A DNA stretch of 64,000 bases from Promethearchaeota archaeon (GTDB lineage: Archaea > Asgardarchaeota > Lokiarchaeia > Sigyniarchaeales > SOKP01), in the NCBI GenBank assembly GCA_016839555.1, contig JAEOUA010000002.1, forward strand, positions 1 to 64,000. The letters run 5' to 3'. Position numbers and translations under genes: made by a program. A model generated the notes under the pieces. That model ran no database searches. It had not been told where the DNA came from and saw nothing but the letters and a program-made list of their open reading frames with translations. Of the stretch, positions 1 through 64,000 are shown in pieces; position 1 is the stretch's first letter, and each line of letters begins with the position of its first letter.

Positions 1-203
1 GATGAGAGAGGTATTGATTATGATATTTATGCGCAAAAGATCGATTCGAATGGAAACTTCCCGTGGGGGGATGATAATGGGACTATTATCTCTAACGCTT
101 TAGGAGATCAATCTGACCCACGGATCTGTAGCGACGGCGATGGAGGCGCCATAATTTCATGGGAAGATGAGAGAGGTATTGATTCTGATATTTATGCGCA
201 AAA
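1..203 (+). repeat. 165-bp coding repeat (two copies visible)
   Basis: Bases 1-38 and 166-203 match at 37 of 38 positions (the difference is gattAtgat versus gattCtgat). The repeat period is 165 bp, which is 55 codons, and it encodes the repeated unit of the surface protein. The near identity at DNA level points to recent duplication or gene conversion. More copies probably lie upstream of the window. Confidence 0.8.
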
Positions 204-378
204 AATAAAAGGGACTGTGCGAGGTATATTAAATCCGCTTCTTCTGCTAACAATGATGCAGCCTTCTCCGGAGCAAATTCCGAGTTATTCGCCAATTTTT
301 ATTATTTTCGCGACAGTCATAGCAACATATTCAGTAATTATCATATTTCGGAAAAGAAGAGGCTTCAATTTATCTTAA
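1..378 (+). CDS. C-terminal end of a repeat-containing, membrane-anchored surface protein (5' end outside window)
   Basis: Frame 1 is open from the first base to TAA at 376-378 and is missing from the ORF track because its start lies outside the window. The 125 visible residues hold two copies of a unit of the type DERGID-Y/S-DIYAQKI, 55 residues apart, each preceded by a stretch with ISWED or similar. This resembles the WD-like or beta-propeller surface repeats of large archaeal exported proteins. After the last repeat come a Pro-rich linker (PSPEQIPSYSP), one hydrophobic helix of about 20 residues and a basic tail (RKRRG), the layout of a C-terminal membrane anchor or archaeal CTERM sorting signal. 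I infer an extracellular protein held in the membrane. Its ligand cannot be read from this fragment. Confidence 0.75.
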   Translation, partial: DERGIDYDIYAQKIDSNGNFPWGDDNGTIISNALGDQSDPRICSDGDGGAIISWEDERGIDSDIYAQKIKGTVRGILNPLLLLTMMQPSPEQIPSYSPIFIIFATVIATYSVIIIFRKRRGFNLS

Positions 379-551
379 ACGATACTAATAAAAATAAGAT
401 AACTTCAAATTTCAGTTCGAATTTTTTTTTTTTTTCTAACTTTTTCTTAGTTAAAACATAACTTAAAAATGGTAAAACAAGCATAAACAAGCATTACTAT
501 TTATTATGGAGAGTTATTTAAATTCATAGAAGAAAAAGAAGAGATTGAAGT

Positions 552-1177
552 TTAAACTTCGAAATCCCTTACCTTTAAGGTTATCCTCCAAGGATCTTTT
601 ATATGCATTCTCTCTTTTGCGTTAATTACTTGAATTTCCAACCATTTTTCTAAGTAATTTCTTAAAAAATTTATCGTATCTTCACTTATCCAAGCCCTAT
701 TTAACATTTCTCTTATTATATGCCAAATTCTTGAGTAATTAAAGAATAATTCTTCTTTAGGCTTGACTAAATCAACATTCTTAATCAAATCATCTGATCT
801 TTTTACTTCCTTAAGCATATTTAAAGTAACTTTTTTCAAACCTTTTTCTTTTAAAATAGCATCCAAATTATAACATATTATTTTCATTTTATCAATTAGA
901 ATTTCATTACAATAATCAATCACTTCTCTTGAAGTTCTTTCAGAGTGTTGACCAACAATTCTTCTTATTTCACTAAAAACAAAATCCCTTATAGTATTAT
1001 ATTTATCTTCTGCTCCCTTTGGGAGAACCTTCTCACTGGGCTCAGATTTCTTCTTTTCTTCAAAACTTTCTTGATTTATTATACGTTTTTCAAGCTCCTT
1101 ACTAACTATTTTAGCTCTTTCATCAAAAAAAACATCGTATTTTCAAGGTTAGGGTTTATACTTTTAAATTCTTTCAT
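552..1177 (-). CDS. Tandem histone-fold (doublet) protein, reading frame interrupted at an A8 run
   Basis: The track gives only 552-923 from a GTG start, but the same frame is open back to 1142. That extension adds an N-terminal tail and the first helix of a histone fold. Two consecutive segments match the archaeal histone pattern: IRRIVGQHSERTSREV followed by KKVTLNMLKEV, then IWHIIREMLNRAWISED followed by RITLKVRDFE. Compare GRIIKDAGAERVSDDA and RKTIKAEDIE of the methanogen histone HMfB. No start codon exists in the extended frame, and a stop lies at 1143-1145. Adding one base to the run of eight A (1125-1132) joins it to an ATG at 1177 (MKEFKSINPN...), giving about 208 residues. The role would be DNA binding or compaction. 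The protein ends just as the third helix of fold 2 begins. The interruption may be a sequencing error, a real frameshift or programmed slippage. The fold call rests on pattern matching only. Confidence 0.55.
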
Positions 1178-1496
1178 ATTTGTAAATGGATGTGGTAAAG
1201 GAAATAAAGAAAAGAAAGGATGTCCAGATGAAGTAAATGAGATTTTATCTCAAGAGATCCTCAAAAGAGAATCTGAGAAATTTGAACCCGAACGGTATAA
1301 ATATAAAGGTGGGGCGGGATTTATAAATAATGAAAAAATGGCTCATTACCTTGTCAAGAAAATCATTCAAGGATTAGAAGTATTATCATTTGGATTCTGG
1401 GATGGTAAATCAAAAGGAACGAAAGATATGATTTCAAAATTAAATGAAAAAAAAAATTCCTTTAATTCTGTTCAAAATATAAATAAATTTTTTTAA
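1146..1496 (+). CDS. Unrecognised ORF with no clear start
   Basis: The track ORF 945-1496 is a shadow of the histone-like gene up to about 1142. The part downstream of about 1180 looks coding: charged, with balanced residues such as GCGKGNKEKKG, EVNEILSQEILKRESEKFEPERYKYKGG and FWDGKSKG. The only in-frame ATG in this part is at 1339 (MAHYLV). A better placed ATG at 1188 is in another frame and closes after 16 codons. The gene may be 5'-truncated or frameshifted, like its divergent neighbour. I do not recognise the family. Confidence 0.3.
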   Translation, partial: RLGFILLNSFIFVNGCGKGNKEKKGCPDEVNEILSQEILKRESEKFEPERYKYKGGAGFINNEKMAHYLVKKIIQGLEVLSFGFWDGKSKGTKDMISKLNEKKNSFNSVQNINKFF

Positions 1497-1559
1497 TAAA
1501 TCCAAATCAAGATAGTTACATATGAAATATATAAATAATCAAGAATCTTCTTAATTATC

Positions 1560-1931
1560 ATGAAAAAGATTCTTTTTTGGCTTCCACGAATATTAAGTAT
1601 TTGTCTATTATTCCTTAATTTTATTTTAGCATTTGATGTTTATTTAGAAGATTGGACATTAGGAGAAAAAAACATTGGTTTTATAATCCATTTGATTCCT
1701 TTTTTTATTATTTTAACATCACTTATAATCGCATGGAAGAGAGAGCTAAGTGGAAGTTTAATCTTCATAGCATTAGGAATGATAATGTTAATTTATATAC
1801 TTCTCTTTCGCATAGAAATGTGGCTATCTTTATTTATTATTTCTTTACCTTTAATTATTATAGGACTCTTATTTCTCCTTAATTATTTTCTTTTTACCAG
1901 AAAAAAAGAAAAAATCACTTTTAAAGAATAA
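1560..1931 (+). CDS. Small four-helix integral membrane protein
   Basis: The 123-residue product has four hydrophobic segments (about residues 5-25, 40-58, 64-84 and 88-111) and a lysine-rich C-terminal tail (RKKEKITFKE). The N-terminal MKK-FWLPRI pattern followed by a helix, an acidic loop (YLEDWTLGEKN) and three further helices recurs in small uncharacterised membrane proteins of Asgard and other archaea and bacteria. No catalytic motif is visible. The ORF at 1652-1882 in another frame is a shadow. The gene stands alone, convergent with thiC. Confidence 0.6.
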   Translation: MKKILFWLPRILSICLLFLNFILAFDVYLEDWTLGEKNIGFIIHLIPFFIILTSLIIAWKRELSGSLIFIALGMIMLIYILLFRIEMWLSLFIISLPLIIIGLLFLLNYFLFTRKKEKITFKE

Positions 1932-1977
1932 TGAATTTTTAGTAATTTTAAGAGAAACCTGATTAAATTAGAGCAAT

Positions 1978-3282
1978 TCATTCTCTTTTTTGCTCCAATG
2001 CATCTCTGAGCATTTTAATTGCACATAATTCCCCGCACATAGAGCAGCCTTCATCATCGTCCGTTTCTCCACTTCTAGAATGGATTTCTCTTGCTAATTC
2101 TGGATCTATGGAATAATCAATCATTTTTTTCCAGTTTAAATTTTTACGAGCAATATCCATTTTATAATCAATCTTTGATGCTCGTTTTCCATATCTGGCA
2201 ATATTAACCGTGTGGGCAGCAATTTTAGAAGCTATCACACCTCTTTTTACCTCCTCTTTATTCGGAAGTCCCAAATGTTCTGATGGAGTCACATAACAGA
2301 GATAATCAGCTCCAGCTAATCCCGCTAAGGTACCTCCTATTGCGCTTACAATATGATCATATCCTGGTGCAATGTCCGTCGTTAAGGGCCCTAAGACATA
2401 AAATGGAGCGCCATCGCATAAAGATTTTTGAATTTTAATATTATGTTCAATTTCATGAGCGGGGATATGTCCAGGTCCCTCTACCATTACCTGAATATTT
2501 GCATTCCACGCTCTTTTTACTAATTTTGAAATTTCCATTAATTCTCTTATTTGAGCATAATCAGTGGAATCAGCTATTCCTCCCGGTCTCATCCCATCTC
2601 CCAAAGATAAAGTAAAATCGTATTCTTGAGCCATTTCCAATAAATAATCATATTTTTCATTGAAAGGATTTTCTTGTTCATTATGTAATATCCATGCTGC
2701 TAAAAAGGTGCCTCCTCTTGAGACTACACCCATCGTCCGTGGGTGATCTATTAAATAATTAACGATTTCTTTCGTCACTCCGACATGAATAGTAAAGAAA
2801 TCAACCCCTTCTTTTGCCTGTTCCTCGATGACATTGAATAGATCATCTTCATCTAAATGAATAATCGCACCTTTATGTTCTATAGCTCGTAATGCTGATT
2901 GATAAATAGGCACTATTCCCAGGGGGATCTTAATTTCTTCCAAAATACGTTTTCTGATATTTTTAACATCCGATTCTTTTATCCCGCTGCTTAAATCCAT
3001 GATTGTATCTGCGCCAAATTTTTCAGCTATTTTTGCTTTTTCTACTTCGTTTTCCAGATCACACACTGTCTTGGAAGAACCAACATTAGCATTAATTTTT
3101 ACTAATAAACCCTCGCCGATTCCCAATGGTTTCGTATTTCTTCTATTCGATTTTGGAATAATAATTCTTCCTTTCGCAATGCCTTTCCTTATGAATTCCG
3201 AATCGAGATTTTCATTTTCTGCGACAATCTCCATTTCTTTGGTTATTTTTCCGTCTCTAGCAAGTTTCATTAACGTTGTCAA
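1978..3282 (-). CDS. thiC: ThiC-family radical SAM enzyme (phosphomethylpyrimidine synthase or hydroxybenzimidazole synthase type)
   Basis: The 434-residue product has the family landmarks: a Gly-rich core (SLGDGMRPGGIADSTD), VEGPGHIPAHEI, PLTTDIAPGYDHI and, at the C-terminus, CSMCGELCAIKM. ThiC rearranges aminoimidazole ribotide into hydroxymethylpyrimidine phosphate for thiamine using S-adenosylmethionine and a 4Fe-4S cluster held by the three C-terminal cysteines. The close paralog BzaF makes hydroxybenzimidazole, the lower base of some cobamides, and is hard to separate by eye. The Cys spacing is CX2CX3C, one residue shorter than the CX2CX4C of long bacterial ThiC. The length of about 430 fits the short archaeal/clostridial form. 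No other thiamine gene is nearby and no TPP riboswitch is visible upstream. Confidence 0.85.
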   Translation of the reverse strand: MTTLMKLARDGKITKEMEIVAENENLDSEFIRKGIAKGRIIIPKSNRRNTKPLGIGEGLLVKINANVGSSKTVCDLENEVEKAKIAEKFGADTIMDLSSGIKESDVKNIRKRILEEIKIPLGIVPIYQSALRAIEHKGAIIHLDEDDLFNVIEEQAKEGVDFFTIHVGVTKEIVNYLIDHPRTMGVVSRGGTFLAAWILHNEQENPFNEKYDYLLEMAQEYDFTLSLGDGMRPGGIADSTDYAQIRELMEISKLVKRAWNANIQVMVEGPGHIPAHEIEHNIKIQKSLCDGAPFYVLGPLTTDIAPGYDHIVSAIGGTLAGLAGADYLCYVTPSEHLGLPNKEEVKRGVIASKIAAHTVNIARYGKRASKIDYKMDIARKNLNWKKMIDYSIDPELAREIHSRSGETDDDEGCSMCGELCAIKMLRDALEQKRE

Positions 3283-3462
3283 ACAAATAAACCCTCAAAC
3301 ATTATTATTTTTACTATTATTCTATAATTTATTTAAATAACTTAAAAATTATATTTATTTTCCTTAAAATTAATAATAAAAAAAAACCAAAATAAAAAAA
3401 GGCAGCTCTTTTTTCAATCTAAATCAAAAATTTCATGATAGTTCAATATAAAAATATAAGAT

Positions 3463-3930
3463 TTAATCAAACCCTATTTTCAATCTTTTTAAAAGCTCTA
3501 TTAATGAATCAGTTAAAATATAATTCTTTAATTCCTCAAATGGAACAAATTTAGCATCTAAGGCATCATCATCGGGAACTGGTGCTTGATCGGGAGGACC
3601 TTCAATTTGTTCTACAAAATAATTGATCAGTACATAATGATATTCAATCTCACCCTTCTCATCTCTCATAATCTTGTCAATAATCCCCGCTAATTTTGTT
3701 ACTCTTGTTTTAAATCCCGTTTCCTCCTCTGCTTCTCGGACTGCTGCCTCTTTTACTTTCTCTCCTAAATCCAAATGCCCACCAGGGATACTCCAATATC
3801 CCGCATCTGGATTGTATTTTCGTTTTACTAAAAGTAGTTTATTATTTCTCACTAACATAACTCCTACTCCTATATGAGGTCGTATCGGATATTTCCTTGT
3901 ATCAAAAGCCGTTAAATCATCTCGATTCAT
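3463..3930 (-). CDS. Nudix hydrolase
   Basis: The 155-residue product carries a complete Nudix box, GGHLDLGEKVKEAAVREAEEETG, fitting GX5EX7REUXEEXGU, so the Mg-binding glutamates are present. The upstream strand (RPHIGVGVMLVRNNKLLLVKRKYNPDAGYW) is typical of small ADP-ribose/NTP pyrophosphatase-like Nudix proteins that sanitise nucleotides. The C-terminal part ends with a short helix (SLIELLKRLKIGFD). It is on the same strand as thiC and the TrmO-like gene but about 60-180 bp from each, so an operon is possible but unproven. The substrate cannot be assigned. Confidence 0.85.
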   Translation of the reverse strand: MNRDDLTAFDTRKYPIRPHIGVGVMLVRNNKLLLVKRKYNPDAGYWSIPGGHLDLGEKVKEAAVREAEEETGFKTRVTKLAGIIDKIMRDEKGEIEYHYVLINYFVEQIEGPPDQAPVPDDDALDAKFVPFEELKNYILTDSLIELLKRLKIGFD

Positions 3931-3989
3931 TTTGTTCTCATCTTTTATAATTAATTTACTAAATTAATTTTTTAGTAACACAATAATGA

Positions 3990-4478
3990 TCACCATCTCG
4001 CTCGCTGTCCTAGTTTTATATCTAATACCGGAGTGCCATTAATAGCATCAAAATTTTTTACATATAAAGTTGTATCTTCTATCTTAATTAATTCAACATT
4101 AGAAACTCCAATCCGGGATAAGCGATCTGGGGTTCTTGAGGCAAAAATACCGACTTTTTTATGATCAAGACCACGATGAAAATTCGATCTTATTGCTCGT
4201 TGCTTATGAAAATAATATACCACTAATATCCATTTTTCCTCCTCTAATTTATAAAGAAAAGGACGTTGGGAACTGAATAAATGAATTTTAGTGGGTTCTC
4301 TACTATAACTTTTTACTCCAAATCCTACTCCACGCTCCAAGGTGTTTTCTACAAACCCAATGGGATAAATTTTGTAGGGCTTATAATCATTATATAAGCA
4401 GCTATGGCAAATAAATTCTCCATCAATCTTCTCTATTTGAGATGGCTCTTTCTCATTGTTACATTTTGAGCAGATCAT
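3990..4478 (-). CDS. TrmO/TsaA-like protein with N-terminal zinc ribbon
   Basis: Residues 1-30 form a probable zinc ribbon (CSKC and CHSC pairs). From about residue 35 the sequence follows the TrmO (YaeB/VirR) beta-barrel family: PIGFVENTLERGVG, then NFHRGLDHKKVGIFASRTPDRLSRIGVS and the C-terminal signature NGTPVLDIKL. TrmO uses S-adenosylmethionine to N6-methylate t6A37 in tRNA. The family's usual RSPxRPNPIG is here RTPDRLSRIG, so the catalytic loop has diverged and the substrate may differ. The fused zinc ribbon suggests nucleic-acid binding. The gene precedes nothing obvious in tRNA modification, and its neighbours are Nudix and Sir2. Confidence 0.7.
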   Translation of the reverse strand: MICSKCNNEKEPSQIEKIDGEFICHSCLYNDYKPYKIYPIGFVENTLERGVGFGVKSYSREPTKIHLFSSQRPFLYKLEEEKWILVVYYFHKQRAIRSNFHRGLDHKKVGIFASRTPDRLSRIGVSNVELIKIEDTTLYVKNFDAINGTPVLDIKLGQRARW

Positions 4479-4550
4479 AATTCAAGTAAAAGAATCTCTC
4501 AACTAAATTGAATTTTTTGATTATTCTAAATCTCATTAAAAAAGAGAAAA

Positions 4551-5330
4551 TCAAGAATATCTCTCCTTTTTTTCATTTTTTCTAGAAAGTAAAGAATCTA
4601 ATTTCATGAAAATTTCTGTAGCTTTACCTTGGAGAAAAATATCGGTAATTGAAGAAGTATATTTTGAGGGGTTAGTATTGATCTCGATAAATTTAGCTCC
4701 CTTCTGATATGCAATGAACGGAATCTGCGATGCAGGCATTATCTCTCCCGTGGTTCCAACTAAAATGAATAATTCTGCTCTCGCAGCATTTCTAATCGAA
4801 TTTTCAAAAATTTTTGAGGGGATTGGTTCAGTAAAGAATACAAAATCGGGTTTTAATAATCCATTGCATTTTGGACATCGAGGAGGGAGGTTTTCTAAAA
4901 ATTCAGAACTAGAATATTGATTAGTACATTTTATACATGAAAGAGTTTGAGATGTTCCATGAAATTCAATAACATTTTTACTGCCGGCTTCTTGATGTAG
5001 ATTATCTATATTTTGAGTAATTATTGATTGAATTATGTTTTGGCTCTCCCATTTTGCTATTATTTTATGAGCCATATTGGGTTTCGCTGCCCCAAAAAAA
5101 TCATAAAAAATTTCTTTAATAAGTATCCAAGACTCTTTTGGATGTGATTTAAAATAATTGGTATCTAAAAAAATAGGATTATATTTTGTCCATAATCCAT
5201 TTTCACCACGAAAAGGTGGAATTCCGCTTTCTGTAGAGACCCCTGCCCCTGTAAACACGACGCTATAGTTTGATGAAATTAACCAATCTATAGCAGTTTG
5301 AAAATCATTTTTTTTTATTTTAAGACCCAT
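4551..5330 (-). CDS. NAD-dependent protein deacylase of the Sir2 family
   Basis: The 259-residue product has all the sirtuin landmarks: GAGVSTESGIPPFRG for NAD binding, TQNIDNLHQEAG, the catalytic His in EFHGT, a CX2C...CX2C zinc site (CIKC, CPKC), GTTGEIMPAS and a late EINTNPS. Sirtuins remove acyl groups from lysine using NAD, giving nicotinamide and O-acyl-ADP-ribose; chromatin proteins and acetyl-CoA synthetases are classical targets. The usual VVxFGE after the zinc module is FVFFTE here. ATG at 5328-5330 is the first good start. The gene is divergent from the GH4 gene. The presence of a histone-like gene 3 kb away is suggestive but may be coincidence. Confidence 0.9.
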   Translation of the reverse strand: MGLKIKKNDFQTAIDWLISSNYSVVFTGAGVSTESGIPPFRGENGLWTKYNPIFLDTNYFKSHPKESWILIKEIFYDFFGAAKPNMAHKIIAKWESQNIIQSIITQNIDNLHQEAGSKNVIEFHGTSQTLSCIKCTNQYSSSEFLENLPPRCPKCNGLLKPDFVFFTEPIPSKIFENSIRNAARAELFILVGTTGEIMPASQIPFIAYQKGAKFIEINTNPSKYTSSITDIFLQGKATEIFMKLDSLLSRKNEKKERYS

Positions 5331-5470
5331 ACTCTCACAAGAAGAAAAAAGATTTAAAAGATTTTTAAAATTTGGATATTTCTGAATTATGTTCTAAAAA
5401 AATTATATTAGAAAAAAATTTAAAACACTTGAATTTTAAAGAAATTATAACTAATAAATCAAAAAAAATT

Positions 5471-5475
5471 GAGGT
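5471..5475 (+). promoter_or_regulatory. Ribosome binding site deciding the GH4 start
   Basis: GAGGT lies four bases before ATG at 5480. The longer ORF in the track starts at 5372 and would add 36 Lys/Asn/Ile-rich residues that do not belong to the GH4 fold. The conserved Rossmann segment starts right after the 5480 ATG, so 5480 is preferred. Confidence 0.7.
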
Positions 5476-5479
5476 AAAA

Positions 5480-6778
5480 ATGACAAATCCACAAAAAATT
5501 GTTCTGATTGGGGCCGGCTCGCTGCAGTTTGGGCTTGGGGCTGCTGGGAGCATATTGCATAGTTCTATTTTGAAAGGATCCACAATATGTCTTCATGATA
5601 TTAATGAACAACATCTCCATTTAGTTAGTCAAGCTTGTAAATCCGCGATAGACAAACAAAAACTTGATTTCACATTAGAATCCACCACAAATAGAAAAGA
5701 GGCATTAAAAGATGCTACATTTATTATAAATTCTATTGAAGTTGGACCAAGATTTGATCTCTGGGATCAAGATTTATATATTCCCCATTGGTTTGGAAAC
5801 AAACAGTTATTTGGTGAAAATGGAGGTCCTGGAGGTCTATTTCACTCATTACGCATAATTCCTCCGATTCTTGAAATTTGTGAGGATATTATGACTATTT
5901 GTCCAAATGCATTTTTAATTAATTTTTCAAATCCCATGAGTCGTATTTGCCTTGCAATAAAGCGAAAATTTCCTAAATTAAAATTTGTTGGGCTCTGTCA
6001 TGAATTAGGCCATTTTAAGATTCACTATGCTAGAATTCTCGATACTAAACTATCCAATTTGGAGATTTTAGCAGGAGGATTAAATCATTTTGGTGTGGTA
6101 TTAGATATAAAATATAAAGATACAGGACAGGATGCGTATCCTGAAATACGAAAGAAAGGTCCAAGTTATTTAGAAGAAATCAAGATTATAGATGTAAGTC
6201 TTACTAAATATATTTTGGAGAAGTTTGGATACATTCCTTATACAACTGATTCTCATTTTGGGGAATATATTCAATGGGCGTGGGAAGTTGCTGATATCTC
6301 GGGTGTAAAAGAATTTCGGGATACCTATATGGAGATGATACATTATGAGGAGAATAAAATTAAAAGGAGAATTAAAAAAGGAAAAGGGGCAAGACTTCTA
6401 AAACCAGACCAAGAGAGAGCCATTCCTATAATTGAGGGTATTATATCAGATTCAAATTATACTGAAATCTCTGTTAATATTCCAAATAATGGTATTATAA
6501 CGAATCTTCCGGAAGATTTAGTTGTAGAATGCCCTGCTAGGGTAAATAAAGATGGTCTTACCGGAATTAAATTAGGTGAATACCCGAAAGGTTTAGCAGC
6601 ATTATTACGGAATCAAGCGTCTGTGCAAGACTTAACTGTAGAAGCGGTATTATCTGAATCAAAAGATATAGCTCTTCAAGCTCTTTTAGTAGATCCGGTG
6701 GTTCAGAATGCTACTCAAGCAGAAAAAATTTTAAATGAAATGTTAAAGCAACAATCTGAACATCTTCATTTAAAATAA
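5480..6778 (+). CDS. Glycoside hydrolase family 4 (alpha-galactosidase/alpha-glucosidase type)
   Basis: With the start at 5480 the product has 432 residues, normal for GH4. The N-terminus is a Rossmann fold (KIVLIGAGSLQFGLG). GH4 landmarks follow: a Gly-rich NAD/active-site loop (GENGGPGGL), NFSNPMSRI, the metal-binding GLCHELG (Cys and His ligate Mn) and GGLNHFG. These enzymes cleave glycosides by an NAD- and Mn-dependent oxidation-elimination route rather than acid-base hydrolysis. The exact sugar (galactoside, glucoside or glucuronide) cannot be read from the sequence. The enzyme is probably cytosolic, as no signal peptide is present. It converges with the oxidoreductase gene at 6811, only 32 bp away. 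Confidence 0.88.
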   Translation: MTNPQKIVLIGAGSLQFGLGAAGSILHSSILKGSTICLHDINEQHLHLVSQACKSAIDKQKLDFTLESTTNRKEALKDATFIINSIEVGPRFDLWDQDLYIPHWFGNKQLFGENGGPGGLFHSLRIIPPILEICEDIMTICPNAFLINFSNPMSRICLAIKRKFPKLKFVGLCHELGHFKIHYARILDTKLSNLEILAGGLNHFGVVLDIKYKDTGQDAYPEIRKKGPSYLEEIKIIDVSLTKYILEKFGYIPYTTDSHFGEYIQWAWEVADISGVKEFRDTYMEMIHYEENKIKRRIKKGKGARLLKPDQERAIPIIEGIISDSNYTEISVNIPNNGIITNLPEDLVVECPARVNKDGLTGIKLGEYPKGLAALLRNQASVQDLTVEAVLSESKDIALQALLVDPVVQNATQAEKILNEMLKQQSEHLHLK

Positions 6779-6810
6779 ATTCTTTCTTTTTTCAAAAATT
6801 ATTAATAAAA

Positions 6811-7920
6811 TTATTTATAAGTTTTTATAAAGTAGATACCCCTATTATTAAGCTCTTTTTCAAATTTAATTAAATCTAATTCGCTACATCCTTCTGGTGG
6901 AAAAATTCCTGGAGCATTTATTTCTCCATTTAAAAGCATCTGAGCTGCTATTGACGCCGGAGTTCCGGATAACTTAGCAACTTGACCTATTACTGTATAT
7001 AATAAATGATATTCCTTTTGATCTTTTATTCCAATGATTTCACTCCTGAATGCAGACATTATTTCCCTATCCTCTACTTTACCAGTCAAAAGCGGGAGGA
7101 TCTTTAAAAAAAACGTACTGATTAATTTAATTAATTTTATATTTTTTATCCAAACCAGCTTATCAATTATTTTAGTGAGCATTACATCTGATTCAGGGAG
7201 TATCCCTCCCTTGCAAACAGCCTCCTTAGTATTAATATATCGCGGTAATGTAACAGGCTCAGGATGACCAACAAAAAACACGGGGACGCTTCCACAAGGA
7301 TCTGGAAAATTAATTACTTCTCTTTGAGTAAGAGCTTTTAATTTAGACCAGCTTCCATTTATGAATACAGGCACTTTTCCCATGGCAATATGAGTCCAAT
7401 GCATTAACTGACCTAAACCAATTGTCTCACCAGTATCTTCATACCATAAAATTCGTAGTTTATCTATATGATCAAATTTTTCAGAACCAATTTTAGTCAT
7501 AATATTAGTTAAACCAGGAGAAGCACCAAAATTAATCAAGAAGGTTAGATTTTCGCGTTCTATAATCTTTTTTAGATTTAATAACTCATTTGTAACATCA
7601 TGGTCATCACATATATCCACATAATTTATTCCTGCTTGGATAGCAGCTCTTGGTACATAAGATCCAAATTCAAAATAGGGCCCAATATTATTTATAACAA
7701 CCTTAAAATCCTTTAATTTTTCAACTAATTTATCAAAATCCCGAATATCTAATTTGCTAAAATCAGCCCTTGATCCTAATTTTTTTGATAATCTTTTTCC
7801 TTCTAATTCTCTAATATCTGCAATTGTAATATTTACTCCCTGTTGAACTAAATCTTTGGCAATATATCGTCCTATTTCCCCACAACCACCTAAGATGATA
7901 ATACTCAAAATTATCACCAA
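6811..7920 (-). CDS. Saccharopine-dehydrogenase-like NAD(P)-dependent oxidoreductase
   Basis: The 369-residue product starts with a nucleotide-binding fold, IIILGGCGEIGRYIAKDL, followed by the pattern of the saccharopine dehydrogenase/homospermidine synthase superfamily (DFSKLDIRDF, VVINNIGPYFEFG, YVDICDD, LINFGASPGLTN). Such enzymes oxidise or reduce amino-acid-derived substrates such as saccharopine, carboxynorspermidine or lysine-ketoglutarate adducts. The track start at 7920 is TTG; GTG at 7917 and TTG at 7908 are alternatives, and no ATG precedes the fold. No lysine or polyamine gene is adjacent, so the substrate is open. Confidence 0.75.
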   Translation of the reverse strand: MVIILSIIILGGCGEIGRYIAKDLVQQGVNITIADIRELEGKRLSKKLGSRADFSKLDIRDFDKLVEKLKDFKVVINNIGPYFEFGSYVPRAAIQAGINYVDICDDHDVTNELLNLKKIIERENLTFLINFGASPGLTNIMTKIGSEKFDHIDKLRILWYEDTGETIGLGQLMHWTHIAMGKVPVFINGSWSKLKALTQREVINFPDPCGSVPVFFVGHPEPVTLPRYINTKEAVCKGGILPESDVMLTKIIDKLVWIKNIKLIKLISTFFLKILPLLTGKVEDREIMSAFRSEIIGIKDQKEYHLLYTVIGQVAKLSGTPASIAAQMLLNGEINAPGIFPPEGCSELDLIKFEKELNNRGIYFIKTYK

Positions 7921-8277
7921 AATTGTAAATAGAGTTGGAATATATTTTTTCTAAATAAATATTAAATTTTGAAAAATAAAAGGATAAAAAACAAGGTACA
8001 TAATCAGTTAAACCATCTTTTACTATTTAATTGAATATTAACTAGATCTCTTTTGAAGCATATTCTATCCTTTCCATAATTTGAATAGCATCAAAATAAG
8101 TTTGGTTGGATTTTTTATTGAAGCTACTTAATTGAAAAGAATTTTAATTATCAAATTTACTTTATAATAAAAGAAAAATAAAAACAGCCCACATAAGGTA
8201 AATTAATCATACTTTTAGATTAGAAGGATTAAAAAAAAGAAATTAATAAATTAATAAAAAAAAATAAAAAAATTAGA
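7921..8277. other. Intergenic A/T-rich region, one short decayed-looking reading frame
   Basis: No full gene is seen. On the minus strand a stop-to-stop stretch of about 33 codons, ending near 8042, reads like the tail of a protein (NQTYFDAIQIMERIEYASKE then stop) but has no start. It may be a gene remnant or chance. The remainder is homopolymeric A/T DNA upstream of the oxidoreductase and downstream of the 2TM gene. Confidence 0.35.
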
Positions 8278-9618
8278 TTATTTGGTTAAAAATCGATTTA
8301 GAATATAATGTACACCGATTCCAATTCCCCAGCCTAAGATCGCAATCGGACTCCATGGGAAACCGCCAGCGATTAGATTTAATACGACCATATCAACGCA
8401 TGTGGGTATATATACATGAAGATGCATTCTAAGAGTCCATTTAAGAACTCTTTTGACCCTAATCATTAAAATCCAGTAGATTGAATAATGAGCACTAAGA
8501 CCTATTAACCATCCTAACGCAGCATAAATTAATATTACTAGATCCAATGACAATACAATCAAAGCAATAGCAATTAAAATTAGACCAACTATGTACATTA
8601 CAATATGTCCTAAAAATGTCCATTTCCAGGCTACAAACAATTTTATTTTTGATTGGAGTTCTTCTTGGGATAATTCTTCAGATTTTTCTTTAAGAACCGT
8701 CTCTGCGTCTTTTTGTAAATCTCCATACTTCATTGCTATGAAAATATGGAAGGCTAAAAATATTCCCCAGATAAGCAAAGTTACAAATGGAGAGACCGTA
8801 TCAATAGGCGGAAGGAGCAATCCCCTAATAATATTAAAGGGATTAAACCCAACGTATAATGCAGCGTGAATAATAACTCCTTTTTTTACGGGGGCAATTT
8901 CTTTCTTATAGAAATAAAGAAAATATCCAAAGATGTGAATAACTAACGCGATACCCCAGAGTATCGAATTAAAAATACCGTTCTCAAGGTCTATTGGAAA
9001 GAAAAGCGTGTAGATTAAAATTTGTGCCACGATGAAATAGGTAATGTGTGCAGCTAATATCAAAAGATTTGCTACTTTACCGGCAGCTAATTTCTTAGCT
9101 CTTTTTTCAGTGATTTCCGTTTCTTCTCTCATTATTCTAGCTCTTTCCTTCTCAACCTTTTTATCCCAGGTAAGATATCCGATTCCATGATATGCAAGAG
9201 CAATCCCCCACATAATTAGCGGCCAATAGAAATAGATGATATTAACAGTTCCCAGTGTCATTAAATTTCCAAAAACAACGATTAAATTTACCATCACATA
9301 AACCCATGCATGAAAGACGAAAAATATCTTAAAGAGGGATTGGGTTTTTAATTTCGCTAAGAATGGAGTAACTTCATAATTGATTCCAAATATAAGCGCA
9401 TGAATACCAACACCTATTCCCCACCCAAGCATGGGAAAGATGGGCCAGAAGAATAAAATTCCTGTTACGCCTATTGCTAAGATCCAGACCATCACCAATA
9501 AAGCTATTACAGCAGCGTAAGCGAATAGATGGAGCACCAAAATAATTCTATTTGCTTTTTCTTTTTTGCTTGTAACTTCTGAAATTTTTTTTGATTTTTT
9601 TATGTTTGTTTCATTCAT
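8278..9618 (-). CDS. Polytopic protein of six 2TM-domain units with paired intramembrane histidines
   Basis: The 446 residues fold into about twelve hydrophobic helices arranged as six hairpins. The second helix of each hairpin carries a W-[GL]-I-x4-H motif: WGIGVGIHAL, WGIALAYHGI, WGIALVIHIF, WGIFLAFHIF, WLIGLSAHYS and WGIGIGVHYI. The first helix of each carries H-x3-Y or similar: VLHLFAY, VFHAWVY, AAHITYF, IIHAALY, LGHIVMY and MHLHVY. This fits the 2TM domain family (PF13239 type), usually found as one hairpin in small proteins or fused to regulators, here amplified sixfold. Two cytoplasmic-looking charged linkers (around residues 155-180 and 300-325) divide the protein. The histidines could bind heme or metal, which is inference. 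The gene is monocistronic. Confidence 0.7.
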   Translation of the reverse strand: MNETNIKKSKKISEVTSKKEKANRIILVLHLFAYAAVIALLVMVWILAIGVTGILFFWPIFPMLGWGIGVGIHALIFGINYEVTPFLAKLKTQSLFKIFFVFHAWVYVMVNLIVVFGNLMTLGTVNIIYFYWPLIMWGIALAYHGIGYLTWDKKVEKERARIMREETEITEKRAKKLAAGKVANLLILAAHITYFIVAQILIYTLFFPIDLENGIFNSILWGIALVIHIFGYFLYFYKKEIAPVKKGVIIHAALYVGFNPFNIIRGLLLPPIDTVSPFVTLLIWGIFLAFHIFIAMKYGDLQKDAETVLKEKSEELSQEELQSKIKLFVAWKWTFLGHIVMYIVGLILIAIALIVLSLDLVILIYAALGWLIGLSAHYSIYWILMIRVKRVLKWTLRMHLHVYIPTCVDMVVLNLIAGGFPWSPIAILGWGIGIGVHYILNRFLTK

Positions 9619-9811
9619 TTCGACATACCTCTTATTTTTTTAAAAAATTTTAAGGATTAATAAAAGATTAGATTATATTATTTAAGTATTTTTCATAGTC
9701 CAATTTTTTCATTTTAAGATTTTTTTAATCTTATTACTCTATTCCCTTCTTTTTATATGTAATCTATCACTTTTTAATCACAATTATACACATTAATTCC
9801 ATCAGAGATAT

Positions 9812-10312
9812 ATGGGAAATATTAGACCGTGGTACTGGCCAAAAGATGGGCAACCTCACAGAACAGAACCATTTACATGGATAATAAAAGGAAAGTTGGC
9901 AGCAAGTTGGTGGCCCGATCCTTATGTATTTGATATTTACAATGAGCAAGGAATAAAAGCTATTGTGAATTGTTCTGAATTTGATAATAAACAAGATATT
10001 CCTTCTCAGTTCGATTATTATCACTTAAATATTCCTGATTTGGGGATTCCTACTAATTATCAGTTAGAACGATTTCTAAAGATATGTGAAAAGCATATTG
10101 CTAGAAAAGAGGCAATTGTTGTCCATTGTGTTGCGGGATGTGGCAGAACAGGTCAGCTAATCGTTGCATGGGGAGCATATAACGGAATAATTCCCAAAAA
10201 TATGGATCCCGTAAAATGGATTCGACAATATAGAAAATGCTCCTTAGAAACAAAAGAACAGATGGAAGTTGCCAGAAAAATTTTTGAAAAATATAGAACT
10301 TATGAACTATAG
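9812..10312 (+). CDS. Dual-specificity/tyrosine-type protein phosphatase
   Basis: The 166-residue product has the Cys phosphatase loop HCVAGCGRTG (C106, R112; HCX5R-T) and a suitably placed general-acid loop with Asp76 (IPDLGIP). The N-terminus is rich in Trp and Pro (RPWYWPKDGQP, ASWWPDP), as in archaeal and plant-type atypical dual-specificity phosphatases. The family hydrolyses phosphotyrosine, phosphoserine or phosphoinositide-like substrates. The substrate is unknown. No kinase gene lies in the window. The start at 9812 is the first ATG before the fold. Confidence 0.85.
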   Translation: MGNIRPWYWPKDGQPHRTEPFTWIIKGKLAASWWPDPYVFDIYNEQGIKAIVNCSEFDNKQDIPSQFDYYHLNIPDLGIPTNYQLERFLKICEKHIARKEAIVVHCVAGCGRTGQLIVAWGAYNGIIPKNMDPVKWIRQYRKCSLETKEQMEVARKIFEKYRTYEL

Positions 10313-10402
10313 AAATTTATAGAATAAATTAGATTATATTAATTGAATAAGTAAATATATTTTTTATGGAATTACATAACTAAACATAAACTAAGGATTT
10401 GT

Positions 10403-11521
10403 ATGCAAAAATCTGATTATATTCAATTTATACTTGATAATATTAATGTGTTCAATTTAGATTTACCTAATACCATTCAGAATTCTGAAAATTTAAAAAG
10501 TAATTTGGAATCCCTAGATGAGAACGTTTTAAAAGCGATTGCGGGGTTTAATAAAAATATTTTAGACTATTTTTTAAAAATATTCTTGGAAAAAAGTCAA
10601 GAGGAAATCAGTAAATTAGTCAAAAAATTAGCAAAAATATCATATTTTATTAGGCCGACAGGCAATTTATCCTATTTATCGCCTAATCAAATAGTTTATG
10701 TTCTCGAAAAATTACCATCATTGGAAATGAATGACATAACCCCAGAAAAAATTAGTTTAATTGCTGATGAACAATTGGAGAAAGAATTCGGAGGTGCTCA
10801 AACTCAATATTCTAAAACTGAAGCTTTTGAGAACCAATTGGCTTCCGCAAGATATTACCTTTCAAGAATTGGTTATAAGAAGCAAGAAATTGATATAAAA
10901 ATTGAGGAAGTAAGTAAAGATCCCTCAAAATTGGATGAGTTATTTACTTTAGAAGTAAAAGAAATATATAATATACCAGAAGAACTTCAAGGAGACGAGC
11001 CAGAAGTAGAACAAAGAATTATAGAGCATCATATCCAATCAATCCAACAGGATATAAATAACGAAAGGGCTGAAAAAGTAGCAGAAATCCTTACTAATAT
11101 CAAGGCAGAGGTTGGAGATAAATTACCCGAAAATTATATACGAGTTTTTAAACAGATGCATCCCGATCGACTGAATAGAGCTTATAAGTTCTTAAAAGAA
11201 AGCAAAAGAAATGATAAACGAAAAGAACTTTATCTCGAATGGTTTTTCTCTAGCCATTTATTGGAAAATATTGAATTGAAAGTAGAGCATTGGCAAGTCT
11301 CTTCAAGATCTTCTCATGAGAACGTAGGAGTGTATACTGCGGGTGTTTCCTTTTCTAGATATGATAATATCATTAAGGAATTTTCGGATGATAAGTTAGC
11401 AAAAGTGCTTTCTATCGCTCGAAAGATTCTTAAAAAACCCTCGAAAAAACGAATTCAAAAATTAGGGCAGGATTTAATTGCTGAAACTGGCTTCGATGAG
11501 CATCTCTATTTCACGGATTAG
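10403..11521 (+). CDS. Unrecognised soluble, mostly helical protein
   Basis: The 372 residues are rich in Glu, Lys and Ile without signal peptide or membrane segment. The first 150 residues look alpha-helical (NTIQNSENLKSNLESLDEN). A middle acidic stretch (EELQGDEPEVEQRIIEHH) precedes a coiled-coil-like section. The C-terminal 110 residues look like a compact domain, with FFSSHLLENIELKVEHWQ and a Ser/Gly-rich loop before KLAKVLSIARKILKKPSKKR. I recognise no family. It follows the phosphatase by 90 bp on the same strand, so co-transcription is possible. Confidence 0.7.
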   Translation: MQKSDYIQFILDNINVFNLDLPNTIQNSENLKSNLESLDENVLKAIAGFNKNILDYFLKIFLEKSQEEISKLVKKLAKISYFIRPTGNLSYLSPNQIVYVLEKLPSLEMNDITPEKISLIADEQLEKEFGGAQTQYSKTEAFENQLASARYYLSRIGYKKQEIDIKIEEVSKDPSKLDELFTLEVKEIYNIPEELQGDEPEVEQRIIEHHIQSIQQDINNERAEKVAEILTNIKAEVGDKLPENYIRVFKQMHPDRLNRAYKFLKESKRNDKRKELYLEWFFSSHLLENIELKVEHWQVSSRSSHENVGVYTAGVSFSRYDNIIKEFSDDKLAKVLSIARKILKKPSKKRIQKLGQDLIAETGFDEHLYFTD

Positions 11522-11855
11522 ATATTTAAATTTTATTAACCCTTTTTATTTCGATAATCTTAAATTAAATAACAAGAAGAAAAAATTATTACTTAACCTT
11601 GTTTAAATTTTATTTTGCTAGTTCTGCTGATATAATTTTTTACGTAAATTATGTTCTTTCAATAAGTTTTTAATATCTTAATAAAAAGAAATCATCTAAC
11701 ATTTTGATTTCTAAAATTAGCAGAAATAATCTTATAGATTACTATTTATCGGCATCCTAATAAAACTTATCAAAAAAAAATATTTATAAATAAAAGTGAT
11801 CTATAATATAAATTAAAATATAATAAATAAAATATAATTTAGAGGATTGATAATT
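11522..11855. other. Intergenic region with leader of the 7TM gene
   Basis: This 330-bp stretch is A/T rich with no convincing ORF or RNA. AGAGG at 11841-11845 stands ten bases before ATG 11856 and favours that start over the TTG at 11847 used by the track. A TATA-like AAATATTTATAAATA sits near 11780-11795 as a candidate promoter element. Confidence 0.4.
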
Positions 11856-12530
11856 ATGCTATTTGTATCTGATTATGATTTTCCAGAACCTATTCGATCG
11901 ATTTTACTAATTTTAAAATTAATCACCGGAATAGGCTTAGTAATTATTGCAATTATTTCGTATTTATATGTTAGAGACACTCCTAGTGATGAAAAAAGTA
12001 AGAATTATCTCATGGGAATCTCCATGTTTTTCTTAATACTGGCATGTTCCAAGGCTGTTTATTTCTATCATGATTTTTTTGCCCTAGATGAATGGGATAC
12101 TGTGCTTTCGAGAATTGCTGACTCGATTTTCCTAATTGGATTCGTTATTTTTACGTATATGATAGAGAGGCATGTTTTCAAGAAGTCGAAATATGTTTTT
12201 ACGATAATAGGAGCTCTCATTCTGGTACTATATATTATTATATGGGTTCCATTAATCTCAACAATAATACTTTATATTGGATTGATAATAATGATAACAT
12301 TACCTCTAATCATACATATATTTATTGCAGTAAAGGGTTCTGGAGATGTTAAAAAAAGAGCTCTAATAATTACCCTTGGAATTGTAATTTTGATGTTTAG
12401 TTCATTCGGGCTATTTCTATTTAAATTACTTGGATTAATGTCTAATGATCTGAGTCTTTTAATTGGTCCTCCTATTGAATTAACAGGCTATATAGTTCTT
12501 GCTTATGGACTTATAACAATGGTTTATTAA
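11856..12530 (+). CDS. Seven-transmembrane protein of unknown function
   Basis: About 224 residues with seven hydrophobic helices, separated by short charged loops (VRDTPSDEKSKNY, ERHVFKKSK, GSGDVKKRA). The arrangement, with a short exposed N-terminus, resembles archaeal 7TM sensor-like membrane proteins that lack a signalling output domain. No retinal lysine motif or heme motif is evident. A protein of similar size and topology is encoded at 54175-54906, with a matching last-loop pattern (K-x-R/K-A/G-x-I-L), so they may be distant paralogs. Confidence 0.6.
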   Translation: MLFVSDYDFPEPIRSILLILKLITGIGLVIIAIISYLYVRDTPSDEKSKNYLMGISMFFLILACSKAVYFYHDFFALDEWDTVLSRIADSIFLIGFVIFTYMIERHVFKKSKYVFTIIGALILVLYIIIWVPLISTIILYIGLIIMITLPLIIHIFIAVKGSGDVKKRALIITLGIVILMFSSFGLFLFKLLGLMSNDLSLLIGPPIELTGYIVLAYGLITMVY

Positions 12531-12562
12531 ATTTTCTCTGTTTAAGAAGATGTAAGAGTTTA

Positions 12563-12688
12563 TTATCTTCTTATTTTAGGAATCCATTTAGGGACGTTCT
12601 TTTTATAGGTTCTGTAGTCTTCTCCGAAAAGCTCTTCCAAAATTTGTACTTCTCTATTAACCATCCAATTATAGGTAAAAATTTTATC
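12563..12688 (-). pseudogene. 3' remnant of an isoprenylcysteine carboxyl methyltransferase (ICMT) family gene
   Basis: Reading on the minus strand directly after the vapC stop codon, 41 codons encode NREVQILEELFGEDYRTYKK followed by NVPKWIPKIRR and a stop at 12563-12565. This is the conserved C-terminal signature of ICMT/PEMT-type membrane methyltransferases; the intact copy at 18940 has EEKYMEKRFNGEFIEYKQNV then RRWIP. The catalytic and membrane parts are missing. The remnant is in the same frame as vapC, whose stop separates them, which suggests that insertion of the toxin-antitoxin module or a deletion removed the 5' part. It is too short for the ORF track. Confidence 0.7.
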
Positions 12689-13087
12689 TTATTCCCAGTT
12701 TTGTAAAGATATTTGAGGAATTCGTTCATAATGACCTATATTTCTGGTATAGATAGTTTCCTTATTATTAATGGCTATACTTGCTATTAATTCGTCAAAG
12801 TCGCCAATTGATTCACCTTTTTTCCTTAATTTTGATGATATTTTTGCGTATATTTTTGCATCTGATATTGTAAAATCAATGATTGAAATACTATGTAAGA
12901 AATTTTCTATTTGTTTAAGATTTTCTTCAATTTTTGAGGAAAGATAAGCCCCTTTGTACAATTCTGCTACATTGAAAATAGTAGTTTTTATTATTGATTG
13001 TTCTTCAACTAGCTTCTCTATAACTTTAACTGCTTTTGGAATATTTCGAAAATAAGCGATAATTATATCACTATCTAAAATTGGCAT
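12689..13087 (-). CDS. vapC: PIN-domain ribonuclease toxin (VapC)
   Basis: The 132-residue product has the PIN acidic triad: Asp at ILDSDIIIAYF, Glu at FNVAELYKGAY and Asp in GDFDELIASIAI. VapC toxins cleave tRNA or rRNA when freed from their VapB antitoxin. The neighbour upstream on the same strand (13109-13348) is the antitoxin, 21 bp away in the usual antitoxin-first order. The C-terminal IYTRNIGHYERIP fits the conserved last strand of the fold. Confidence 0.88.
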   Translation of the reverse strand: MPILDSDIIIAYFRNIPKAVKVIEKLVEEQSIIKTTIFNVAELYKGAYLSSKIEENLKQIENFLHSISIIDFTISDAKIYAKISSKLRKKGESIGDFDELIASIAINNKETIYTRNIGHYERIPQISLQNWE

Positions 13088-13108
13088 ATTACATCTTTTT
13101 CCTTCTGA

Positions 13109-13348
13109 TTAAAAATTAAATGATCTTTCACTCGATTGTCTTAGACGATCATCATACAGAGTTTTTTCAATTTGTTCCCATTCTTCCGAAGAATTTTGAA
13201 AAATACCTGCAAATTCTTTTATTGATTTCTTATTTTTCTTCTTCTTAATTAAACGAGAAATAAAATCAGAAACAGATTCATTTTTTTTTTTTAACTCTAA
13301 TAGTTGGTTATAAATATGTTCTGGTATATCAATTGTTCGATGAGTCAT
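13109..13348 (-). CDS. vapB: VapB-type antitoxin, ribbon-helix-helix
   Basis: The 79 residues begin with a short strand (HRTIDIPEHIYNQL) and two helices (LLELKKKNESVSDFISRLI), typical of ribbon-helix-helix antitoxins of the archaeal DUF217/VapB group, followed by a Lys-rich linker and an acidic, Trp-containing tail (SSEEWEQIEKTLYDDRL) that would wrap the toxin. It should bind its own promoter as a complex with VapC. A TATA-like region lies upstream at about 13360-13380. Confidence 0.8.
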   Translation of the reverse strand: MTHRTIDIPEHIYNQLLELKKKNESVSDFISRLIKKKKNKKSIKEFAGIFQNSSEEWEQIEKTLYDDRLRQSSERSFNF

Positions 13349-13490
13349 ATTTAATTAAAAGTAATTTAGATATATATTCTTTTATAAGGGATACATACAA
13401 TTCTCTGTAGTTTGAAAAAAATCTGCATATAGAGTATATAATCTCATTTTTTTTATTAATCAATTAGGCTCTGCCTTGTTTTATCTTTCA

Positions 13491-13515
13491 AACGTTTTCT
13501 TGCTTAAAAAACGTT
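13491..13515. repeat. Perfect 8-bp inverted repeat (AACGTTTT/AAAACGTT)
   Basis: AACGTTTT at 13491-13498 and AAAACGTT at 13508-13515 can pair with a nine-base loop. It lies just past the amidohydrolase stop on the minus strand, so it could be a transcript end structure or an operator of the vapBC module. No clear U-tract follows on the minus strand, so a classical terminator is not supported. Confidence 0.35.
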
Positions 13516-13523
13516 AATTCTCC

Positions 13524-15146
13524 TCACTTCAGTTTCTTACGAAACACAGATTTTCCTCTAATTATGGTTTCCAAAATTGAGATTGTGTTCAAATCTTCTT
13601 TAGGAATCTCAAGAGGATTTTTATCCAAGATTACGAGATCCGCGAACTTGCCTGGTTTGATCGACCCCTTTATATTCTCCTCAAATGCAGCATATGCTCC
13701 GTTAATGGTATATGTTTTTAAAGCCTCCTTCACGGAAATACCCTGTTCAGGTGCGATTCCATATCGATTAACAAGCGCATAAATCCCATTAATAACATCC
13801 GGTTCTTCAACAGGGCAATCAGATCCTGCTGCAATAACTATTCCATTATCTACTAAAGTTTTATATGGATACGCATAGTGAATTCTTTCTTTTCCAATCC
13901 TCTTCTCCAACCATGTAGCTTCAGAAGTCATAAAGGGAGGTTGGCAGGAAACAATTAATCCTAACTCCTTTATATCCTCTACAACATCATCTTTTAATAA
14001 GGATGCATGTTCAATCCGATGCCGATGATCTTTACGAGGGCTTTCATTTAATAATTTTTTATATAAATCTACCAATAAACGATTTCCCTTATCTCCAATA
14101 GCATGAACTCCAATTTGAAATCCATTATCATGGGCAATTTTCATTTGATTATAAAGTCTATCCAAATCTACTACACAAAATCCACACTTTTCTGGCTGAT
14201 CTGAAAATGGCTCATACATGCACGCAGTAGCAGCACCAAAAGTCCCATCGATGAATAATTTTAAACAATTTACTTTAAATTTCGCTTCAGGATTTTCATA
14301 ATGAAGTGGGGGTTTTTTTAATATCTTCAATTTGTTTGGTTTTTCAGTGAATATCAATGTGTACCAATTTTGTAAAATCTTATCTTGTATAGCACGATAA
14401 ATAGGAATTTCAATAGCCCCGACACTTCCAAACTCCCCACCTTTATCAGCATGAACAATTCCGTGAAGAGATGTCAATCCTTTTTCCGCGAAATTTTTAA
14501 AAACTTTTTCCGCTGCTATATTAAATTCTTCGGGACTTGGAAGGGAATATTGTGATAATCCTAATCCAATAGCATGTTCTGAAAGAACTCCCGTTATCTC
14601 TCCTTTCTCATTTTTTCTTATTTCTCCGCCTTCCGGAGCTTTCGTATTTTCATCTATTCCCGCTAGTTCCAATCCTTTAGAATTTAAGATGCCAATATGC
14701 CCATCGTATCTTAAAATAAATAAAGGAATATCTGGAACGGCCTCATCCAAATCCCATCTGGTAGGTAATTTTGGATTGTCAAATTTTTCTTCCATTAGCT
14801 TTAATCCTAACAGTAATTCATCGGGCTTTTTATCCTTAGCTGCCTCTTTTAAAACTTCTTTTAACTCTTCTAAGCTTGTAATCTTTGAAAGATCGGGATT
14901 GATTAGAAAAAATAAATACATCACAGGATGAAGATGAGAATCAATAAATCCGGGTAAAAGAGTTTTTCCCTCTAAATCAATTAATTGGTACTGATTGCCC
15001 ATTTTTTCTTTAACCGTTTTTAAATCTCCGACCGCTAAAATTTTATCATCATTTATGCCAATTGCTTCTGGATCTGGATAATCTTCTTCCAGAGTTATTA
15101 TAACTCCATTATAATAAATAGTTTTATTATTATTCTCTCTTTCCAT
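13524..15146 (-). CDS. YtcJ-type metal-dependent amidohydrolase
   Basis: The 540-residue product has the amidohydrolase-3 layout: an N-terminal beta-sandwich strand (NGVIITLEEDYPD), the metal site GFIDSHLHP, GVHAIGDKGNR, RIEHASL, AAGSDCPVEEPDV and a C-terminal IKPGKFADLVILDKNP. YtcJ-like enzymes hydrolyse amide or formamide bonds such as N-substituted formamides. The exact substrate is not predictable. No signal peptide is present, so it is probably cytosolic. It is flanked by two toxin-antitoxin pairs on the same strand, in a region that also holds a gene remnant. Confidence 0.88.
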   Translation of the reverse strand: MERENNNKTIYYNGVIITLEEDYPDPEAIGINDDKILAVGDLKTVKEKMGNQYQLIDLEGKTLLPGFIDSHLHPVMYLFFLINPDLSKITSLEELKEVLKEAAKDKKPDELLLGLKLMEEKFDNPKLPTRWDLDEAVPDIPLFILRYDGHIGILNSKGLELAGIDENTKAPEGGEIRKNEKGEITGVLSEHAIGLGLSQYSLPSPEEFNIAAEKVFKNFAEKGLTSLHGIVHADKGGEFGSVGAIEIPIYRAIQDKILQNWYTLIFTEKPNKLKILKKPPLHYENPEAKFKVNCLKLFIDGTFGAATACMYEPFSDQPEKCGFCVVDLDRLYNQMKIAHDNGFQIGVHAIGDKGNRLLVDLYKKLLNESPRKDHRHRIEHASLLKDDVVEDIKELGLIVSCQPPFMTSEATWLEKRIGKERIHYAYPYKTLVDNGIVIAAGSDCPVEEPDVINGIYALVNRYGIAPEQGISVKEALKTYTINGAYAAFEENIKGSIKPGKFADLVILDKNPLEIPKEDLNTISILETIIRGKSVFRKKLK

Positions 15147-15292
15147 ATTATTATACCTTAAAAATATTAATTATCACTTAATCAAGTTAAATTATTTCTG
15201 ATTTTAAATAATTTTTTTTAATAAATTCATTTAATTAATAACCCTCAAATCCATCAAAAATTGACGATTTCAATATAGAATGATTCAAAATA

Positions 15293-15772
15293 TCACAAAA
15301 CAATCCAATCATGAAGAGGATTAACTATTTTTGTATTTAATGACTGAAATGAAGCATTAAGAAAATGTTTATCACATGTATATAAAATATCTACATTTTC
15401 AACGAAAGGAAGGACACAAAGAAAATCCCAAATATGAATAGAACTCTGAGCACTTAAATTCATAGCTTTTATAATGTGATTTCTTTCAATAATAAACCAG
15501 GTGATAAATTTGCTGGTAAGGAGCTTTGAACAGAAGGTATCCACTTGATGTATAGACATTTTTTTCCCCCTAAATCCTAACACATGAAAAATTTCAGATA
15601 ATTGATGAAAAGTCATATAAATTTGACTTTTTTGGATTTGTTCTTTTAAAAAATTATCAGATTCAGTGTGAAATTTTAATGCATCAGCAAATTCTTTCTT
15701 AGAAGAGAAATTTTCGATACTTGGTTTTTTAAGAGAGAAACTCCATATTTCAGTATCGATAAATACATTCAT
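15293..15772 (-). CDS. PIN-domain toxin of a second toxin-antitoxin pair
   Basis: The 159-residue product has PIN features: Asp6 in VFIDTEIWSFS, Glu in FHQLSEIFHVLG, and Asp in IHIWDFLCVLP followed by a late TCDKHF. The insert after the first strand (KKPSIENFSSKKEFADAL) is longer than in VapC of the first pair. The gene starts three bases after the stop of the upstream antitoxin, indicating co-translation. The target RNA is unknown. The acidic residues are fewer and less regularly spaced than in classical VapC, so the call is somewhat less firm. Confidence 0.72.
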   Translation of the reverse strand: MNVFIDTEIWSFSLKKPSIENFSSKKEFADALKFHTESDNFLKEQIQKSQIYMTFHQLSEIFHVLGFRGKKMSIHQVDTFCSKLLTSKFITWFIIERNHIIKAMNLSAQSSIHIWDFLCVLPFVENVDILYTCDKHFLNASFQSLNTKIVNPLHDWIVL

Positions 15773-15775
15773 ATT

Positions 15776-16054
15776 TTATTTTCCCCCAATATCATCATAA
15801 TCATATTCCTTAAAATCATTAGGACCTGCTCCTTCAACTTTTTTTTGTAATAATGAAAGAACAGTTTCCCTATCACTTTGAATCTCTAATGAATCAAATT
15901 CTTTATCTTTTCTTTTTTTATGCTCATTTAGAACATAAAGAATAGCATCCTCAAGAGTTACTCTTCTTTCTTTTTCTTGGGTTAATTTTCCAGCAAGCTT
16001 ATGAAGTTTTTTAAGTGTTTTTTTTGAAACTTTAATAGTTGTATAATTTCCCAT
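15776..16054 (-). CDS. Antitoxin partner of the PIN protein
   Basis: The 92 residues open with a ribbon-helix-helix-like strand and helix (YTTIKVSKKTLKKLHKLAGKL), then a second helix (TLEDAILYVLNEHKKRKDKE), and end in an acidic tail (DFKEYDYDDIGG) of the type that neutralises PIN toxins. It is encoded first, with its stop three bases before the toxin ATG. An A/T-rich stretch with overlapping TATA-like elements (TATACTATATATA) lies just upstream at about 16070-16095. Confidence 0.75.
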   Translation of the reverse strand: MGNYTTIKVSKKTLKKLHKLAGKLTQEKERRVTLEDAILYVLNEHKKRKDKEFDSLEIQSDRETVLSLLQKKVEGAGPNDFKEYDYDDIGGK

Positions 16055-16240
16055 AATAAATAATAAGTATAGATTGTATATAAAGTATACTATATATATT
16101 TTTAATCAAATCTTATAAAATGTAAATTAAAAATTATAATTTAACTCATATTCATCTCTATATTTTTTTATGGTTTTTAATCGTAATTTTTTAGTATTAT
16201 TCATAATTGTTTAAAAAAAGAAATATAGAAATAAAAAAAT

Positions 16241-17638
16241 TTAAAGATTTAATTGCTCTAATAAAATTTTATTCTTCTCCACTTTTTCTGGCTTTAAATC
16301 ATACACCTTCCACATCAAAATAAAACCAATGAAATAAAAAAGTGCTGGAACAGCGAACATTCCTATATTTATTCCCCATTGGGCTAATAATGTTTGAGTA
16401 GCTGCTCTAGGGTCAAAAAAGGTGAGAAAATGAACAATACCGAAGGTCAAGGCTTGCACAACAATTGAAATCCTTCCAATAAATGTTCTAAAACCATAAT
16501 AGATACCCTCTTCCCGTTGTTTCGTTGTAATTACAATTTCATCGATTACATCAGAAAAGGTTGGATAAATTAACGTCCAGGTTGCTCCCATGCAAAACCC
16601 AATTAATGCAAATCCAATAAGGATATAGGGGAAATGCCATATTAGCATCGTTATAATTAATGATGTCCCGGTACCTAAAGTTCCGCACATATAACCAACT
16701 CGATTTCCATATTTACGACTCACTTTAATCCATAATGGTGCTGATGATACACTCGCCAATAAAAATACTAATAAAATGATTGTTTCATAAAAAGGCTCAA
16801 TATTAACGACATATTGCATCCAATATGGAATGGATGCTAACATCAACATCATTACGGTTGTTTGCGCTAAATATGCAATTAAATAAGCTATGTAATTTTT
16901 TTGCTTCAGAGCTGCTAATAATTTTTGAAAATAATTTTGTGGTATTCCAGAATCATCTTTTACTCTAAAAGTACGATCAATCATCTCTCTTGGCTCTTTC
17001 ATCCCATATACCATTAAAATTGAAATGATAATTAAGGTGATAGAAACAATCTCTCCGACAGTAAAATATGAACCTTTATTTGTCCCCGGAGTCCCTTCGG
17101 TTATCAGCAAGGTGGGCAATAGCGTTCCAAGAGCTAATCCGAATAAAGAACAAAGGATTTGAATGCCACCGACTTTGGTTCTTTCTTTTTGTGAGCGAAA
17201 TTTATCCGGAAAAAGCGATTGCCAATTGATTATGGTGAAAGAAAATAATGTATCAAGAACACATAAGGATAAAAGCAACCAAAGAAAGGTAATAAGCGGA
17301 TTTACTGTAGGAGGAATAAAAATTATAGCAAATATGATGGAACACGGGATACTTGTGAAAAGAAACCAAGTAAATCTTTTACCCCTTTTTCTCATAAAAC
17401 CTATATTTTTATTGGAAATATGTCCCACAATAGGATCATTTATCATATTCCAAAATCCATATAACACAACGCCAAGAGATATATAAAATACCGGCAAGAA
17501 GACTTCTGTTTCATAAAATTTAAATACCATAAAGCTTAATACTGTGGCGAGAAAATCATCAAAAAAGCTGCCTAATGAATATGAGAAATGAGTTTTATTC
17601 CCATATCTAAATTCTTGCGATTTATTTTTATTATTCAC
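16241..17638 (-). CDS. GPH-family sugar/cation symporter
   Basis: The 465-residue product has about twelve membrane helices and the GPH (MelB-like) signatures: an early WNMINDPIVGHISNK motif, RKRGKRFTWF and a late GFCMGATWTLIYPTFSDVIDE. The family moves oligosaccharides, uronates or sulfonated sugars with H+ or Na+. The next gene on the same strand is separated by 51 bp and encodes an enolase-superfamily sugar acid dehydratase-like enzyme, so the pair may import and break down one sugar acid. Confidence 0.85.
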   Translation of the reverse strand: MNNKNKSQEFRYGNKTHFSYSLGSFFDDFLATVLSFMVFKFYETEVFLPVFYISLGVVLYGFWNMINDPIVGHISNKNIGFMRKRGKRFTWFLFTSIPCSIIFAIIFIPPTVNPLITFLWLLLSLCVLDTLFSFTIINWQSLFPDKFRSQKERTKVGGIQILCSLFGLALGTLLPTLLITEGTPGTNKGSYFTVGEIVSITLIIISILMVYGMKEPREMIDRTFRVKDDSGIPQNYFQKLLAALKQKNYIAYLIAYLAQTTVMMLMLASIPYWMQYVVNIEPFYETIILLVFLLASVSSAPLWIKVSRKYGNRVGYMCGTLGTGTSLIITMLIWHFPYILIGFALIGFCMGATWTLIYPTFSDVIDEIVITTKQREEGIYYGFRTFIGRISIVVQALTFGIVHFLTFFDPRAATQTLLAQWGINIGMFAVPALFYFIGFILMWKVYDLKPEKVEKNKILLEQLNL

Positions 17639-17689
17639 TCTAAAACCTCAACTCTTTCATAAGTAAGATAAATTTTCATTTTATAATTT

Positions 17690-18859
17690 TTAATGTTCAA
17701 TTACTATAGTTGAATCTGTGGAATATTTATCTAACGCTTTTTCATCAAGTTGAACACCCCATCCCGGTCCTTCAGGAACTTTTGCTTTCCCTCCGCTATA
17801 ATCTATCGGTTTTTTAATTAGGTCATTTTCCATCATTTCCATACCGAATAATTCAGTCGCATGATTAATTTGTGTGTATCTAGCGGAATGAAAATGAATA
17901 TGCATAGCCGAAGCGATTCCTAGAGGTTGATTATGTAATACGACACCTAATCCTTTAGCCTCGGCATAATCTATAGCTCTTAATGCTTTTGTCACACCTC
18001 CGGGGCGTTCTGAATTGATTCCTAATACTTCAACAGCGCCAAGTTCAACTAAAGTAATAAAATCTTTTAAAGAAAAATAGCCTTCGTGAGCCATCAAGGG
18101 TGTGTTAACCCGTTTTTGAACGTATCTCATCCCCAGATAATCATCCTTATTGACGGGTTGTTCAGCATAATCAATATCAAAAGGTTCTATAGCTCTTATT
18201 GCTTTAACAGCATTTACTGGGGTATACGCTTGATTATAATCAACTCTTAATCTAATATTATTTCCAAAGCTCTCTCGAATTTTTTTACAGATCTCCACAT
18301 CCTGCTTTATGCTATTCCCAAGTTTTAATCGAAAGGTTCGAAAACCTTTTTTCAAATAACTCCTTGCAATCCCTCGCATAAGCATAGGACTCCCTAATGG
18401 TATAAGTGCAGCTAATGGAATTTCATCTACATTTTTTCCTCCAATGAAATAACATGCCGGAAAACCGCTTATCTTGCCCATTAAATCATAACACGCCATA
18501 TCTAATAACCCTTTGGCAACCTCGCTCTGGGCAATATTAATATCCATTCTATGGTTAATTTTTTCAATATTAAATGGGTTTTCTCCTAATAGATAATTAG
18601 ATAATCCATTTTGAATGGAGTCAATTATTTGTATAGGAGAAACTCCACTTTCTGGAAGCCATACAAAAACCTCTCCTATTCCTTCATAGCCTTCATTGGT
18701 AAGCATTCGGATAATCACAAAATCTCCCCCTAACCAAGCTTCTTCTGCTTTTATTGCCATTCCTAAGCCCCCTTGACTTTCTCCCATTGCCTTTCTAACT
18801 GCCTCTTTAAATGGGACGTGGATTGGAGTCAGTTCAATTCTTTTTATTTTATTATTCAT
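17690..18859 (-). CDS. Enolase-superfamily (mandelate racemase/sugar acid dehydratase) enzyme
   Basis: The 389-residue product has the capping domain with GGDFVIIRMLTNEGYEGIGE and the barrel with KLGN (after FRTFRL), the metal ligands in LRVDYNQAY, IDYAEQPV and MAHEGY, and a late LHNQPLGIAS. Members abstract an alpha proton of a carboxylate to dehydrate sugar acids (galactonate, gluconate, fuconate) or epimerise dipeptides. The third metal ligand appears as Glu in HEGY. The gene lies upstream of the GPH transporter on the same strand and would be transcribed first. Confidence 0.85.
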   Translation of the reverse strand: MNNKIKRIELTPIHVPFKEAVRKAMGESQGGLGMAIKAEEAWLGGDFVIIRMLTNEGYEGIGEVFVWLPESGVSPIQIIDSIQNGLSNYLLGENPFNIEKINHRMDINIAQSEVAKGLLDMACYDLMGKISGFPACYFIGGKNVDEIPLAALIPLGSPMLMRGIARSYLKKGFRTFRLKLGNSIKQDVEICKKIRESFGNNIRLRVDYNQAYTPVNAVKAIRAIEPFDIDYAEQPVNKDDYLGMRYVQKRVNTPLMAHEGYFSLKDFITLVELGAVEVLGINSERPGGVTKALRAIDYAEAKGLGVVLHNQPLGIASAMHIHFHSARYTQINHATELFGMEMMENDLIKKPIDYSGGKAKVPEGPGWGVQLDEKALDKYSTDSTIVIEH

Positions 18860-18939
18860 AAAACTTAAGTCACCTATTTTTCTTAAATAAAATAATATCG
18901 ATATTATATAAAAGGATTAAGCATTCCTTTTAATTAACC

Positions 18940-19476
18940 TCAATTTGGCAAAGGAACATTTTCCCCCTCTAGCTTTTCATACGGTTTAAAATTAGGAATC
19001 CATCTCCTTACATTTTGTTTATATTCTATAAATTCACCATTGAATCTTTTTTCCATATATTTCTCCTCTCTAAGTGGAATATATATTACATTGATAAGAA
19101 AAAATATGAATGCATAAATTAGAATAATAAAAGAGTCAAAAATAAAACCTTCTGCTATAATCATTAGAATTACAGCATTAATCATTGGATTTCTAACATA
19201 TTTATATGGTCCTTTAATCACAAGATGTTTAGTTTCCAAATCCTTCAAGGGCATTAAAGTGCCTTTTCCAATTCTAATAAATAAAAGATTACAATAAATA
19301 AATAAGGTGAAACCACTAGAAAATAACACTATACCAGAAATGGCTAAAAAAAGCATGTTAGTAAATAGAGTAGAGATGGTTCTGCATTCTATGAAAAATA
19401 GTATGAATATAGGAATTAATCCCGCAAAAAAAGCAGGTAATAGTAAGGATTTAAGAAGTTTACCCAAAAAAGACAT
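18940..19476 (-). CDS. Isoprenylcysteine/phospholipid methyltransferase-like membrane protein
   Basis: The 178 residues form four to five membrane helices and end in the family's C-terminal signature: GPYKYVRNPMINAVIL, then EEKYMEKRFNGEFIEYKQNV and RRWIP. This S-adenosylmethionine-dependent family includes ICMT and bacterial/archaeal homologs methylating small thiols, lipids or unknown acceptors. Nothing in this window resembles a prenylated CaaX protein, so the substrate is unclear. It is related to the truncated remnant at 12563-12688. Confidence 0.8.
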   Translation of the reverse strand: MSFLGKLLKSLLLPAFFAGLIPIFILFFIECRTISTLFTNMLFLAISGIVLFSSGFTLFIYCNLLFIRIGKGTLMPLKDLETKHLVIKGPYKYVRNPMINAVILMIIAEGFIFDSFIILIYAFIFFLINVIYIPLREEKYMEKRFNGEFIEYKQNVRRWIPNFKPYEKLEGENVPLPN

Positions 19477-19571
19477 GAGAATATAAATAATTATCTCTAT
19501 TTTAACTTTTATTATAATAAGATGGTATATTTTTACTATTTTTAACTTAAAAAAGAATAAAGGAAAAAAAT

Positions 19572-20399
19572 TTAGGATATCAAATTGGTAGAATATTGCT
19601 CAACTAAGTATTTTATTTTTTCTTCATCAATATATCCTTCATTTAATTCCGTACACAAATTTTCTAAGTAATTCAGAAGTTCGGTTAAACCCTCCTCTGC
19701 TTCTTCCATTTGTTTAGGATCTTTCGAGTCCTCAATGACTACTGATCCTATTAGATTTTTGGATCGCTTAAAAATAATGGTAAACCCTTCCATTTTAAGC
19801 TGTGTCAATTCTGTATTGAAAGATTCTTTACAGAATTGCAGAATCGCAAAAAAAAGACCCCCTTTTAACACATCACCAGAAGATGTAGAGGATAATGGAA
19901 CTCCCCCCTTATCGAAAATCGTGAGAGCTTTTAGTTTATCTTTTCTTAGTTCTTTAAATAACGCAGACAACTCGATAGAAATACCTTCAATTTTTAGGTC
20001 TTTCTCCTCGTTAAGACTTTCGTATATTTCGTTTTGATAATTTTGTAATATCTCTTCAGTAAGTAAATCATTTTCCTTTAGGGAATAGATAAGGTTTTCT
20101 ATTATTGGTTGGTATATTTCAGAATCAATAAATTTTTCAATGAGGATGGAAAATGAAAATAAATCATGGCGATGCTCTGATTTTTCCAGACTAAAAATAT
20201 AGGATAAGAGTGTATTTTTTTTATATTTTGTTTTTATTATCGCGTTTTCTTTACTTCCAATTGGTAAACACAAAGAAAGCAATTCATTCGATGAGTCTTC
20301 CGATTCTAGCAGTGGTGGAAATGCTGTTAATATTTCGGGATTTGAATCAATATCTCCACCTAATTTACTTATTATTGATTTATATAAACATATCGTCAT
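19572..20399 (-). CDS. Longin/roadblock-like two-domain protein (Asgard signature type)
   Basis: The 275-residue product has two alpha-beta segments joined by an acidic helix (ENDLLTEEILQNYQNEIYE). The N-terminal 110 residues (LLSLCLPIGSKENAI, LLSYIFSLEKSEHRHDLFSFSILI) resemble the longin-like half common in Lokiarchaeal proteins that partner small GTPases. The C-terminal part (ALTIFDKGGVPLSS, GGLFFAILQFCKESF, IIFKRSKNLIGSVVIED) has the strand-helix-strand pattern of roadblock/longin folds. Such domains regulate GTPases and membrane traffic in eukaryotes. No GTPase gene is in the window. The fold call is by pattern only. The ORF on the opposite strand is a shadow. Confidence 0.5.
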   Translation of the reverse strand: MTICLYKSIISKLGGDIDSNPEILTAFPPLLESEDSSNELLSLCLPIGSKENAIIKTKYKKNTLLSYIFSLEKSEHRHDLFSFSILIEKFIDSEIYQPIIENLIYSLKENDLLTEEILQNYQNEIYESLNEEKDLKIEGISIELSALFKELRKDKLKALTIFDKGGVPLSSTSSGDVLKGGLFFAILQFCKESFNTELTQLKMEGFTIIFKRSKNLIGSVVIEDSKDPKQMEEAEEGLTELLNYLENLCTELNEGYIDEEKIKYLVEQYSTNLIS

Positions 20400-20542
20400 A
20401 TCGAAATTAGTAACATTATAATATTATAATTAGACTTAGAATAATAACATAAGAACTGATTTAAAAATATTAAAATTTTGATTTTGTTATATCCCACTAA
20501 CACGAAACGCTTCTCATAATTATAAGCTAAATAAATTCTGAT

Positions 20543-21811
20543 TCAAAATTTCATTAAGGCTTTTAAAAATTTAGGACTAAGTGTTAATTTAGATAAAGTA
20601 GGTAATTTCTTAAATAACTGTTCCCCAGCCCATTTATCTCTGCTAGTATCATATTTCTCTATAGGCATTCGATAAGCTTCCCATATTTGTTTTCTTAAAG
20701 TTCTGTTCTCTTTTATCAGTTTAATATATGTTTCCCAGATAGTTTTAATAATTGCTGAGTTTTCGTCGTAGAACAAGTATTCACATGCTGCCCCATTTTT
20801 ATAATAATTATCCAAAATAGTTCTTCTAAGACCTTGGTCATATGATCTTAATTCTGTATCGTTAAATGTACTTTCATTCTCAAATAGCGGTTTTAGGTTA
20901 TTGGCAGCTATTTCTGCAGAAACTAATCCCGAAAGAAGCCCTTCATAAAAAAATGCTGTAACTAATCCTGCCGCTTCGCCCAATATAAGGATACGATCTT
21001 TTGAGAACTTACTTATGGGATGTTTTGATATTTTACCGGTAATAAACGAAGATTTATCCCAGGTTAAATTTTTAAGATATGATTGAATATACGGATAATT
21101 TTGTAGAATTCGATCTAATTTATCTACTATTTGGGCTTCTGTTTCCTTTTTTTGGCCCAAAAAACCGGTAAGCACCCTTTCTTTCCCAACATTAAAAAAG
21201 AAAGGACCGTCCTTACTGATATTAGGATTAATATGAAACATATAATCAAAATCGAAATTTTCTTTAATCTGATCTTCTGTACCATAAAGATGAGTATAAA
21301 TTCCTAGATAAGAATCGGGGATCTCGAATCCTAAAGATTGTTGGAGCTCGAAAGCTCGAGAACCAGTTGCGAGCACTAATACCTTTGCAGAATAGGTCTC
21401 ATTCTTATTAGTTGAGACCTCTATTTTGTTAGGTGTTTTCGAAACTCTGGTTACCTTTTCATTAAAATGGATAATACCTCCATTCTCTTCATAAATCCTT
21501 AGTAATTCTTTTATTAAACGATCTGTATAGACAATTTTACCTAAAGGGTCTCCAAAATCTTTGGAATTTATATATCCCTTATCATTTTTATCGAAATATA
21601 GAGTTTTAATATGATCGCAAGGAAAAAGCTCTCGATTTTCAATATTAATTTCATTCTCATTTAAAAAAAGGCGATTATGTTCGGGAAACACATTTGTTCG
21701 AACATTAATCTTATCGTCTGCCTCAATTAATAGGACTTTTGCATGTTTTGAGATTTTTTGCGCAAAACTTGAACCCGATATTCCCGCACCAATAATTATA
21801 ACATCAAACAT
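20543..21811 (-). CDS. FAD-dependent oxidoreductase of the geranylgeranyl reductase type
   Basis: The 422-residue product begins with the FAD fold FDVIIIGAGISGSSFAQKIS, has LVLATGSRA, then ILILGEAAGLVTAFFYEGLLSGLVSAE, the combination seen in geranylgeranyl reductase/lipid-hydrogenating flavoenzymes and FixC-like proteins. In archaea such enzymes saturate isoprenoid chains of membrane lipids. A loop at FFYEGL replaces the usual PxxxGG, so the substrate may differ. It lies downstream of the split PEP-synthase-like pair on the same strand, 104 bp away, possibly one transcript. Confidence 0.78.
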   Translation of the reverse strand: MFDVIIIGAGISGSSFAQKISKHAKVLLIEADDKINVRTNVFPEHNRLFLNENEINIENRELFPCDHIKTLYFDKNDKGYINSKDFGDPLGKIVYTDRLIKELLRIYEENGGIIHFNEKVTRVSKTPNKIEVSTNKNETYSAKVLVLATGSRAFELQQSLGFEIPDSYLGIYTHLYGTEDQIKENFDFDYMFHINPNISKDGPFFFNVGKERVLTGFLGQKKETEAQIVDKLDRILQNYPYIQSYLKNLTWDKSSFITGKISKHPISKFSKDRILILGEAAGLVTAFFYEGLLSGLVSAEIAANNLKPLFENESTFNDTELRSYDQGLRRTILDNYYKNGAACEYLFYDENSAIIKTIWETYIKLIKENRTLRKQIWEAYRMPIEKYDTSRDKWAGEQLFKKLPTLSKLTLSPKFLKALMKF

Positions 21812-21915
21812 TAATAGATACTAATCGATTTTTATTGATCTTTAATTCAATATGAACTTAAACTTACAAATTAAAAACAACATTAAAATATTATTCCTTA
21901 AAATAATGCTAACTT

Positions 21916-22911
21916 TTATTTATGTGATTCTTTTTGGTTTCTTTTAAATGTGGTAATGGGTCTCGTTTGGAGTATAAATAATTCATCATCCTTAATGGCC
22001 CATTCAATATCCTGTGGACAATTATAGAGTTGTTCAATACTCTTTCCCACTTCACATATGTTTTTAATATACTTTTTATTAAGGCAGCAGCTTTTTTGCA
22101 ATTTTCGGCTGGTATTAATTAGTTTAGTAGTCGAATGGGTATAATCAGGTACTGCTTTCTTTTCCTTTTTACCAATTATCGTCTTTATACTATTATAAGT
22201 ATGTTTATTTATAATTAAAGTATCGGGGATTACACAATTATTAGCCAAAGCCTCTCCAAGCCCCCATGTTGAATTTATTAACATTTCTTCAGTGTTATTA
22301 TTTAGCACATTTACGGTAAATAACACTCCAGAAATATCAGAGTTAATCATTTGCTGAATTATCACTGCCATACAGATTTCATTTAATTTAGTTTTTTTAT
22401 GCAATTTATTCATCTGAGAAAGATATAATAGGGCTCTAGGATTAAAAAGAGAACTCCAGCATGCCTTTACAGAGGACATAATATCACGTAAACTTTTCCT
22501 AAATAAATATGTATCTGCTTGGCCAGCAAAAGAAAAAGTATCCCCATCCTCAATATTAGCTGAAGATCTTACAGCAAATCTTAGCTCATCAGGTACTTTT
22601 TGATGAAAACTTTCATATGTAATTTTAATCTCATCTTTAATATCAATCGGGATTTGTGAATCAAGGATATGTTTTTTAATTTTTTTGGAAATAGTAAGGA
22701 TATTTTGAGGCTTTAAGCTCGTATTAAATAATGTATCTAATTCTTTAAGATATTTGGAAGATTTTATAAAGTCCTTATATGCTTCCGTTGAAATTATAAA
22801 TCCATCTGGAATATTGTATTTATTTTGGGCTAATTTAACTAAATTCGAACCTTTTCCTCCTAATAAATCAATATTAAAACTCCAATCCGAAAATAACTTT
22901 ACATATTTCAT
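21916..22911 (-). CDS. Stand-alone ATP-grasp domain of PEP synthase/PPDK type
   Basis: The 331-residue product matches the nucleotide-binding half of phosphoenolpyruvate synthase: GGKGSNLVKLAQ, IPDGFIISTEAY, FAVRSSANIEDGDTFSFAGQ, MINSDISGVLFTVN, GLGEALANNCVIPD and the end QDIEWAIKDDELFILQTRPIT. It stops exactly where this domain ends. The His swivelling domain is a separate gene just upstream (22958-23314), and no PEP/pyruvate TIM-barrel domain is encoded nearby. The pair could phosphorylate something other than pyruvate, as in rifampicin phosphotransferase, which also combines ATP-grasp and His domains. The acceptor is unknown. Confidence 0.85.
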   Translation of the reverse strand: MKYVKLFSDWSFNIDLLGGKGSNLVKLAQNKYNIPDGFIISTEAYKDFIKSSKYLKELDTLFNTSLKPQNILTISKKIKKHILDSQIPIDIKDEIKITYESFHQKVPDELRFAVRSSANIEDGDTFSFAGQADTYLFRKSLRDIMSSVKACWSSLFNPRALLYLSQMNKLHKKTKLNEICMAVIIQQMINSDISGVLFTVNVLNNNTEEMLINSTWGLGEALANNCVIPDTLIINKHTYNSIKTIIGKKEKKAVPDYTHSTTKLINTSRKLQKSCCLNKKYIKNICEVGKSIEQLYNCPQDIEWAIKDDELFILQTRPITTFKRNQKESHK

Positions 22912-22957
22912 AATTGATGTAATTTAAGTTGTAATTAGATAACTAATCTCTATTAAA

Positions 22958-23314
22958 TCAATCAAGCTGATATAATATTCCTTGATCGTTATCTTCAGTT
23001 ATGATTTTTACTTGTTTTCCATCATAGTGAGTTAGATCTTTATTCTTAAGTTTAATTGCCATAATACAAGGAATATCAAATTCTCGTGAAACAATGGCCA
23101 GATGAGATCCCGCCCCTCCCGTTGTGCAAATTATTCCTGCTAAATCTGACATAATTGGACCTAAGGTTGTCGTGCCCGCGTCTTCAACTAAACAAATCTT
23201 TCCTTGAGCCTTATCGAAAAGAGAGATAACATCTTGAACGGATTTAATATACATTAATTCTCCAATAGTTTCTTTTTCTGAAGAACAAGATAATCCTTTT
23301 CCAATCTCTTTCAA
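22958..23314 (-). CDS. Stand-alone phosphohistidine swivelling domain of PEP synthase type
   Basis: The 118-residue product is a complete PEP-utilising mobile domain: MSDLAGIICTTGGAGSHLAIVSREFDIPCIMAI, with the phosphorylatable His in GSHLAIVSRE, and a closing DGKQVKIITED. In full-length enzymes this domain swings between the ATP site and the acceptor site carrying the phosphoryl group. Here it is separated and encoded upstream of the ATP-grasp gene, 46 bp apart on the same strand. The opening segment (KGLSCSSEKETIGELMYIKS) is the usual linker, so the start at 23314 looks right. Confidence 0.82.
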   Translation of the reverse strand: MKEIGKGLSCSSEKETIGELMYIKSVQDVISLFDKAQGKICLVEDAGTTTLGPIMSDLAGIICTTGGAGSHLAIVSREFDIPCIMAIKLKNKDLTHYDGKQVKIITEDNDQGILYQLD

Positions 23315-23432
23315 ATAATCCCCTTTGCTTAATCAATTAATCCTAAAGTGCTTAATAAAGACCCTTCCATACGGTTTAAGAAAATTATCATAATAAACTT
23401 TTATTATAATAAAAATTTAATTAATCTTGTTT

Positions 23433-24593
23433 ATGGATATTAAAGAAGCTAATAAATTAATATATCACGTTTCAGAAACTTTAGATGAACAAATTAATAA
23501 GAGAGGGCTTTTAGAATCCCAGCTCTTTCCAGTAACAGCATATATCTGTGTGTCTTTTTATAATGCTTATGATATGTTATACGATATTTTAAAAAAAATT
23601 TCAGAAAAGACCACACCAGAACAAATGGGAAAAGAAAGTAGGAAAATTCTTTCTGAACTTCATGCCTTAAGTATCATCTATATTCCTTTATATTATATGG
23701 AAGGAAGAATGGGTGAGATCAATAGAAATGGGGGAGTTCCCAGTGCGGAGCCTAAAAAGAAAAGAGAAGAGACATTATTTGTGCTTGATTTTTGGAAAAG
23801 ATTGGCATCTTCCTATTTTCCAGATAATAAACTATTTGTCAGTGATTTAAATTGGGAAAATCCCGCGCTCAATCAAGAAGATATCGATTGGACTTTAGAT
23901 AAAATTCAAAAAGTTAACGAGGATGAAACAAAAAGCATTAAGCAAACGATGGCGAATCTAGAAGTGATAGCGTTCCTAGACGAATGTGAAGCAAGAGCGA
24001 AATTATGCGATCATGGTCCATATCGAATAAATGAGGAAGAAATATTAGTATTTCGGGAAATAATGCATTTGTACGATGGAGGAAAACCTCATTTCCCTTG
24101 GTCTGAAACCAAAGCTAAAGCACCCCATTCAAATATTGCATTTGCTTTTACCTTAAAAGATGTGGAGGCTAAATTTGATAATTTTGCATCAATGGAAACC
24201 ACACCAAAAACATTCACTGATAGAATCACAGGAGTCGCATTACTAATGCGCGATGGGGACCAGGTAAAGCCTCTTGATTTAGATATTTTAGAAAAATATA
24301 ATAATTATGCAAAAAATGCCCAAAAAGAATTATATATCAAATTTTCTCAATGGGATAGGAAACAGAAACTAATAGCTGGAGCTTATGCCTATTGTTATGG
24401 CTATGCTCGATATACTAATTTTGTTGGAATAACTGATCAAATAGATTGGAATTTGACTGAAAGAACCATGAATAAGTATATCCCTATATTTATGGAAACT
24501 GATTTTGATCCAGGTATCTCGAGGCATTTTAGAACAAAGCGACAGAAGGAAAAAGGAGGGCCATCCTTATTTTTATTAGCAGATGATGAGTAA
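23433..24593 (+). CDS. Unrecognised soluble protein in operon with a DUF7064-like protein
   Basis: From ATG 23433 (the track uses TTG 23427) the product has 386 residues, mostly helical in the first half (YICVSFYNAYDMLYDILKKISE), with a middle section rich in charged residues (EVIAFLDECEARAKLC). There is no signal peptide, membrane segment or known catalytic motif. Repeated Trp/Asp positions (DLNWENPALNQEDIDWTLDK) suggest a stable fold. Its stop overlaps the start of the next gene by one base (TAATG), implying translational coupling and a shared role. Confidence 0.7.
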   Translation: MDIKEANKLIYHVSETLDEQINKRGLLESQLFPVTAYICVSFYNAYDMLYDILKKISEKTTPEQMGKESRKILSELHALSIIYIPLYYMEGRMGEINRNGGVPSAEPKKKREETLFVLDFWKRLASSYFPDNKLFVSDLNWENPALNQEDIDWTLDKIQKVNEDETKSIKQTMANLEVIAFLDECEARAKLCDHGPYRINEEEILVFREIMHLYDGGKPHFPWSETKAKAPHSNIAFAFTLKDVEAKFDNFASMETTPKTFTDRITGVALLMRDGDQVKPLDLDILEKYNNYAKNAQKELYIKFSQWDRKQKLIAGAYAYCYGYARYTNFVGITDQIDWNLTERTMNKYIPIFMETDFDPGISRHFRTKRQKEKGGPSLFLLADDE

Positions 24594-25516
24594 TGCCAAA
24601 AAAAATTAATTCTAAGAGATATAACGAAGAAGATGATTTTCTTCATGAACCTGATGAGAGAGAAAAATGGAGAGAATCATACTATTTTAATTGGGTAGAT
24701 TTAGATAATGAGATCTCAGGATTTACTACTTTAGGGATCTTACCTAATATAGGGAAACGGGAGCTCGTCTTTATTCTTTTTTTCAAAAATAAGAGAATGG
24801 TCTATTATAAAGAACCGCAATTAGAAAAATATAATTATGAGGTTCATCCTAATTCAGTGTTAAGAGATAAGAATCTATGCTATAATATGATAAAACCAAT
24901 GGAAGAATGGAAAATCATTTATCCTTCCCGAAAATATAAGTTTCAAATTTCTTTTAAAAATCGATTTTCACCCTACTATTTTGGAAAAGACTCGTCTGCA
25001 TCATGGCATCGGCATTTTGAGTGTTCTGGATATGTGGACGGAATCTTAACTTTACGAAATGGTAAAAAACTTGAGATAAAGGGATTTGGACAACGAGATA
25101 AAAGCTGGGGATATCGAGATTGGCATCAATTCGATCGGTGGTATGCCGGACATTTTCAATATAAAAAATGGTCCTGTGGATTTAGAAAAGATTACCAAAA
25201 TAATAAAATGCAGTTATCTGGGTATATAGGAAATGAAGAGGGCAACAGACCATTAAAGGAAATAGAAATTAAAGTAAAAAATGATACCGATGCTTTCAAG
25301 AGTCCTCTTACTACACTTTATAAAATAAGCGATGAAAATAATAATCAATATCAAATACAAGCCACACGTATTAATAAGAATTCATTTATGCGCTTTTCTC
25401 GAGAATTTGAGAAGGGTTCTACTGAATTATTTGAACAAATGGTAGTAATGAAGGATTTAGACACTGGTGAAAGGGGCACTGGTATGTCAGAAGAATTAAG
25501 AACCTATTGGGCATAA
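24593..25516 (+). CDS. DUF7064/CrtC-like beta-sandwich protein
   Basis: The 307-residue product begins with a SYYFNWVD segment and contains the signature GFGQRDKSWGYRDW followed by WYAGHFQYKKWSCGF, similar to the GxRDHSWGxRDW of the DUF7064/DUF7065 and AttH/CrtC-type lipocalin-like enzyme superfamily. Characterised relatives hydrate or cyclise lipids (carotenoid hydratase, tocopherol cyclase). Here the His of RDHSWG is Lys. The gene is translationally coupled to the preceding one. A lipid or terpenoid role fits with the isoprenoid reductase-like gene nearby but remains inference. Confidence 0.6.
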   Translation: MPKKINSKRYNEEDDFLHEPDEREKWRESYYFNWVDLDNEISGFTTLGILPNIGKRELVFILFFKNKRMVYYKEPQLEKYNYEVHPNSVLRDKNLCYNMIKPMEEWKIIYPSRKYKFQISFKNRFSPYYFGKDSSASWHRHFECSGYVDGILTLRNGKKLEIKGFGQRDKSWGYRDWHQFDRWYAGHFQYKKWSCGFRKDYQNNKMQLSGYIGNEEGNRPLKEIEIKVKNDTDAFKSPLTTLYKISDENNNQYQIQATRINKNSFMRFSREFEKGSTELFEQMVVMKDLDTGERGTGMSEELRTYWA

Positions 25517-25558
25517 TAATATGAATCTAAATTTTCTGATAAATAGAGAGGGACAGGA

Positions 25559-26308
25559 TTAAATAGAACGAATTTTTCGAGCAACAGTATTCAATGTTAA
25601 TTCAGCCATTCCTAATGGCACACTTTTTTCAAATAAAAGAACTATTAAAAAGTCACTCTTTTTTTTAGGAATTTTTACCATCTTAGAAAAAACTTTTTGC
25701 CCATTGCTCAAACTATAATAAGACTCAGGAAATTCAATAACTCCCGTCATAAATCTGATTTCCAACTCTTTAAGAGATCGAACTAAAATATCATCAGGAA
25801 GAGAAGTATAAATGATATTTCCATCAGTAGATAATGCTGCTGCTCCGACAATCTCATTCTGAAACATATATTCCTTAAATAATTTGATTATTTTTGTATA
25901 GAACTCCTTTTTTTTAATAATTTCTTCTTGTCCAGATAAAATCGAGATGACTTGATTATCAAATTCCGGATTGTCTAATTCTTGATAATCTTTTAAATCC
26001 TTCAGATCTAAAAACATATCTTTAAAAGTATCAGAAATTTTTTCTAATCGAGTTTTTAAAAATAAAAGACTAACTTTTTGATCGGAAAGAAGGGTAAAGA
26101 TGTAATTTCCCACAATTTTAAAAGTAAACCGTAGATTACTCATCTCCAATACTTCTATCTTGCCTGAGATTACTTGTTCTGCAAAACTAAAAATGGCCGA
26201 AAAAAATGGAGTGAGAAAATTTATTTCATAATCAATTAATTGCGAGAAATTTCTATGATAAATACAGGCCCCAGATAAATTTAAAATGAAGAAACTATGT
26301 ACTTCCAT
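25559..26308 (-). CDS. Longin plus roadblock-like fusion protein
   Basis: The 249 residues split into an N-terminal longin-like domain (HSFFILNLSGACIYHRNF, SFAEQVISGKIEVLEMSN, FTFKIVGNYIFTLLSDQ, LFLKTRLEKISDTFKDMF) and a C-terminal roadblock-like domain (VGAAALSTDGNIIYTSLPDDI, EIRFMTGVIEFPESYY, FLIVLLFEKSVPLGMAEL). In eukaryotes both folds build scaffolds for small GTPases (SRP receptor, TRAPP, Mon1, Ragulator). Asgard genomes encode many such proteins. It is convergent with the DUF7064-like gene and has no GTPase neighbour here. It is probably cytosolic at a membrane. Confidence 0.6.
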   Translation of the reverse strand: MEVHSFFILNLSGACIYHRNFSQLIDYEINFLTPFFSAIFSFAEQVISGKIEVLEMSNLRFTFKIVGNYIFTLLSDQKVSLLFLKTRLEKISDTFKDMFLDLKDLKDYQELDNPEFDNQVISILSGQEEIIKKKEFYTKIIKLFKEYMFQNEIVGAAALSTDGNIIYTSLPDDILVRSLKELEIRFMTGVIEFPESYYSLSNGQKVFSKMVKIPKKKSDFLIVLLFEKSVPLGMAELTLNTVARKIRSI

Positions 26309-26664
26309 ATTACCTTTAATCCTTTTAAGAATAAATAATACTATTCAATTTAAAACTATAACTAACATAAACTATTAATCTATTGAAATAATAAATAACT
26401 AAAACTTTTTAGTTTTTTGATTTAAATTATAAAAGTTTTTTATTTTTTAATCAAAAAAGATCCTAAATTTTATCTTAAGATTTCTGGTAAATAAATTTTT
26501 CTTTGCTAATTTTGAAAAAATTTTCTGATTAAAGTTAAAATTTTAATAAAGAATCAACTTAATTTTAATTTAGTAAAATTTGTAATAATGTTTTGATCTT
26601 AAAACTGCAAATTTTATGTAATTGTGATTAAAACAAATCAAAGAATAATATTATATTTGATATT
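26309..26664. other. A/T-rich intergenic region between divergent genes
   Basis: About 356 bp between the longin/roadblock-like gene and the acyl-CoA synthetase, transcribed away from each other. I see no ORF or RNA. It must hold both promoters; TATA-like A/T runs are too many to choose between by eye. Confidence 0.5.
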
Positions 26665-28362
26665 ATGAAAGATTATTCGGATTGGACTCCCTTTTTAGAT
26701 TATGAAAATGAATCCCCTTTTTTGGAAAGCTATGAACGTCCTTGGTTACAATTTCGCCCCCCATATATTCCGAAATCAATTAAATACGATTTAATTCCAC
26801 TTCATGAATTTATCAAAACAACCGCAACTAAAATTCCAAATAATGTATGTGTCTATCACAAACCTATTGATAAAAAATATACTTATAGAGAATTTATGTA
26901 TATTTCTGATAAGGTCGCTAATGCTTTATCTCAAATAGGTATAGGAAAAGGTCATGCTGTAGGCATTTTAATGCCAAACTGCCCTGAATTTTTATTTTGC
27001 TGTATGGGAATTTTGGAAGCGGGAGCAGCGGTCACACCAATCAATCCTCTCTTGAAAGAGGCAGATGTGGAGCATATTATTCGAGAAGCTGGAATTATAA
27101 ATACCATTTTTGTGCATAAAAGCAACTATAGAACAATGAAAAAGGTCGAGAAAAAAGTGGAGATAAAAAATATTATCTTAATTGGATCGGATCAAGGAAA
27201 GGATCATGCGATTACTTTTGAGGAATTTATTGAAGATGTTTCGCCCTCTCCACCAGAAATCGATATTGACCCCATGGAAGATCTTGCCGCCTTACTATTT
27301 ACTGGAGGAACAACAGGGCTTCCCAAAGGTGTCATGTTAACCCACAATAATATTGTGGCGGATGCTCTTCTTACTCTTGAAACAAACAGGGATAGTGAAG
27401 AACCTCTCGAAGATAATATCGGAAATACTGTCAACTTGAGCATTTTACCGCTCTGCCACACGTTTGGATTTGAAATCATGGTTACTGCATTATTTGGAGG
27501 GGCTATGCTTGTTATGTTTGCATCTTTTAACCCTTCCGAAATTTTGGAAGCTTTGGAATATTATGAAGTGTCTATATTTGTAGGTGTTCCAGTAATGTAT
27601 CAAATGTTAATCCATTCACCTGATTTTACTGAAAGAAATCTGTCGAAGATAGAACAAGCAAGTTCTGGTTCCGCAGCATTAGCACCAGAACTCGCTAGAA
27701 AATGGGAAAAAGTTGTGGGCACTAAAGTTGGTCAAGGATTCGGCTTAACTGAATCATCACCCATTACCCATATACCTGTTCCCTGGATGCCAGAAATTAA
27801 ATCGGAAAGCATCGGTATTCCAATAATAGATACAGACGCAAAAATCGTAAAACCTGAAACTCTGGAAGACCTTCCACAGGGTGAAATAGGTGAACTTTTA
27901 ATAAAGGGCCCTCAAGTAATGAAGGGATATTGGAAAAAACCAAAACTAACAGAAAAAACCATTGTTGATGGATGGCTGAAAACCGGGGATCTCGCAAGGA
28001 TGGACGAACAAGGATATTTTTACATAGAAGGCCGCACTAAGGATATAATCAAGTATAAAGGCTATAAAGTAATGCCTAGAGAGGTTGAGGAAAAGCTCTA
28101 CGAACATCCAGCTATATTAGAAGCGGGTGTAGTGTCAGCACCCGATCCCAATATCGGCGAAACCATCAAAGCGTATATTGTATTGAAATCTGAATATAGA
28201 GATGGCAAAATCAAGGAGCGAGATATTATTGAATGGTGTAAAGAACGATTAGCGGGGTATAAATATCCAAGAAAAGTTGAGTTTCTCAATATATTACCCC
28301 GCACGATGGTAGGCAAAATTTTTAGAAGAAAATTAAGGGAAATGGCTTTCAAAAAACAATAA
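26665..28362 (+). CDS. AMP-forming acyl-CoA synthetase
   Basis: The 565-residue product has the adenylating-enzyme motifs in order: LLFTGGTTGLPKGVMLTHNN (P-loop), CHTFGFEI, GQGFGLTESSP, GWLKTGDLARMDEQGYFYIEGR, KYKGYKVMPREVEE, and the catalytic lysine near the end in RTMVGKIFRRKL. It activates a carboxylic acid with ATP to an acyl-AMP, then to acyl-CoA. The N-terminal part (DWTPFLDYENESPFL, YDLIPLHEF) is typical of long-chain or aromatic-acid ligases. It is followed 48 bp away by a convergent transporter gene. Confidence 0.9.
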   Translation: MKDYSDWTPFLDYENESPFLESYERPWLQFRPPYIPKSIKYDLIPLHEFIKTTATKIPNNVCVYHKPIDKKYTYREFMYISDKVANALSQIGIGKGHAVGILMPNCPEFLFCCMGILEAGAAVTPINPLLKEADVEHIIREAGIINTIFVHKSNYRTMKKVEKKVEIKNIILIGSDQGKDHAITFEEFIEDVSPSPPEIDIDPMEDLAALLFTGGTTGLPKGVMLTHNNIVADALLTLETNRDSEEPLEDNIGNTVNLSILPLCHTFGFEIMVTALFGGAMLVMFASFNPSEILEALEYYEVSIFVGVPVMYQMLIHSPDFTERNLSKIEQASSGSAALAPELARKWEKVVGTKVGQGFGLTESSPITHIPVPWMPEIKSESIGIPIIDTDAKIVKPETLEDLPQGEIGELLIKGPQVMKGYWKKPKLTEKTIVDGWLKTGDLARMDEQGYFYIEGRTKDIIKYKGYKVMPREVEEKLYEHPAILEAGVVSAPDPNIGETIKAYIVLKSEYRDGKIKERDIIEWCKERLAGYKYPRKVEFLNILPRTMVGKIFRRKLREMAFKKQ

Positions 28363-28410
28363 AAAGCATTTATATTTCAATAAATCTGAAAAATAAAACA
28401 GCATACCACA

Positions 28411-29832
28411 TTAATTTAATTCTGGTATTATATCGGTTTTTATTTCTATAGTTCTGAGTGACACCACACTTATAAGATAAAAAAGCCCCATTGATACTAA
28501 AGAAAGTATTATAATCATTGGATTCTCTTGATTAGGACCGATAAGTAAAATTCCCATTAAAATAGACCCTAAAGCTTTGCCTAAAGAGACTATAAAGTTT
28601 AAAGAACCATAATATGCACCTGATATTTTTGAGACCTCTTCTTCTGGATTAATCTTATCTATCAGAAATGCGGCATTATAGACTAAAATGGCTCCCATGG
28701 GTACTGAAAATAAAGGAAAGGCATATAATGAACCGAGAACAGTTCCAATTGCTATAATAAAAAGGAGAATCTTTAAGAAGTACGATTCAAAATTGAATAA
28801 GAATATTAAAATTAAAAATGAAGAAATAATCCCAGAAGCAATACATAAAGAAAATTTCTGTTTTAAATCTTTGTTTTGAAAAAAATACTTCCATAAAAAA
28901 TACCATGTGAATTTAGTAATAGTAGAAAGCAGAACATAAATAAAAAATTCTCTTTCTCTGAATTCTAGAACGAATGTAAGGAAAGGGATAATTGCTATAC
29001 CTAATATATTTGAGGAGGTACTATTGAAGAAACTTACTGAAAGATATTTACGATATTTTTTATCTCTTAAAGGAGCTAAAATTTGCTTAAAGGCCCTTTT
29101 AATAGATAAATTATTCCTCCTTTGGAAGCTATATTGATTATAAAATGACTCATCAACAGAAAAATAAACTGAAAAAACTGTTAAAGCACCTAAAATTATG
29201 GAGGAAATACCAATTATTGGCATCCAAAATAGAAATATTTTTCCAGAAGGTTGCCACCATTTTACATTTTCTGGATCAACTAAATTTTGTATGATAAGAG
29301 GCAAAAGTAATGCAATTACAGAGGCAATAATTAAAAAAATTCCTTGCATTGTAGCAATAGACTCTTGAGTCTTTTTAGATCGAAATTGTTCTGGAAACAT
29401 CGCAAGATACGCGGTGTAGATTAATGTATCTGAAAGAGCATTGAGAATCATAATCGTCCAGAAATAAATAGCAGTAGGTAAGAAAAAAGAATTATCTTGT
29501 GGACAATAAAAGGGCGGCATCCAAATTAATATATTTGATATAATCCAAATTGGTAATCCAATCAATAAAAATGGTCTTCTCCTTCCCCATTTCCCGGGTC
29601 TTTTCCTGTCATTTATTACCCCCCATAAAATTGAAAACAGAGCACTAATAATTAGATTTAAACTTATTCCAATGGAGACAAAAATTGAATTCAAATTGAT
29701 AGTATACACGTAAAATTGAAAAATAAAAGTGGCAATCAAGATTCTTATCAATGATACGCCAAAGTTACCAAGAGCATATCCAATTTTGTTTTTTTCCCGC
29801 TTTACTTGATTGCTCACTTCTTCTGTAGTCAT
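28411..29832 (-). CDS. GPH/SUC-type transporter
   Basis: The 473-residue product has about twelve membrane helices and the GPH signature in loop 2-3, ILWGVINDRKRPGKWGRRRP, followed by an acidic-rich loop (KKTQES). It looks closer to the SLC45/sucrose transporter branch than the other two GPH genes (16241 and 34076). The solute is unknown. It converges with the acyl-CoA synthetase and is separated from the CoA ligase-like gene on the same strand by about 130 bp. Confidence 0.78.
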   Translation of the reverse strand: MTTEEVSNQVKREKNKIGYALGNFGVSLIRILIATFIFQFYVYTINLNSIFVSIGISLNLIISALFSILWGVINDRKRPGKWGRRRPFLLIGLPIWIISNILIWMPPFYCPQDNSFFLPTAIYFWTIMILNALSDTLIYTAYLAMFPEQFRSKKTQESIATMQGIFLIIASVIALLLPLIIQNLVDPENVKWWQPSGKIFLFWMPIIGISSIILGALTVFSVYFSVDESFYNQYSFQRRNNLSIKRAFKQILAPLRDKKYRKYLSVSFFNSTSSNILGIAIIPFLTFVLEFREREFFIYVLLSTITKFTWYFLWKYFFQNKDLKQKFSLCIASGIISSFLILIFLFNFESYFLKILLFIIAIGTVLGSLYAFPLFSVPMGAILVYNAAFLIDKINPEEEVSKISGAYYGSLNFIVSLGKALGSILMGILLIGPNQENPMIIILSLVSMGLFYLISVVSLRTIEIKTDIIPELN

Positions 29833-29962
29833 CTTATTATTAAAATTTTTTATTAAAAAATTTGGTAAAAGTTTTTTGCTTTATTGTTTTATAAATAGAA
29901 ATACAATCTTATTATAAATAAAGGTAAAACAATCTGAATTCTAAATATTGGAGAAATTTTTA

Positions 29963-31438
29963 TTAGGAATTGATTTTCTTATTTAATTTAGTCCCATATT
30001 CATATAACTTTAAGAATGCTTTAGCTGCGATTTTTACTGATGGAAATACAATAAAATCATCATTTATAAGTTTTTCATAGAAGATTTCTCGATTTCTACC
30101 TGGATATTCATGAAGTATAAGGATAAACACTTTATTGTTGGATTCTGTATAATTTTTTATTTTGATTAGATTTTTATAATAGCTCTTGAATCGCTCGTTT
30201 TCTATATCATTCCATGCATCTGTTTCCACAACTACTAAGTCTATATCTTTTTCATCAATGGCGGTTTTACATACTAAGTAATACTCTTCTGTATTGGAAA
30301 TCCAGGGTAAATCGATCGGATTTTTTAGGCTTCCAATTCTCGCAAGATAAATTTTTTCTAATTTCCTTAAAGATTCACCCTCAAAATAGGGCATCTCTAA
30401 TCCTAAATTTGTTAGAATATCCGTTGCCAATATACCAAAACCACCTGACCATAAAATAACAAGTACTTTTTTACCTTTCGGATAATTTGTTTCTTGTTTG
30501 AGCTTTTTAAAACGGTTGATATATTTATAAAATAAATAGGTATAATTGATCAAGCTCTCTAATGAGGGTGGTACTTCAATAATCATTGTTTGTTTATAAA
30601 TTGCATCCCAAATTTTATTTTGTGTAACTATTGAACCTGTATGGGAAATCACGGCGATTTTACCTCTCTCTGTTTTTCCTCCTCTCATAAATAAAACAGG
30701 TTTATTCATGGTTTTTAAAACATTGAACAAATTAATTCCAGCTTTAGGGTGTAAGGGTGAAAATCCCTCAAAATAAACACAAATCAAATCAGTTTCTTCA
30801 TCATTATTGAAATAATCTAAAATTTCTTGGATTTGAATGTCTACACAATTTCCAATACTAATGCCTTTTGAAAAATGAAGATTATATTTATTATTGCTAA
30901 ACTTAATGAATCTTGAATGGAGATCTCCAGATTGAAATATTAAACCGATATTTCCAGATTCAATCGGAAAAGAAGGATAATATGCCACTTTACCCTTTGG
31001 AGAATAAATACCCATACAGTTTGGACCGATAGCTCTTGTGTTTTGTTTTGAATCAAGTAATTGTTTTAATTCGCTTTCAATTTTCATTCCAACCTCATCC
31101 GCTTCTCCTGTACCAGCCGTAAAAATATGGATGAATTTCACATGAATTTCTGAAAATATATCTTCAAGTGAGGGGATTAATAACTCTCTCCTTACTGATA
31201 ATATTAAAAGATCGATGCTTTTTTCGGGTATCTCATCAAACGATTTAAAACATTTTATTCCTGATATTTCATCCTCACTAGAAGAAATTAAGAATAAATT
31301 ATCTAAATCAAATCCTTGTCGTATAAATCCCTCGATGAAGTAATAGATTTTCGATTTCGCTTCATATATTGCTACAGTTTTCGGTTTAAATAAGTAATTT
31401 AAAGATTGATTGTGCTCTTCTGAATTTGTATTATCCAT
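29963..31438 (-). CDS. ADP-forming acyl-CoA ligase alpha-subunit-like protein
   Basis: The 491-residue product follows the alpha subunit of acetyl-CoA synthetase (ADP-forming): CoA-binding domain (LFKPKTVAIYEAKSK, KCFKSFDEIPEKSIDLLIL, IGPNCMGIYSPKG), succinyl-CoA ligase-like domain (IGLIFQSGDLHSRF, GISIGNCVDIQIQE, ICVYFEGFS) with the phosphohistidine motif AVISHTGSI, and a C-terminal domain (LVVVETDAWNDIE). The enzyme makes ATP from acyl-CoA in archaeal fermentation. The GxGGxG-type CoA loop is degenerate at the start (VAIYEAKSKIYYF). No beta subunit (ATP-grasp) is adjacent, so it may pair with a distant partner or act differently. Confidence 0.75.
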   Translation of the reverse strand: MDNTNSEEHNQSLNYLFKPKTVAIYEAKSKIYYFIEGFIRQGFDLDNLFLISSSEDEISGIKCFKSFDEIPEKSIDLLILSVRRELLIPSLEDIFSEIHVKFIHIFTAGTGEADEVGMKIESELKQLLDSKQNTRAIGPNCMGIYSPKGKVAYYPSFPIESGNIGLIFQSGDLHSRFIKFSNNKYNLHFSKGISIGNCVDIQIQEILDYFNNDEETDLICVYFEGFSPLHPKAGINLFNVLKTMNKPVLFMRGGKTERGKIAVISHTGSIVTQNKIWDAIYKQTMIIEVPPSLESLINYTYLFYKYINRFKKLKQETNYPKGKKVLVILWSGGFGILATDILTNLGLEMPYFEGESLRKLEKIYLARIGSLKNPIDLPWISNTEEYYLVCKTAIDEKDIDLVVVETDAWNDIENERFKSYYKNLIKIKNYTESNNKVFILILHEYPGRNREIFYEKLINDDFIVFPSVKIAAKAFLKLYEYGTKLNKKINS

Positions 31439-31469
31439 TTTATAAAATCAATTAATATGAGTTGAAAAT

Positions 31470-32489
31470 TTATTTCGGTTTTCTTGAGAAAATCCTTTTT
31501 AGGAACGAAACTTTTTCTTCTTCCACTACCTCCTCTTTTATAATCTTTTCTGGTGCTGCTCCTTTCCAGAAGGGTAAAACTGCCCTGATTCTCTTAATTT
31601 TTTTCAGTTTAAATATTAATAATGTGCATAAATTAATAATTAAAATGTTGGAGATCAAAAGAATCAAACTTCCAAGGGTAAGACCAAAATCACGATAAAC
31701 CAAGGCAAGGCCTACATTGCTCGCAGGGGGCATTAATGATAGTGCAATAGCAATACCTACAATCGAAGATTTTATTTGTCCAGTAACAGTAAAACCTACT
31801 GCAATCCCTCCACATATAGCAATGATGATATCAAACAAATTAGGAAACGTTCTTATCTGCATTTCTGTGGTAGGCTTCGGTAATTGGATAACAAATCTGC
31901 TAAATAATCCTAACAATAATCCCGCGCTTATAGCCATTAATAATCCCACTATTTGGGAAATTAGACTTTTTCTTAAGACCCACTTATTTTTAGTAATGAT
32001 ACTGAAGGATAATCCGAGTATTGGCCCCATTAAAGGAGATAATATCATTGACGCTATTAGAATGATCGCTGAATTCGTCAGAAGCCCAACTCCCGCAATA
32101 ATTGCAGATAAAATGATAAATAAAAAGTAATTGAAAGTAGGTTCTGAGTTCTCTAATATATCTTTTTCTATTTCTTCCACTGAAACTCTCTCTGCTAACT
32201 TCATTTTTCCCTTCATTTTTCCAGTTGGTTCGGTCATATCGAAGCGAGGTATTGTTGTTTCTAAACTCAAGATATCAATTATTCCATAACTTCTTCCTAC
32301 ACCAATTTCGTTTAACTTATCGATAATTTCTGGAACAAATGTCTTTCTGTGTCTTATAGTGATAAGCGTATTAAAATCACTTTTAAGCATTATCATATGC
32401 TTTATTTGAAGATCCTCTTGCAAAACCTTGAGGACTCTTTCAACATTTTCTTCTGGGATATTTGGAATGGTAATTTGAATAAGCCTCAT
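31470..32489 (-). CDS. DUF389 (TIGR00341-type) membrane protein
   Basis: The 339-residue product opens with a soluble domain of about 100 residues (IPNIPEENVERVLKVLQED) and then six or so membrane helices with the family motifs NYFLFIILSAIIAGVGLLTNSA, ASMILSPLMGPILGLSF and LSLMPPASNVGLAL. DUF389 proteins occur in bacteria and haloarchaea; the function is unknown, with a transport role proposed. The Lys-rich tail (KRIFSRKPK) is cytosolic by the positive-inside rule. Its start lies near the end of the preceding gene's intergenic DNA with no obvious partner. Confidence 0.85.
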   Translation of the reverse strand: MRLIQITIPNIPEENVERVLKVLQEDLQIKHMIMLKSDFNTLITIRHRKTFVPEIIDKLNEIGVGRSYGIIDILSLETTIPRFDMTEPTGKMKGKMKLAERVSVEEIEKDILENSEPTFNYFLFIILSAIIAGVGLLTNSAIILIASMILSPLMGPILGLSFSIITKNKWVLRKSLISQIVGLLMAISAGLLLGLFSRFVIQLPKPTTEMQIRTFPNLFDIIIAICGGIAVGFTVTGQIKSSIVGIAIALSLMPPASNVGLALVYRDFGLTLGSLILLISNILIINLCTLLIFKLKKIKRIRAVLPFWKGAAPEKIIKEEVVEEEKVSFLKRIFSRKPK

Positions 32490-32713
32490 ATAATATTCAT
32501 CCCTTTATAATTATTCTTTAGAATTGAATTTTATTTTTATTATGAAAACATTAGATTAGAATTAGAATTAAATTATATTTATGCTTTTTGTTTCTATTAA
32601 ATAATTTCTAGTATTAATCTCTAAATTTTAATAATTTGAAAATAAAGCCAATGAAAACTATATTTTATTTTAGAACTATTATAAATCTTAATTAATTTTT
32701 AACTAATAACATA

Positions 32714-33616
32714 TTAAGTTGTTAATCGATCTGTTAAATGATCTTCAAAAGCTTTAAGATTCTTCCAAGAAGTTGCACACCTAATTAATTTACCAGTTTT
32801 TCCTTCTATAGTTCTCCCATCATCTGTTACTACGATTTTTAATTCTTTTATATTTAAAAATTCTTCGGAATATGCTAAATATATCGCAACAGGATCGAAT
32901 AGAGTAGATGTTGTTCTCGCTTCCATCATTTTTTTATAGACTCGTCTTTCTTTTGCCCATAATTTAGTTTGTTCACTAATTATTGAGGGTATAGGATCAT
33001 TATTTCCTATAACTCGGTCAAAATCAGCACCAGAAAGTTTTACTAATCCACAAGTATCTAAGGGGGTTATTGTTTTGTTCCAATCTGAATTAAAAACCTT
33101 TCTACAAGCATCAATATTTTGAGATATATTATATTCCACCGTGATACCTGGCAGATCCTCATAAAACCTTCGGATAGCTCCTTGCATTCCAATAAATCGA
33201 GAATTATTAATAATAGCAGAATTTTTTTTGAGTGCGGAAGCAATATTTCCAAGAGGGCCAATAGCTATTAGATTTACTTTTTCAGGCGAGTGAATTATGG
33301 TATCTATAATTGCAGAAACTCCATCATTAAATATTAATCCATTATATTGAGAGAGATCATAATCCTTTACCCATTTACGTAAAGGCCCTTTAGGTCCTTT
33401 TACCTTAATCCCAATGCCTATGGGGATATCTGTACGATCCACACTTTCAAGGAATTTCGCAACTAATTTTGCCTTAAAAGTAGTATTATGATGAGTGGTT
33501 GTAATTAATTTTACATCCAATTCTGGACATTTTAACAACATCCCAAGCGCCCATGTGTCGTCAATATCACGACCGATATCCGTGTCAAGAATAACAGGCG
33601 TCTTTTTTAAATTCAT
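32714..33616 (-). CDS. Nucleoside hydrolase
   Basis: The 300-residue product starts VILDTDIGRDIDDTWALGML, the calcium-binding DTDxGxDxDD motif of the inosine-uridine nucleoside hydrolase family, with later IGPLGNIASAL and LFDPVAIYL. These enzymes split the N-glycosidic bond of nucleosides to free base and ribose. Aspartates of the metal site are intact; the base specificity cannot be read. It may take part in nucleoside salvage. The gene is alone on the minus strand, divergent from the GPH transporter at 34076 across a 459-bp gap. Confidence 0.88.
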   Translation of the reverse strand: MNLKKTPVILDTDIGRDIDDTWALGMLLKCPELDVKLITTTHHNTTFKAKLVAKFLESVDRTDIPIGIGIKVKGPKGPLRKWVKDYDLSQYNGLIFNDGVSAIIDTIIHSPEKVNLIAIGPLGNIASALKKNSAIINNSRFIGMQGAIRRFYEDLPGITVEYNISQNIDACRKVFNSDWNKTITPLDTCGLVKLSGADFDRVIGNNDPIPSIISEQTKLWAKERRVYKKMMEARTTSTLFDPVAIYLAYSEEFLNIKELKIVVTDDGRTIEGKTGKLIRCATSWKNLKAFEDHLTDRLTT

Positions 33617-34075
33617 ATTTGAAGATTTGTACTTTATTATATTTTAATATTTAGATTCGAATTTATTTTTAAAAAGATAAAAAATTTGGACAAATTAAAA
33701 CAATCTAAAATACGAGCAGCTTTATTACTTGAAGTAAAGATCCATAAGTTTTCAAGATGAAGGTAATAAGCTTTAATCCATCATTATATTTAAAGGTTGA
33801 AAGAAATTTTGGTCCTTTTTTGCGAAGCTCGGGATATGTATCTTGACCAGAATCTTTGTATTTAATATCTAAAAGTTTTTATTTAATTTTATTTTTTAAA
33901 TTTTCTTTGAAGCATGGGAGGACGATATGGATTTAACTGCTCAACAATTCTCAACTTAGGGTTTTTTAAGTATTGTTAAAAAACAAGACTTAATGTAAGA
34001 TTTATATACTTATCGATATAATAATAAAATGTTAGTTTTAAATAAATAATGCAAGAAATAAAGAATTAATAAAAT
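33617..34075. other. Intergenic region with two short possible gene remnants
   Basis: No full gene is seen in 459 bp. Two short frames stand out because they are less A/T rich than the surroundings. One is plus 33757-33846, a 29-codon ATG frame (MKVISFNPSLYLKVERNFGP...). The other, around 33905-33960, lies in the GCATGGGAGGACGATATGG area and gives either GGRYGFNCSTI or the tail-like FEAWEDDMDLTAQQFST and stop. Neither is assigned. The rest is promoter-like A/T DNA before the transporter. Confidence 0.35.
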
Positions 34076-35491
34076 GTGGTAATTTTGGCAGAAAAAAAAT
34101 CATCTAAAGATGATATTAGAAGATACTCAAAAAAAATCTTGGTTTCTTTTCAACTGGGCAATTTCGTTAATTTATTGATGAGTCAAATGTTTTCGATGCA
34201 ATTGGCGTTTTTTTACCAGAGTATAGTGGGTATTGCAATCACTCTTTATCTCATAGCCCAAGTGATTTATATGCTTTTTAACATGTTCAATGACCCTTTA
34301 ATTGGCTATTTCTGTGATAAATCAACCCGATTCGTTAAAAAATGGGGTAAGCGATTTCCTTGGATCCTCATAGGAGCTATCCCTTATTGTTTCATGGTGA
34401 TTGTCATTTATTCCGCTCCAAAAACAGCCCAAGTGGGACAAATTACCGTTTTTCTATGGTTTTTACTTTCTCAGTGTTTAATGGATACATTTTTTTCGCT
34501 TTATGATATAAATCGCTATGCTCTTTTTCCTGATAAGTTCCGCCATAATAAAGACAGGAGGATTGCTGGGACTATCACGACATATCTTGAAACCTTTGGG
34601 ATAATGGCGGGAGTGATAGTGCCAGTATTAATCATTGATACATTTGGAACTGAGCTGGGATATTTCTACATGTCAATAATTGTAGCATCTATTGCACTTA
34701 TAGCCATGATAGCGATGATTCCGGGAATAAGAGAAGATGAAATAATGATTGAGAGGAGATTGAGCATAGAAAAAGATAAAAAACCTGAACCATTCTTTTC
34801 CAACATGAAATCAACCTTAAAAGATAAAAACTTCATGGGAGTCATGATATTCTTCATCTGTTATTCGGGTTGCATGGGTCTGGTAATGGCATCTCTACCT
34901 TTCGTCGTCAGGGATATCTTACAATTATCGAAGATAGGAGAGCTCTTTGTAATTTTCTACATATTCGCAGTTATCGTAACTACTCCGCTTTGGTATAAAA
35001 TATCCTTCAAAATTGGAATAAAGAGAACAAACATGATTGGAGGAATAATCTTAGGAAGCGTCATGCTTTTGTTTCTCATCATACCACTCGGAGGGCAGGG
35101 AATTCCCATAGCCATTATCGGTTTTCTTGCTGCAGGGAGTGTGGATGGGGCTATCATTACAATGACATGGCCTCTCTTTTCAAGCGTGGTGGACAGAGCA
35201 ACGATTGACACCGGCTCTCGCCGAGAAGGAATTTATCGTGGAACGTGGGTTTTCTTTTCTCGTGTCGCTATTGTAATCCACTCTGCAATTTTTTGGTTTG
35301 TGCAAATTGTTTTCAACTATAATCCCCAAGGTAACAACACCATAGCTCAATTATTAGGCTTAAGAATTCAAGTGGGTGTCTTTCCCATAATTATAATGGG
35401 TATCGGAGTATTATTTTTCTCATTGTTCTACAAAATCTCACAAGAAGAAATGGAAGAGAATACACTTAAACTAAAGGAATTAAAATTGTAA
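34076..35491 (+). CDS. GPH-family sugar symporter
   Basis: The 471-residue product has about twelve membrane helices and the GPH motifs NMFNDPLIGYFCDKSTRF, KKWGKRFPWILIGA and GSVDGAIITMTWPLFSSVVD. It is similar in layout to the product of 16241 (shared patterns FNDPLIG/INDPIVG and the late TWPLFSSVVD/IYPTFSDVID), probably a paralog. The start is GTG at 34076. The solute is probably an oligosaccharide or sugar acid. Nothing catabolic follows directly; a truncated ammonia-lyase fragment and a thioredoxin come next. Confidence 0.83.
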   Translation: MVILAEKKSSKDDIRRYSKKILVSFQLGNFVNLLMSQMFSMQLAFFYQSIVGIAITLYLIAQVIYMLFNMFNDPLIGYFCDKSTRFVKKWGKRFPWILIGAIPYCFMVIVIYSAPKTAQVGQITVFLWFLLSQCLMDTFFSLYDINRYALFPDKFRHNKDRRIAGTITTYLETFGIMAGVIVPVLIIDTFGTELGYFYMSIIVASIALIAMIAMIPGIREDEIMIERRLSIEKDKKPEPFFSNMKSTLKDKNFMGVMIFFICYSGCMGLVMASLPFVVRDILQLSKIGELFVIFYIFAVIVTTPLWYKISFKIGIKRTNMIGGIILGSVMLLFLIIPLGGQGIPIAIIGFLAAGSVDGAIITMTWPLFSSVVDRATIDTGSRREGIYRGTWVFFSRVAIVIHSAIFWFVQIVFNYNPQGNNTIAQLLGLRIQVGVFPIIIMGIGVLFFSLFYKISQEEMEENTLKLKELKL

Positions 35492-35650
35492 GAAGAGAAG
35501 TTTATAATATCATCGAATGAAATAAGAGAAATCTTGAATAAATCTCATAGAAATCTTTTTATAAACTTTTTTTTTCAATTTTTATTAAAATTTTGAAACT
35601 AAATTTAATTATTATTCATTAAGGTCCTCAAAATCAATGGTAAGTAATAG

Positions 35651-35791
35651 ATGAAATCAACGCTTAAGGTTCGAATTAGTTTAAATGATGCCCATTACGG
35701 GCGTAATCTAGTGGATGGTGCAAAGTTTCTTGAATTATTTAGAGATGTCGCCACCGAACTTCTAATTAAAAATGACGGGTATTTCCTATAA
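35651..35791 (+). pseudogene. 5' remnant of a 3-aminobutyryl-CoA/beta-alanyl-CoA ammonia-lyase gene
   Basis: An ATG frame of 46 codons reads [20 protein letters not shown] then [21 protein letters not shown] and stops soon after (YFL-stop). This matches the conserved head of the hotdog-fold ammonia-lyase Kal of lysine fermentation (SxxDAHYGGxLVDGAxML-LFGDVATEL). The full protein is about 130 residues, so the gene is cut after the DG of the family's NDGDEGLF and joined to unrelated A/T DNA. It is too short for the ORF track. The remaining DNA in the 35492-35966 gap shows nothing else. Confidence 0.72.
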
Positions 35792-35966
35792 AAAAGCAGC
35801 GAAAATGATCATTTCTCTTTTATCATGCTTTTTGCCATAATTTAAATTATAAAATAATAATGATACTATTGGTCTTTTATTATTTAAATAGAAAAAAATT
35901 TAAATAGAATTTTTAATTTTCAAAATCAAAAGTTATGAATATAGAATACACATCTTAAATACTACC

Positions 35967-36368
35967 ATGTCTGACGAGAAACTAGAAGAAATAAAAAGGA
36001 AGAAATTTGAAGCCTATATGAACATACGTGCTCTGCCTAAAGAAATCGTACATTTAGATACTCCTGAAAGCCTTCGAGATTTGATTAATAAATTTCCTAA
36101 TAAAGTGATTATAATTGATTTTTGGGCACAGTGGTGTGCGCCATGTTTGAGTTTTGGCCCTATTTTTGAAGCATTTCAAAAAGAATATGGAAATACCTTT
36201 ATATTTACTAAAGTTAATGTAGATAATAACCCACAATTAGCTCAACACTTTGGTATTACGGGAATACCAACTACAATCTTTCTTAAAGATGGTAAATTGC
36301 TTCGTAAACAAGTAGGGGCTATGAATTATGAAAGTATGAAATTATTACTTAATAAATTTAAATCGTAA
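35967..36368 (+). CDS. Thioredoxin
   Basis: The 133-residue product has a thioredoxin fold with active site WAQWCAPC (C57, C60), the KVNVDNNP turn and the cis-proline GIPTTIFLKDG. An extra 35-residue N-terminal helix (EKLEEIKRKKFEAYMN) precedes the fold. The dipeptide between cysteines is Ala-Pro rather than Gly-Pro, common in many thioredoxin-like proteins and likely to change the redox potential a little. A winged-helix regulator-like gene follows 69 bp downstream on the same strand. Confidence 0.88.
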   Translation: MSDEKLEEIKRKKFEAYMNIRALPKEIVHLDTPESLRDLINKFPNKVIIIDFWAQWCAPCLSFGPIFEAFQKEYGNTFIFTKVNVDNNPQLAQHFGITGIPTTIFLKDGKLLRKQVGAMNYESMKLLLNKFKS

Positions 36369-36437
36369 CTTAACAAGGTTCCGTATTTCTTTATAATATT
36401 TAAAAATTAGAAAATACTGTTATAAAGGTTTATAAAA

Positions 36438-36905
36438 ATGAAGAGTATATCAGAACAAATAGAAGATTTTGAAAAGAAAGATTATCTAAAGTTAAAGAAA
36501 AGAAATATCTTCAAAAGTGAGAACCTGTTTATGGCAATTCTAGGATTAAATCTACTAGAAACACGAATATTTGCATTTTTATTGAAAAATAAAGATGTAA
36601 GCACCTCTAGAATGACTCAACTTTTCCAGATGGATAGAAGTTCTATTCAAAGAGCCTTAAAAACGCTTATCGATATGGAACTTATAAAAAGAAAATCAAT
36701 GTCCTTAAAACAATATTCAAATTTAAAAAATTTAGACTCAACAACTAAAAGAGGCTATTTATATGCTTATAATGCCTTGGACATTAAAACGATTCAAAAA
36801 CGTATGATTAATTTACTTGATAAATGGTATGAGTCTATGGCTAACTATATTCACGATTTAGACTCGCTATTTGATTGCTATGAAGAAGATGGAAGGCTCT
36901 GCTAA
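36438..36905 (+). CDS. TrmB/MarR-like winged-helix regulator
   Basis: The 155-residue product has a winged-helix domain at about residues 40-100: LETRIFAFLLKNKDVSTSRMTQLFQ, then recognition helix DRSSIQRALKTLIDMELIKRKS, and a wing. A C-terminal helix (IKTIQKRMINLLDKWYESM) probably dimerises. The C-terminal acidic/Cys end (SLFDCYEEDGRLC) and its position behind a thioredoxin raise the chance of redox sensing, which is inference. The target is probably its own region. Confidence 0.72.
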   Translation: MKSISEQIEDFEKKDYLKLKKRNIFKSENLFMAILGLNLLETRIFAFLLKNKDVSTSRMTQLFQMDRSSIQRALKTLIDMELIKRKSMSLKQYSNLKNLDSTTKRGYLYAYNALDIKTIQKRMINLLDKWYESMANYIHDLDSLFDCYEEDGRLC

Positions 36906-37179
36906 ACTTATTTTCTATTTAATCTAAGTCTTGCTAAATATCTCTAATAATCTTTCTCATTTTTCTTTTAAATTACTTTAGATCAAGAGATATAGAAAAT
37001 ACTGCACTATTTTTAAAAATTTAATTAATCGATTGGTCATTAAAAATTTGATTTTGTTACCCTAGAAAACATAAATAAAATTTTATAATAATATCCTTAA
37101 TAAAATTCAGAAGTTAAACAAAAGGAATACTAAATCAGTGAAACTACAAAAAATAATAAAAAAAACAAAAAAAAGTCAG

Positions 37180-37368
37180 TTAGGCACTCTCTAAAATATA
37201 TAGCATACTTCCATGAGGAATGAAAAATCTATCTTTTTCCTTGATGATTACTGTATGAAAATATTCCGCTAACCCCAAAAAACCTCGTATCACACTTTCA
37301 TCCTCTTCGAATAAAAATTTCACATGGACAATTCCATTTTTTGCCGAAATCTTTACCTCATCATACAC
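37180..37368 (-). CDS. Small alpha/beta protein of unknown function, 5' end uncertain
   Basis: From GTG 37368 the product has 62 residues (EVKISAKNGIVHVKFLFEED, EYFHTVIIKEKDRFF). The frame stays open upstream to 37467 without a canonical start and the extra 33 codons look protein-like (ARLISSELFIKRVFEIINEL). The real gene may therefore be about 95 residues with an unrecognised start or be 5'-truncated. The fold appears alpha-beta-beta-alpha. The family is not recognised. The 37468-37832 stretch upstream shows no gene; the ORF at 37633-38208 is a shadow of the MFS gene plus chance sequence. Confidence 0.45.
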   Translation of the reverse strand: MYDEVKISAKNGIVHVKFLFEEDESVIRGFLGLAEYFHTVIIKEKDRFFIPHGSMLYILESA

Positions 37369-37832
37369 ACGTTCATCAATCAGCGGTATTTTTAACTCAT
37401 TTATGATTTCAAAAACACGTTTTATAAATAATTCAGAACTGATAAGCCTTGCACCTTTTTTATAATTTTATTTTATTATAGTGATCTTTATAATAAATTA
37501 TTCTAATAGTTATAAAAATCTTATAATTTAGTAATAATAATGAACCACTATATTTATTCATATTTTAATTTTAATCTCTTAATCTTTCTTTAAGAAAAAG
37601 CATTAAACAAATATAAAATTGAGAATATTTCTGTGTTACTATTCTCAAGGTTTCAAGATCTCTATTATAATGGAAAATTGGTGAATAATATTCCTATTTT
37701 GGCTAAAAACTCTTATTTGGCAAATTCTATAGAGATTAAAGCTAATTTGATTATTAATAAACATTTCATAAGGAATAAGAAACAATTAAATAATAAAAAA
37801 AAAGAATTTCAAAAAATTTGGACTTTAGATTT

Positions 37833-39233
37833 TTATGGTTTTATAATATCAGATTTACTTAAGGCCGTGATGGTTTTATCTTTAGGTTCTGGTACAAATA
37901 GGAGTGTAATAAATATTGCGATAAATGCGATTAAACTTATGCTCATTCCTGTTCCAAGAGCCGTCATAGAAACTAGCGGATTTAATAATCTCTCAGTTAT
38001 GCTACCAAATGGATTTAGTGCGTCTGAAATTAATCCCACAAAAAAACCGCCAAATGAAGCCCCTCTTGCGATGGAAAAAATTATCGAATTTGCAGATGCT
38101 CTTAGTTCTGTATCGTATAATTCCGAAGACCATACTCCAAATATCCCGTGCAATCCAAATCCAAGTGCGATTATTATGCTTGTAATTAATAGTGCATTAG
38201 AGTTATAGGCAAAAAAGATAGTTATTGCAAAGATAACTCCACCGGTAATTCCAACGATATTATCTAATCCAAATGCCCTCTTTCTTCCAATATAATCGCT
38301 TAAAAATCCAAAAAAGAACAATCCAATGGCCGCAATAACCATCACAACGAGCATATAAAGTAGAGAAGTTGTTTTAGCCGTAGTACCTCCTGTATATTGG
38401 AAGAAGTTTTGAAAAATTTGAGCGATAAATGTCTCTAAACGAGCTGTAGCCGAAGCAGAAATCTCATTATAAGTAAAAAGATACTGAAAAAACTGAGGAG
38501 CGAGGTCAACCATAGCATGATACGCAGTTTCTGCGAAATAGAACAAAAGGGTTAATAATATGGTTAATTTCACCCATTTTTTACTGAAAATCTCCTTCAC
38601 TCGTAATTTATGCTTTTCCCCTTTCTTTTTTCGAATTTCCTCATATTCAGACCATACTTCAGATTCTGGCAAAGCAATCCAAAATAAGATTAAGAATGGA
38701 AATGGAAATAAAGCCGTTAGAAAGCACCATTGCCACCCTATGGGTCCTAATATCATTGTTATTACAAGAGCGCCAATATATCCCAAAATAAATGTTGAAT
38801 GTACTAATCCCCCGGCAGCACCCCTCTTTTTGGGTGAAAAATATTCTGAGATAATAGAAAATGAGATCCCCCAGGAGACTCCAAGACCACTGCAAAGTCT
38901 TAACACGGCAAAAAGCCAAAACATATTTGCTGGTACTAGAGCAGTTAATGAGGAAAACACTGCATCCCATGCGATTGACAAAATTAACGCCTTCTTCCGT
39001 CCAAAACGGTCGCCTAATTCTCCAAAAAGTACAGCACCCGGTACTGTAAACACAAATTGAAGCGAAATTACTAATCCAATATGCGCGTCTGAAATTCCCA
39101 CAAAATATGCCTGTAACTCAGTAGAGAGAGCGCTAATAAGAACCAGAGAATATCCATCGTGCATCCACGCAATAAACGCAGCCAGTAAAATAACAACAGT
39201 TGTACCCAAAGCTCTTTTGCTTTCTTGTGCCAT
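37833..39233 (-). CDS. MFS transporter, sialate/MHS-like
   Basis: The 466-residue product has twelve membrane helices and the MFS motif A GELGDRFGRKKALIL in loop 2-3, then LRLCSGLGVSWGISFSIISEYFSPKKRG and LPESEVWSEYEEIRKKKGE, typical of the MHS/sialic-acid-transporter branch that moves carboxylates or amino-sugar acids with protons. A loop of about 20 residues enriched in Ser/Thr follows helix 7. It lies downstream of the two sulfatase-type genes on the same strand and could import or export their substrate or product. Confidence 0.8.
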   Translation of the reverse strand: MAQESKRALGTTVVILLAAFIAWMHDGYSLVLISALSTELQAYFVGISDAHIGLVISLQFVFTVPGAVLFGELGDRFGRKKALILSIAWDAVFSSLTALVPANMFWLFAVLRLCSGLGVSWGISFSIISEYFSPKKRGAAGGLVHSTFILGYIGALVITMILGPIGWQWCFLTALFPFPFLILFWIALPESEVWSEYEEIRKKKGEKHKLRVKEIFSKKWVKLTILLTLLFYFAETAYHAMVDLAPQFFQYLFTYNEISASATARLETFIAQIFQNFFQYTGGTTAKTTSLLYMLVVMVIAAIGLFFFGFLSDYIGRKRAFGLDNIVGITGGVIFAITIFFAYNSNALLITSIIIALGFGLHGIFGVWSSELYDTELRASANSIIFSIARGASFGGFFVGLISDALNPFGSITERLLNPLVSMTALGTGMSISLIAFIAIFITLLFVPEPKDKTITALSKSDIIKP

Positions 39234-39511
39234 CTTAAAATCTCACCAATTTTTTTATTAGAAATTAAAAATTATAATTATTAATCTTATAAATTAATTT
39301 CTTATCAGAACATTATTGATTTTCTTACTATATAAGTGTATATTTTCTTTTTAAATGAGAAAAATTTCGAAAATAATAAATAATATATGTTCATTAAAAA
39401 AGCTTTATTTTTAGCTTCTTTCAATTATAAAAAAGGGAAAAAAAAATATCTTTTGATTTCTATATGGGTTTAAGAAATAGTAAAAAGTTTTAATTATTAT
39501 TTTTTTTGAAA

Positions 39512-39539
39512 CCAGCTGGTATCCATCCAGCATCCAGCT
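39512..39539. repeat. G+C-rich inverted repeat (CCAGCTGG and AGCTGG...CCAGCT)
   Basis: CCAGCTGG at 39512-39519 is itself palindromic, and AGCTGG at 39514-39519 pairs with CCAGCT at 39534-39539; GCTGG-TATCCAT-CCAGC is an alternative shorter hairpin. It stands out in an A/T desert (39234-39570) between the sulfatase stop and the MFS start. It may be an operator or a transcript-end structure; no oligo-T follows on the minus strand. Confidence 0.35.
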
Positions 39540-39570
39540 AAATAATATTGATTTTGTTTTTAAAAATTTT

Positions 39571-41112
39571 TTAAGTTCCAGCAATTCTTTTTGGAATCCT
39601 AGTCTGTGCTTTCAAGTTTTCATGAAATAGTTTGTTCAAAAGCTTAAACCTAATATTTTTGTAATCAGAATTAAACCAGAGATTATTTAATTCATTTGGA
39701 TCATTTTTACGATCAAATAAATCTCCATAATTTTCTGTATTTTGTTCTTCATCCTCATATACAGTTAATTTATAATCTTTCGTGATAAGATGGCGTAAGC
39801 GCACGTAGAGTGGTCCCTTAGGTCCTACTTCTTCATCATTTTCTATAAAACAACACTCTCTAATTTCTTTTTCAGGATTATCTAAGACTGGAGTAAAGTC
39901 AAATCCTTGCATATCTGGAGGATGATTTCGCTCTTTTATGCCAAGTAAATGAAGGATTGTTTTAGGCAAATCAATTGAACTAATTAATGCATCCGTTTCA
40001 GACGCTTTCTTAATATTGGGACCTCGGAATATAAGAGGCACTTGAAACACTCCATTGAACGGAGAGGGTCCTTTAAATAATAAACCATGCTCCCCCATGA
40101 GATCGCCATGATCGCTCGTATAAACTACAATGGTATTCTCATCATATCCTAATTTTTCTAAGGACGCTAAAATCTGTCCAATACTATGATCAATTAAAGC
40201 CAATGTACCATATGTCCATGCTATAAACTGCTTTGCTTCCTCTGCAGTAGTTTCTCTTAACATTGCTCCAGGAAAGACATTTATATAAGGGGCTAAAAAA
40301 GGGTGTTTCCGAAGATTTTCAATATCATTAAAATTTTCCGGCAAATTGACATCCTCAGGTTTATACATATCTCTGTATTTTCCAGGAGGACAAACTGGTT
40401 GATGGGGGTCTGGGAATGAACAATGCACATAGAAAGGTTTTTTACCGTATTCTCCTTTAGCATGACGTTCCAAAAATGCGATTGTACGTTCTTCCACATA
40501 TGCTGTGGAATATAACTCAACTGGTAAATCATGTTCACAAAACACAGAGAAAAAATGATCAATATCCTCCCATCGTTTTCGCATTGATTTGGCTAAGTGG
40601 GGAGCTCTCTCTTCTAACCAATCTTGATAGTGTCCCGTTAAGCAAGGACCATGCCCAATAGCAGTTTCTACTTCTTGATACCCATAATAGGGAATAGGAA
40701 AGTTTTCTCTTACGGGGTACCATCCTTCTTTTGGAAAAACCCAATCTCCAAAACTCTCAGTAGATTTGTCTTGAATACGATATGGCGGAGTATTAAATTG
40801 ATGGTGAAGTTTACCAAATGCAGCTGTGTGCCAACCTTTTTCTACTAATGTATCAAGAATTGTGGGTATCTTTTCTGATAAAATCATTCCATTACTTCTG
40901 ACTCCATGTACATTAGGATATAAGCCCGTAATCATTGTTGCTCGATTTGGCATACACATAGGATTAGTACAAAATGCATTGGTAAATCGAACTCCTTGAG
41001 AAGCTAATTTATCCAGATTTGGAGTTTTAAGAACGGTATTTCCTGCACAGCTCATATGATCCGCACGATGCTGATCAGTTATAATAAAGAGTACGTTTTT
41101 CTTTTTGCTCAT
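39571..41112 (-). CDS. Sulfatase with catalytic Cys (formylglycine type)
   Basis: The 513-residue product begins VLFIITDQHRADHMSC with the first metal Asp, then C53 in CMPNRATMITGLYPN, the CxPxR-type site at which Cys is converted to formylglycine, and later YTSDHGDLMGEHGLLFK with Asp-His metal ligands. Family members hydrolyse sulfate esters of sugars, lipids or choline, or phosphonate esters. There is no signal peptide, so it is probably cytosolic. Activity needs a formylglycine-generating or anaerobic sulfatase-maturing enzyme, which is not in this window. It is followed on the same strand by the MFS gene. Confidence 0.88.
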   Translation of the reverse strand: MSKKKNVLFIITDQHRADHMSCAGNTVLKTPNLDKLASQGVRFTNAFCTNPMCMPNRATMITGLYPNVHGVRSNGMILSEKIPTILDTLVEKGWHTAAFGKLHHQFNTPPYRIQDKSTESFGDWVFPKEGWYPVRENFPIPYYGYQEVETAIGHGPCLTGHYQDWLEERAPHLAKSMRKRWEDIDHFFSVFCEHDLPVELYSTAYVEERTIAFLERHAKGEYGKKPFYVHCSFPDPHQPVCPPGKYRDMYKPEDVNLPENFNDIENLRKHPFLAPYINVFPGAMLRETTAEEAKQFIAWTYGTLALIDHSIGQILASLEKLGYDENTIVVYTSDHGDLMGEHGLLFKGPSPFNGVFQVPLIFRGPNIKKASETDALISSIDLPKTILHLLGIKERNHPPDMQGFDFTPVLDNPEKEIRECCFIENDEEVGPKGPLYVRLRHLITKDYKLTVYEDEEQNTENYGDLFDRKNDPNELNNLWFNSDYKNIRFKLLNKLFHENLKAQTRIPKRIAGT

Positions 41113-41342
41113 ATCAATTATATACCTACAAATTTCTTTATAAGATTTTATGAAGAATTGTTATTAAATTAAGAGGTATAAGAATGATAATAATAAGAGG
41201 TTAACTACGTATAAATTAAACCCTAATAGATAATGAACAAGTATTAAAATATAAAAATATAAAAAAATAAAAAAATAAAAAAGAACTAATGATAAAATCA
41301 AAAGGAATGAATTTGGACTTTTTAGTTCTTAATTCTTTATAT

Positions 41343-42812
41343 TTATTTAGCCAATGTTTTGGTCACTGGAGTACAACCTAATCTATCCTTAAATGTGCGC
41401 ATGAAGTCCATATCAATCGGTTCATTCGCATCCTCCCAGCTCAACTTTAGTAATTCTTCTGCCTTATCTGGGGTTTCTGAAATGACATTCTGGGTTAATT
41501 TGGGATCTTTCTTGACATCATATAAACTGCCCCCTTCTGTGTCCCATATATATCCATTGTACCACCAATCTCCATCGTATACCGCAACAGATCCTCCCCA
41601 AGCAACCGTCACGTGATCATAATATGTTAAATCATCATCCTGAACTAATTTAAACAAATCTTTACCATCCATATCATTAGAAGGGACACCACAAGATTCA
41701 CAGAGCGTTGCGGCAATATCATGATGATAACAGAACTTATCGCAAGTTTTACCACTATATTCACCACCAGGAAATCGGATCATTGCGACAAGATCAGCTA
41801 CTTCCCTTCCTAATGGATTAGCTGCCTTTGCTATAAGACCATGTTCACCCAACATATGTCCATGATCGGAAACGACAACTATGATAGAATCGTCCCAGAT
41901 CCCGATGCGTTTGATATAATCTATGAAATAGCCGAACCATGTGTCTACGAGCGTCACTTCCCCAGCATATCGAGTTCGTAGATTTTTAAGTTCTTGTTCA
42001 GAAATCATACTTGCTGGTCCATAAAGTGAATGGGTTATTCTTCGGCATCCCTTTTCCCAATCAGGATCTTTTTCATAAATTCGAATATAATGAAGTGGTG
42101 GATCCCATGGTTCATGTGGATCAAAAGATTCTACAGTAATAAAGCCTTTTCCTTTCATTAAAGCATTATAATTCATTTCCAGCCATTCGCCAGCTGCGCG
42201 AAATACACGGGAAGGAAAAGTATCGGTTTCGGCCTGCCACCAATGTTTATTTTGAAGGAATTGGCGCATCATTATCTGCGCAAAAAAGCTGCCTGCTGAT
42301 CTTCCATCTTCTCTTGAAGTAAGGTATTTCTGTAGCGTTTCATCTGAGATCCGTGGTCCAGAAAGATATGCATCTTCTTCCTGTCCACGTATCCATCTCC
42401 ATTGAGAAAAGCCGCGCTGATAATTATATCCCGGCTTAAATTGATGATAAACATCCGAGAACAAAGCTGATACATATTTTTTCCGATTGAATCGTTCAGC
42501 AAGAGTATCATGGGAATCTGAAATATTACTCCACCCGGGAGCGCCAAGTGCATCACCAACATAGTCTCCCCGTCCAGTTCTGGTTTCACCAATCTTATCC
42601 TCCTTAAAAGGAAATACTCTTTTCCCAGTATAGATAGCCTTTCGTGCTGGGAGAGTCGGTAATGATTCAGGATACATTTTTGTGAATTTAACGGACTCTT
42701 GAGCAAATTTATCCAGATTTGGTGTTTTTATCCACTCATTGCCATATGCTCCGACATGATCTGACCTCAATGTATCAATTACAATTAGTATAGCATTAAT
42801 TTTTTTTCTCAT
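41343..42812 (-). CDS. Sulfatase-fold hydrolase with Thr in place of the catalytic Cys
   Basis: The 489-residue product aligns with its neighbour at the ends and core: AILIVIDTLRSDHVGAYGNEW, PNLDKFAQESVKF, then T53 in TLPARKAIYTGK where the neighbour has C53 in CMPNRATMITG, and VVSDHGHMLGEHGLIAK. Loss of the Cys rules out formylglycine. Thr nucleophiles are known in the wider alkaline-phosphatase superfamily (phosphodiesterases, phosphonate hydrolases), so phosphodiester or phosphate ester hydrolysis is the likely activity. It is encoded upstream of the true sulfatase, 230 bp apart on the same strand. ORF 42272-42706 is a shadow. Confidence 0.82.
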   Translation of the reverse strand: MRKKINAILIVIDTLRSDHVGAYGNEWIKTPNLDKFAQESVKFTKMYPESLPTLPARKAIYTGKRVFPFKEDKIGETRTGRGDYVGDALGAPGWSNISDSHDTLAERFNRKKYVSALFSDVYHQFKPGYNYQRGFSQWRWIRGQEEDAYLSGPRISDETLQKYLTSREDGRSAGSFFAQIMMRQFLQNKHWWQAETDTFPSRVFRAAGEWLEMNYNALMKGKGFITVESFDPHEPWDPPLHYIRIYEKDPDWEKGCRRITHSLYGPASMISEQELKNLRTRYAGEVTLVDTWFGYFIDYIKRIGIWDDSIIVVVSDHGHMLGEHGLIAKAANPLGREVADLVAMIRFPGGEYSGKTCDKFCYHHDIAATLCESCGVPSNDMDGKDLFKLVQDDDLTYYDHVTVAWGGSVAVYDGDWWYNGYIWDTEGGSLYDVKKDPKLTQNVISETPDKAEELLKLSWEDANEPIDMDFMRTFKDRLGCTPVTKTLAK

Positions 42813-42901
42813 TTAGATTTTATACCTATAGATTCATAATATTTAACATATATTCTTACAATATTCCTCTTCTTAATATAATTATTGTTATTAAAAAGAA
42901 C

Positions 42902-43768
42902 TTATTGTAATGGATATTGCGGTTCTCTCTTTTCAAAGAATGCTTGAACACCCTCCATAATATCGTCTGATGTTGAGCAGAGCATTTGGGTGCGATTTTC
43001 TAATTGAATCATTGTTTCTAAACTCGGAGAGTCCATAGATAAATTAATAGCTTCCTTCGTCATTCGAAGGCCTAAAGGGCTTTTACTGAGCATAACTTTT
43101 GCTAATTTTTCAGCACTTTCGAATAAATCATTTTCATTTCCTTTTACAACATCTGAGACCAACCCAATTTTCTCAGCTTCTTCTGCATTAATAAATCTCC
43201 CTGTATATAAGATTTCAGCTGCTCTTGACATACCAATTAATCGAGGTAAATGATAACTACTAGCTAAATCTGCTCCAGAGAATCCAACATTAATAAATGC
43301 GTTATTAAACCTAGCATTTTCTCCCGCAATACGTACATCTGCTGCAAGAGCAAAGGCAAAACCTGCTCCAGAAGCAGCTCCTTGTATTATTGCAATAATT
43401 GGTTGGCTTATTTTCCTCATTTTTACAATCAATTGGCTTGTTCTCCACTGTGCGTACATTTTTGCTTTAATAATATCTTTATCTGGAACATTTAGAAAAT
43501 AAAAATTTTCTTTTAATGCTTCTGGTTTCTTCTTTGATTGAAGAATCATCGATTCTTTTAAATCCAATCCAGCACAAAAGACTCTTCCTGAAGCTTTTAA
43601 AATCAATACCCTACAATTTAAATTTACAATTAACTCATCTAATAATTCATGCAATTCTTTTATCATCTGGAATGACATCGCGTTTAATTTATCTGGTCTA
43701 TTAAGTGTTAAAACACCTATTCCATTTGGCTTTAATTCAAATTTTATTGTTTTGAATTCGGTATTCAA
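42902..43768 (-). CDS. Enoyl-CoA hydratase/isomerase family protein
   Basis: The 288-residue product has the crotonase-fold landmarks: VLTLNRPDKLNAMS, RVLILKASGRVFCAGLDLKE (oxyanion-hole turn), IAIIQGAASGAGFAFALAADVRIA (second oxyanion segment) and a C-terminal helix (SLETMIQLENRTQMLCSTSDDIMEGVQAFFEKR). Members hydrate enoyl-CoAs or carry out related CoA thioester reactions in beta-oxidation. The usual Glu pair is not obvious, so isomerase or hydrolase variants are possible. No other beta-oxidation gene is adjacent. Confidence 0.85.
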   Translation of the reverse strand: MNTEFKTIKFELKPNGIGVLTLNRPDKLNAMSFQMIKELHELLDELIVNLNCRVLILKASGRVFCAGLDLKESMILQSKKKPEALKENFYFLNVPDKDIIKAKMYAQWRTSQLIVKMRKISQPIIAIIQGAASGAGFAFALAADVRIAGENARFNNAFINVGFSGADLASSYHLPRLIGMSRAAEILYTGRFINAEEAEKIGLVSDVVKGNENDLFESAEKLAKVMLSKSPLGLRMTKEAINLSMDSPSLETMIQLENRTQMLCSTSDDIMEGVQAFFEKREPQYPLQ

Positions 43769-43883
43769 ATTCGACCACCTTTTATGGTTTAAAAATAATA
43801 TTAATTTTTAAGAATGTATTTATTAATTTTTTCAAATTTAAAAAGGCAATAATAAAAGAAATTTTATACTAAATTAATAAGAA

Positions 43884-45164
43884 TTAAATCCCTTTAGTTA
43901 ATCCAAAAATTAGCTTATCCCTACTGATATATACTATAATAAAAGCAATCACTTCATTTAATACGAGCGCTACTAAAGAAAGTATCAATATAAAGAGATT
44001 AAAGTTTAGGCTTAAATGATAAAGACCTCTTAAAACATATGTTATAAAAAATGAGATAATTAACAAATTTAATTTATTCATTACCTTTTTCTCTTCTTTA
44101 TTATTTTCGGATTCCTTTATAATATTAGTCAAACATATTCCACTGAGATAAAGGAAAAAAGGAAAAAATGGTAGAATCAATCGGGGATCACCAGGAATCG
44201 CCATAAAAATACTTAAATATAAAAAATTTATTCCCACCACGATAAAAATGAAAAAGATTTGTGTTTTTTTTATATTTTTAATCAATAAATAAACACCCAT
44301 TAAAGTTAAACATATTCCAAGCAGAATAAATAAATGAAAGAATTCATATGGAATACCAAAAATAAGACCAGAAAATATCGCATTAATTATTCCTTCAATA
44401 GTAAACAAAGTAATATTATATATGAAATCAAAAGCTAATGCGTGATAATGGAAATTATAGAACGGATCACCAACTTTATATTCAAAATATAATGCCCAAA
44501 TAAAAAATGTGCATAAAAAAGAAATTAATATTATCGCAAGTTTAATAATAGATGCTTTTTCAATCTTTATAAACCTTAAATAAGGAATTAGGGAAAAAAA
44601 TAATATACCCACAACAATAAAAAGCCCAAAAGTTAAATGAGTTAATGTTAAAGCTAAAACAGATAAAGATAAGTAAATATTGTTTTTTAAGGATTTCTCT
44701 TCTTTGATTACGGTAAAATAAAAAATTAAAAGGCATAATAAAGAAATAAGTTCTTCTCTCAATCCTGTTCCATTATTATACACCAAATAGAAATTCAAAG
44801 CCACTAAAAAACTAGTTATTAAGCCCGCCAATTTGGCATGTTTTAGTTGATATTTCTCATTTTGAAATAATTTTAATGAGGCTTTGGTAAAAATTAAATA
44901 AGAATATATTATTAGTAATATACCTGCGATTAATGAAGTTAAATTAATTGCTAGACCATTATTTCCCGTTATTAATAGAATTATTAATATAAATAAAGGA
45001 AATAATGGTGGCCTATAAGAAGCATAATTCAAAAATTCGCGAGTTGAAAGAACATAAATATCAGCATCAGGATTTAAAGGTACAATTATAGTCGAAATAA
45101 ATCTTGCTATGCTACCAATTAATAAAACAATTAAAAAAAGATAATCATATTTCGATAAATTCAT
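43884..45164 (-). CDS. GT-C type glycosyltransferase-like membrane protein
   Basis: The 426-residue product has ten to twelve membrane helices and the GT-C hallmark early in the sequence: an acidic pair in a loop after helix 1 (LNPDADIYVLSTREFL) followed by RPPLFPLF, as in the PMT/ArnT/GT39 group. These use lipid-phosphate sugars to glycosylate proteins or lipids on the outside. The very hydrophobic sequence and long cytosolic tail (KESENNKEEKKVMNK) agree. Substrates are unknown. It is divergent from the cysteine desulfidase-like gene. Confidence 0.65.
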   Translation of the reverse strand: MNLSKYDYLFLIVLLIGSIARFISTIIVPLNPDADIYVLSTREFLNYASYRPPLFPLFILIILLITGNNGLAINLTSLIAGILLIIYSYLIFTKASLKLFQNEKYQLKHAKLAGLITSFLVALNFYLVYNNGTGLREELISLLCLLIFYFTVIKEEKSLKNNIYLSLSVLALTLTHLTFGLFIVVGILFFSLIPYLRFIKIEKASIIKLAIILISFLCTFFIWALYFEYKVGDPFYNFHYHALAFDFIYNITLFTIEGIINAIFSGLIFGIPYEFFHLFILLGICLTLMGVYLLIKNIKKTQIFFIFIVVGINFLYLSIFMAIPGDPRLILPFFPFFLYLSGICLTNIIKESENNKEEKKVMNKLNLLIISFFITYVLRGLYHLSLNFNLFILILSLVALVLNEVIAFIIVYISRDKLIFGLTKGI

Positions 45165-45340
45165 TTTTAAAGAATTTTCAATTGTAATTTATAATATGGT
45201 AATATAATAATATTTAATAATTATTTTTAAGTAAATAATTCACTTCTAATAAATTGTAGTTATAAATGAGAAATTTTTTTATAATATTACTATTTGCATC
45301 GCATAATTTTAAGGAAATAAAAAGTTGAGAGTGAGTTAAA

Positions 45341-46717
45341 ATTAGGTTTAATATTCAAAATTTTTTAAAAAGAAATGTAAAACCAGCAACAGGATGCACT
45401 GAACCGAGTGCTATAGCATATGCCACTTCCATTGCGTATAATGCATTATTTAATAAATCTATCAATTATAAAAACGATATTCTGATTTTTTCTAATAAAT
45501 CTGAGAAATTTTCATTAGAAAACTTGCAGCAAATTCAAATAGAATCAGATAGAGATGTTTATAAAAATGCTTTTGCTGTTACAATTCCTGGGACAGATGG
45601 ACAAAAAGGTATGGAAATCGCAGCAGCAATAGGGTTCTACTGCAATCCGAATAAAAAATTAAATTTATTTAAAGATATAAACATGAACATAGTTAAGAAA
45701 GCTAATGAAATTCTAGATTCTGGCAAAATAGTAATAAATTATTTGAAAAAACAGAAGAAAAAGCCACAGCTAGATATTCAAGTTACACTTAAATATAAAA
45801 TCAAAGATAAATTTCATATTTCTTATGTAAGATTACAAGATGAGCACGATAATATTACATTAATTCAAGTTAATGATGAAAAATTATATGAGGGATCAAG
45901 AAGGCTCGAAGCATTCGAAAGGGAAGAATTTCCTGAAACTATAGAGGAGATGATTAAAATCGTTAAATCGATGTCATTAACAGAAAAAGAACTAGTTTAT
46001 GAAGGAATTCTTATGAATAAAGCTGTTGCAGAAGAGGGATTGAAAGAAGATTATGGGCAAAACATAGGAAAAGCTTTACATATTATGGCAAAAACATATG
46101 GAATTGAACATTCTCTTATTATGCAAGGGAGAATTAAAGCGGCGGCCGCAGCAGATGCACGAATGGGAGGATGTAACTTACCAGTGATGAGTACTTCTGG
46201 ATCTGGAAATCAAGGAATTACCGCATTAGTTCCAATATCAGTAATTGGAGAATTAAAAGAAGCAAGTTATGATAAAATTTGTGAAGCGGCTCTTCTTTCT
46301 CATTTAATCACAAAAATGACCCATCTATATTCAACTCACTTGTCTGCCCTATGCGGATGCGCAATCAAGGCAGGTATCGGAGCAACTGCTGGGATAACTT
46401 ATCTTCTTAATGGTTCTTTGGAACAAATTCACAACGCAATCAATCTACTTGCTGCTAATATTACGGGTATAATCTGCGATGGAGCAAAAGCAGGTTGTGC
46501 GCTAAAACTTTCTACTGCTGCAGGAGTTGCCCTCGAATCTGCATTAATGGCCCTAGAAGGAATCAAGATCCCCTCTGATAATGGAATTATATTTCCAAGG
46601 GCAGAAGATACCATTAAAGCCATTGGAAAGATTAGCGATTCAATGGTAGAAACGGATTATGTTATTCTTGAAATAATTCAGCAAAAAGCAATGAAAAATA
46701 GAAAATATATATCATAA
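45341..46717 (+). CDS. L-cysteine desulfidase/serine dehydratase alpha-type (UPF0597, CyuA) protein; no canonical start codon
   Basis: The track starts at TTG 45524, but the frame upstream encodes the conserved family head FLKRNVKPATGCTEPSAIAYA, whose Cys is the expected first ligand of the 4Fe-4S cluster. This makes the true protein about 458 residues. A stop lies at 45332-45334 and no ATG/GTG/TTG stands between it and the head. ATT at 45341 with GAGTGAG five bases before is a plausible rare start. Downstream the family motifs are intact: GCNLPVMSTSGSGNQGI, CGCAIKAGIGATAG and AGCALKLSTAAG. The enzyme breaks cysteine to pyruvate, ammonia and sulfide, or a related amino acid. It ends two bases before the Nudix gene of the opposite strand. 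Confidence 0.75.
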   Translation: MRFNIQNFLKRNVKPATGCTEPSAIAYATSIAYNALFNKSINYKNDILIFSNKSEKFSLENLQQIQIESDRDVYKNAFAVTIPGTDGQKGMEIAAAIGFYCNPNKKLNLFKDINMNIVKKANEILDSGKIVINYLKKQKKKPQLDIQVTLKYKIKDKFHISYVRLQDEHDNITLIQVNDEKLYEGSRRLEAFEREEFPETIEEMIKIVKSMSLTEKELVYEGILMNKAVAEEGLKEDYGQNIGKALHIMAKTYGIEHSLIMQGRIKAAAAADARMGGCNLPVMSTSGSGNQGITALVPISVIGELKEASYDKICEAALLSHLITKMTHLYSTHLSALCGCAIKAGIGATAGITYLLNGSLEQIHNAINLLAANITGIICDGAKAGCALKLSTAAGVALESALMALEGIKIPSDNGIIFPRAEDTIKAIGKISDSMVETDYVILEIIQQKAMKNRKYIS

Positions 46718-46719
46718 AT

Positions 46720-47271
46720 CTAACTAAATTGTTGAATTTCTTCAGCAAAAATGTACCAGAATAAGCCAATTACGCAATATGCGTTAGAAATTTTTCCCAT
46801 TTTTAAATACTTTTTAACTTGAGAAAGAGATGCAAATTCTATTTCAATAATCTCATTTGGATCAAACTTAGGAGTTCCTTTTTCTGAAAGATCTGCTAAA
46901 AACGTATAAACTTGATTAGTCATGAAAGCAGGATTAGCATAAACACACCCAATCTGCTGAATTTTTTTAGTTTTATATCCCGTCTCTTCTTTTAACTCTC
47001 GCACAGCAGCTTCTTTAAGTGTCTCACCTTGTTCCACAATTCCTCCAGGGATTTCTAATTCTATTTTATTATTTCCAAAACGAAATTGCTTAATTAGTAA
47101 GATTTGGTTATCCTTATTGATTCCCACTATATTAACCCAATCGGACAACTCAAGGATATTTGCTTTAAATTCTTTTTTTGTATCTGGTCTTTGATAAGTT
47201 TTTCTTACTATATTAAAAATATTCAAAGACAATAATTCTTCAGATTTTATATTTTTCCATTTATCTATCAT
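46720..47271 (-). CDS. Nudix hydrolase, ADP-ribose pyrophosphatase type
   Basis: The 183-residue product has the Nudix box GGIVEQGETLKEAAVRELKEETGY with all metal ligands, preceded by ILLIKQFRFGNNKIELEIP and followed by CVYANPAFMTNQVYTFLADL, the pattern of ADP-ribose pyrophosphatases of the NudF/NUDT5 group (a Pro about 15-16 residues after the box). It turns ADP-ribose into AMP and ribose 5-phosphate, which would fit with NAD-consuming enzymes such as the Sir2 in this window. It is convergent with the cysteine desulfidase gene. Confidence 0.85.
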   Translation of the reverse strand: MIDKWKNIKSEELLSLNIFNIVRKTYQRPDTKKEFKANILELSDWVNIVGINKDNQILLIKQFRFGNNKIELEIPGGIVEQGETLKEAAVRELKEETGYKTKKIQQIGCVYANPAFMTNQVYTFLADLSEKGTPKFDPNEIIEIEFASLSQVKKYLKMGKISNAYCVIGLFWYIFAEEIQQFS

Positions 47272-47329
47272 AATTATTAAATAATTGGTTTTACTCTAAT
47301 TATATATAAATTTTCAAAGGATTTCCTTT

Positions 47330-47719
47330 TTACTCTCTTTTTATACTTATAAGATTAAGGTTTTTCATTAAGATAAGAACAAATACTGACCACAAAATAT
47401 CATAAATCATTATTGGAAGGAGTATAATCAAAAATTCCGGATAAGTTGGCAATTGGATTATAGAACATATAATCATAATTATCCTAAGCAAAATATTAAC
47501 TAAGGGAATTATCCGATATGCTAACATATTTTTAGAAGAAACAATCAGTAATATTCCAAATCCTATTAAAAAAGTTCCTGCCATCTGGTTAAAGACTGGA
47601 ATCAAAACTATTCCAATTTCCATAAAAAATAGGTGAATCAATAAGAAAAAAGCTCCAATTAAAATCTCAACTATTCCGCCTAGAATTAATAAGCATTTTA
47701 AGAGCTTTTTAAGATTCAT
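47330..47719 (-). CDS. Small four-helix membrane protein
   Basis: The 129-residue product has four hydrophobic helices (about residues 8-30, 35-58, 66-88 and 95-118) with few charges between them, and ends in a basic tail (NLNLISIKRE). No motif is recognised. It lies between the Nudix and flavoprotein genes on the same strand, with gaps of 58 and 72 bp, so all three may be one transcript. Confidence 0.6.
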   Translation of the reverse strand: MNLKKLLKCLLILGGIVEILIGAFFLLIHLFFMEIGIVLIPVFNQMAGTFLIGFGILLIVSSKNMLAYRIIPLVNILLRIIMIICSIIQLPTYPEFLIILLPIMIYDILWSVFVLILMKNLNLISIKRE

Positions 47720-47791
47720 AGTTAAAATAAAAAAATAATGAAAGAAATTAAAACTTTAATTTTCAATTTAGGAATTTTTTACTAGTATCTT

Positions 47792-48367
47792 TTAGGCATT
47801 TATTTTTTTAAGCACATACGCAAAATTTTGTCCAAGAGTTTTAAAGGTTTGAATTCCCTCTTCATCATTCAGAACTTCTCCCGGTTGTTTCCCATATCCT
47901 AAATTCCAATAACTAGAGCCCACTACAATCATCTGAGAGATTAAAAAGAAATAATTGATTGAAGAAAATACGTGAGCGCCCCCGCCTCTCCTCACTGCTA
48001 TCACTCCGGCCCCAACCTTTCTTTTTAATAAATTTCCACTCGCTCCACACACTTCTCCTGCCCTTTCTATTAAAGCCTTCATATTTGCCGTAACATTGGC
48101 ATAATAGGTTGGAGATCCTAAGATTATCCCATCAGCATCGATCATTTTCTTAATATATTCATTCATTTTATCCCCTGTTAGAACACATTTACCATCTTTA
48201 TTCTCCGCACAACTGCCACATGCCGTGCAACCTTCTAAATTTTCTCCCCCAATCCATATATATTCACATTCTATTCCTTCTTTTGTTAACTCATTAATTA
48301 TGATATTAAGACAATTGTATGTATTACCTTCTTTTCTAGGACTACTATTGAACAAAACAACTTTCAT
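47792..48367 (-). CDS. Iron-sulfur flavoprotein of the NADPH-dependent FMN reductase family
   Basis: The 191-residue product starts MKVVLFNSSPRKEGNTYN, the FMN-phosphate loop, and has a compact cysteine motif GCTACGSCAENKDGKCVL (CX2CX2CX7C) like the 4Fe-4S site of archaeal Isf, then GSPTYYANVTANMKALIER for the flavin. Isf-type proteins carry electrons or reduce O2/H2O2 in anaerobes. The gene probably has a protective or redox-transfer role here. The product is complete and no signal peptide is seen. Confidence 0.85.
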   Translation of the reverse strand: MKVVLFNSSPRKEGNTYNCLNIIINELTKEGIECEYIWIGGENLEGCTACGSCAENKDGKCVLTGDKMNEYIKKMIDADGIILGSPTYYANVTANMKALIERAGEVCGASGNLLKRKVGAGVIAVRRGGGAHVFSSINYFFLISQMIVVGSSYWNLGYGKQPGEVLNDEEGIQTFKTLGQNFAYVLKKINA

Positions 48368-48467
48368 TATACTTATCCTTATTCTAATTTAATTTATTTT
48401 TCTTTTAGAAATTAAAATAAATTAATATAATTAATTATACAATCATAATAAAAATTTGAAAAAAAGC

Positions 48468-49712
48468 ATGATCGACTTACATAATCATAAAATTGAGCTT
48501 TTAGCACCTGTTCAAGATTGGAAAACCTTAAAATTTCTTGAAAATATTCCGGATTCGATTTATTTTGGCACAACCCATTATAATATGAGACTAAAGGCAC
48601 AAAATTTTCGAATAGAAGATCTTTCGAAAATTACGGAATATTGCCATTCCATGGATCCTCCTATAAAAGCATATTTATGTACCAATATTTTGATTTATAA
48701 TGCAGAATTGAATGGTTTAGAAAATCTTATTAAGGAGGCAAAGGATGCAGAAATCGATGCAATTATTGCCCATGATATGGCAGTACTTCAATTAGCTAAA
48801 AAGTATAGTATTAAATTTCATATATCCACTCAAGCAAATGTTTCTAATATTATCTCAGCCAAATTTTATGAGGATTTAGGGGCAGAAAGAATAATATTGG
48901 CACGAGAATTGAGCTTAAACCAGATCCGTGAAATAAAAAAGAGTTTAAAGAGCGCAAAAATTGAATGTTTTATTCACGGTTCGATGTGTACTTCTATTAG
49001 CGGAAGATGCTACTTCTCGGCAACAATTAAACATTCACAGAGATTTTCTGCTAATCGGGGAAATTGCGTGCAGCCTTGTAGAAGAAAATGGCGAGTGATT
49101 GATGATTAAAATAATGAGTTTATTTATGATGGTCAAATGTTCCTAAATGCAAAAGATTTATGTATGATTGAATATATCCCCGATTTAATTGAAGCTAATA
49201 TCGATGCTTTTAAAATAGAAGGAAGGATGAAAGACCCCCTCTACGTAAAAACTGTCGCCTCATGCTATAAAGAAGCTATAAGTAGTTATTATGATGCAAC
49301 CTTTTCTAAGAAAAAAGTAAAGGACTGGCTTAAAAGATTATTAAAAGTATATAATAGAGGGTTTCATACTGGTTTTTATTTTCAAAACCCTACTCCGAGT
49401 GATATACAATTAAATAAAAGAGGTAATATCTCCCCTCATAAAAAGCATTATATTGGAAGGATTTTAACCTATAATGAAAAAATTAAAACTGCTGAGCTCC
49501 TAATTGAAGCGAAAAGTTTGCCAATAATAGAAGGGAATGAATTTATTATAGAAGGGGATGATACCTACCTCTTAGAAAAATTTAATAATTTATTATTACA
49601 TGGCACGCAAATTCATTCTATCCAGAGGGATAAAGAAGATTTTCCAATTAAAATCAATGTGAAACTTGAAAATCCAGTTCTTTCAGGAGACAAAATATAC
49701 AAGTTTCAATAA
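48468..49712 (+). pseudogene. U32-family peptidase interrupted by an in-frame TAA
   Basis: Two track ORFs (48456-49109 and 49137-49712) are in the same frame and join through TAA at 49107-49109. Reading through it gives CVQPCRRKWRVIDD-stop-NNEFIYDG then KDLCMIEYIPDLIEANIDAF and KIEGRMK, the exact collagenase/U32 core with its conserved Cys cluster and KIEGR motif. A single change such as GAA to TAA would explain the stop. The joined protein has about 415 residues, normal for the family, and nothing else is missing. U32 proteins act on collagen-like peptides or in tRNA hydroxylation (TrhP) and ubiquinone synthesis. ATG 48468 is preferred over TTG 48456. TAA is not a known recoding codon here, so the gene may be a recent pseudogene. 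Confidence 0.75.
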
Positions 49713-49865
49713 GCTAATCATTCTTGCTTTGTACTAATACTATTAAATTAGAAAAAATCAAAAGAGATAAGTAAAACATCTGTAAATTGTTAATTATAAA
49801 AGAAAATAAATATAATAGAAATAATTGTTTCAATATAGGTATTATTATAAACTGGAGATAATAAA

Positions 49866-50543
49866 ATGGATTTTGAAGAAAATAGACGTGAATTGGTTGA
49901 AAATCTTAAAGAGCGAGGTATATTGACACAAAAAAAAGTTATTAATGCCATGTTAAAAGTTCCCAGAGAACAATTTATTCCTAAAAGTGTCAAATCTTCT
50001 GCCTATATAGACACTCCATTATCAATTGGTTCCGGACAAACTATAAGTGCGCCTCATATGAATGCGATGATGTGTGAGATTTTAGATTTTAAGGAAGGTG
50101 ATAAAGTATTAGAAATTGGCACTGGATCGGGCTATCACGCTGCTTTATGCGCGGAATTAGTGGCTCCCGAAGGCAGTAAAAATCCGGGCCACATCTATAC
50201 TATTGAAAGACATGAAAATTTAGCTAAAAAGGCTCGAGAGAATTTAAGAAATTTAGATTATGATAAACATATTTCTGTGATCATTGGAGATGGCACTGTG
50301 GGATATCCAAAAGAAGCTCCTTATGACAAAATTTTAGTAACCGCCGCTTCTCCGCTACCTATTCCTTCACCTTTTAAAGAACAATTAAAAGACGGAGGTA
50401 TATTATGTATTCCTGCAGGCTCAAGACAATTCACTCAAAATCTATATAAAATCACTAAAAAGGGAGATAAATTTAAGAAAAAAAGGATTACAGGAGTGAG
50501 ATTCGTAAGTCTCATAGGAAAACATGGGTTTAATGAATCTTAA
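49866..50543 (+). CDS. pcm: Protein-L-isoaspartate O-methyltransferase
   Basis: The 225-residue product matches PCMT: a start helix (RRELVENLKERGILTQKKVINAML) and VPREQFIP, the substrate loop DTPLSIGSGQTISAPHMNAMM, SAM site VLEIGTGSGYHAALCAEL, then YTIERHENLA and VTAASPLPIP. It methylates isoaspartyl residues so that aged proteins can be repaired. Length and all core motifs are normal. It follows the broken U32 gene on the same strand and precedes the ribonucleotide reductase, with about 150-180 bp gaps. Confidence 0.92.
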   Translation: MDFEENRRELVENLKERGILTQKKVINAMLKVPREQFIPKSVKSSAYIDTPLSIGSGQTISAPHMNAMMCEILDFKEGDKVLEIGTGSGYHAALCAELVAPEGSKNPGHIYTIERHENLAKKARENLRNLDYDKHISVIIGDGTVGYPKEAPYDKILVTAASPLPIPSPFKEQLKDGGILCIPAGSRQFTQNLYKITKKGDKFKKKRITGVRFVSLIGKHGFNES

Positions 50544-50721
50544 TTATTATAATTTAAAAAAAAAGATAATTTAAATAAAAATAGCATTATAACTAATTAA
50601 TTTAAAATCTCGTTTTGACAAAAGATGAATATTGTTTTTTGTTTTTCTCTTCTGGATTTTAATGATTGATAACGTTAACCATCCAACTGAAAATTCTTAA
50701 AAAAAATATTTGAAAGAGAAA

Positions 50722-52671
50722 ATGGAAAAATTTAAGCTGAATGTGGACTTTATCAACAAGTTTAGGAATAAACAACCAGATTGGGGGCCTTTAGGTTATT
50801 TCACTTATAAAAGAACTTATGCTCGATATTTAGAAGAAAAAGACAGAAAAGAAGAATTTTGGGAAACCGTCCAAAGAGTAGTAGAAGGGTGTTTTTCAAT
50901 ACAAAAAACCCATTGTCGGAATTTGAAACTTCCATGGGATGACCAAAAGGCGCGAGATTCTGCTGAGCGTATGTATGAAAAAATTTGGAATTTTAAGATG
51001 ACTCCTCCTGGAAGAGGCTTATGGATTATGGGAACGAAATTTATTGCTGAACATGGCTCAATGGCATTAAATAATTGCGGATTTGTGTCCACCAAGGATA
51101 TAGATATTAAATATACGAAATCCTTCGAGTTTCTTATGTATGCTTTGATGGTAGGGGTGGGTGTAGGATTTGATACTAAAGGAGCTGGAAAAATTACCAT
51201 TAAAAAGCCAACAGAGGGTCATTTTGAATTCATCATCCCCGATAGTAGAGAAGGATGGGTAGAAGCCTTAAAACTTTTACTAGAAGCTTATTTTCTCGGG
51301 AAACAGGTTCCAATATACGATTATTCAGAAATTAGGCCCAAGGGAGAACCTCTGGAAAGTTTTGGAGGTACTGCTTCTGGACCTGAACCATTAAAAAGAA
51401 TACTTTCTCAAATCGAAAAAATACTTACTACTAGAATTGGAAAACCCTTAAGTCCTCTAAATATCTTAGATATTATGAATTTAATTGGAACATGTGTTAT
51501 TGCTGGTGGTATAAGAAGAAGTGCGGAAATAGGTTTAGGAGAACAAAATGATAAAGAGTTTATTACCGCAAAACAAGATAAAGAAAAATTAAATTCACAT
51601 CGTTGGGTGAGTAATAACAGCATTATTGCAGAAATTGGCATGAATTATGATTTTATAGTAGAACAATTAATCAAAAATGGGGAACCTGGATTATTTTGGC
51701 TCGAAAACGCTAGAAAATACTCTCGAATGATAGATCCACCGAATTATAAAGACAAGAGTGTTTTAGGAATGAATCCATGTGGAGAAATCTCTTTAGAATC
51801 CTTTGAGCTGTGTAACTTAGTAGAAACTTATCCCTCAAGGCATGAAAATTGGGATGAATTTAAGGAAACTCTGAAATATGCGTATATGTATGCCAAGACA
51901 GTAACTCTCTTAAATACAAATAATGAAATGACAAATGCTGTAATGTTAAAAAATAGAAGATTAGGAATTTCTCAAACAGGCATAATTGAAGCATTCAACA
52001 GACATGGAAAAGCTACAATAATGGAATGGTGTCAAAAAGGATATGATTATCTAAAACAATTAGATGAGAAATATTCTCACTGGTTATGCATTCCGAAATC
52101 TATTAAATTAACCACGGTAAAGCCGAGTGGAACCGTTAGTTTATTACCAGGAGTGTCTCAAGGGATCCATTTTCCCCATTCAAAATATTATTTAAGAAGA
52201 ATACGTATTCAAGAAAACTCGGAATTAGTCGATATAGTCAAAGTTGCAGGATATAAAGTATTGAAAGATGAATATTCTGAAAATGTATTGCTAATTGAAT
52301 TTCCGATTAAAAAGGAACATTATAAAAGAGGGAAAAAGGATGTATCAATGTGGGAGCAAGCAGAAAATGCAGCATTTTATCAGAAATACTGGTCAGATAA
52401 TCAAGTATCAGTAACAATAACCTTTAAAGAAGAGGAAAAAAAAGATATTAAGTACTTACTTAAGGCATATCAAGATAAATTGAAAAGTGTTTCTTTTCTT
52501 CCTTTACAAGAGCATGGATACAAACAAGCACCCTATCAAGAAATAACAAAAGACGAATATAAAGAATTATCCGAAGGATTAAAACCTCTATATTTAGATA
52601 AAGTTAAAGAAAAAGCAAGAGGAGAGATCTTCTGTGATTCAGAAGAATGTGAAATTCATATTAATAAATAA
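50722..52671 (+). CDS. Adenosylcobalamin-dependent ribonucleotide reductase (class II, RTPR type)
   Basis: From ATG 50722 (track TTG 50710) the product has 649 residues. Motifs: NNCGFVSTK with the first redox Cys, the finger-loop NPCGEISLESFELCNL with the catalytic thiyl Cys and Glu, VKPSGTVSLLPGVSQGIHFPHS and the C-terminal redox pair CDSEEC. The monomeric RTPR-type sequence begins RKEEFWETVQRVVEG, as in the Lactobacillus enzyme. It reduces nucleoside triphosphates to deoxynucleotides using B12 and works with or without oxygen. This links DNA synthesis to cobamide supply, in line with the RACo/MttB genes later in the window. Confidence 0.9.
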   Translation: MEKFKLNVDFINKFRNKQPDWGPLGYFTYKRTYARYLEEKDRKEEFWETVQRVVEGCFSIQKTHCRNLKLPWDDQKARDSAERMYEKIWNFKMTPPGRGLWIMGTKFIAEHGSMALNNCGFVSTKDIDIKYTKSFEFLMYALMVGVGVGFDTKGAGKITIKKPTEGHFEFIIPDSREGWVEALKLLLEAYFLGKQVPIYDYSEIRPKGEPLESFGGTASGPEPLKRILSQIEKILTTRIGKPLSPLNILDIMNLIGTCVIAGGIRRSAEIGLGEQNDKEFITAKQDKEKLNSHRWVSNNSIIAEIGMNYDFIVEQLIKNGEPGLFWLENARKYSRMIDPPNYKDKSVLGMNPCGEISLESFELCNLVETYPSRHENWDEFKETLKYAYMYAKTVTLLNTNNEMTNAVMLKNRRLGISQTGIIEAFNRHGKATIMEWCQKGYDYLKQLDEKYSHWLCIPKSIKLTTVKPSGTVSLLPGVSQGIHFPHSKYYLRRIRIQENSELVDIVKVAGYKVLKDEYSENVLLIEFPIKKEHYKRGKKDVSMWEQAENAAFYQKYWSDNQVSVTITFKEEEKKDIKYLLKAYQDKLKSVSFLPLQEHGYKQAPYQEITKDEYKELSEGLKPLYLDKVKEKARGEIFCDSEECEIHINK

Positions 52672-52738
52672 TTTTTAACTATTTTTTCTTGCCTATATAA
52701 AAAAAAAGTTTTCAATGTAGGAATTCAATTATATATAA

Positions 52739-53149
52739 TTATTTATTTTTTAATTTCATAAAATCGTTCGCTTTTCTGATTACACTCTTCATTTGATTGA
52801 AATGTGCTTTTTCAATAGCCTGATTGAATGGTAACCATTTAAAATCTTCATGCTTAGAGCTTAATTCGACTTCTTTTTCTTCGGACTGTACCAACATATA
52901 AGTTACGAATTTATGAATACTCTCACTTTGCAAGTTATAGTGATAATCAATGTGTTCTTCAAAATCTTTTATTATTTTTGCCTTCTCTATTCCTATATCT
53001 TCCTTTAATAGTCTTTTTATAATTTTTTCTTTAGATTCTTCTTGTTCAATATCAACTTTCACTAATCCCCAATACCCTAATTTAAATTTTAATAATAAAA
53101 ATTTGTCTTCATAAATTACTACAGCACCAATAGAATTCTCATTTCTCAT
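52739..53149 (-). CDS. Degenerate Nudix-like protein
   Basis: The 136-residue product has the fold order of an Ap4A hydrolase-type Nudix protein (IGAVVIYEDKFLLLKFKLGYWGLVKV, then a closing HEDFKWLPFNQAIEKA). The Nudix box is degraded: VKVDIEQEESKEKIIKRLLKEDIGI has Glu at the first position but KRLLKEDIG where RExxEExG is required. The metal site is therefore probably lost and the protein may be inactive or a binding module. It lies convergent with the ribonucleotide reductase gene. Confidence 0.6.
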   Translation of the reverse strand: MRNENSIGAVVIYEDKFLLLKFKLGYWGLVKVDIEQEESKEKIIKRLLKEDIGIEKAKIIKDFEEHIDYHYNLQSESIHKFVTYMLVQSEEKEVELSSKHEDFKWLPFNQAIEKAHFNQMKSVIRKANDFMKLKNK

Positions 53150-53541
53150 ATTTTCTTCCAGATATTAATTTTATTAAAGATATATGCTATATTTTTTTAA
53201 GAATAAAAAGAATTAAAACTTAACACGACTAAAACTTCTACTTAAACTTAAAAAAATCAAATTCCTTTTTATATAATAGATAAGAATTACTTTATTTAAA
53301 CCTATAATGTGTTACAAACCTAGGAAATGGAATTATATATAATATTTTTTTGATTCTTATATTTGTCAAAATATACTAAAGATTCGAGAACAAATACTAG
53401 AGTAAATAAAATTAAAATAATATTACTATTTTTTTTTCAATCATTATTAGTTATTAATGATTTAAATATCTTTTTTGAAGTTTAATTAAAAATGAATTTC
53501 GAAATGATTATTCAGTCACTTCTAAAATATTTTCATCTTTC

Positions 53542-53690
53542 ATTTTTAAAAATCCAACATCTCCAACATAATAAATACTATTGAATCAAAAAATTAAATA
53601 ATAGTGTTCTATGAAAAGATTTTAAAAAAATCTTAAAGAATAAAATGGCAATTATAACAGGAAGGGCTCAAAGAATTCAATTAGATCTTC
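53542..53690 (+). pseudogene. Decayed 5' duplicate of the SDR gene and its leader
   Basis: This stretch repeats the DNA at 55102-55245, which holds the leader and first codons of the SDR gene. The leaders match closely (ATCTCCAACATAATAAATAC versus ATCTCCAGCACAATAAATAT), and the first codons of the SDR match with decay (TCTTAAAGAATAAAATGGCA versus TGTTAAAGGATAAAGTGGCA, both reading onward as ..VIITG or similar). The start codon is ATC instead of ATG and the frame is lost after about 20 codons. No more of the SDR is present here, so only the 5' end was duplicated or retained. Together with the disrupted ORF after it this fills much of the 1-kb gap 53150-54174; the part 53150-53540 shows nothing. 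Confidence 0.65.
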
Positions 53691-53747
53691 AAGATCTTCA
53701 TCAATTTTCCCTCTAAAAAATGTATATATAATAGAGTTAATGTTTTT

Positions 53748-54041
53748 TTATGAATGCAATCGATTAAGGGCATTCTTAACTTTTTCTAGAGTAGGGATGG
53801 GACTATTTGGGGAATTTACATCTTCAAATGCAATGCGTAAACATTCTTTATGAGCAATTTTAGCAATTTCTGCCAATATTTCTATTATTCTTTGCAAAAC
53901 TCTACATTAAGAAATATTTCTTGATTCAAATGAGGACACAATATTCAATATATTGCATTCCAGATTATAAAAATAATTCATTATTTTTTTCAGAGTTAGG
54001 ATAATTTCTGTTTTGAATTTTGCATCCGAATTTCTCGACAT
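53748..54041 (-). pseudogene. Helical ORF interrupted by an in-frame TAA
   Basis: On the minus strand an ATG at 54041 starts SRNSDAKFKTEIILTLKKIM, the frame meets TAA at 53907-53909 after 44 codons, and continues CRVLQRIIEILAEIAKIAHK then ECLRIAFEDV to a second stop at 53748. Without the internal stop this would be a 97-codon helical protein. It is not in the ORF track because each half is short. The family is not recognised. The second half could also be a separate small ORF from TTG. The gene appears dead, like the adjacent SDR fragment. Confidence 0.45.
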
Positions 54042-54174
54042 TTAGATATTTTTAGATTTTAAATTTAGGAAAAAATATATATACCAATATTATGATAAAT
54101 CAAATGATTAATAATCTTTAAATATAAATTCTAAAAGTATAAAAAGAAAGAGAATTAATGCAAGTGAATAAAAA

Positions 54175-54906
54175 ATGGTAAAGACAGCAATCGTTATAAA
54201 TGCTACTATCAGTATATTCTTAATTGTGACATTTATATTTATTGGACTGATAATGTTCTATAAATATATTAAATTCAAGAATAAAGCCCTCCTTTATATG
54301 GGATTGACTTGGATAGGATTAAGTCAATCGTGGTTAGGTTCAGCAATTACTGTTTTTTTGGTCGTTCTCAATCCAGCCAGTAATGGATTAAGCCCTGAAG
54401 CGTATATTATTCTTAGCACATGCCTTATCCCATTGACTACCCCATTATATGTTTTTGCAATGACTGATATGGTAATGAAAAAATATAAGACTATTCTACG
54501 AGTTATTACAATTGTATATAGCGCTTTTTACGAAATCTTGATGTTTACGTTAATTTTCACAGCTAATATTCATTTAATGATCATTAAAACTAGTCCTGCT
54601 GAGATTCAAATTACGCTTTTGACTATAATACTTCTCCTGTATTTTATGATAATTTTTCTTGTTTTAGGTTTTGTTTTCTGCTATCAATCTTTAAAAGTCG
54701 ATGATCAAGAAATTAGGTTAAAAGGAAAGATTTTGCTCTTTTCATATATATTATTTCTTGTTGGAAACTTACTTGAGCAAATACAAATTATTGCTTTACA
54801 AAGAATTCTACTGATTATAAGTGCTATTGGATTTTACATCGGATATAATCTTCCAAGTTGGATAAAAAGGCTATTTTTAAAAAATAAAATGGAACAATCA
54901 ATTTAA
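54175..54906 (+). CDS. Seven-transmembrane protein of unknown function
   Basis: The 243-residue product has seven hydrophobic helices with short polar loops (YKYIKFKNKALLY, KKYKTILR, VDDQEIRLKG, WIKRLFLKNK). The first 25 residues form helix 1 directly. Its size and topology resemble the protein at 11856, and both lack an output domain. It lies between the decayed repeat and the SDR gene. The function is unknown; a sensor or carrier role is a guess. Confidence 0.6.
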   Translation: MVKTAIVINATISIFLIVTFIFIGLIMFYKYIKFKNKALLYMGLTWIGLSQSWLGSAITVFLVVLNPASNGLSPEAYIILSTCLIPLTTPLYVFAMTDMVMKKYKTILRVITIVYSAFYEILMFTLIFTANIHLMIIKTSPAEIQITLLTIILLLYFMIIFLVLGFVFCYQSLKVDDQEIRLKGKILLFSYILFLVGNLLEQIQIIALQRILLIISAIGFYIGYNLPSWIKRLFLKNKMEQSI

Positions 54907-55100
54907 TGGAGTCCATAAATTTTTTTATATTTTTTATATTTTTAATTTTTTTCAAAATATTTTTAAATTTATTCATAAATAATCAAGGAACTTAGAAAGA
55001 GAGCAGTTTTAGCATTTTGGGTTTATTTTCTTATATATTAGAGGAACTTTTTAGATATTAAAGTTTTAAACCTACTTCCTTAATTTTAATAATTTTTATT

Positions 55101-55245
55101 TTAATTTTTAAAAACCCAACATCTCCAGCACAATAAATATTATTGAATTAAACTATAAAATAAATATATTCTCTAAAAACGGTTTAAAAAAATGTTAAAG
55201 GATAAAGTGGCAGTTATAACTGGAGGTGCCCAAGGAATTGGGAAA
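55101..55245 (+). repeat. Source copy of the duplicated SDR leader
   Basis: This is the partner of 53542-53690. It spans the A/T-rich leader (CCAACATCTCCAGCACAATA), the ATG at 55192 and the first 18 codons of the SDR gene. The copies are about 1.56 kb apart in direct orientation with the 7TM gene and the broken ORF between them, so recombination between them would delete that interval. Confidence 0.65.
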
Positions 55246-55965
55246 GCAATTGCTATTAGATTTGCTCAAGAAGGAGCAAAAATAGCTATTATTGATTTAA
55301 AAGATTCAGCTAAGACTGAAAATGAAATCAGAAATATTGGGGGCGAAATGATTTCTTTCATTGCTGATGTTGCTGATGAAATATCTGTAAAAAACGCTTT
55401 TAATGCTATTATAGAAAAATGGGAAAAAATAGATATCCTCGTTAATAATGCAGGAATCTACCCACTAGAAAATTTTATCGATATATCAATAGAAAAATTT
55501 AAAAGAGTGTTCGATACAAATGTTATAGGAACCTTCATCTGCTCGCAATACGTTGCAAATATATTTATCTCAAAATCAATAAAGGGAACTATTCTAAATA
55601 TCGCGTCAGCAGGAGGAATTAGACCAGATAAATATCATAGTCATTATGGTGCGTCGAAAGCTGCAATAATTTCCTTAACAAAAGCAATGGCAAAGGAACT
55701 AATTAATAATAAGATTCGAGTAAATGCCATAGCTCCTGGAGCTATCAATACTGAAGGATCAAAAAATCCAGGGCTTTTTGAAAATTCGGGAAAATTACCG
55801 GATAAATTTATGGAGGAACAAATGAAAAAATTTTCTCCTCTAACAAAATCAGGAATGGGAGAACCAATAGATGTTGCTGAAATGGCACTGTATCTCGTTT
55901 CAGATAAAGCTAAGTATATTACTGGGGCAATTATTCAAGTGGACGGTGGCCGTCTTTTATTTTAA
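55192..55965 (+). CDS. Short-chain dehydrogenase/reductase
   Basis: The 257-residue product has the classical SDR motifs: NAD(P) site TGGAQGIGKAIAIRF, NNAGIYPLENF, the catalytic Ser in NIASAGG, YGASKAA with Tyr-Lys, and an end TGAIIQVDGGRLLF. An Asp after strand 2 (AIIDLKD) favours NAD over NADP. It resembles FabG-type or glucose dehydrogenase-type reductases; the substrate is unknown. The leader is duplicated at 53542. The corrinoid activase-like gene follows 242 bp downstream. Confidence 0.9.
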   Translation: MLKDKVAVITGGAQGIGKAIAIRFAQEGAKIAIIDLKDSAKTENEIRNIGGEMISFIADVADEISVKNAFNAIIEKWEKIDILVNNAGIYPLENFIDISIEKFKRVFDTNVIGTFICSQYVANIFISKSIKGTILNIASAGGIRPDKYHSHYGASKAAIISLTKAMAKELINNKIRVNAIAPGAINTEGSKNPGLFENSGKLPDKFMEEQMKKFSPLTKSGMGEPIDVAEMALYLVSDKAKYITGAIIQVDGGRLLF

Positions 55966-56207
55966 TTAAAATAATAATTTTTTTTTTAATTTCTAAATTT
56001 CATTATTTTTAAGGGAATCCCTAGAAATTTCAATGAAAGTATTAAAATGTCTATAGTGTTTATATTTATATTTTTTTAGATATAATTCAACCAAATTATT
56101 TTATTATAAATGCTATTGTTAATTAAAACAACTTGAAATAACAAGTAAAATCAATATTAAAATTATAATATTTACCTAATTATTAAATTTAAAGTATTTT
56201 TATAAAA

Positions 56208-58112
56208 ATGGGAAAAAATATCATCATATTTCAACCAGAAGGGAAACGTGTTGAAATAGAAAAAGAAGACTCAATTTTGAGTGCTGCATTAAAAGTTGGT
56301 GTTGATTTAGTCTCAATTTGTAATGGAAAGGGAACATGTGGTAAATGTAAGGTCATTATAGATAATATGGATTCTGTAACTTCTTTAACAGAAAAAGAAT
56401 CTGAAATGTTATCCAATGATGAGAGAAAAAATAATATACGTTTAGCATGTTTGACAAAAGTTAAAGGAGATTTAACAGTAAAGGTTCCTGAATTTAGTAG
56501 AACAGGTAAACAACGTCTTCAGATCGAGGGGATAGAGACCCCTATAAATTTAAATCCCTTGATTAGAAAGTATTATTTAGAATTAGAGGAACCTACCTTA
56601 GATGATCCTAGATCAGATGTTGATAGAATTATGGATTATTTATATGAGAATTTTAATCTATCGAATTTAAATATGGATTATTATTTATTAAAAAACCTCG
56701 CTAAAATCTTGAGAGAAGCAGAGTGGAAATTTACTGTGGCAATCTGGCAAAATACTATAATAAATATTGATATTAATGATACGACAGACCGTGTATTTGG
56801 ATATGCTGTAGATATAGGAACAACAAAACTAGCTGGTTATTTAATTGACTTATTGACTGGTAAAGTTGTTGCAGCTGGTTCTTTAATGAATCCTCAAATT
56901 CCTTATGGAGAAGATGTTGTTTCCAGATTAAACTATCCTGATCAAAAGAAACTACAAGATGCAGTTATAGAAGGAATAAACCAGATACTTAATGATTTAA
57001 AGGAAAAAACAGCTGTAAAGTCTGAGGAAATCTATGAAATGACAGCTGTCGGAAACACTATTATGCATCATTTATTTTTAGGAATTTTTCCTTTATATGT
57101 TGGAAGATCTCCATACCCTCCTGTTGTTCGTGAAACGCAAATTGTTAATGCAAGAAATTTAGGCGTAAAAATTCATCCAAACGGAAGAATTGTATTTTTG
57201 CCTACAATTGCAGGATTTGTAGGAGCAGATACCGTTGGAGTTGTCCTCTCTACAGAACTTTATAAAAGCGAAGATATTTGCCTAGCTATTGATATAGGGA
57301 CTAACACAGAAGTTGTGCTAGGAAATAAAGATAAGATGTTAGCTGCTTCATGCGCTTCAGGTCCAGCGTTTGAAGGGGCACATATTAAATTTGGAATGAG
57401 AGCAGCTAGTGGATCCATAGAGAATATCAAGATTGATCCAGAGACACTTGATGTTGAATATAAAACTATAGATAATGAGCCTCCAATTGGAATATGTGGT
57501 TCGGGTATGATTGATTTAGTAGCAGAAATGTTAAAAACAGGAATTATTGATGTGGGAGGAATAATTAATCGAAGTCTTAATAGTCCAAGAGTGCGTAGGA
57601 ATGAAGAATCAATAATAGAATTTGTCGTTGTCTTCTCAGATAAGACAGGAATTAAAAAAGATATTACATTTTCTCAGCAAGATGTAAGTCAAATTATTTT
57701 AGCTAAAGCTGCAATGCACACAGGCATAAAGCTCTTATTAAAGAATTATAACATAAAAAAAGAAGATATTCATAAAGTCTATTTAGCAGGTGCTTTTGGT
57801 TCTCATATCAATAAAGAAAGTGCAAGAATGATAGGAATTTTTCCAGAAATAGATTTAGAAAAAGTAATTATTGTTGGAAATGCTGCTGGAACAGGAGCAA
57901 GAATGTGCCTTGTTTCAGAAGAAGCTAAAAAATTAGTTGAGAAGCTTTCCAAAAAAATAAGATATTTAGAACTTGGTAATGACCCTGATTTTCAGAAAAC
58001 ATTCATGAATTCAAATATCATTCCATATGCTGATCTGGATGAATTTCCTGAAATATCCAAGACATTAAAAAAATATGGAAATTATCCTGAACAATCTCCC
58101 CCCAAATTTTAA
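56208..58112 (+). CDS. RACo-like corrinoid reductive activase (2Fe-2S plus ASKHA)
   Basis: The 634-residue product has an N-terminal ferredoxin with CX5CX2C (C38-NGKGT-C44-GK-C47) and a fourth Cys at C81, a middle region (SFALNLNM-like linker), and the ASKHA-fold DUF4445 half: GYAVDIGTTKLAGYLIDL, LMNPQIPYGEDVVSRLNY, VGNTIMHHLFLG, CLAIDIGTNTEVVLGNKD, GPAFEGAHI, GMIDLVAEMLK and YLAGAFGSHIN. RACo uses ATP to reduce inactive Co(II) corrinoid proteins to the Co(I) state in methyl transfer. Here the partner is probably an MttB system, as an MttB homolog lies 4.6 kb downstream. A gene for the corrinoid protein is not in the window. Confidence 0.88.
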   Translation: MGKNIIIFQPEGKRVEIEKEDSILSAALKVGVDLVSICNGKGTCGKCKVIIDNMDSVTSLTEKESEMLSNDERKNNIRLACLTKVKGDLTVKVPEFSRTGKQRLQIEGIETPINLNPLIRKYYLELEEPTLDDPRSDVDRIMDYLYENFNLSNLNMDYYLLKNLAKILREAEWKFTVAIWQNTIINIDINDTTDRVFGYAVDIGTTKLAGYLIDLLTGKVVAAGSLMNPQIPYGEDVVSRLNYPDQKKLQDAVIEGINQILNDLKEKTAVKSEEIYEMTAVGNTIMHHLFLGIFPLYVGRSPYPPVVRETQIVNARNLGVKIHPNGRIVFLPTIAGFVGADTVGVVLSTELYKSEDICLAIDIGTNTEVVLGNKDKMLAASCASGPAFEGAHIKFGMRAASGSIENIKIDPETLDVEYKTIDNEPPIGICGSGMIDLVAEMLKTGIIDVGGIINRSLNSPRVRRNEESIIEFVVVFSDKTGIKKDITFSQQDVSQIILAKAAMHTGIKLLLKNYNIKKEDIHKVYLAGAFGSHINKESARMIGIFPEIDLEKVIIVGNAAGTGARMCLVSEEAKKLVEKLSKKIRYLELGNDPDFQKTFMNSNIIPYADLDEFPEISKTLKKYGNYPEQSPPKF

Positions 58113-58148
58113 TATTATAATGCAATAAATTGATTAATTCTTAGAAAA

Positions 58149-59882
58149 ATGAATAAAAGAGAAGGAAAGAGAATCCTCAAGAATTTTAATCCCAAAATAT
58201 TCAATGATGCAGTCATTTCATTGGGAACAGAAGATATACAAGTAGTGAATTTTGATATTACTCGAGCAATCGCAAAAGTTATTAAATCAATGTTTGGTCC
58301 TAAGGGATTAAATAAGATGATCATTCCCGTGTCAAATGAGACTGTTTTTACCCAAAAGGGAGATAAAGTTGTAAAAAGTTTTAAAAGCAGGGTTCCCATA
58401 ACTATGATGCTAATAGATTTAGTAAAAACACAACAGAAGAATTGTGGGGATGGAACAAAAACAGCGTTATTACTTACGGCATTTCTACTAGAAAAAACTA
58501 GAGAAATGTTGGGACTTGGACTACATCCTCAGATAATTAATAAAGGTTTTTCGATTGCTATGAATAAAGCTCTTGAAATCTTAGAAGATAATGTTATTCA
58601 ATTTGATTTCCATAATGAAAGACAATTAATTGATATAATGAAAAGCGTTATGAATCATAAATTTGTTTATCAGAATAGAGATCAACATATAAAGTTAATT
58701 AAAGAAACACTTAAGAACAATTATGATCTTTTTTTTAAGTCTCAAGATTATGATCATTCTGATATTCTTTGTAGAAAAGTAAAAGGAAAATCTATTAATG
58801 ATTCTGAAGTTATAAATGGGATTATAATATATAAAGATAAGGCAAATTCATATTTACCCGATAAAATTGAAGACGCGGGAATACTATTAATTCAAAAATC
58901 TATAGATTATTTTACTAAGGAAAATAAAGAAGCTATTTCAAAAGAAGTCAGGATTAAGAGTAGAGAGAAGCTACAAGAGTTTTCCCAATTTAGAAAGAAT
59001 TTCTATAATAATTTAGTAAAAAAATTAAAACAAAAAGGGGTTAATGTTATCTTATGCCAGAAAAAAATCAATCCTTATTTTGTGGATTATTGTGCTAGTA
59101 AAGGAATAGTTGCTTTAGAATTAGTGGGAAAGAAAAAATTAAATAAATTATGCAAATTATTGGATGTTAATCTCTACTCAAGTTTGAATGATTTATCTAA
59201 TATAAAATTAGGTAAAGCTGATTCTGTCGAATTTAAAAAGATATCGGGAGATGAAATGTTTATTATAAATGTTGAAGAGTCAAAAATTCTTACATTCTTA
59301 ATAAGAGGTGGAAATCAACCCTTAATGGATGAATTAGAAGAGATATTATATGGTTCTTTAAGGGTTGCAATTCAAACAGTAAAAGATAAAAAAATATTGC
59401 CAGGAGGCGGAGCATTAGAATGCGAAATAGCGCAAAAACTTAAAAAATATGCTCAGAATTATTCTAATAAATATCAAATAGTAATTAAAGAGTATGCCAA
59501 AGCTTTTGAAAGCCTTCCAGGTCATATAATTAAGAATTCTGCAGCTGAGCCTCTTGATTTAATACCTCGATTACGAGCAGAACACAATAAAGGTCAATGT
59601 TATATGGGATTTAATTCTTTGACCAATGAAATAGTAGATGTTGTAAGAGAGGGGATTTATGATGGATACTATACAAAAAAACATATTATAAAAATAGCTA
59701 GTGAACTTGCGCGACAAATAGTACGTATTGATGGCTTAGTAATGGTATACGACCGAAAATTATATGAACAAGTTAAAAAAGAAGGAAGAGAGATAAAAAG
59801 CCAAAAGCATCAAGAGAAAGTCAGAAAATATCTTAATAAAAAAGATCAGGACTTATTTTCTGAGATTTATAATGCTAAATAA
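58149..59882 (+). CDS. Divergent thermosome/CCT-type chaperonin paralog
   Basis: The 577-residue product follows the group II chaperonin plan: IAKVIKSMFGPKGLNKMI (GPKG, 50-53), CGDGTKTALLLTAFLLE (99-115, usually GDGTT), a long middle (apical) part, and ILPGGGALECEIAQKLKKYA. Normal thermosomes have TNDGATIL between the first two motifs; here it is FTQKGDKVVKS (67-77), so the NDG nucleotide-site segment is lost. A C-terminal helix and Lys-rich tail replace the usual Gly-rich tail. It starts 36 bp after the RACo-like gene, in the same direction, so it is probably co-transcribed. It might fold or remodel a corrinoid protein, which is inference. ATPase activity is doubtful. Confidence 0.75.
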   Translation: MNKREGKRILKNFNPKIFNDAVISLGTEDIQVVNFDITRAIAKVIKSMFGPKGLNKMIIPVSNETVFTQKGDKVVKSFKSRVPITMMLIDLVKTQQKNCGDGTKTALLLTAFLLEKTREMLGLGLHPQIINKGFSIAMNKALEILEDNVIQFDFHNERQLIDIMKSVMNHKFVYQNRDQHIKLIKETLKNNYDLFFKSQDYDHSDILCRKVKGKSINDSEVINGIIIYKDKANSYLPDKIEDAGILLIQKSIDYFTKENKEAISKEVRIKSREKLQEFSQFRKNFYNNLVKKLKQKGVNVILCQKKINPYFVDYCASKGIVALELVGKKKLNKLCKLLDVNLYSSLNDLSNIKLGKADSVEFKKISGDEMFIINVEESKILTFLIRGGNQPLMDELEEILYGSLRVAIQTVKDKKILPGGGALECEIAQKLKKYAQNYSNKYQIVIKEYAKAFESLPGHIIKNSAAEPLDLIPRLRAEHNKGQCYMGFNSLTNEIVDVVREGIYDGYYTKKHIIKIASELARQIVRIDGLVMVYDRKLYEQVKKEGREIKSQKHQEKVRKYLNKKDQDLFSEIYNAK

Positions 59883-60068
59883 TTCTTTGTTAATTTTCAG
59901 TTTTTAATCAAACACTAAGAAATTATTGAACAAAATTCTTCAAAAAATAATTTTTTCTCAATAGCTGCAGTTGGATTATTGCTTGAAATAGCAAGTAAAA
60001 AATATATATTCCAAAGATTTTTAATTCTACATAAATATTAACTAAAGCATAATAAATGGTGATAAAAT

Positions 60069-60488
60069 ATGAATGTAAGTCCAAATGAGAACTTAGAAGG
60101 ATTTGCTGCTCTTATGCATAATCAATTCGTACGACCTCTTAAGGACAGTAAAAAATTCAAAGAAAAATACAAAAAAACCAATGTAAAATTATTTTTTAAT
60201 ATAATTGATGCTACTCACTCTGCAATATTAATCCTTGAAAATGGAACAATTAATATTAAAGGGATTCTTCGAGAAAATGAAGATGAAATTGAGAAAGCGA
60301 AAAAGGAATGTGATGCTAAAATCGAAACTGACATGAAAACTTTTATAAAAATAGATGATATGTCGACTCTTCGGACCCTTAAGAAGATTATATCAGGAAA
60401 ATTGAAGATAAAGGGAGGAAAGCAATTAAAATTACTTCAAGAGTTACGTGTGCTTGCAGAAGAGGAAGATGCTCAAGATTTTTTTTAA
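60069..60488 (+). CDS. SCP2-like lipid-binding domain protein
   Basis: The 139-residue product has the pattern of sterol-carrier-protein-2-like domains: KLFFNIIDATHSAILILENGTINI, a middle helix, and SGKLKIKGGKQLKLLQELRVL near the end. Such domains bind acyl or sterol lipids or act as partner modules. The acidic end (EEEDAQDFF) is unusual. Gaps on either side are 186 and 122 bp. The call is by strand pattern and this closing motif only. Confidence 0.5.
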   Translation: MNVSPNENLEGFAALMHNQFVRPLKDSKKFKEKYKKTNVKLFFNIIDATHSAILILENGTINIKGILRENEDEIEKAKKECDAKIETDMKTFIKIDDMSTLRTLKKIISGKLKIKGGKQLKLLQELRVLAEEEDAQDFF

Positions 60489-60610
60489 TAGGAAATTTAA
60501 ATAATTAAAAAAATCCTTTTTATTTTTACTAAAAGTTGAATGAGTTTTTATTACTAAAAATATAATTAAAATGTTATTATAAAATCAAGAAAGACTTTTC
60601 AAGCGGGAAA

Positions 60611-61840
60611 ATGAATAAACAACATAACATAGATGAGCTAATTTTAAAGATTGAATATGATCCTGATCAAAAATCCAGAATCAAGAGTTTACAAACACTT
60701 AAAGAATTAGAATTACTAACTTTTGCTCATATTAATTTTTTAGAGAATTTAGCAATTGGAGACACCAACCTTAATATAAGGCAAATAGCTTTAAGCATTC
60801 TCATAAATAAATTCTATGAGAAAGTGAACTTATTAATCGAATGGATATTCCAATTTGAAAAAACACCAAGAATTGCGGCAACGGTTACGGGATTGTTATT
60901 TAAGAAAAAAAAAGAAGATTTAATGGAACATATAATTAGATTTTTAGATAATAATGTAAAAAACAATGGTAATTTAAGTCTTAAAATATATAACAAAGAA
61001 TTATCGAAGTTGTTTAATAATAAATCTTTAAAGTCTTTTTCTAGTGAAGAGTTAATGAATATATATCTTAATTATATATTTATTTTAAATCTAGAAGAAA
61101 GGTTTAAATTCTCGGAAAACCTTAACACCAAGTCGCTAACATACATACTTAAGGAAGGCCTTATTGTCGAATTAAGAATATGGGGCCTTACTCTTAGGAA
61201 AGTGAGTGAAATTGATGGTATTGAATTATTGAAAATGTTAAGAGTATTAGATCTTTCAGGTAATAATTTTCAAGAAATTAACGGATTAGAATCTTTAAAA
61301 TCATTAGAAATTCTTAAATTTGGTGATCTAAATTATGGTACTGGAAATCAAATTACCGAAATCAAAGGATTATCCTCATTGAAAAATCTAAGGGTACTAA
61401 ATCTCTCTAATAATTATATCAATGAAATCAAAGGACTTGAAAATTTGCTTGATCTTAAGAGACTATATCTTGTCAATAATTCATTAAAAGAGATTAAAGA
61501 GCTAGATATGCTTCATAGCCTAGTTTATTTAAATCTTGAGAAAAATCATATTACCCAAATTCAGGGTATTGATCAATTAATTTCATTAGAAGTTTTAGTT
61601 TTAGGAAAAAATTCAATCGTAAGATTAAATATACCAGACCTTCCGAATTTGAAAGAAATAAGAATTTATGGTAATCCTCTTTCTGAAATTGGACCAACAA
61701 AATTAAAAAATGAAATTGAATTAAAATTATACTCCTCCGAAATTGAAAAAATGAAGTGGTTAAATTCTATTACTGGAATTAAAATAAAGAGTGTTGAAAC
61801 AGTAAAACCTACCGAATATGAATCTAGATATTTACAATAA
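60611..61840 (+). CDS. Leucine-rich-repeat protein with helical N-terminal domain
   Basis: The 409-residue product has a helical first half (LKELELLTFAHINFLENLA, ALSILINKFYEKVNLLIEWI), HEAT-like in composition, and about seven LRRs from about residue 190: LRVLDLSGNNFQEINGLESL, LRVLNLSNNYINEIKGLENL, LVYLNLEKNHITQIQGIDQL and others with a 22-residue period of the SDS22 type. The repeats end at about residue 370 with a short cap (EKMKWLNSITGIKIKSVE). Such proteins bind partners. A protein-protein scaffold role is likely. There is no signal peptide, so it is cytosolic. Confidence 0.82.
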   Translation: MNKQHNIDELILKIEYDPDQKSRIKSLQTLKELELLTFAHINFLENLAIGDTNLNIRQIALSILINKFYEKVNLLIEWIFQFEKTPRIAATVTGLLFKKKKEDLMEHIIRFLDNNVKNNGNLSLKIYNKELSKLFNNKSLKSFSSEELMNIYLNYIFILNLEERFKFSENLNTKSLTYILKEGLIVELRIWGLTLRKVSEIDGIELLKMLRVLDLSGNNFQEINGLESLKSLEILKFGDLNYGTGNQITEIKGLSSLKNLRVLNLSNNYINEIKGLENLLDLKRLYLVNNSLKEIKELDMLHSLVYLNLEKNHITQIQGIDQLISLEVLVLGKNSIVRLNIPDLPNLKEIRIYGNPLSEIGPTKLKNEIELKLYSSEIEKMKWLNSITGIKIKSVETVKPTEYESRYLQ

Positions 61841-61901
61841 CTTTTTTTAATAATGCTAAAAGTATATTGAATTTAAGCAAAGCAAGTTTTTGAGAATTAT
61901 C

Positions 61902-62546
61902 TTAAAGAAATATTAGATTGAATAATGTTCTTTCAATTTTGCGAATATGCTCGTATATAGCACTTTGAGAAATTTTAAAATGTTCGGCTAAATCTGAGCC
62001 GTTAATTTTACGAGGAATTTCAAAATAACCATTTTTAACTGCATAATATGCAATTTCCTTTTGACGGTCAGTTATTAGAAAAAATAGATTATCAAGATTT
62101 GGATGTATATTTGTTATACTCAAAATTTTAAATCCTGAACCAAAAATTTTTTCATTTTTAGAGATGATTTTGTCAAGATTTTCATTATCACAAATAAATG
62201 AGATAGTCATTGAATTATTTTCCATTATTATTGGAGGATCAATAATAAAATCAGGGGCATTTGTAATATCTTTCATCTCATCCAGCCATTTAGAACCTGC
62301 AAAACAAACAAACTCATTCGTTTTTTTATCTTGTGTTAAAACTTCAATATATTCAATTCCATATTGCCCCTCAAACGCTTTTGGATTAATATTAGGATCT
62401 TTGAATTTAAATTTTTCAGTTGCATAAATGATCTCTTCATCTATACGGTATATTTGACTTATTTCAAAATATTCAATCCTTTCAAAAAAATCTTGAAAGC
62501 TTGGATGAATAGGTGTTTTTAAAGTTAATCTTTTTTTCTTTTTCAT
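61902..62546 (-). CDS. HTH_10 (bacterio-opsin-activator type) transcriptional regulator
   Basis: The 214-residue product ends in a HTH_10 domain: LITDRQKEIAYYAVKNGYFEIPR, then NGSDLAEHFKISQSAIYEHIRKIERTLF with the recognition helix. Residues 1-150 form a sensory-like domain of no recognised type (GIEYIEVLTQDKKTNEFVCF), as is common in haloarchaeal Bat-like proteins. It is divergent from the MttB-family gene with 169 bp between, so it may control that methyltransferase operon. This is inference from position. Confidence 0.75.
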   Translation of the reverse strand: MKKKKRLTLKTPIHPSFQDFFERIEYFEISQIYRIDEEIIYATEKFKFKDPNINPKAFEGQYGIEYIEVLTQDKKTNEFVCFAGSKWLDEMKDITNAPDFIIDPPIIMENNSMTISFICDNENLDKIISKNEKIFGSGFKILSITNIHPNLDNLFFLITDRQKEIAYYAVKNGYFEIPRKINGSDLAEHFKISQSAIYEHIRKIERTLFNLIFL

Positions 62547-62715
62547 TTAAATCGCTTCCAAATTTTAATAATTAAAAATATAATTAGAGACTGCTTTACT
62601 TCTCAAGCATAATTTATTTTTATTTCCTATTATATTTAAATTATACTTAGAATTAGGTTTTTTAGCTAAAATTAAAAGAATTAAATAATCTTAAAAAAAT
62701 AAGTGTGTATTGAAT

Positions 62716-64000
62716 ATGAGAGAAGGTGAGAAAGTAAGATATCCAAAAATGAATAGAATGTGGCGTATTGCCTCTAAAGAAGATTTAGAGAGAATTGACA
62801 ATGCAGCATATCATATCTTGAGCGAAATTGGGGTTCATATCGATGATAAAGACTGTATAGAGTATTTAAAGGACGCCCCAGTAGAAATAGATGAAAAGGA
62901 ACTTATTGTGAAGTTTCCAGAGTATTGGGTAAGAGAAATGATTGCAAAAGCTCCAAAATCTTATCTTTTAGCTGCAAGAGATCCTAATAATGATTTACTT
63001 GTGTCTAGTTACCATAATGATTTTTATAACCTTTTCACTAGTGGCTCGACAAAAATGTATATTTGGAATGAACAAACAAGTCAATGGGATTCTAAAACTC
63101 CTGGTGAAGAAGATGTAATAAGAGGTTTTAGAATGATTGATGCAGTTGATGCATATGATGGATTTTTCGGAACTCCCGTTGAAGATGTGAAACGTAGTCA
63201 TCAAGGACTTCCTGCGGAGTTACATACAACCTATAATAAGATGAAATTCTCCACTAAACATGGAGGACCATGTGCAATAACAGAAGGAGGATTAAAGGAA
63301 TGGGATTATGTAGGTAAATTGGCTGCCGAAGTGCAAGGAGGTTTTGATGAATTAAAAAAACGTCCTATAATTGCAGGATTACCTACAACTATTGGACCTC
63401 TAACCTGTACGCGACAAAACTTTTGGGCAGCGGTCGGAAGTGCGAAATATCATTTACCAACATATCCATATTGGGGTGGAACAGCACCTTTTACCGCACC
63501 AGCAACAGCTCCAGCACAAAATGCCTTAGCTGTGGCGTGTACTCATTTTTGTATTGCATTATCGCAATATTTAGATCCTGGAACGGCAGCTATTCCTTGG
63601 CCTCAACCTACATCTGTCGACCCTCAATCAGGACAATTAGCTGTGGGTCCTCTCCCTAGTATATTACTCGGAATGGGGGGTCAAGTTTATCAAGATTTAT
63701 ACGGTCTTCCTATTGGGGGATGTGCATATTGTTTGTCATCATCCTTAGATGAAGCGGGAGCTACATGGGCATTATCTTTATTAATGGAAGCATTATGGGG
63801 TGTTAACATACAACAAGTAGGTTCTACACCTGGAGCGTTTATGTGGGAGACTATTGTAATGGGTGAGACTTTAGTTAATTACACGAAACAAGTACTCTAT
63901 GAACTTACTGAAGATGTGCTTAATATAGATGAGGAACATTTAGCATTAGATGTCATAAAAGAAGTCGGGCCAAAAGGACAATTTACAACACATCCTCAAA
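62716..64000 (+). CDS. MttB-family methyltransferase, non-pyrrolysine type, 3' end outside window
   Basis: The frame is open from ATG 62716 to the window end (428 codons), so it is absent from the track. It follows the trimethylamine methyltransferase superfamily: MWRIASKEDLERIDNAAYHILSEIGVHI, FTSGSTKMYIWNE, GTPVEDVKRSHQG, KHGGPCAITEGGLKE, WGGTAPFTAPATAPAQN, GGCAYCLSSSLDEAGATWA. True MttB has an amber codon (Pyl) in the second half; here no TAG is found in that region, so this belongs with the non-Pyl group that demethylates quaternary amines such as glycine betaine or related. The methyl group would pass to a corrinoid protein kept active by the RACo-like protein. The start has no strong RBS. 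Confidence 0.85.
   Translation, partial: MREGEKVRYPKMNRMWRIASKEDLERIDNAAYHILSEIGVHIDDKDCIEYLKDAPVEIDEKELIVKFPEYWVREMIAKAPKSYLLAARDPNNDLLVSSYHNDFYNLFTSGSTKMYIWNEQTSQWDSKTPGEEDVIRGFRMIDAVDAYDGFFGTPVEDVKRSHQGLPAELHTTYNKMKFSTKHGGPCAITEGGLKEWDYVGKLAAEVQGGFDELKKRPIIAGLPTTIGPLTCTRQNFWAAVGSAKYHLPTYPYWGGTAPFTAPATAPAQNALAVACTHFCIALSQYLDPGTAAIPWPQPTSVDPQSGQLAVGPLPSILLGMGGQVYQDLYGLPIGGCAYCLSSSLDEAGATWALSLLMEALWGVNIQQVGSTPGAFMWETIVMGETLVNYTKQVLYELTEDVLNIDEEHLALDVIKEVGPKGQFTTHPQ

Follow-up and report, generated by a model that had tools for sequence, protein, structure and literature searches.

A divergent group II chaperonin linked to a corrinoid methyltransferase system in Asgard archaea

Results

Organization of the corrinoid methyltransferase locus

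The window analyzed here is a stretch of 64,000 nucleotides at the start of contig JAEOUA010000002.1 of a Promethearchaeota archaeon (GCA_016839555.1), a 3.74 Mb metagenome-assembled genome (MAG) that is 92% complete with 6.4% contamination; the genomes with which it is compared are fragmented MAGs. The right end of the window contains genes for an SDR dehydrogenase, a RACo-type activase, a divergent chaperonin, a 139-residue protein, a leucine-rich-repeat protein, an HTH_10 regulator, and an MttB-superfamily methyltransferase (Table 1), and the contig continues beyond the window with genes for a corrinoid protein and an SCP2-domain protein, followed by two MtrH-type genes on the other strand. 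This assembly of genes identifies the region as a corrinoid methyltransferase locus. The MttB-like gene starting at 62710, although within the window, was absent from a preliminary description of this DNA. The intergenic DNA is 30% GC.

Table 1. Genes and sequence features at the locus, in window coordinates
Feature	Coordinates	Strand	Basis or comment
SDR dehydrogenase, 257 aa	55192..55965	+	Pfam adh_short_C2, E 2e-61; conserved upstream cluster member
RACo-type reductive activator of corrinoid proteins, 634 aa, [2Fe-2S] and ASKHA domains	56208..58112	+	Pfam
Divergent group II chaperonin of the corrinoid-linked clade, 577 aa	58149..59882	+	PF00118, E 2e-119
TQKG replacing (T/S)NDG; conserved Asp changed to Lys70	58350..58361	+	Alignment
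GDGTK replacing GDGTT, residues 100-104; Mg-site Asp101 kept	58446..58460	+	Alignment
Insertion of 3-4 residues at base of helical protrusion (lid), around residues 253-259	58905..58925	+	Alignment
Asp413, equivalent of second catalytic Asp (D386 of Mm-cpn), retained	59385..59387	+	Alignment
Charged C-terminal tail, 46 residues (VYDRKLYE...QEKVRKYLNKK)	59742..59879	+	Alignment
139-aa protein, no known family	60069..60488	+	Conserved in G031 cluster, 54% identity
Leucine-rich-repeat protein	60611..61840	+	Pfam LRR; kept in G031 and G005 clusters, 46-49% identity
HTH_10 (bacterio-opsin-activator type) regulator, divergent from mttB	61902..62546	-	PF04967, E 3e-17
MttB-superfamily methyltransferase, 506 aa	62710..64000, on to contig position 64230	+	PF06253, 119.6 bits

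The activase gene encodes the Fer2, RACo_linker (PF17650), Raco_middle (PF17651), and RACo_C_ter (PF14574) domains, with E values down to 6e-97, and its product aligns with the solved RACo structure 3zyy (431 bits over residues 5-616) including all four Fe-S cysteines; it therefore has the Fer2, linker, middle, and ASKHA C-terminal domains and the cysteines by which RACo is recognized. Its score of 546.5 bits against the NCBIfam model for the CODH/ACS activator AcsV (NF040756) falls below the cut-off of 800, and we therefore describe it as RACo-like and do not assign it as AcsV.

The mttB frame runs uninterrupted for 506 codons with no in-frame amber codon, and its product, 88% identical to that of genome G031, scores above the PF06253 cut-off but well short of the pyrrolysine-type MttB model (TIGR02369; 166.9 bits versus a cut-off of 525). 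The corrinoid protein likewise scores below the cut-off for the glycine-betaine protein MtgC (NF047995; 183.6 versus 310 bits), and B12-binding domains are present in its G031 orthologue. The corrinoid and MtrH proteins thus resemble MtgC/MtbC and MtgA/MtrH, yet lie under those NCBIfam equivalog cut-offs. Among the remaining genes, the SDR has orthologues in the G031, G005, and G066 clusters at 60-75% identity, and orthologues of the HTH_10 regulator adjoin mttB in G031 and G005. The 139-residue protein has no Pfam or NCBIfam match, and a resemblance to SCP2 proteins was considered and dropped (hhalign probability 0.6%).

The cluster as a whole is similar to the MttB/MtgB-MtgC-MtgA systems with RACo/RamA activators in combining an MttB-superfamily enzyme, an MtgC/MtbC-like corrinoid protein, an MtrH/MtgA-like methyltransferase, and a reductive activase, but differs in that its proteins all fall under the equivalog cut-offs and in its additional SCP2, SDR, LRR, and chaperonin genes. 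Clusters of MttB, MtbC, and MtrH genes described in Atabeyarchaeia and Freyarchaeia (PMC11291895) similarly place a non-pyrrolysine MttB with a corrinoid protein and MtrH in Asgard genomes, but the main text of that report mentions neither a chaperonin nor an activase.

A chaperonin with an altered nucleotide site

The chaperonin matches PF00118 over its full length (residues 41-532 to profile positions 1-487 of 490), with the helical protrusion region aligned and all three chaperonin domains retained. Thermosomes are its best relatives among solved structures (E about 1e-83 to 1e-76), and it scores 377 bits against the NCBIfam thermosome model versus 64 bits for GroEL. It nonetheless falls below the cut-offs of the thermosome alpha/beta equivalogs (377/367/361 bits versus 450/400/671). 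Two ordinary thermosomes are encoded on other contigs of the same genome, and the approximately 30% identity between these and the window protein spans the equatorial, intermediate, and apical domains. A structure prediction made from a three-sequence alignment was discarded (pLDDT 35).

The preliminary description had reported that the nucleotide motif NDGATIL is lost and that GDGTT has become GDGTK, and alignment bears out both. Where ordinary thermosomes have (T/S)NDGATIL the window protein has TQKGDKVV; the Asp at this position is present in all 69 ordinary paralogues that have the position, is lost in ten of 11 clade members (see below), and is Lys in all five close relatives. The Lys of GDGTK is present in 11 of 11 clade members versus two of 72 other proteins. 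Four of the five close relatives retain the second catalytic Asp, which about half of the clade has lost, but this position varies also among ordinary Asgard paralogues and its loss is therefore weak evidence. Nearly every clade member retains the GPKG loop and the Mg-site Asp of GDG; the chaperonin of G066 has lost both the NDG Asp and the second Asp, and has GPCG instead of GPKG.

The window protein thus keeps GPKG, GDG, and the second Asp, while the NDG Asp and GDGTT are altered, so that its membership of the superfamily stands but, judged from these residues, a normal ATPase cannot be assumed. In Mm-cpn, the D386A substitution leaves ATP binding intact and blocks hydrolysis (PMC5019054). 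Because GPKG and GDG are retained, the window protein can probably still bind ATP, and its hydrolysis is likely to be altered, since Lys replaces the NDG Asp both here and in the close relatives. Of the suggestion that this might be a specialized or ATP-inactive chaperonin, inactivity goes beyond what these residues show.

Two further features set the clade apart. Each of the 12 clade members has the insertion at the lid base, which is absent from 70 of 72 others, and the charged tail (40-54 residues across the clade) contrasts with the Gly/Met-rich or short tails of the thermosomes inspected. Both lie in regions that we presume to touch the lid and cavity.

A chaperonin clade confined to a few Asgard genomes

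Profile searches over 228 Asgard genomes, using a profile (A2) built from ten aligned members, recover clade members in 12 genomes of at least five families, distinct from ordinary thermosomes. Within the family of the window genome (61 genomes) the paralogue is found only in G031 (60% identity) and G005 (53%), the other chaperonins being no more than 32% identical. G065 and G066, which belong to the same taxonomic order as the window genome, contain further members, families f19 and f20 contribute more distant ones, and two members cut by contig ends (G155 and G157) bring the total to 12. With A2 the clade scores at least 797 bits (883 for the window protein), and the next full-length Asgard protein scores 564. 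A search of 393 relatives reaching beyond the phylum found none of the clade in the other archaea sampled; non-Asgard archaeal proteins score at best 590 bits, with matches ending before the tail.

In a careful tree that includes 11 clade members these form one group with support of 100/99, apart from the ordinary Asgard paralogues and the Thermoplasma thermosome. The clade comprises two subgroups on long branches. Their shared insertion, Lys, tail, and gene neighborhood speak for grouping the two together, despite the long branches. At the codon level, dN/dS between close pairs is about 0.1-0.2, which shows purifying selection on the chaperonin, with dS near saturation except for G160/G161 (0.07/0.38). 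The chaperonins of G061 and G062 were considered as members and rejected; they share GDGTK, but have no lid insertion, keep NDG, fall outside the clade, and have no corrinoid neighbors.

Linkage to corrinoid genes

At least one corrinoid-system gene (MttB-like, corrinoid protein, MtrH, or RACo) adjoins the clade chaperonin in ten of the 12 genomes. RACo lies directly upstream on the same strand in all five members of the close group, which represent three families, with intergenic gaps, which depend on the ORF starts used, of 36 bp in the window genome (G000; as the preliminary description had it), 50 bp in G031, 112 bp in G005, 52 bp in G065, and 90 bp in G066. This adjacency is not chance.

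In the other subgroup the chaperonin is placed between MtrH and the corrinoid protein/MttB genes or beside the corrinoid protein. G158 has MtrH, chaperonin, corrinoid protein and MttB (on the opposite strand), and RACo, in that sequence; G155 has this order, as does G156, in which the MttB frame is broken in two and RACo is cut by the contig end. In G157 MtrH is followed by the chaperonin at the contig end, and in G162 the order is RACo, MttB, corrinoid protein, chaperonin. G160 and G161 are the only genomes in which a separate contig carries the chaperonin, and both have an MttB-corrinoid-RACo-MtrH cluster elsewhere in the genome. The preliminary description had named wide occurrence of the paralogue away from RACo genes as what would count against the link; no such wide occurrence is seen, the chaperonin being unlinked in these two of the 12 genomes alone.

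Some neighbors were set aside. In G031 and G005 the chaperonin has beside it genes for a VWA protein (840 aa) and a 787-residue protein, which at first seemed to belong to the system; since almost all Lokiarchaeial genomes possess the VWA family at sites apart from the corrinoid cluster, it is not counted as evidence. ChlD/cobaltochelatase-like genes behind the G065 chaperonin were not found in the other clusters. A second divergent chaperonin, unrelated to this clade, lies inside another corrinoid cluster in G177 and G178.

Co-occurrence with one MttB subfamily

MttB-family proteins in general (PF06253) are present in 154 of the 228 Asgard genomes, so that the match of the chaperonin is to one MttB subfamily. 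This subfamily (E <= 1e-60) occurs in 11 genomes and the chaperonin in 12, with ten shared. Each mismatch has a particular setting: G020 (74% complete) has the MttB gene on a short contig with no chaperonin found, G156 has the chaperonin beside the broken MttB frame, and G157 (70% complete) has it at a contig end. Every one of the 12 chaperonin genomes has the RACo subfamily (at least about 52% identity), but so do 11 genomes that lack the chaperonin; at those of the latter loci that were inspected, neither MttB nor a corrinoid protein is close by. The partner of the chaperonin is therefore better taken to be the methyltransferase module than RACo, and the proposal that a chaperonin is dedicated to a corrinoid system finds good support in linkage and in presence and absence, with the amendment that the partner is the MttB/corrinoid-protein/MtrH/RACo module and not RACo alone. 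Chaperonin distances correlate with those of RACo (r 0.98) and MttB (r 0.89), and the presence/absence match has a Fisher p of 8e-15, although the genomes are related and both Fisher and Mantel p-values overstate independence.

Discussion

We have described here a chaperonin clade that gene content and neighborhood show to be co-inherited with one specific MttB-like methyltransferase together with the associated corrinoid protein, MtrH-type methyltransferases, and RACo. The window gene probably encodes a group II chaperonin that is dedicated to a single corrinoid-dependent methyltransferase system, hydrolyzes ATP slowly or in an altered manner, and folds or assembles the MttB/corrinoid-protein module. 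That the clade is dedicated to the corrinoid system in some form we regard as likely; whether it folds or assembles MttB or the corrinoid protein is an evenly balanced question. Chance placement of an ordinary thermosome paralogue hitchhiking in the cluster would be in keeping with the two to four paralogues typical of an Asgard genome, but is highly improbable given the same neighborhood in most of the clade across its families, a presence/absence pattern that almost exactly follows one MttB subfamily, and the clade-specific sequence features.

Three other readings also accept a specialized role for the protein. The chaperonin could serve RACo specifically, for example by folding it or aiding its release of the corrinoid protein, as the invariant upstream position of RACo in the close group, its presence in every chaperonin genome, and the closely correlated distances might suggest. 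We consider this improbable, because the same RACo subfamily persists in chaperonin-free genomes without nearby MttB or corrinoid protein at the copies inspected, and the f19 and f20 chaperonins adjoin MtrH or a corrinoid protein instead. Archaeal thermosomes are often hetero-oligomers, and the protein could be a specialized subunit of a mixed ring with the two housekeeping subunits, steering a few clients while its slow ATPase tunes the ring. The two ordinary subunits in the genome and the intact three-domain architecture accord with this, but the window chaperonin has diverged much further than the other paralogues in all three domains, and we think a mixed ring unlikely. Such a ring would be compatible with dedication to the corrinoid system. 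It is similarly unlikely that the protein, akin to BBS6 and BBS12, is a scaffold or holdase that derives from a chaperonin, lacks a folding cycle, and holds the methyltransferase complex together; the widespread loss of the NDG Asp, the loss of the second Asp in about half the clade, and the degenerate site of G066 point that way, while the near-universal GDG Asp and GPKG, the Asp413 of the window protein, and a remaining fold that aligns end to end with thermosomes point the other.

For the dedicated chaperonin that we favor, we infer the client, ring state, and ATPase activity as follows. The client would most likely be the MttB enzyme, a TIM-barrel protein, or its corrinoid complex. Having kept GPKG and GDG, the chaperonin would still bind ATP, but would hydrolyze it slowly or not at all, and this slowed or hold-type cycle would serve in folding, loading, or assembling the MttB/corrinoid-protein module, leaving RACo to keep the module reductively active. 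The chaperonin may form its own ring or join the housekeeping thermosome subunits.

The closest structural comparison is with archaeal group II thermosomes (PF00118; Thermoplasma 1a6d, Mm-cpn), with which the window protein shares a full-length three-domain match, the helical protrusion, the GPKG loop, and the GDG Asp, but from which it departs in its overall identity, the NDG Asp to Lys change, GDGTK, the lid-base insertion, the charged tail, and a narrow distribution tied to one enzyme system. In its presumed working it would most resemble MimG, which we take as a precedent: where PMC7570240 cites Furuya 2013, this GroEL-like protein is given as required for active propane monooxygenase MimABCD, and is thus a chaperonin paralogue needed by one metal enzyme system. 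MimG, however, is a bacterial group I chaperonin serving a di-iron monooxygenase, whereas the window protein is group II, archaeal, and corrinoid-linked. BBS6, BBS10, and BBS12 are divergent group II relatives devoted to one assembly, and the altered ATP-hydrolysis motif of BBS6 and BBS12 (PMC5534436) is comparable to that of the window protein; these are eukaryotic and lie outside operons, and more of the nucleotide site survives in the window protein. The literature searched on chaperonins with corrinoid proteins or activases contains no prior description of a corrinoid-linked chaperonin.

It is possible, if somewhat short of an even prospect, that the clade is a separate Asgard group II chaperonin family whose sole task is to mature one corrinoid methyltransferase complex, with a nucleotide site tuned to hold rather than to cycle. 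Thermosomes and CCT are usually viewed as general or broad folding machines. If the proposal is correct, archaea would here have, as far as the searchable literature shows, their first conserved group II chaperonin bound to a single enzyme module, and corrinoid systems their first such chaperonin. Corrinoid methyltransferases could then need a dedicated maturation machine, and the G177/G178 chaperonin would mean that such recruitment happened twice. The clade would also provide a small system for understanding how a chaperonin specializes on one client, and would show that group II chaperonins have divided their functions in the archaea most closely related to eukaryotes, in which the CCT subunits diversified.

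Chaperonins outside the corrinoid-linked clade

The divergent chaperonins of two further Asgard genomes, G177 and G178 (578 and 579 aa, ~25% identical), sit within another cluster of RACo, MtrH and corrinoid-protein genes, and in the tree they form a second, separate lineage outside the main corrinoid-linked clade. The GDGTK motif is also present in two other chaperonins, encoded at L042 (G061:C324) and L070 (G062:C71). Both keep NDG; neither has the lid insertion or corrinoid genes in its neighbourhood.

Genes accompanying the chaperonin

Features at the compared loci and in the window
Feature	Location	Genome	Position or basis
Divergent chaperonin	L102:13859-15595	G177	
Divergent chaperonin	L144:14383-16122	G178	
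Putative cobaltochelatase/ChlI-ChlD-like AAA+VWA genes	L067:10860-13962	G065	immediately behind chaperonin
VWA (840 aa) and 787-aa gene pair	L034:9888-14775	G031	directly downstream of chaperonin
VWA (840 aa) and 787-aa gene pair	L035:2237-7158	G005	directly downstream of chaperonin
2-Hydroxyglutaryl-CoA dehydratase/benzoyl-CoA reductase-like set with activator ATPase	L035:11234-14598	G005	opposite strand, between RACo and SDR
Predicted FAD oxidoreductase fused to SCP2 domain	L067:2661-4526	G065	upstream of mttB
Additional tandem copies of the MttB, corrinoid-protein, SCP2 and MtrH genes	L143:3962-10748	G031	beside main cluster
Peptidase-U32-like protein, seemingly split (adjacent ORFs, 217 and 191 aa)	48456-49712	window	
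Putative ribonucleotide reductase	50710-52671	window	resemblance by eye

Because the 840-aa VWA family is common across Lokiarchaeia at other places in the genome, the gene pairs in G031 and G005 are extra linked copies. Within the window, the apparent split of the peptidase-U32-like gene is possibly a frameshift. The genome that encodes the putative ribonucleotide reductase has many corrinoid genes.

The predicted FAD oxidoreductase-SCP2 fusion of G065, together with the stand-alone SCP2 genes, hints that the substrate may be hydrophobic.
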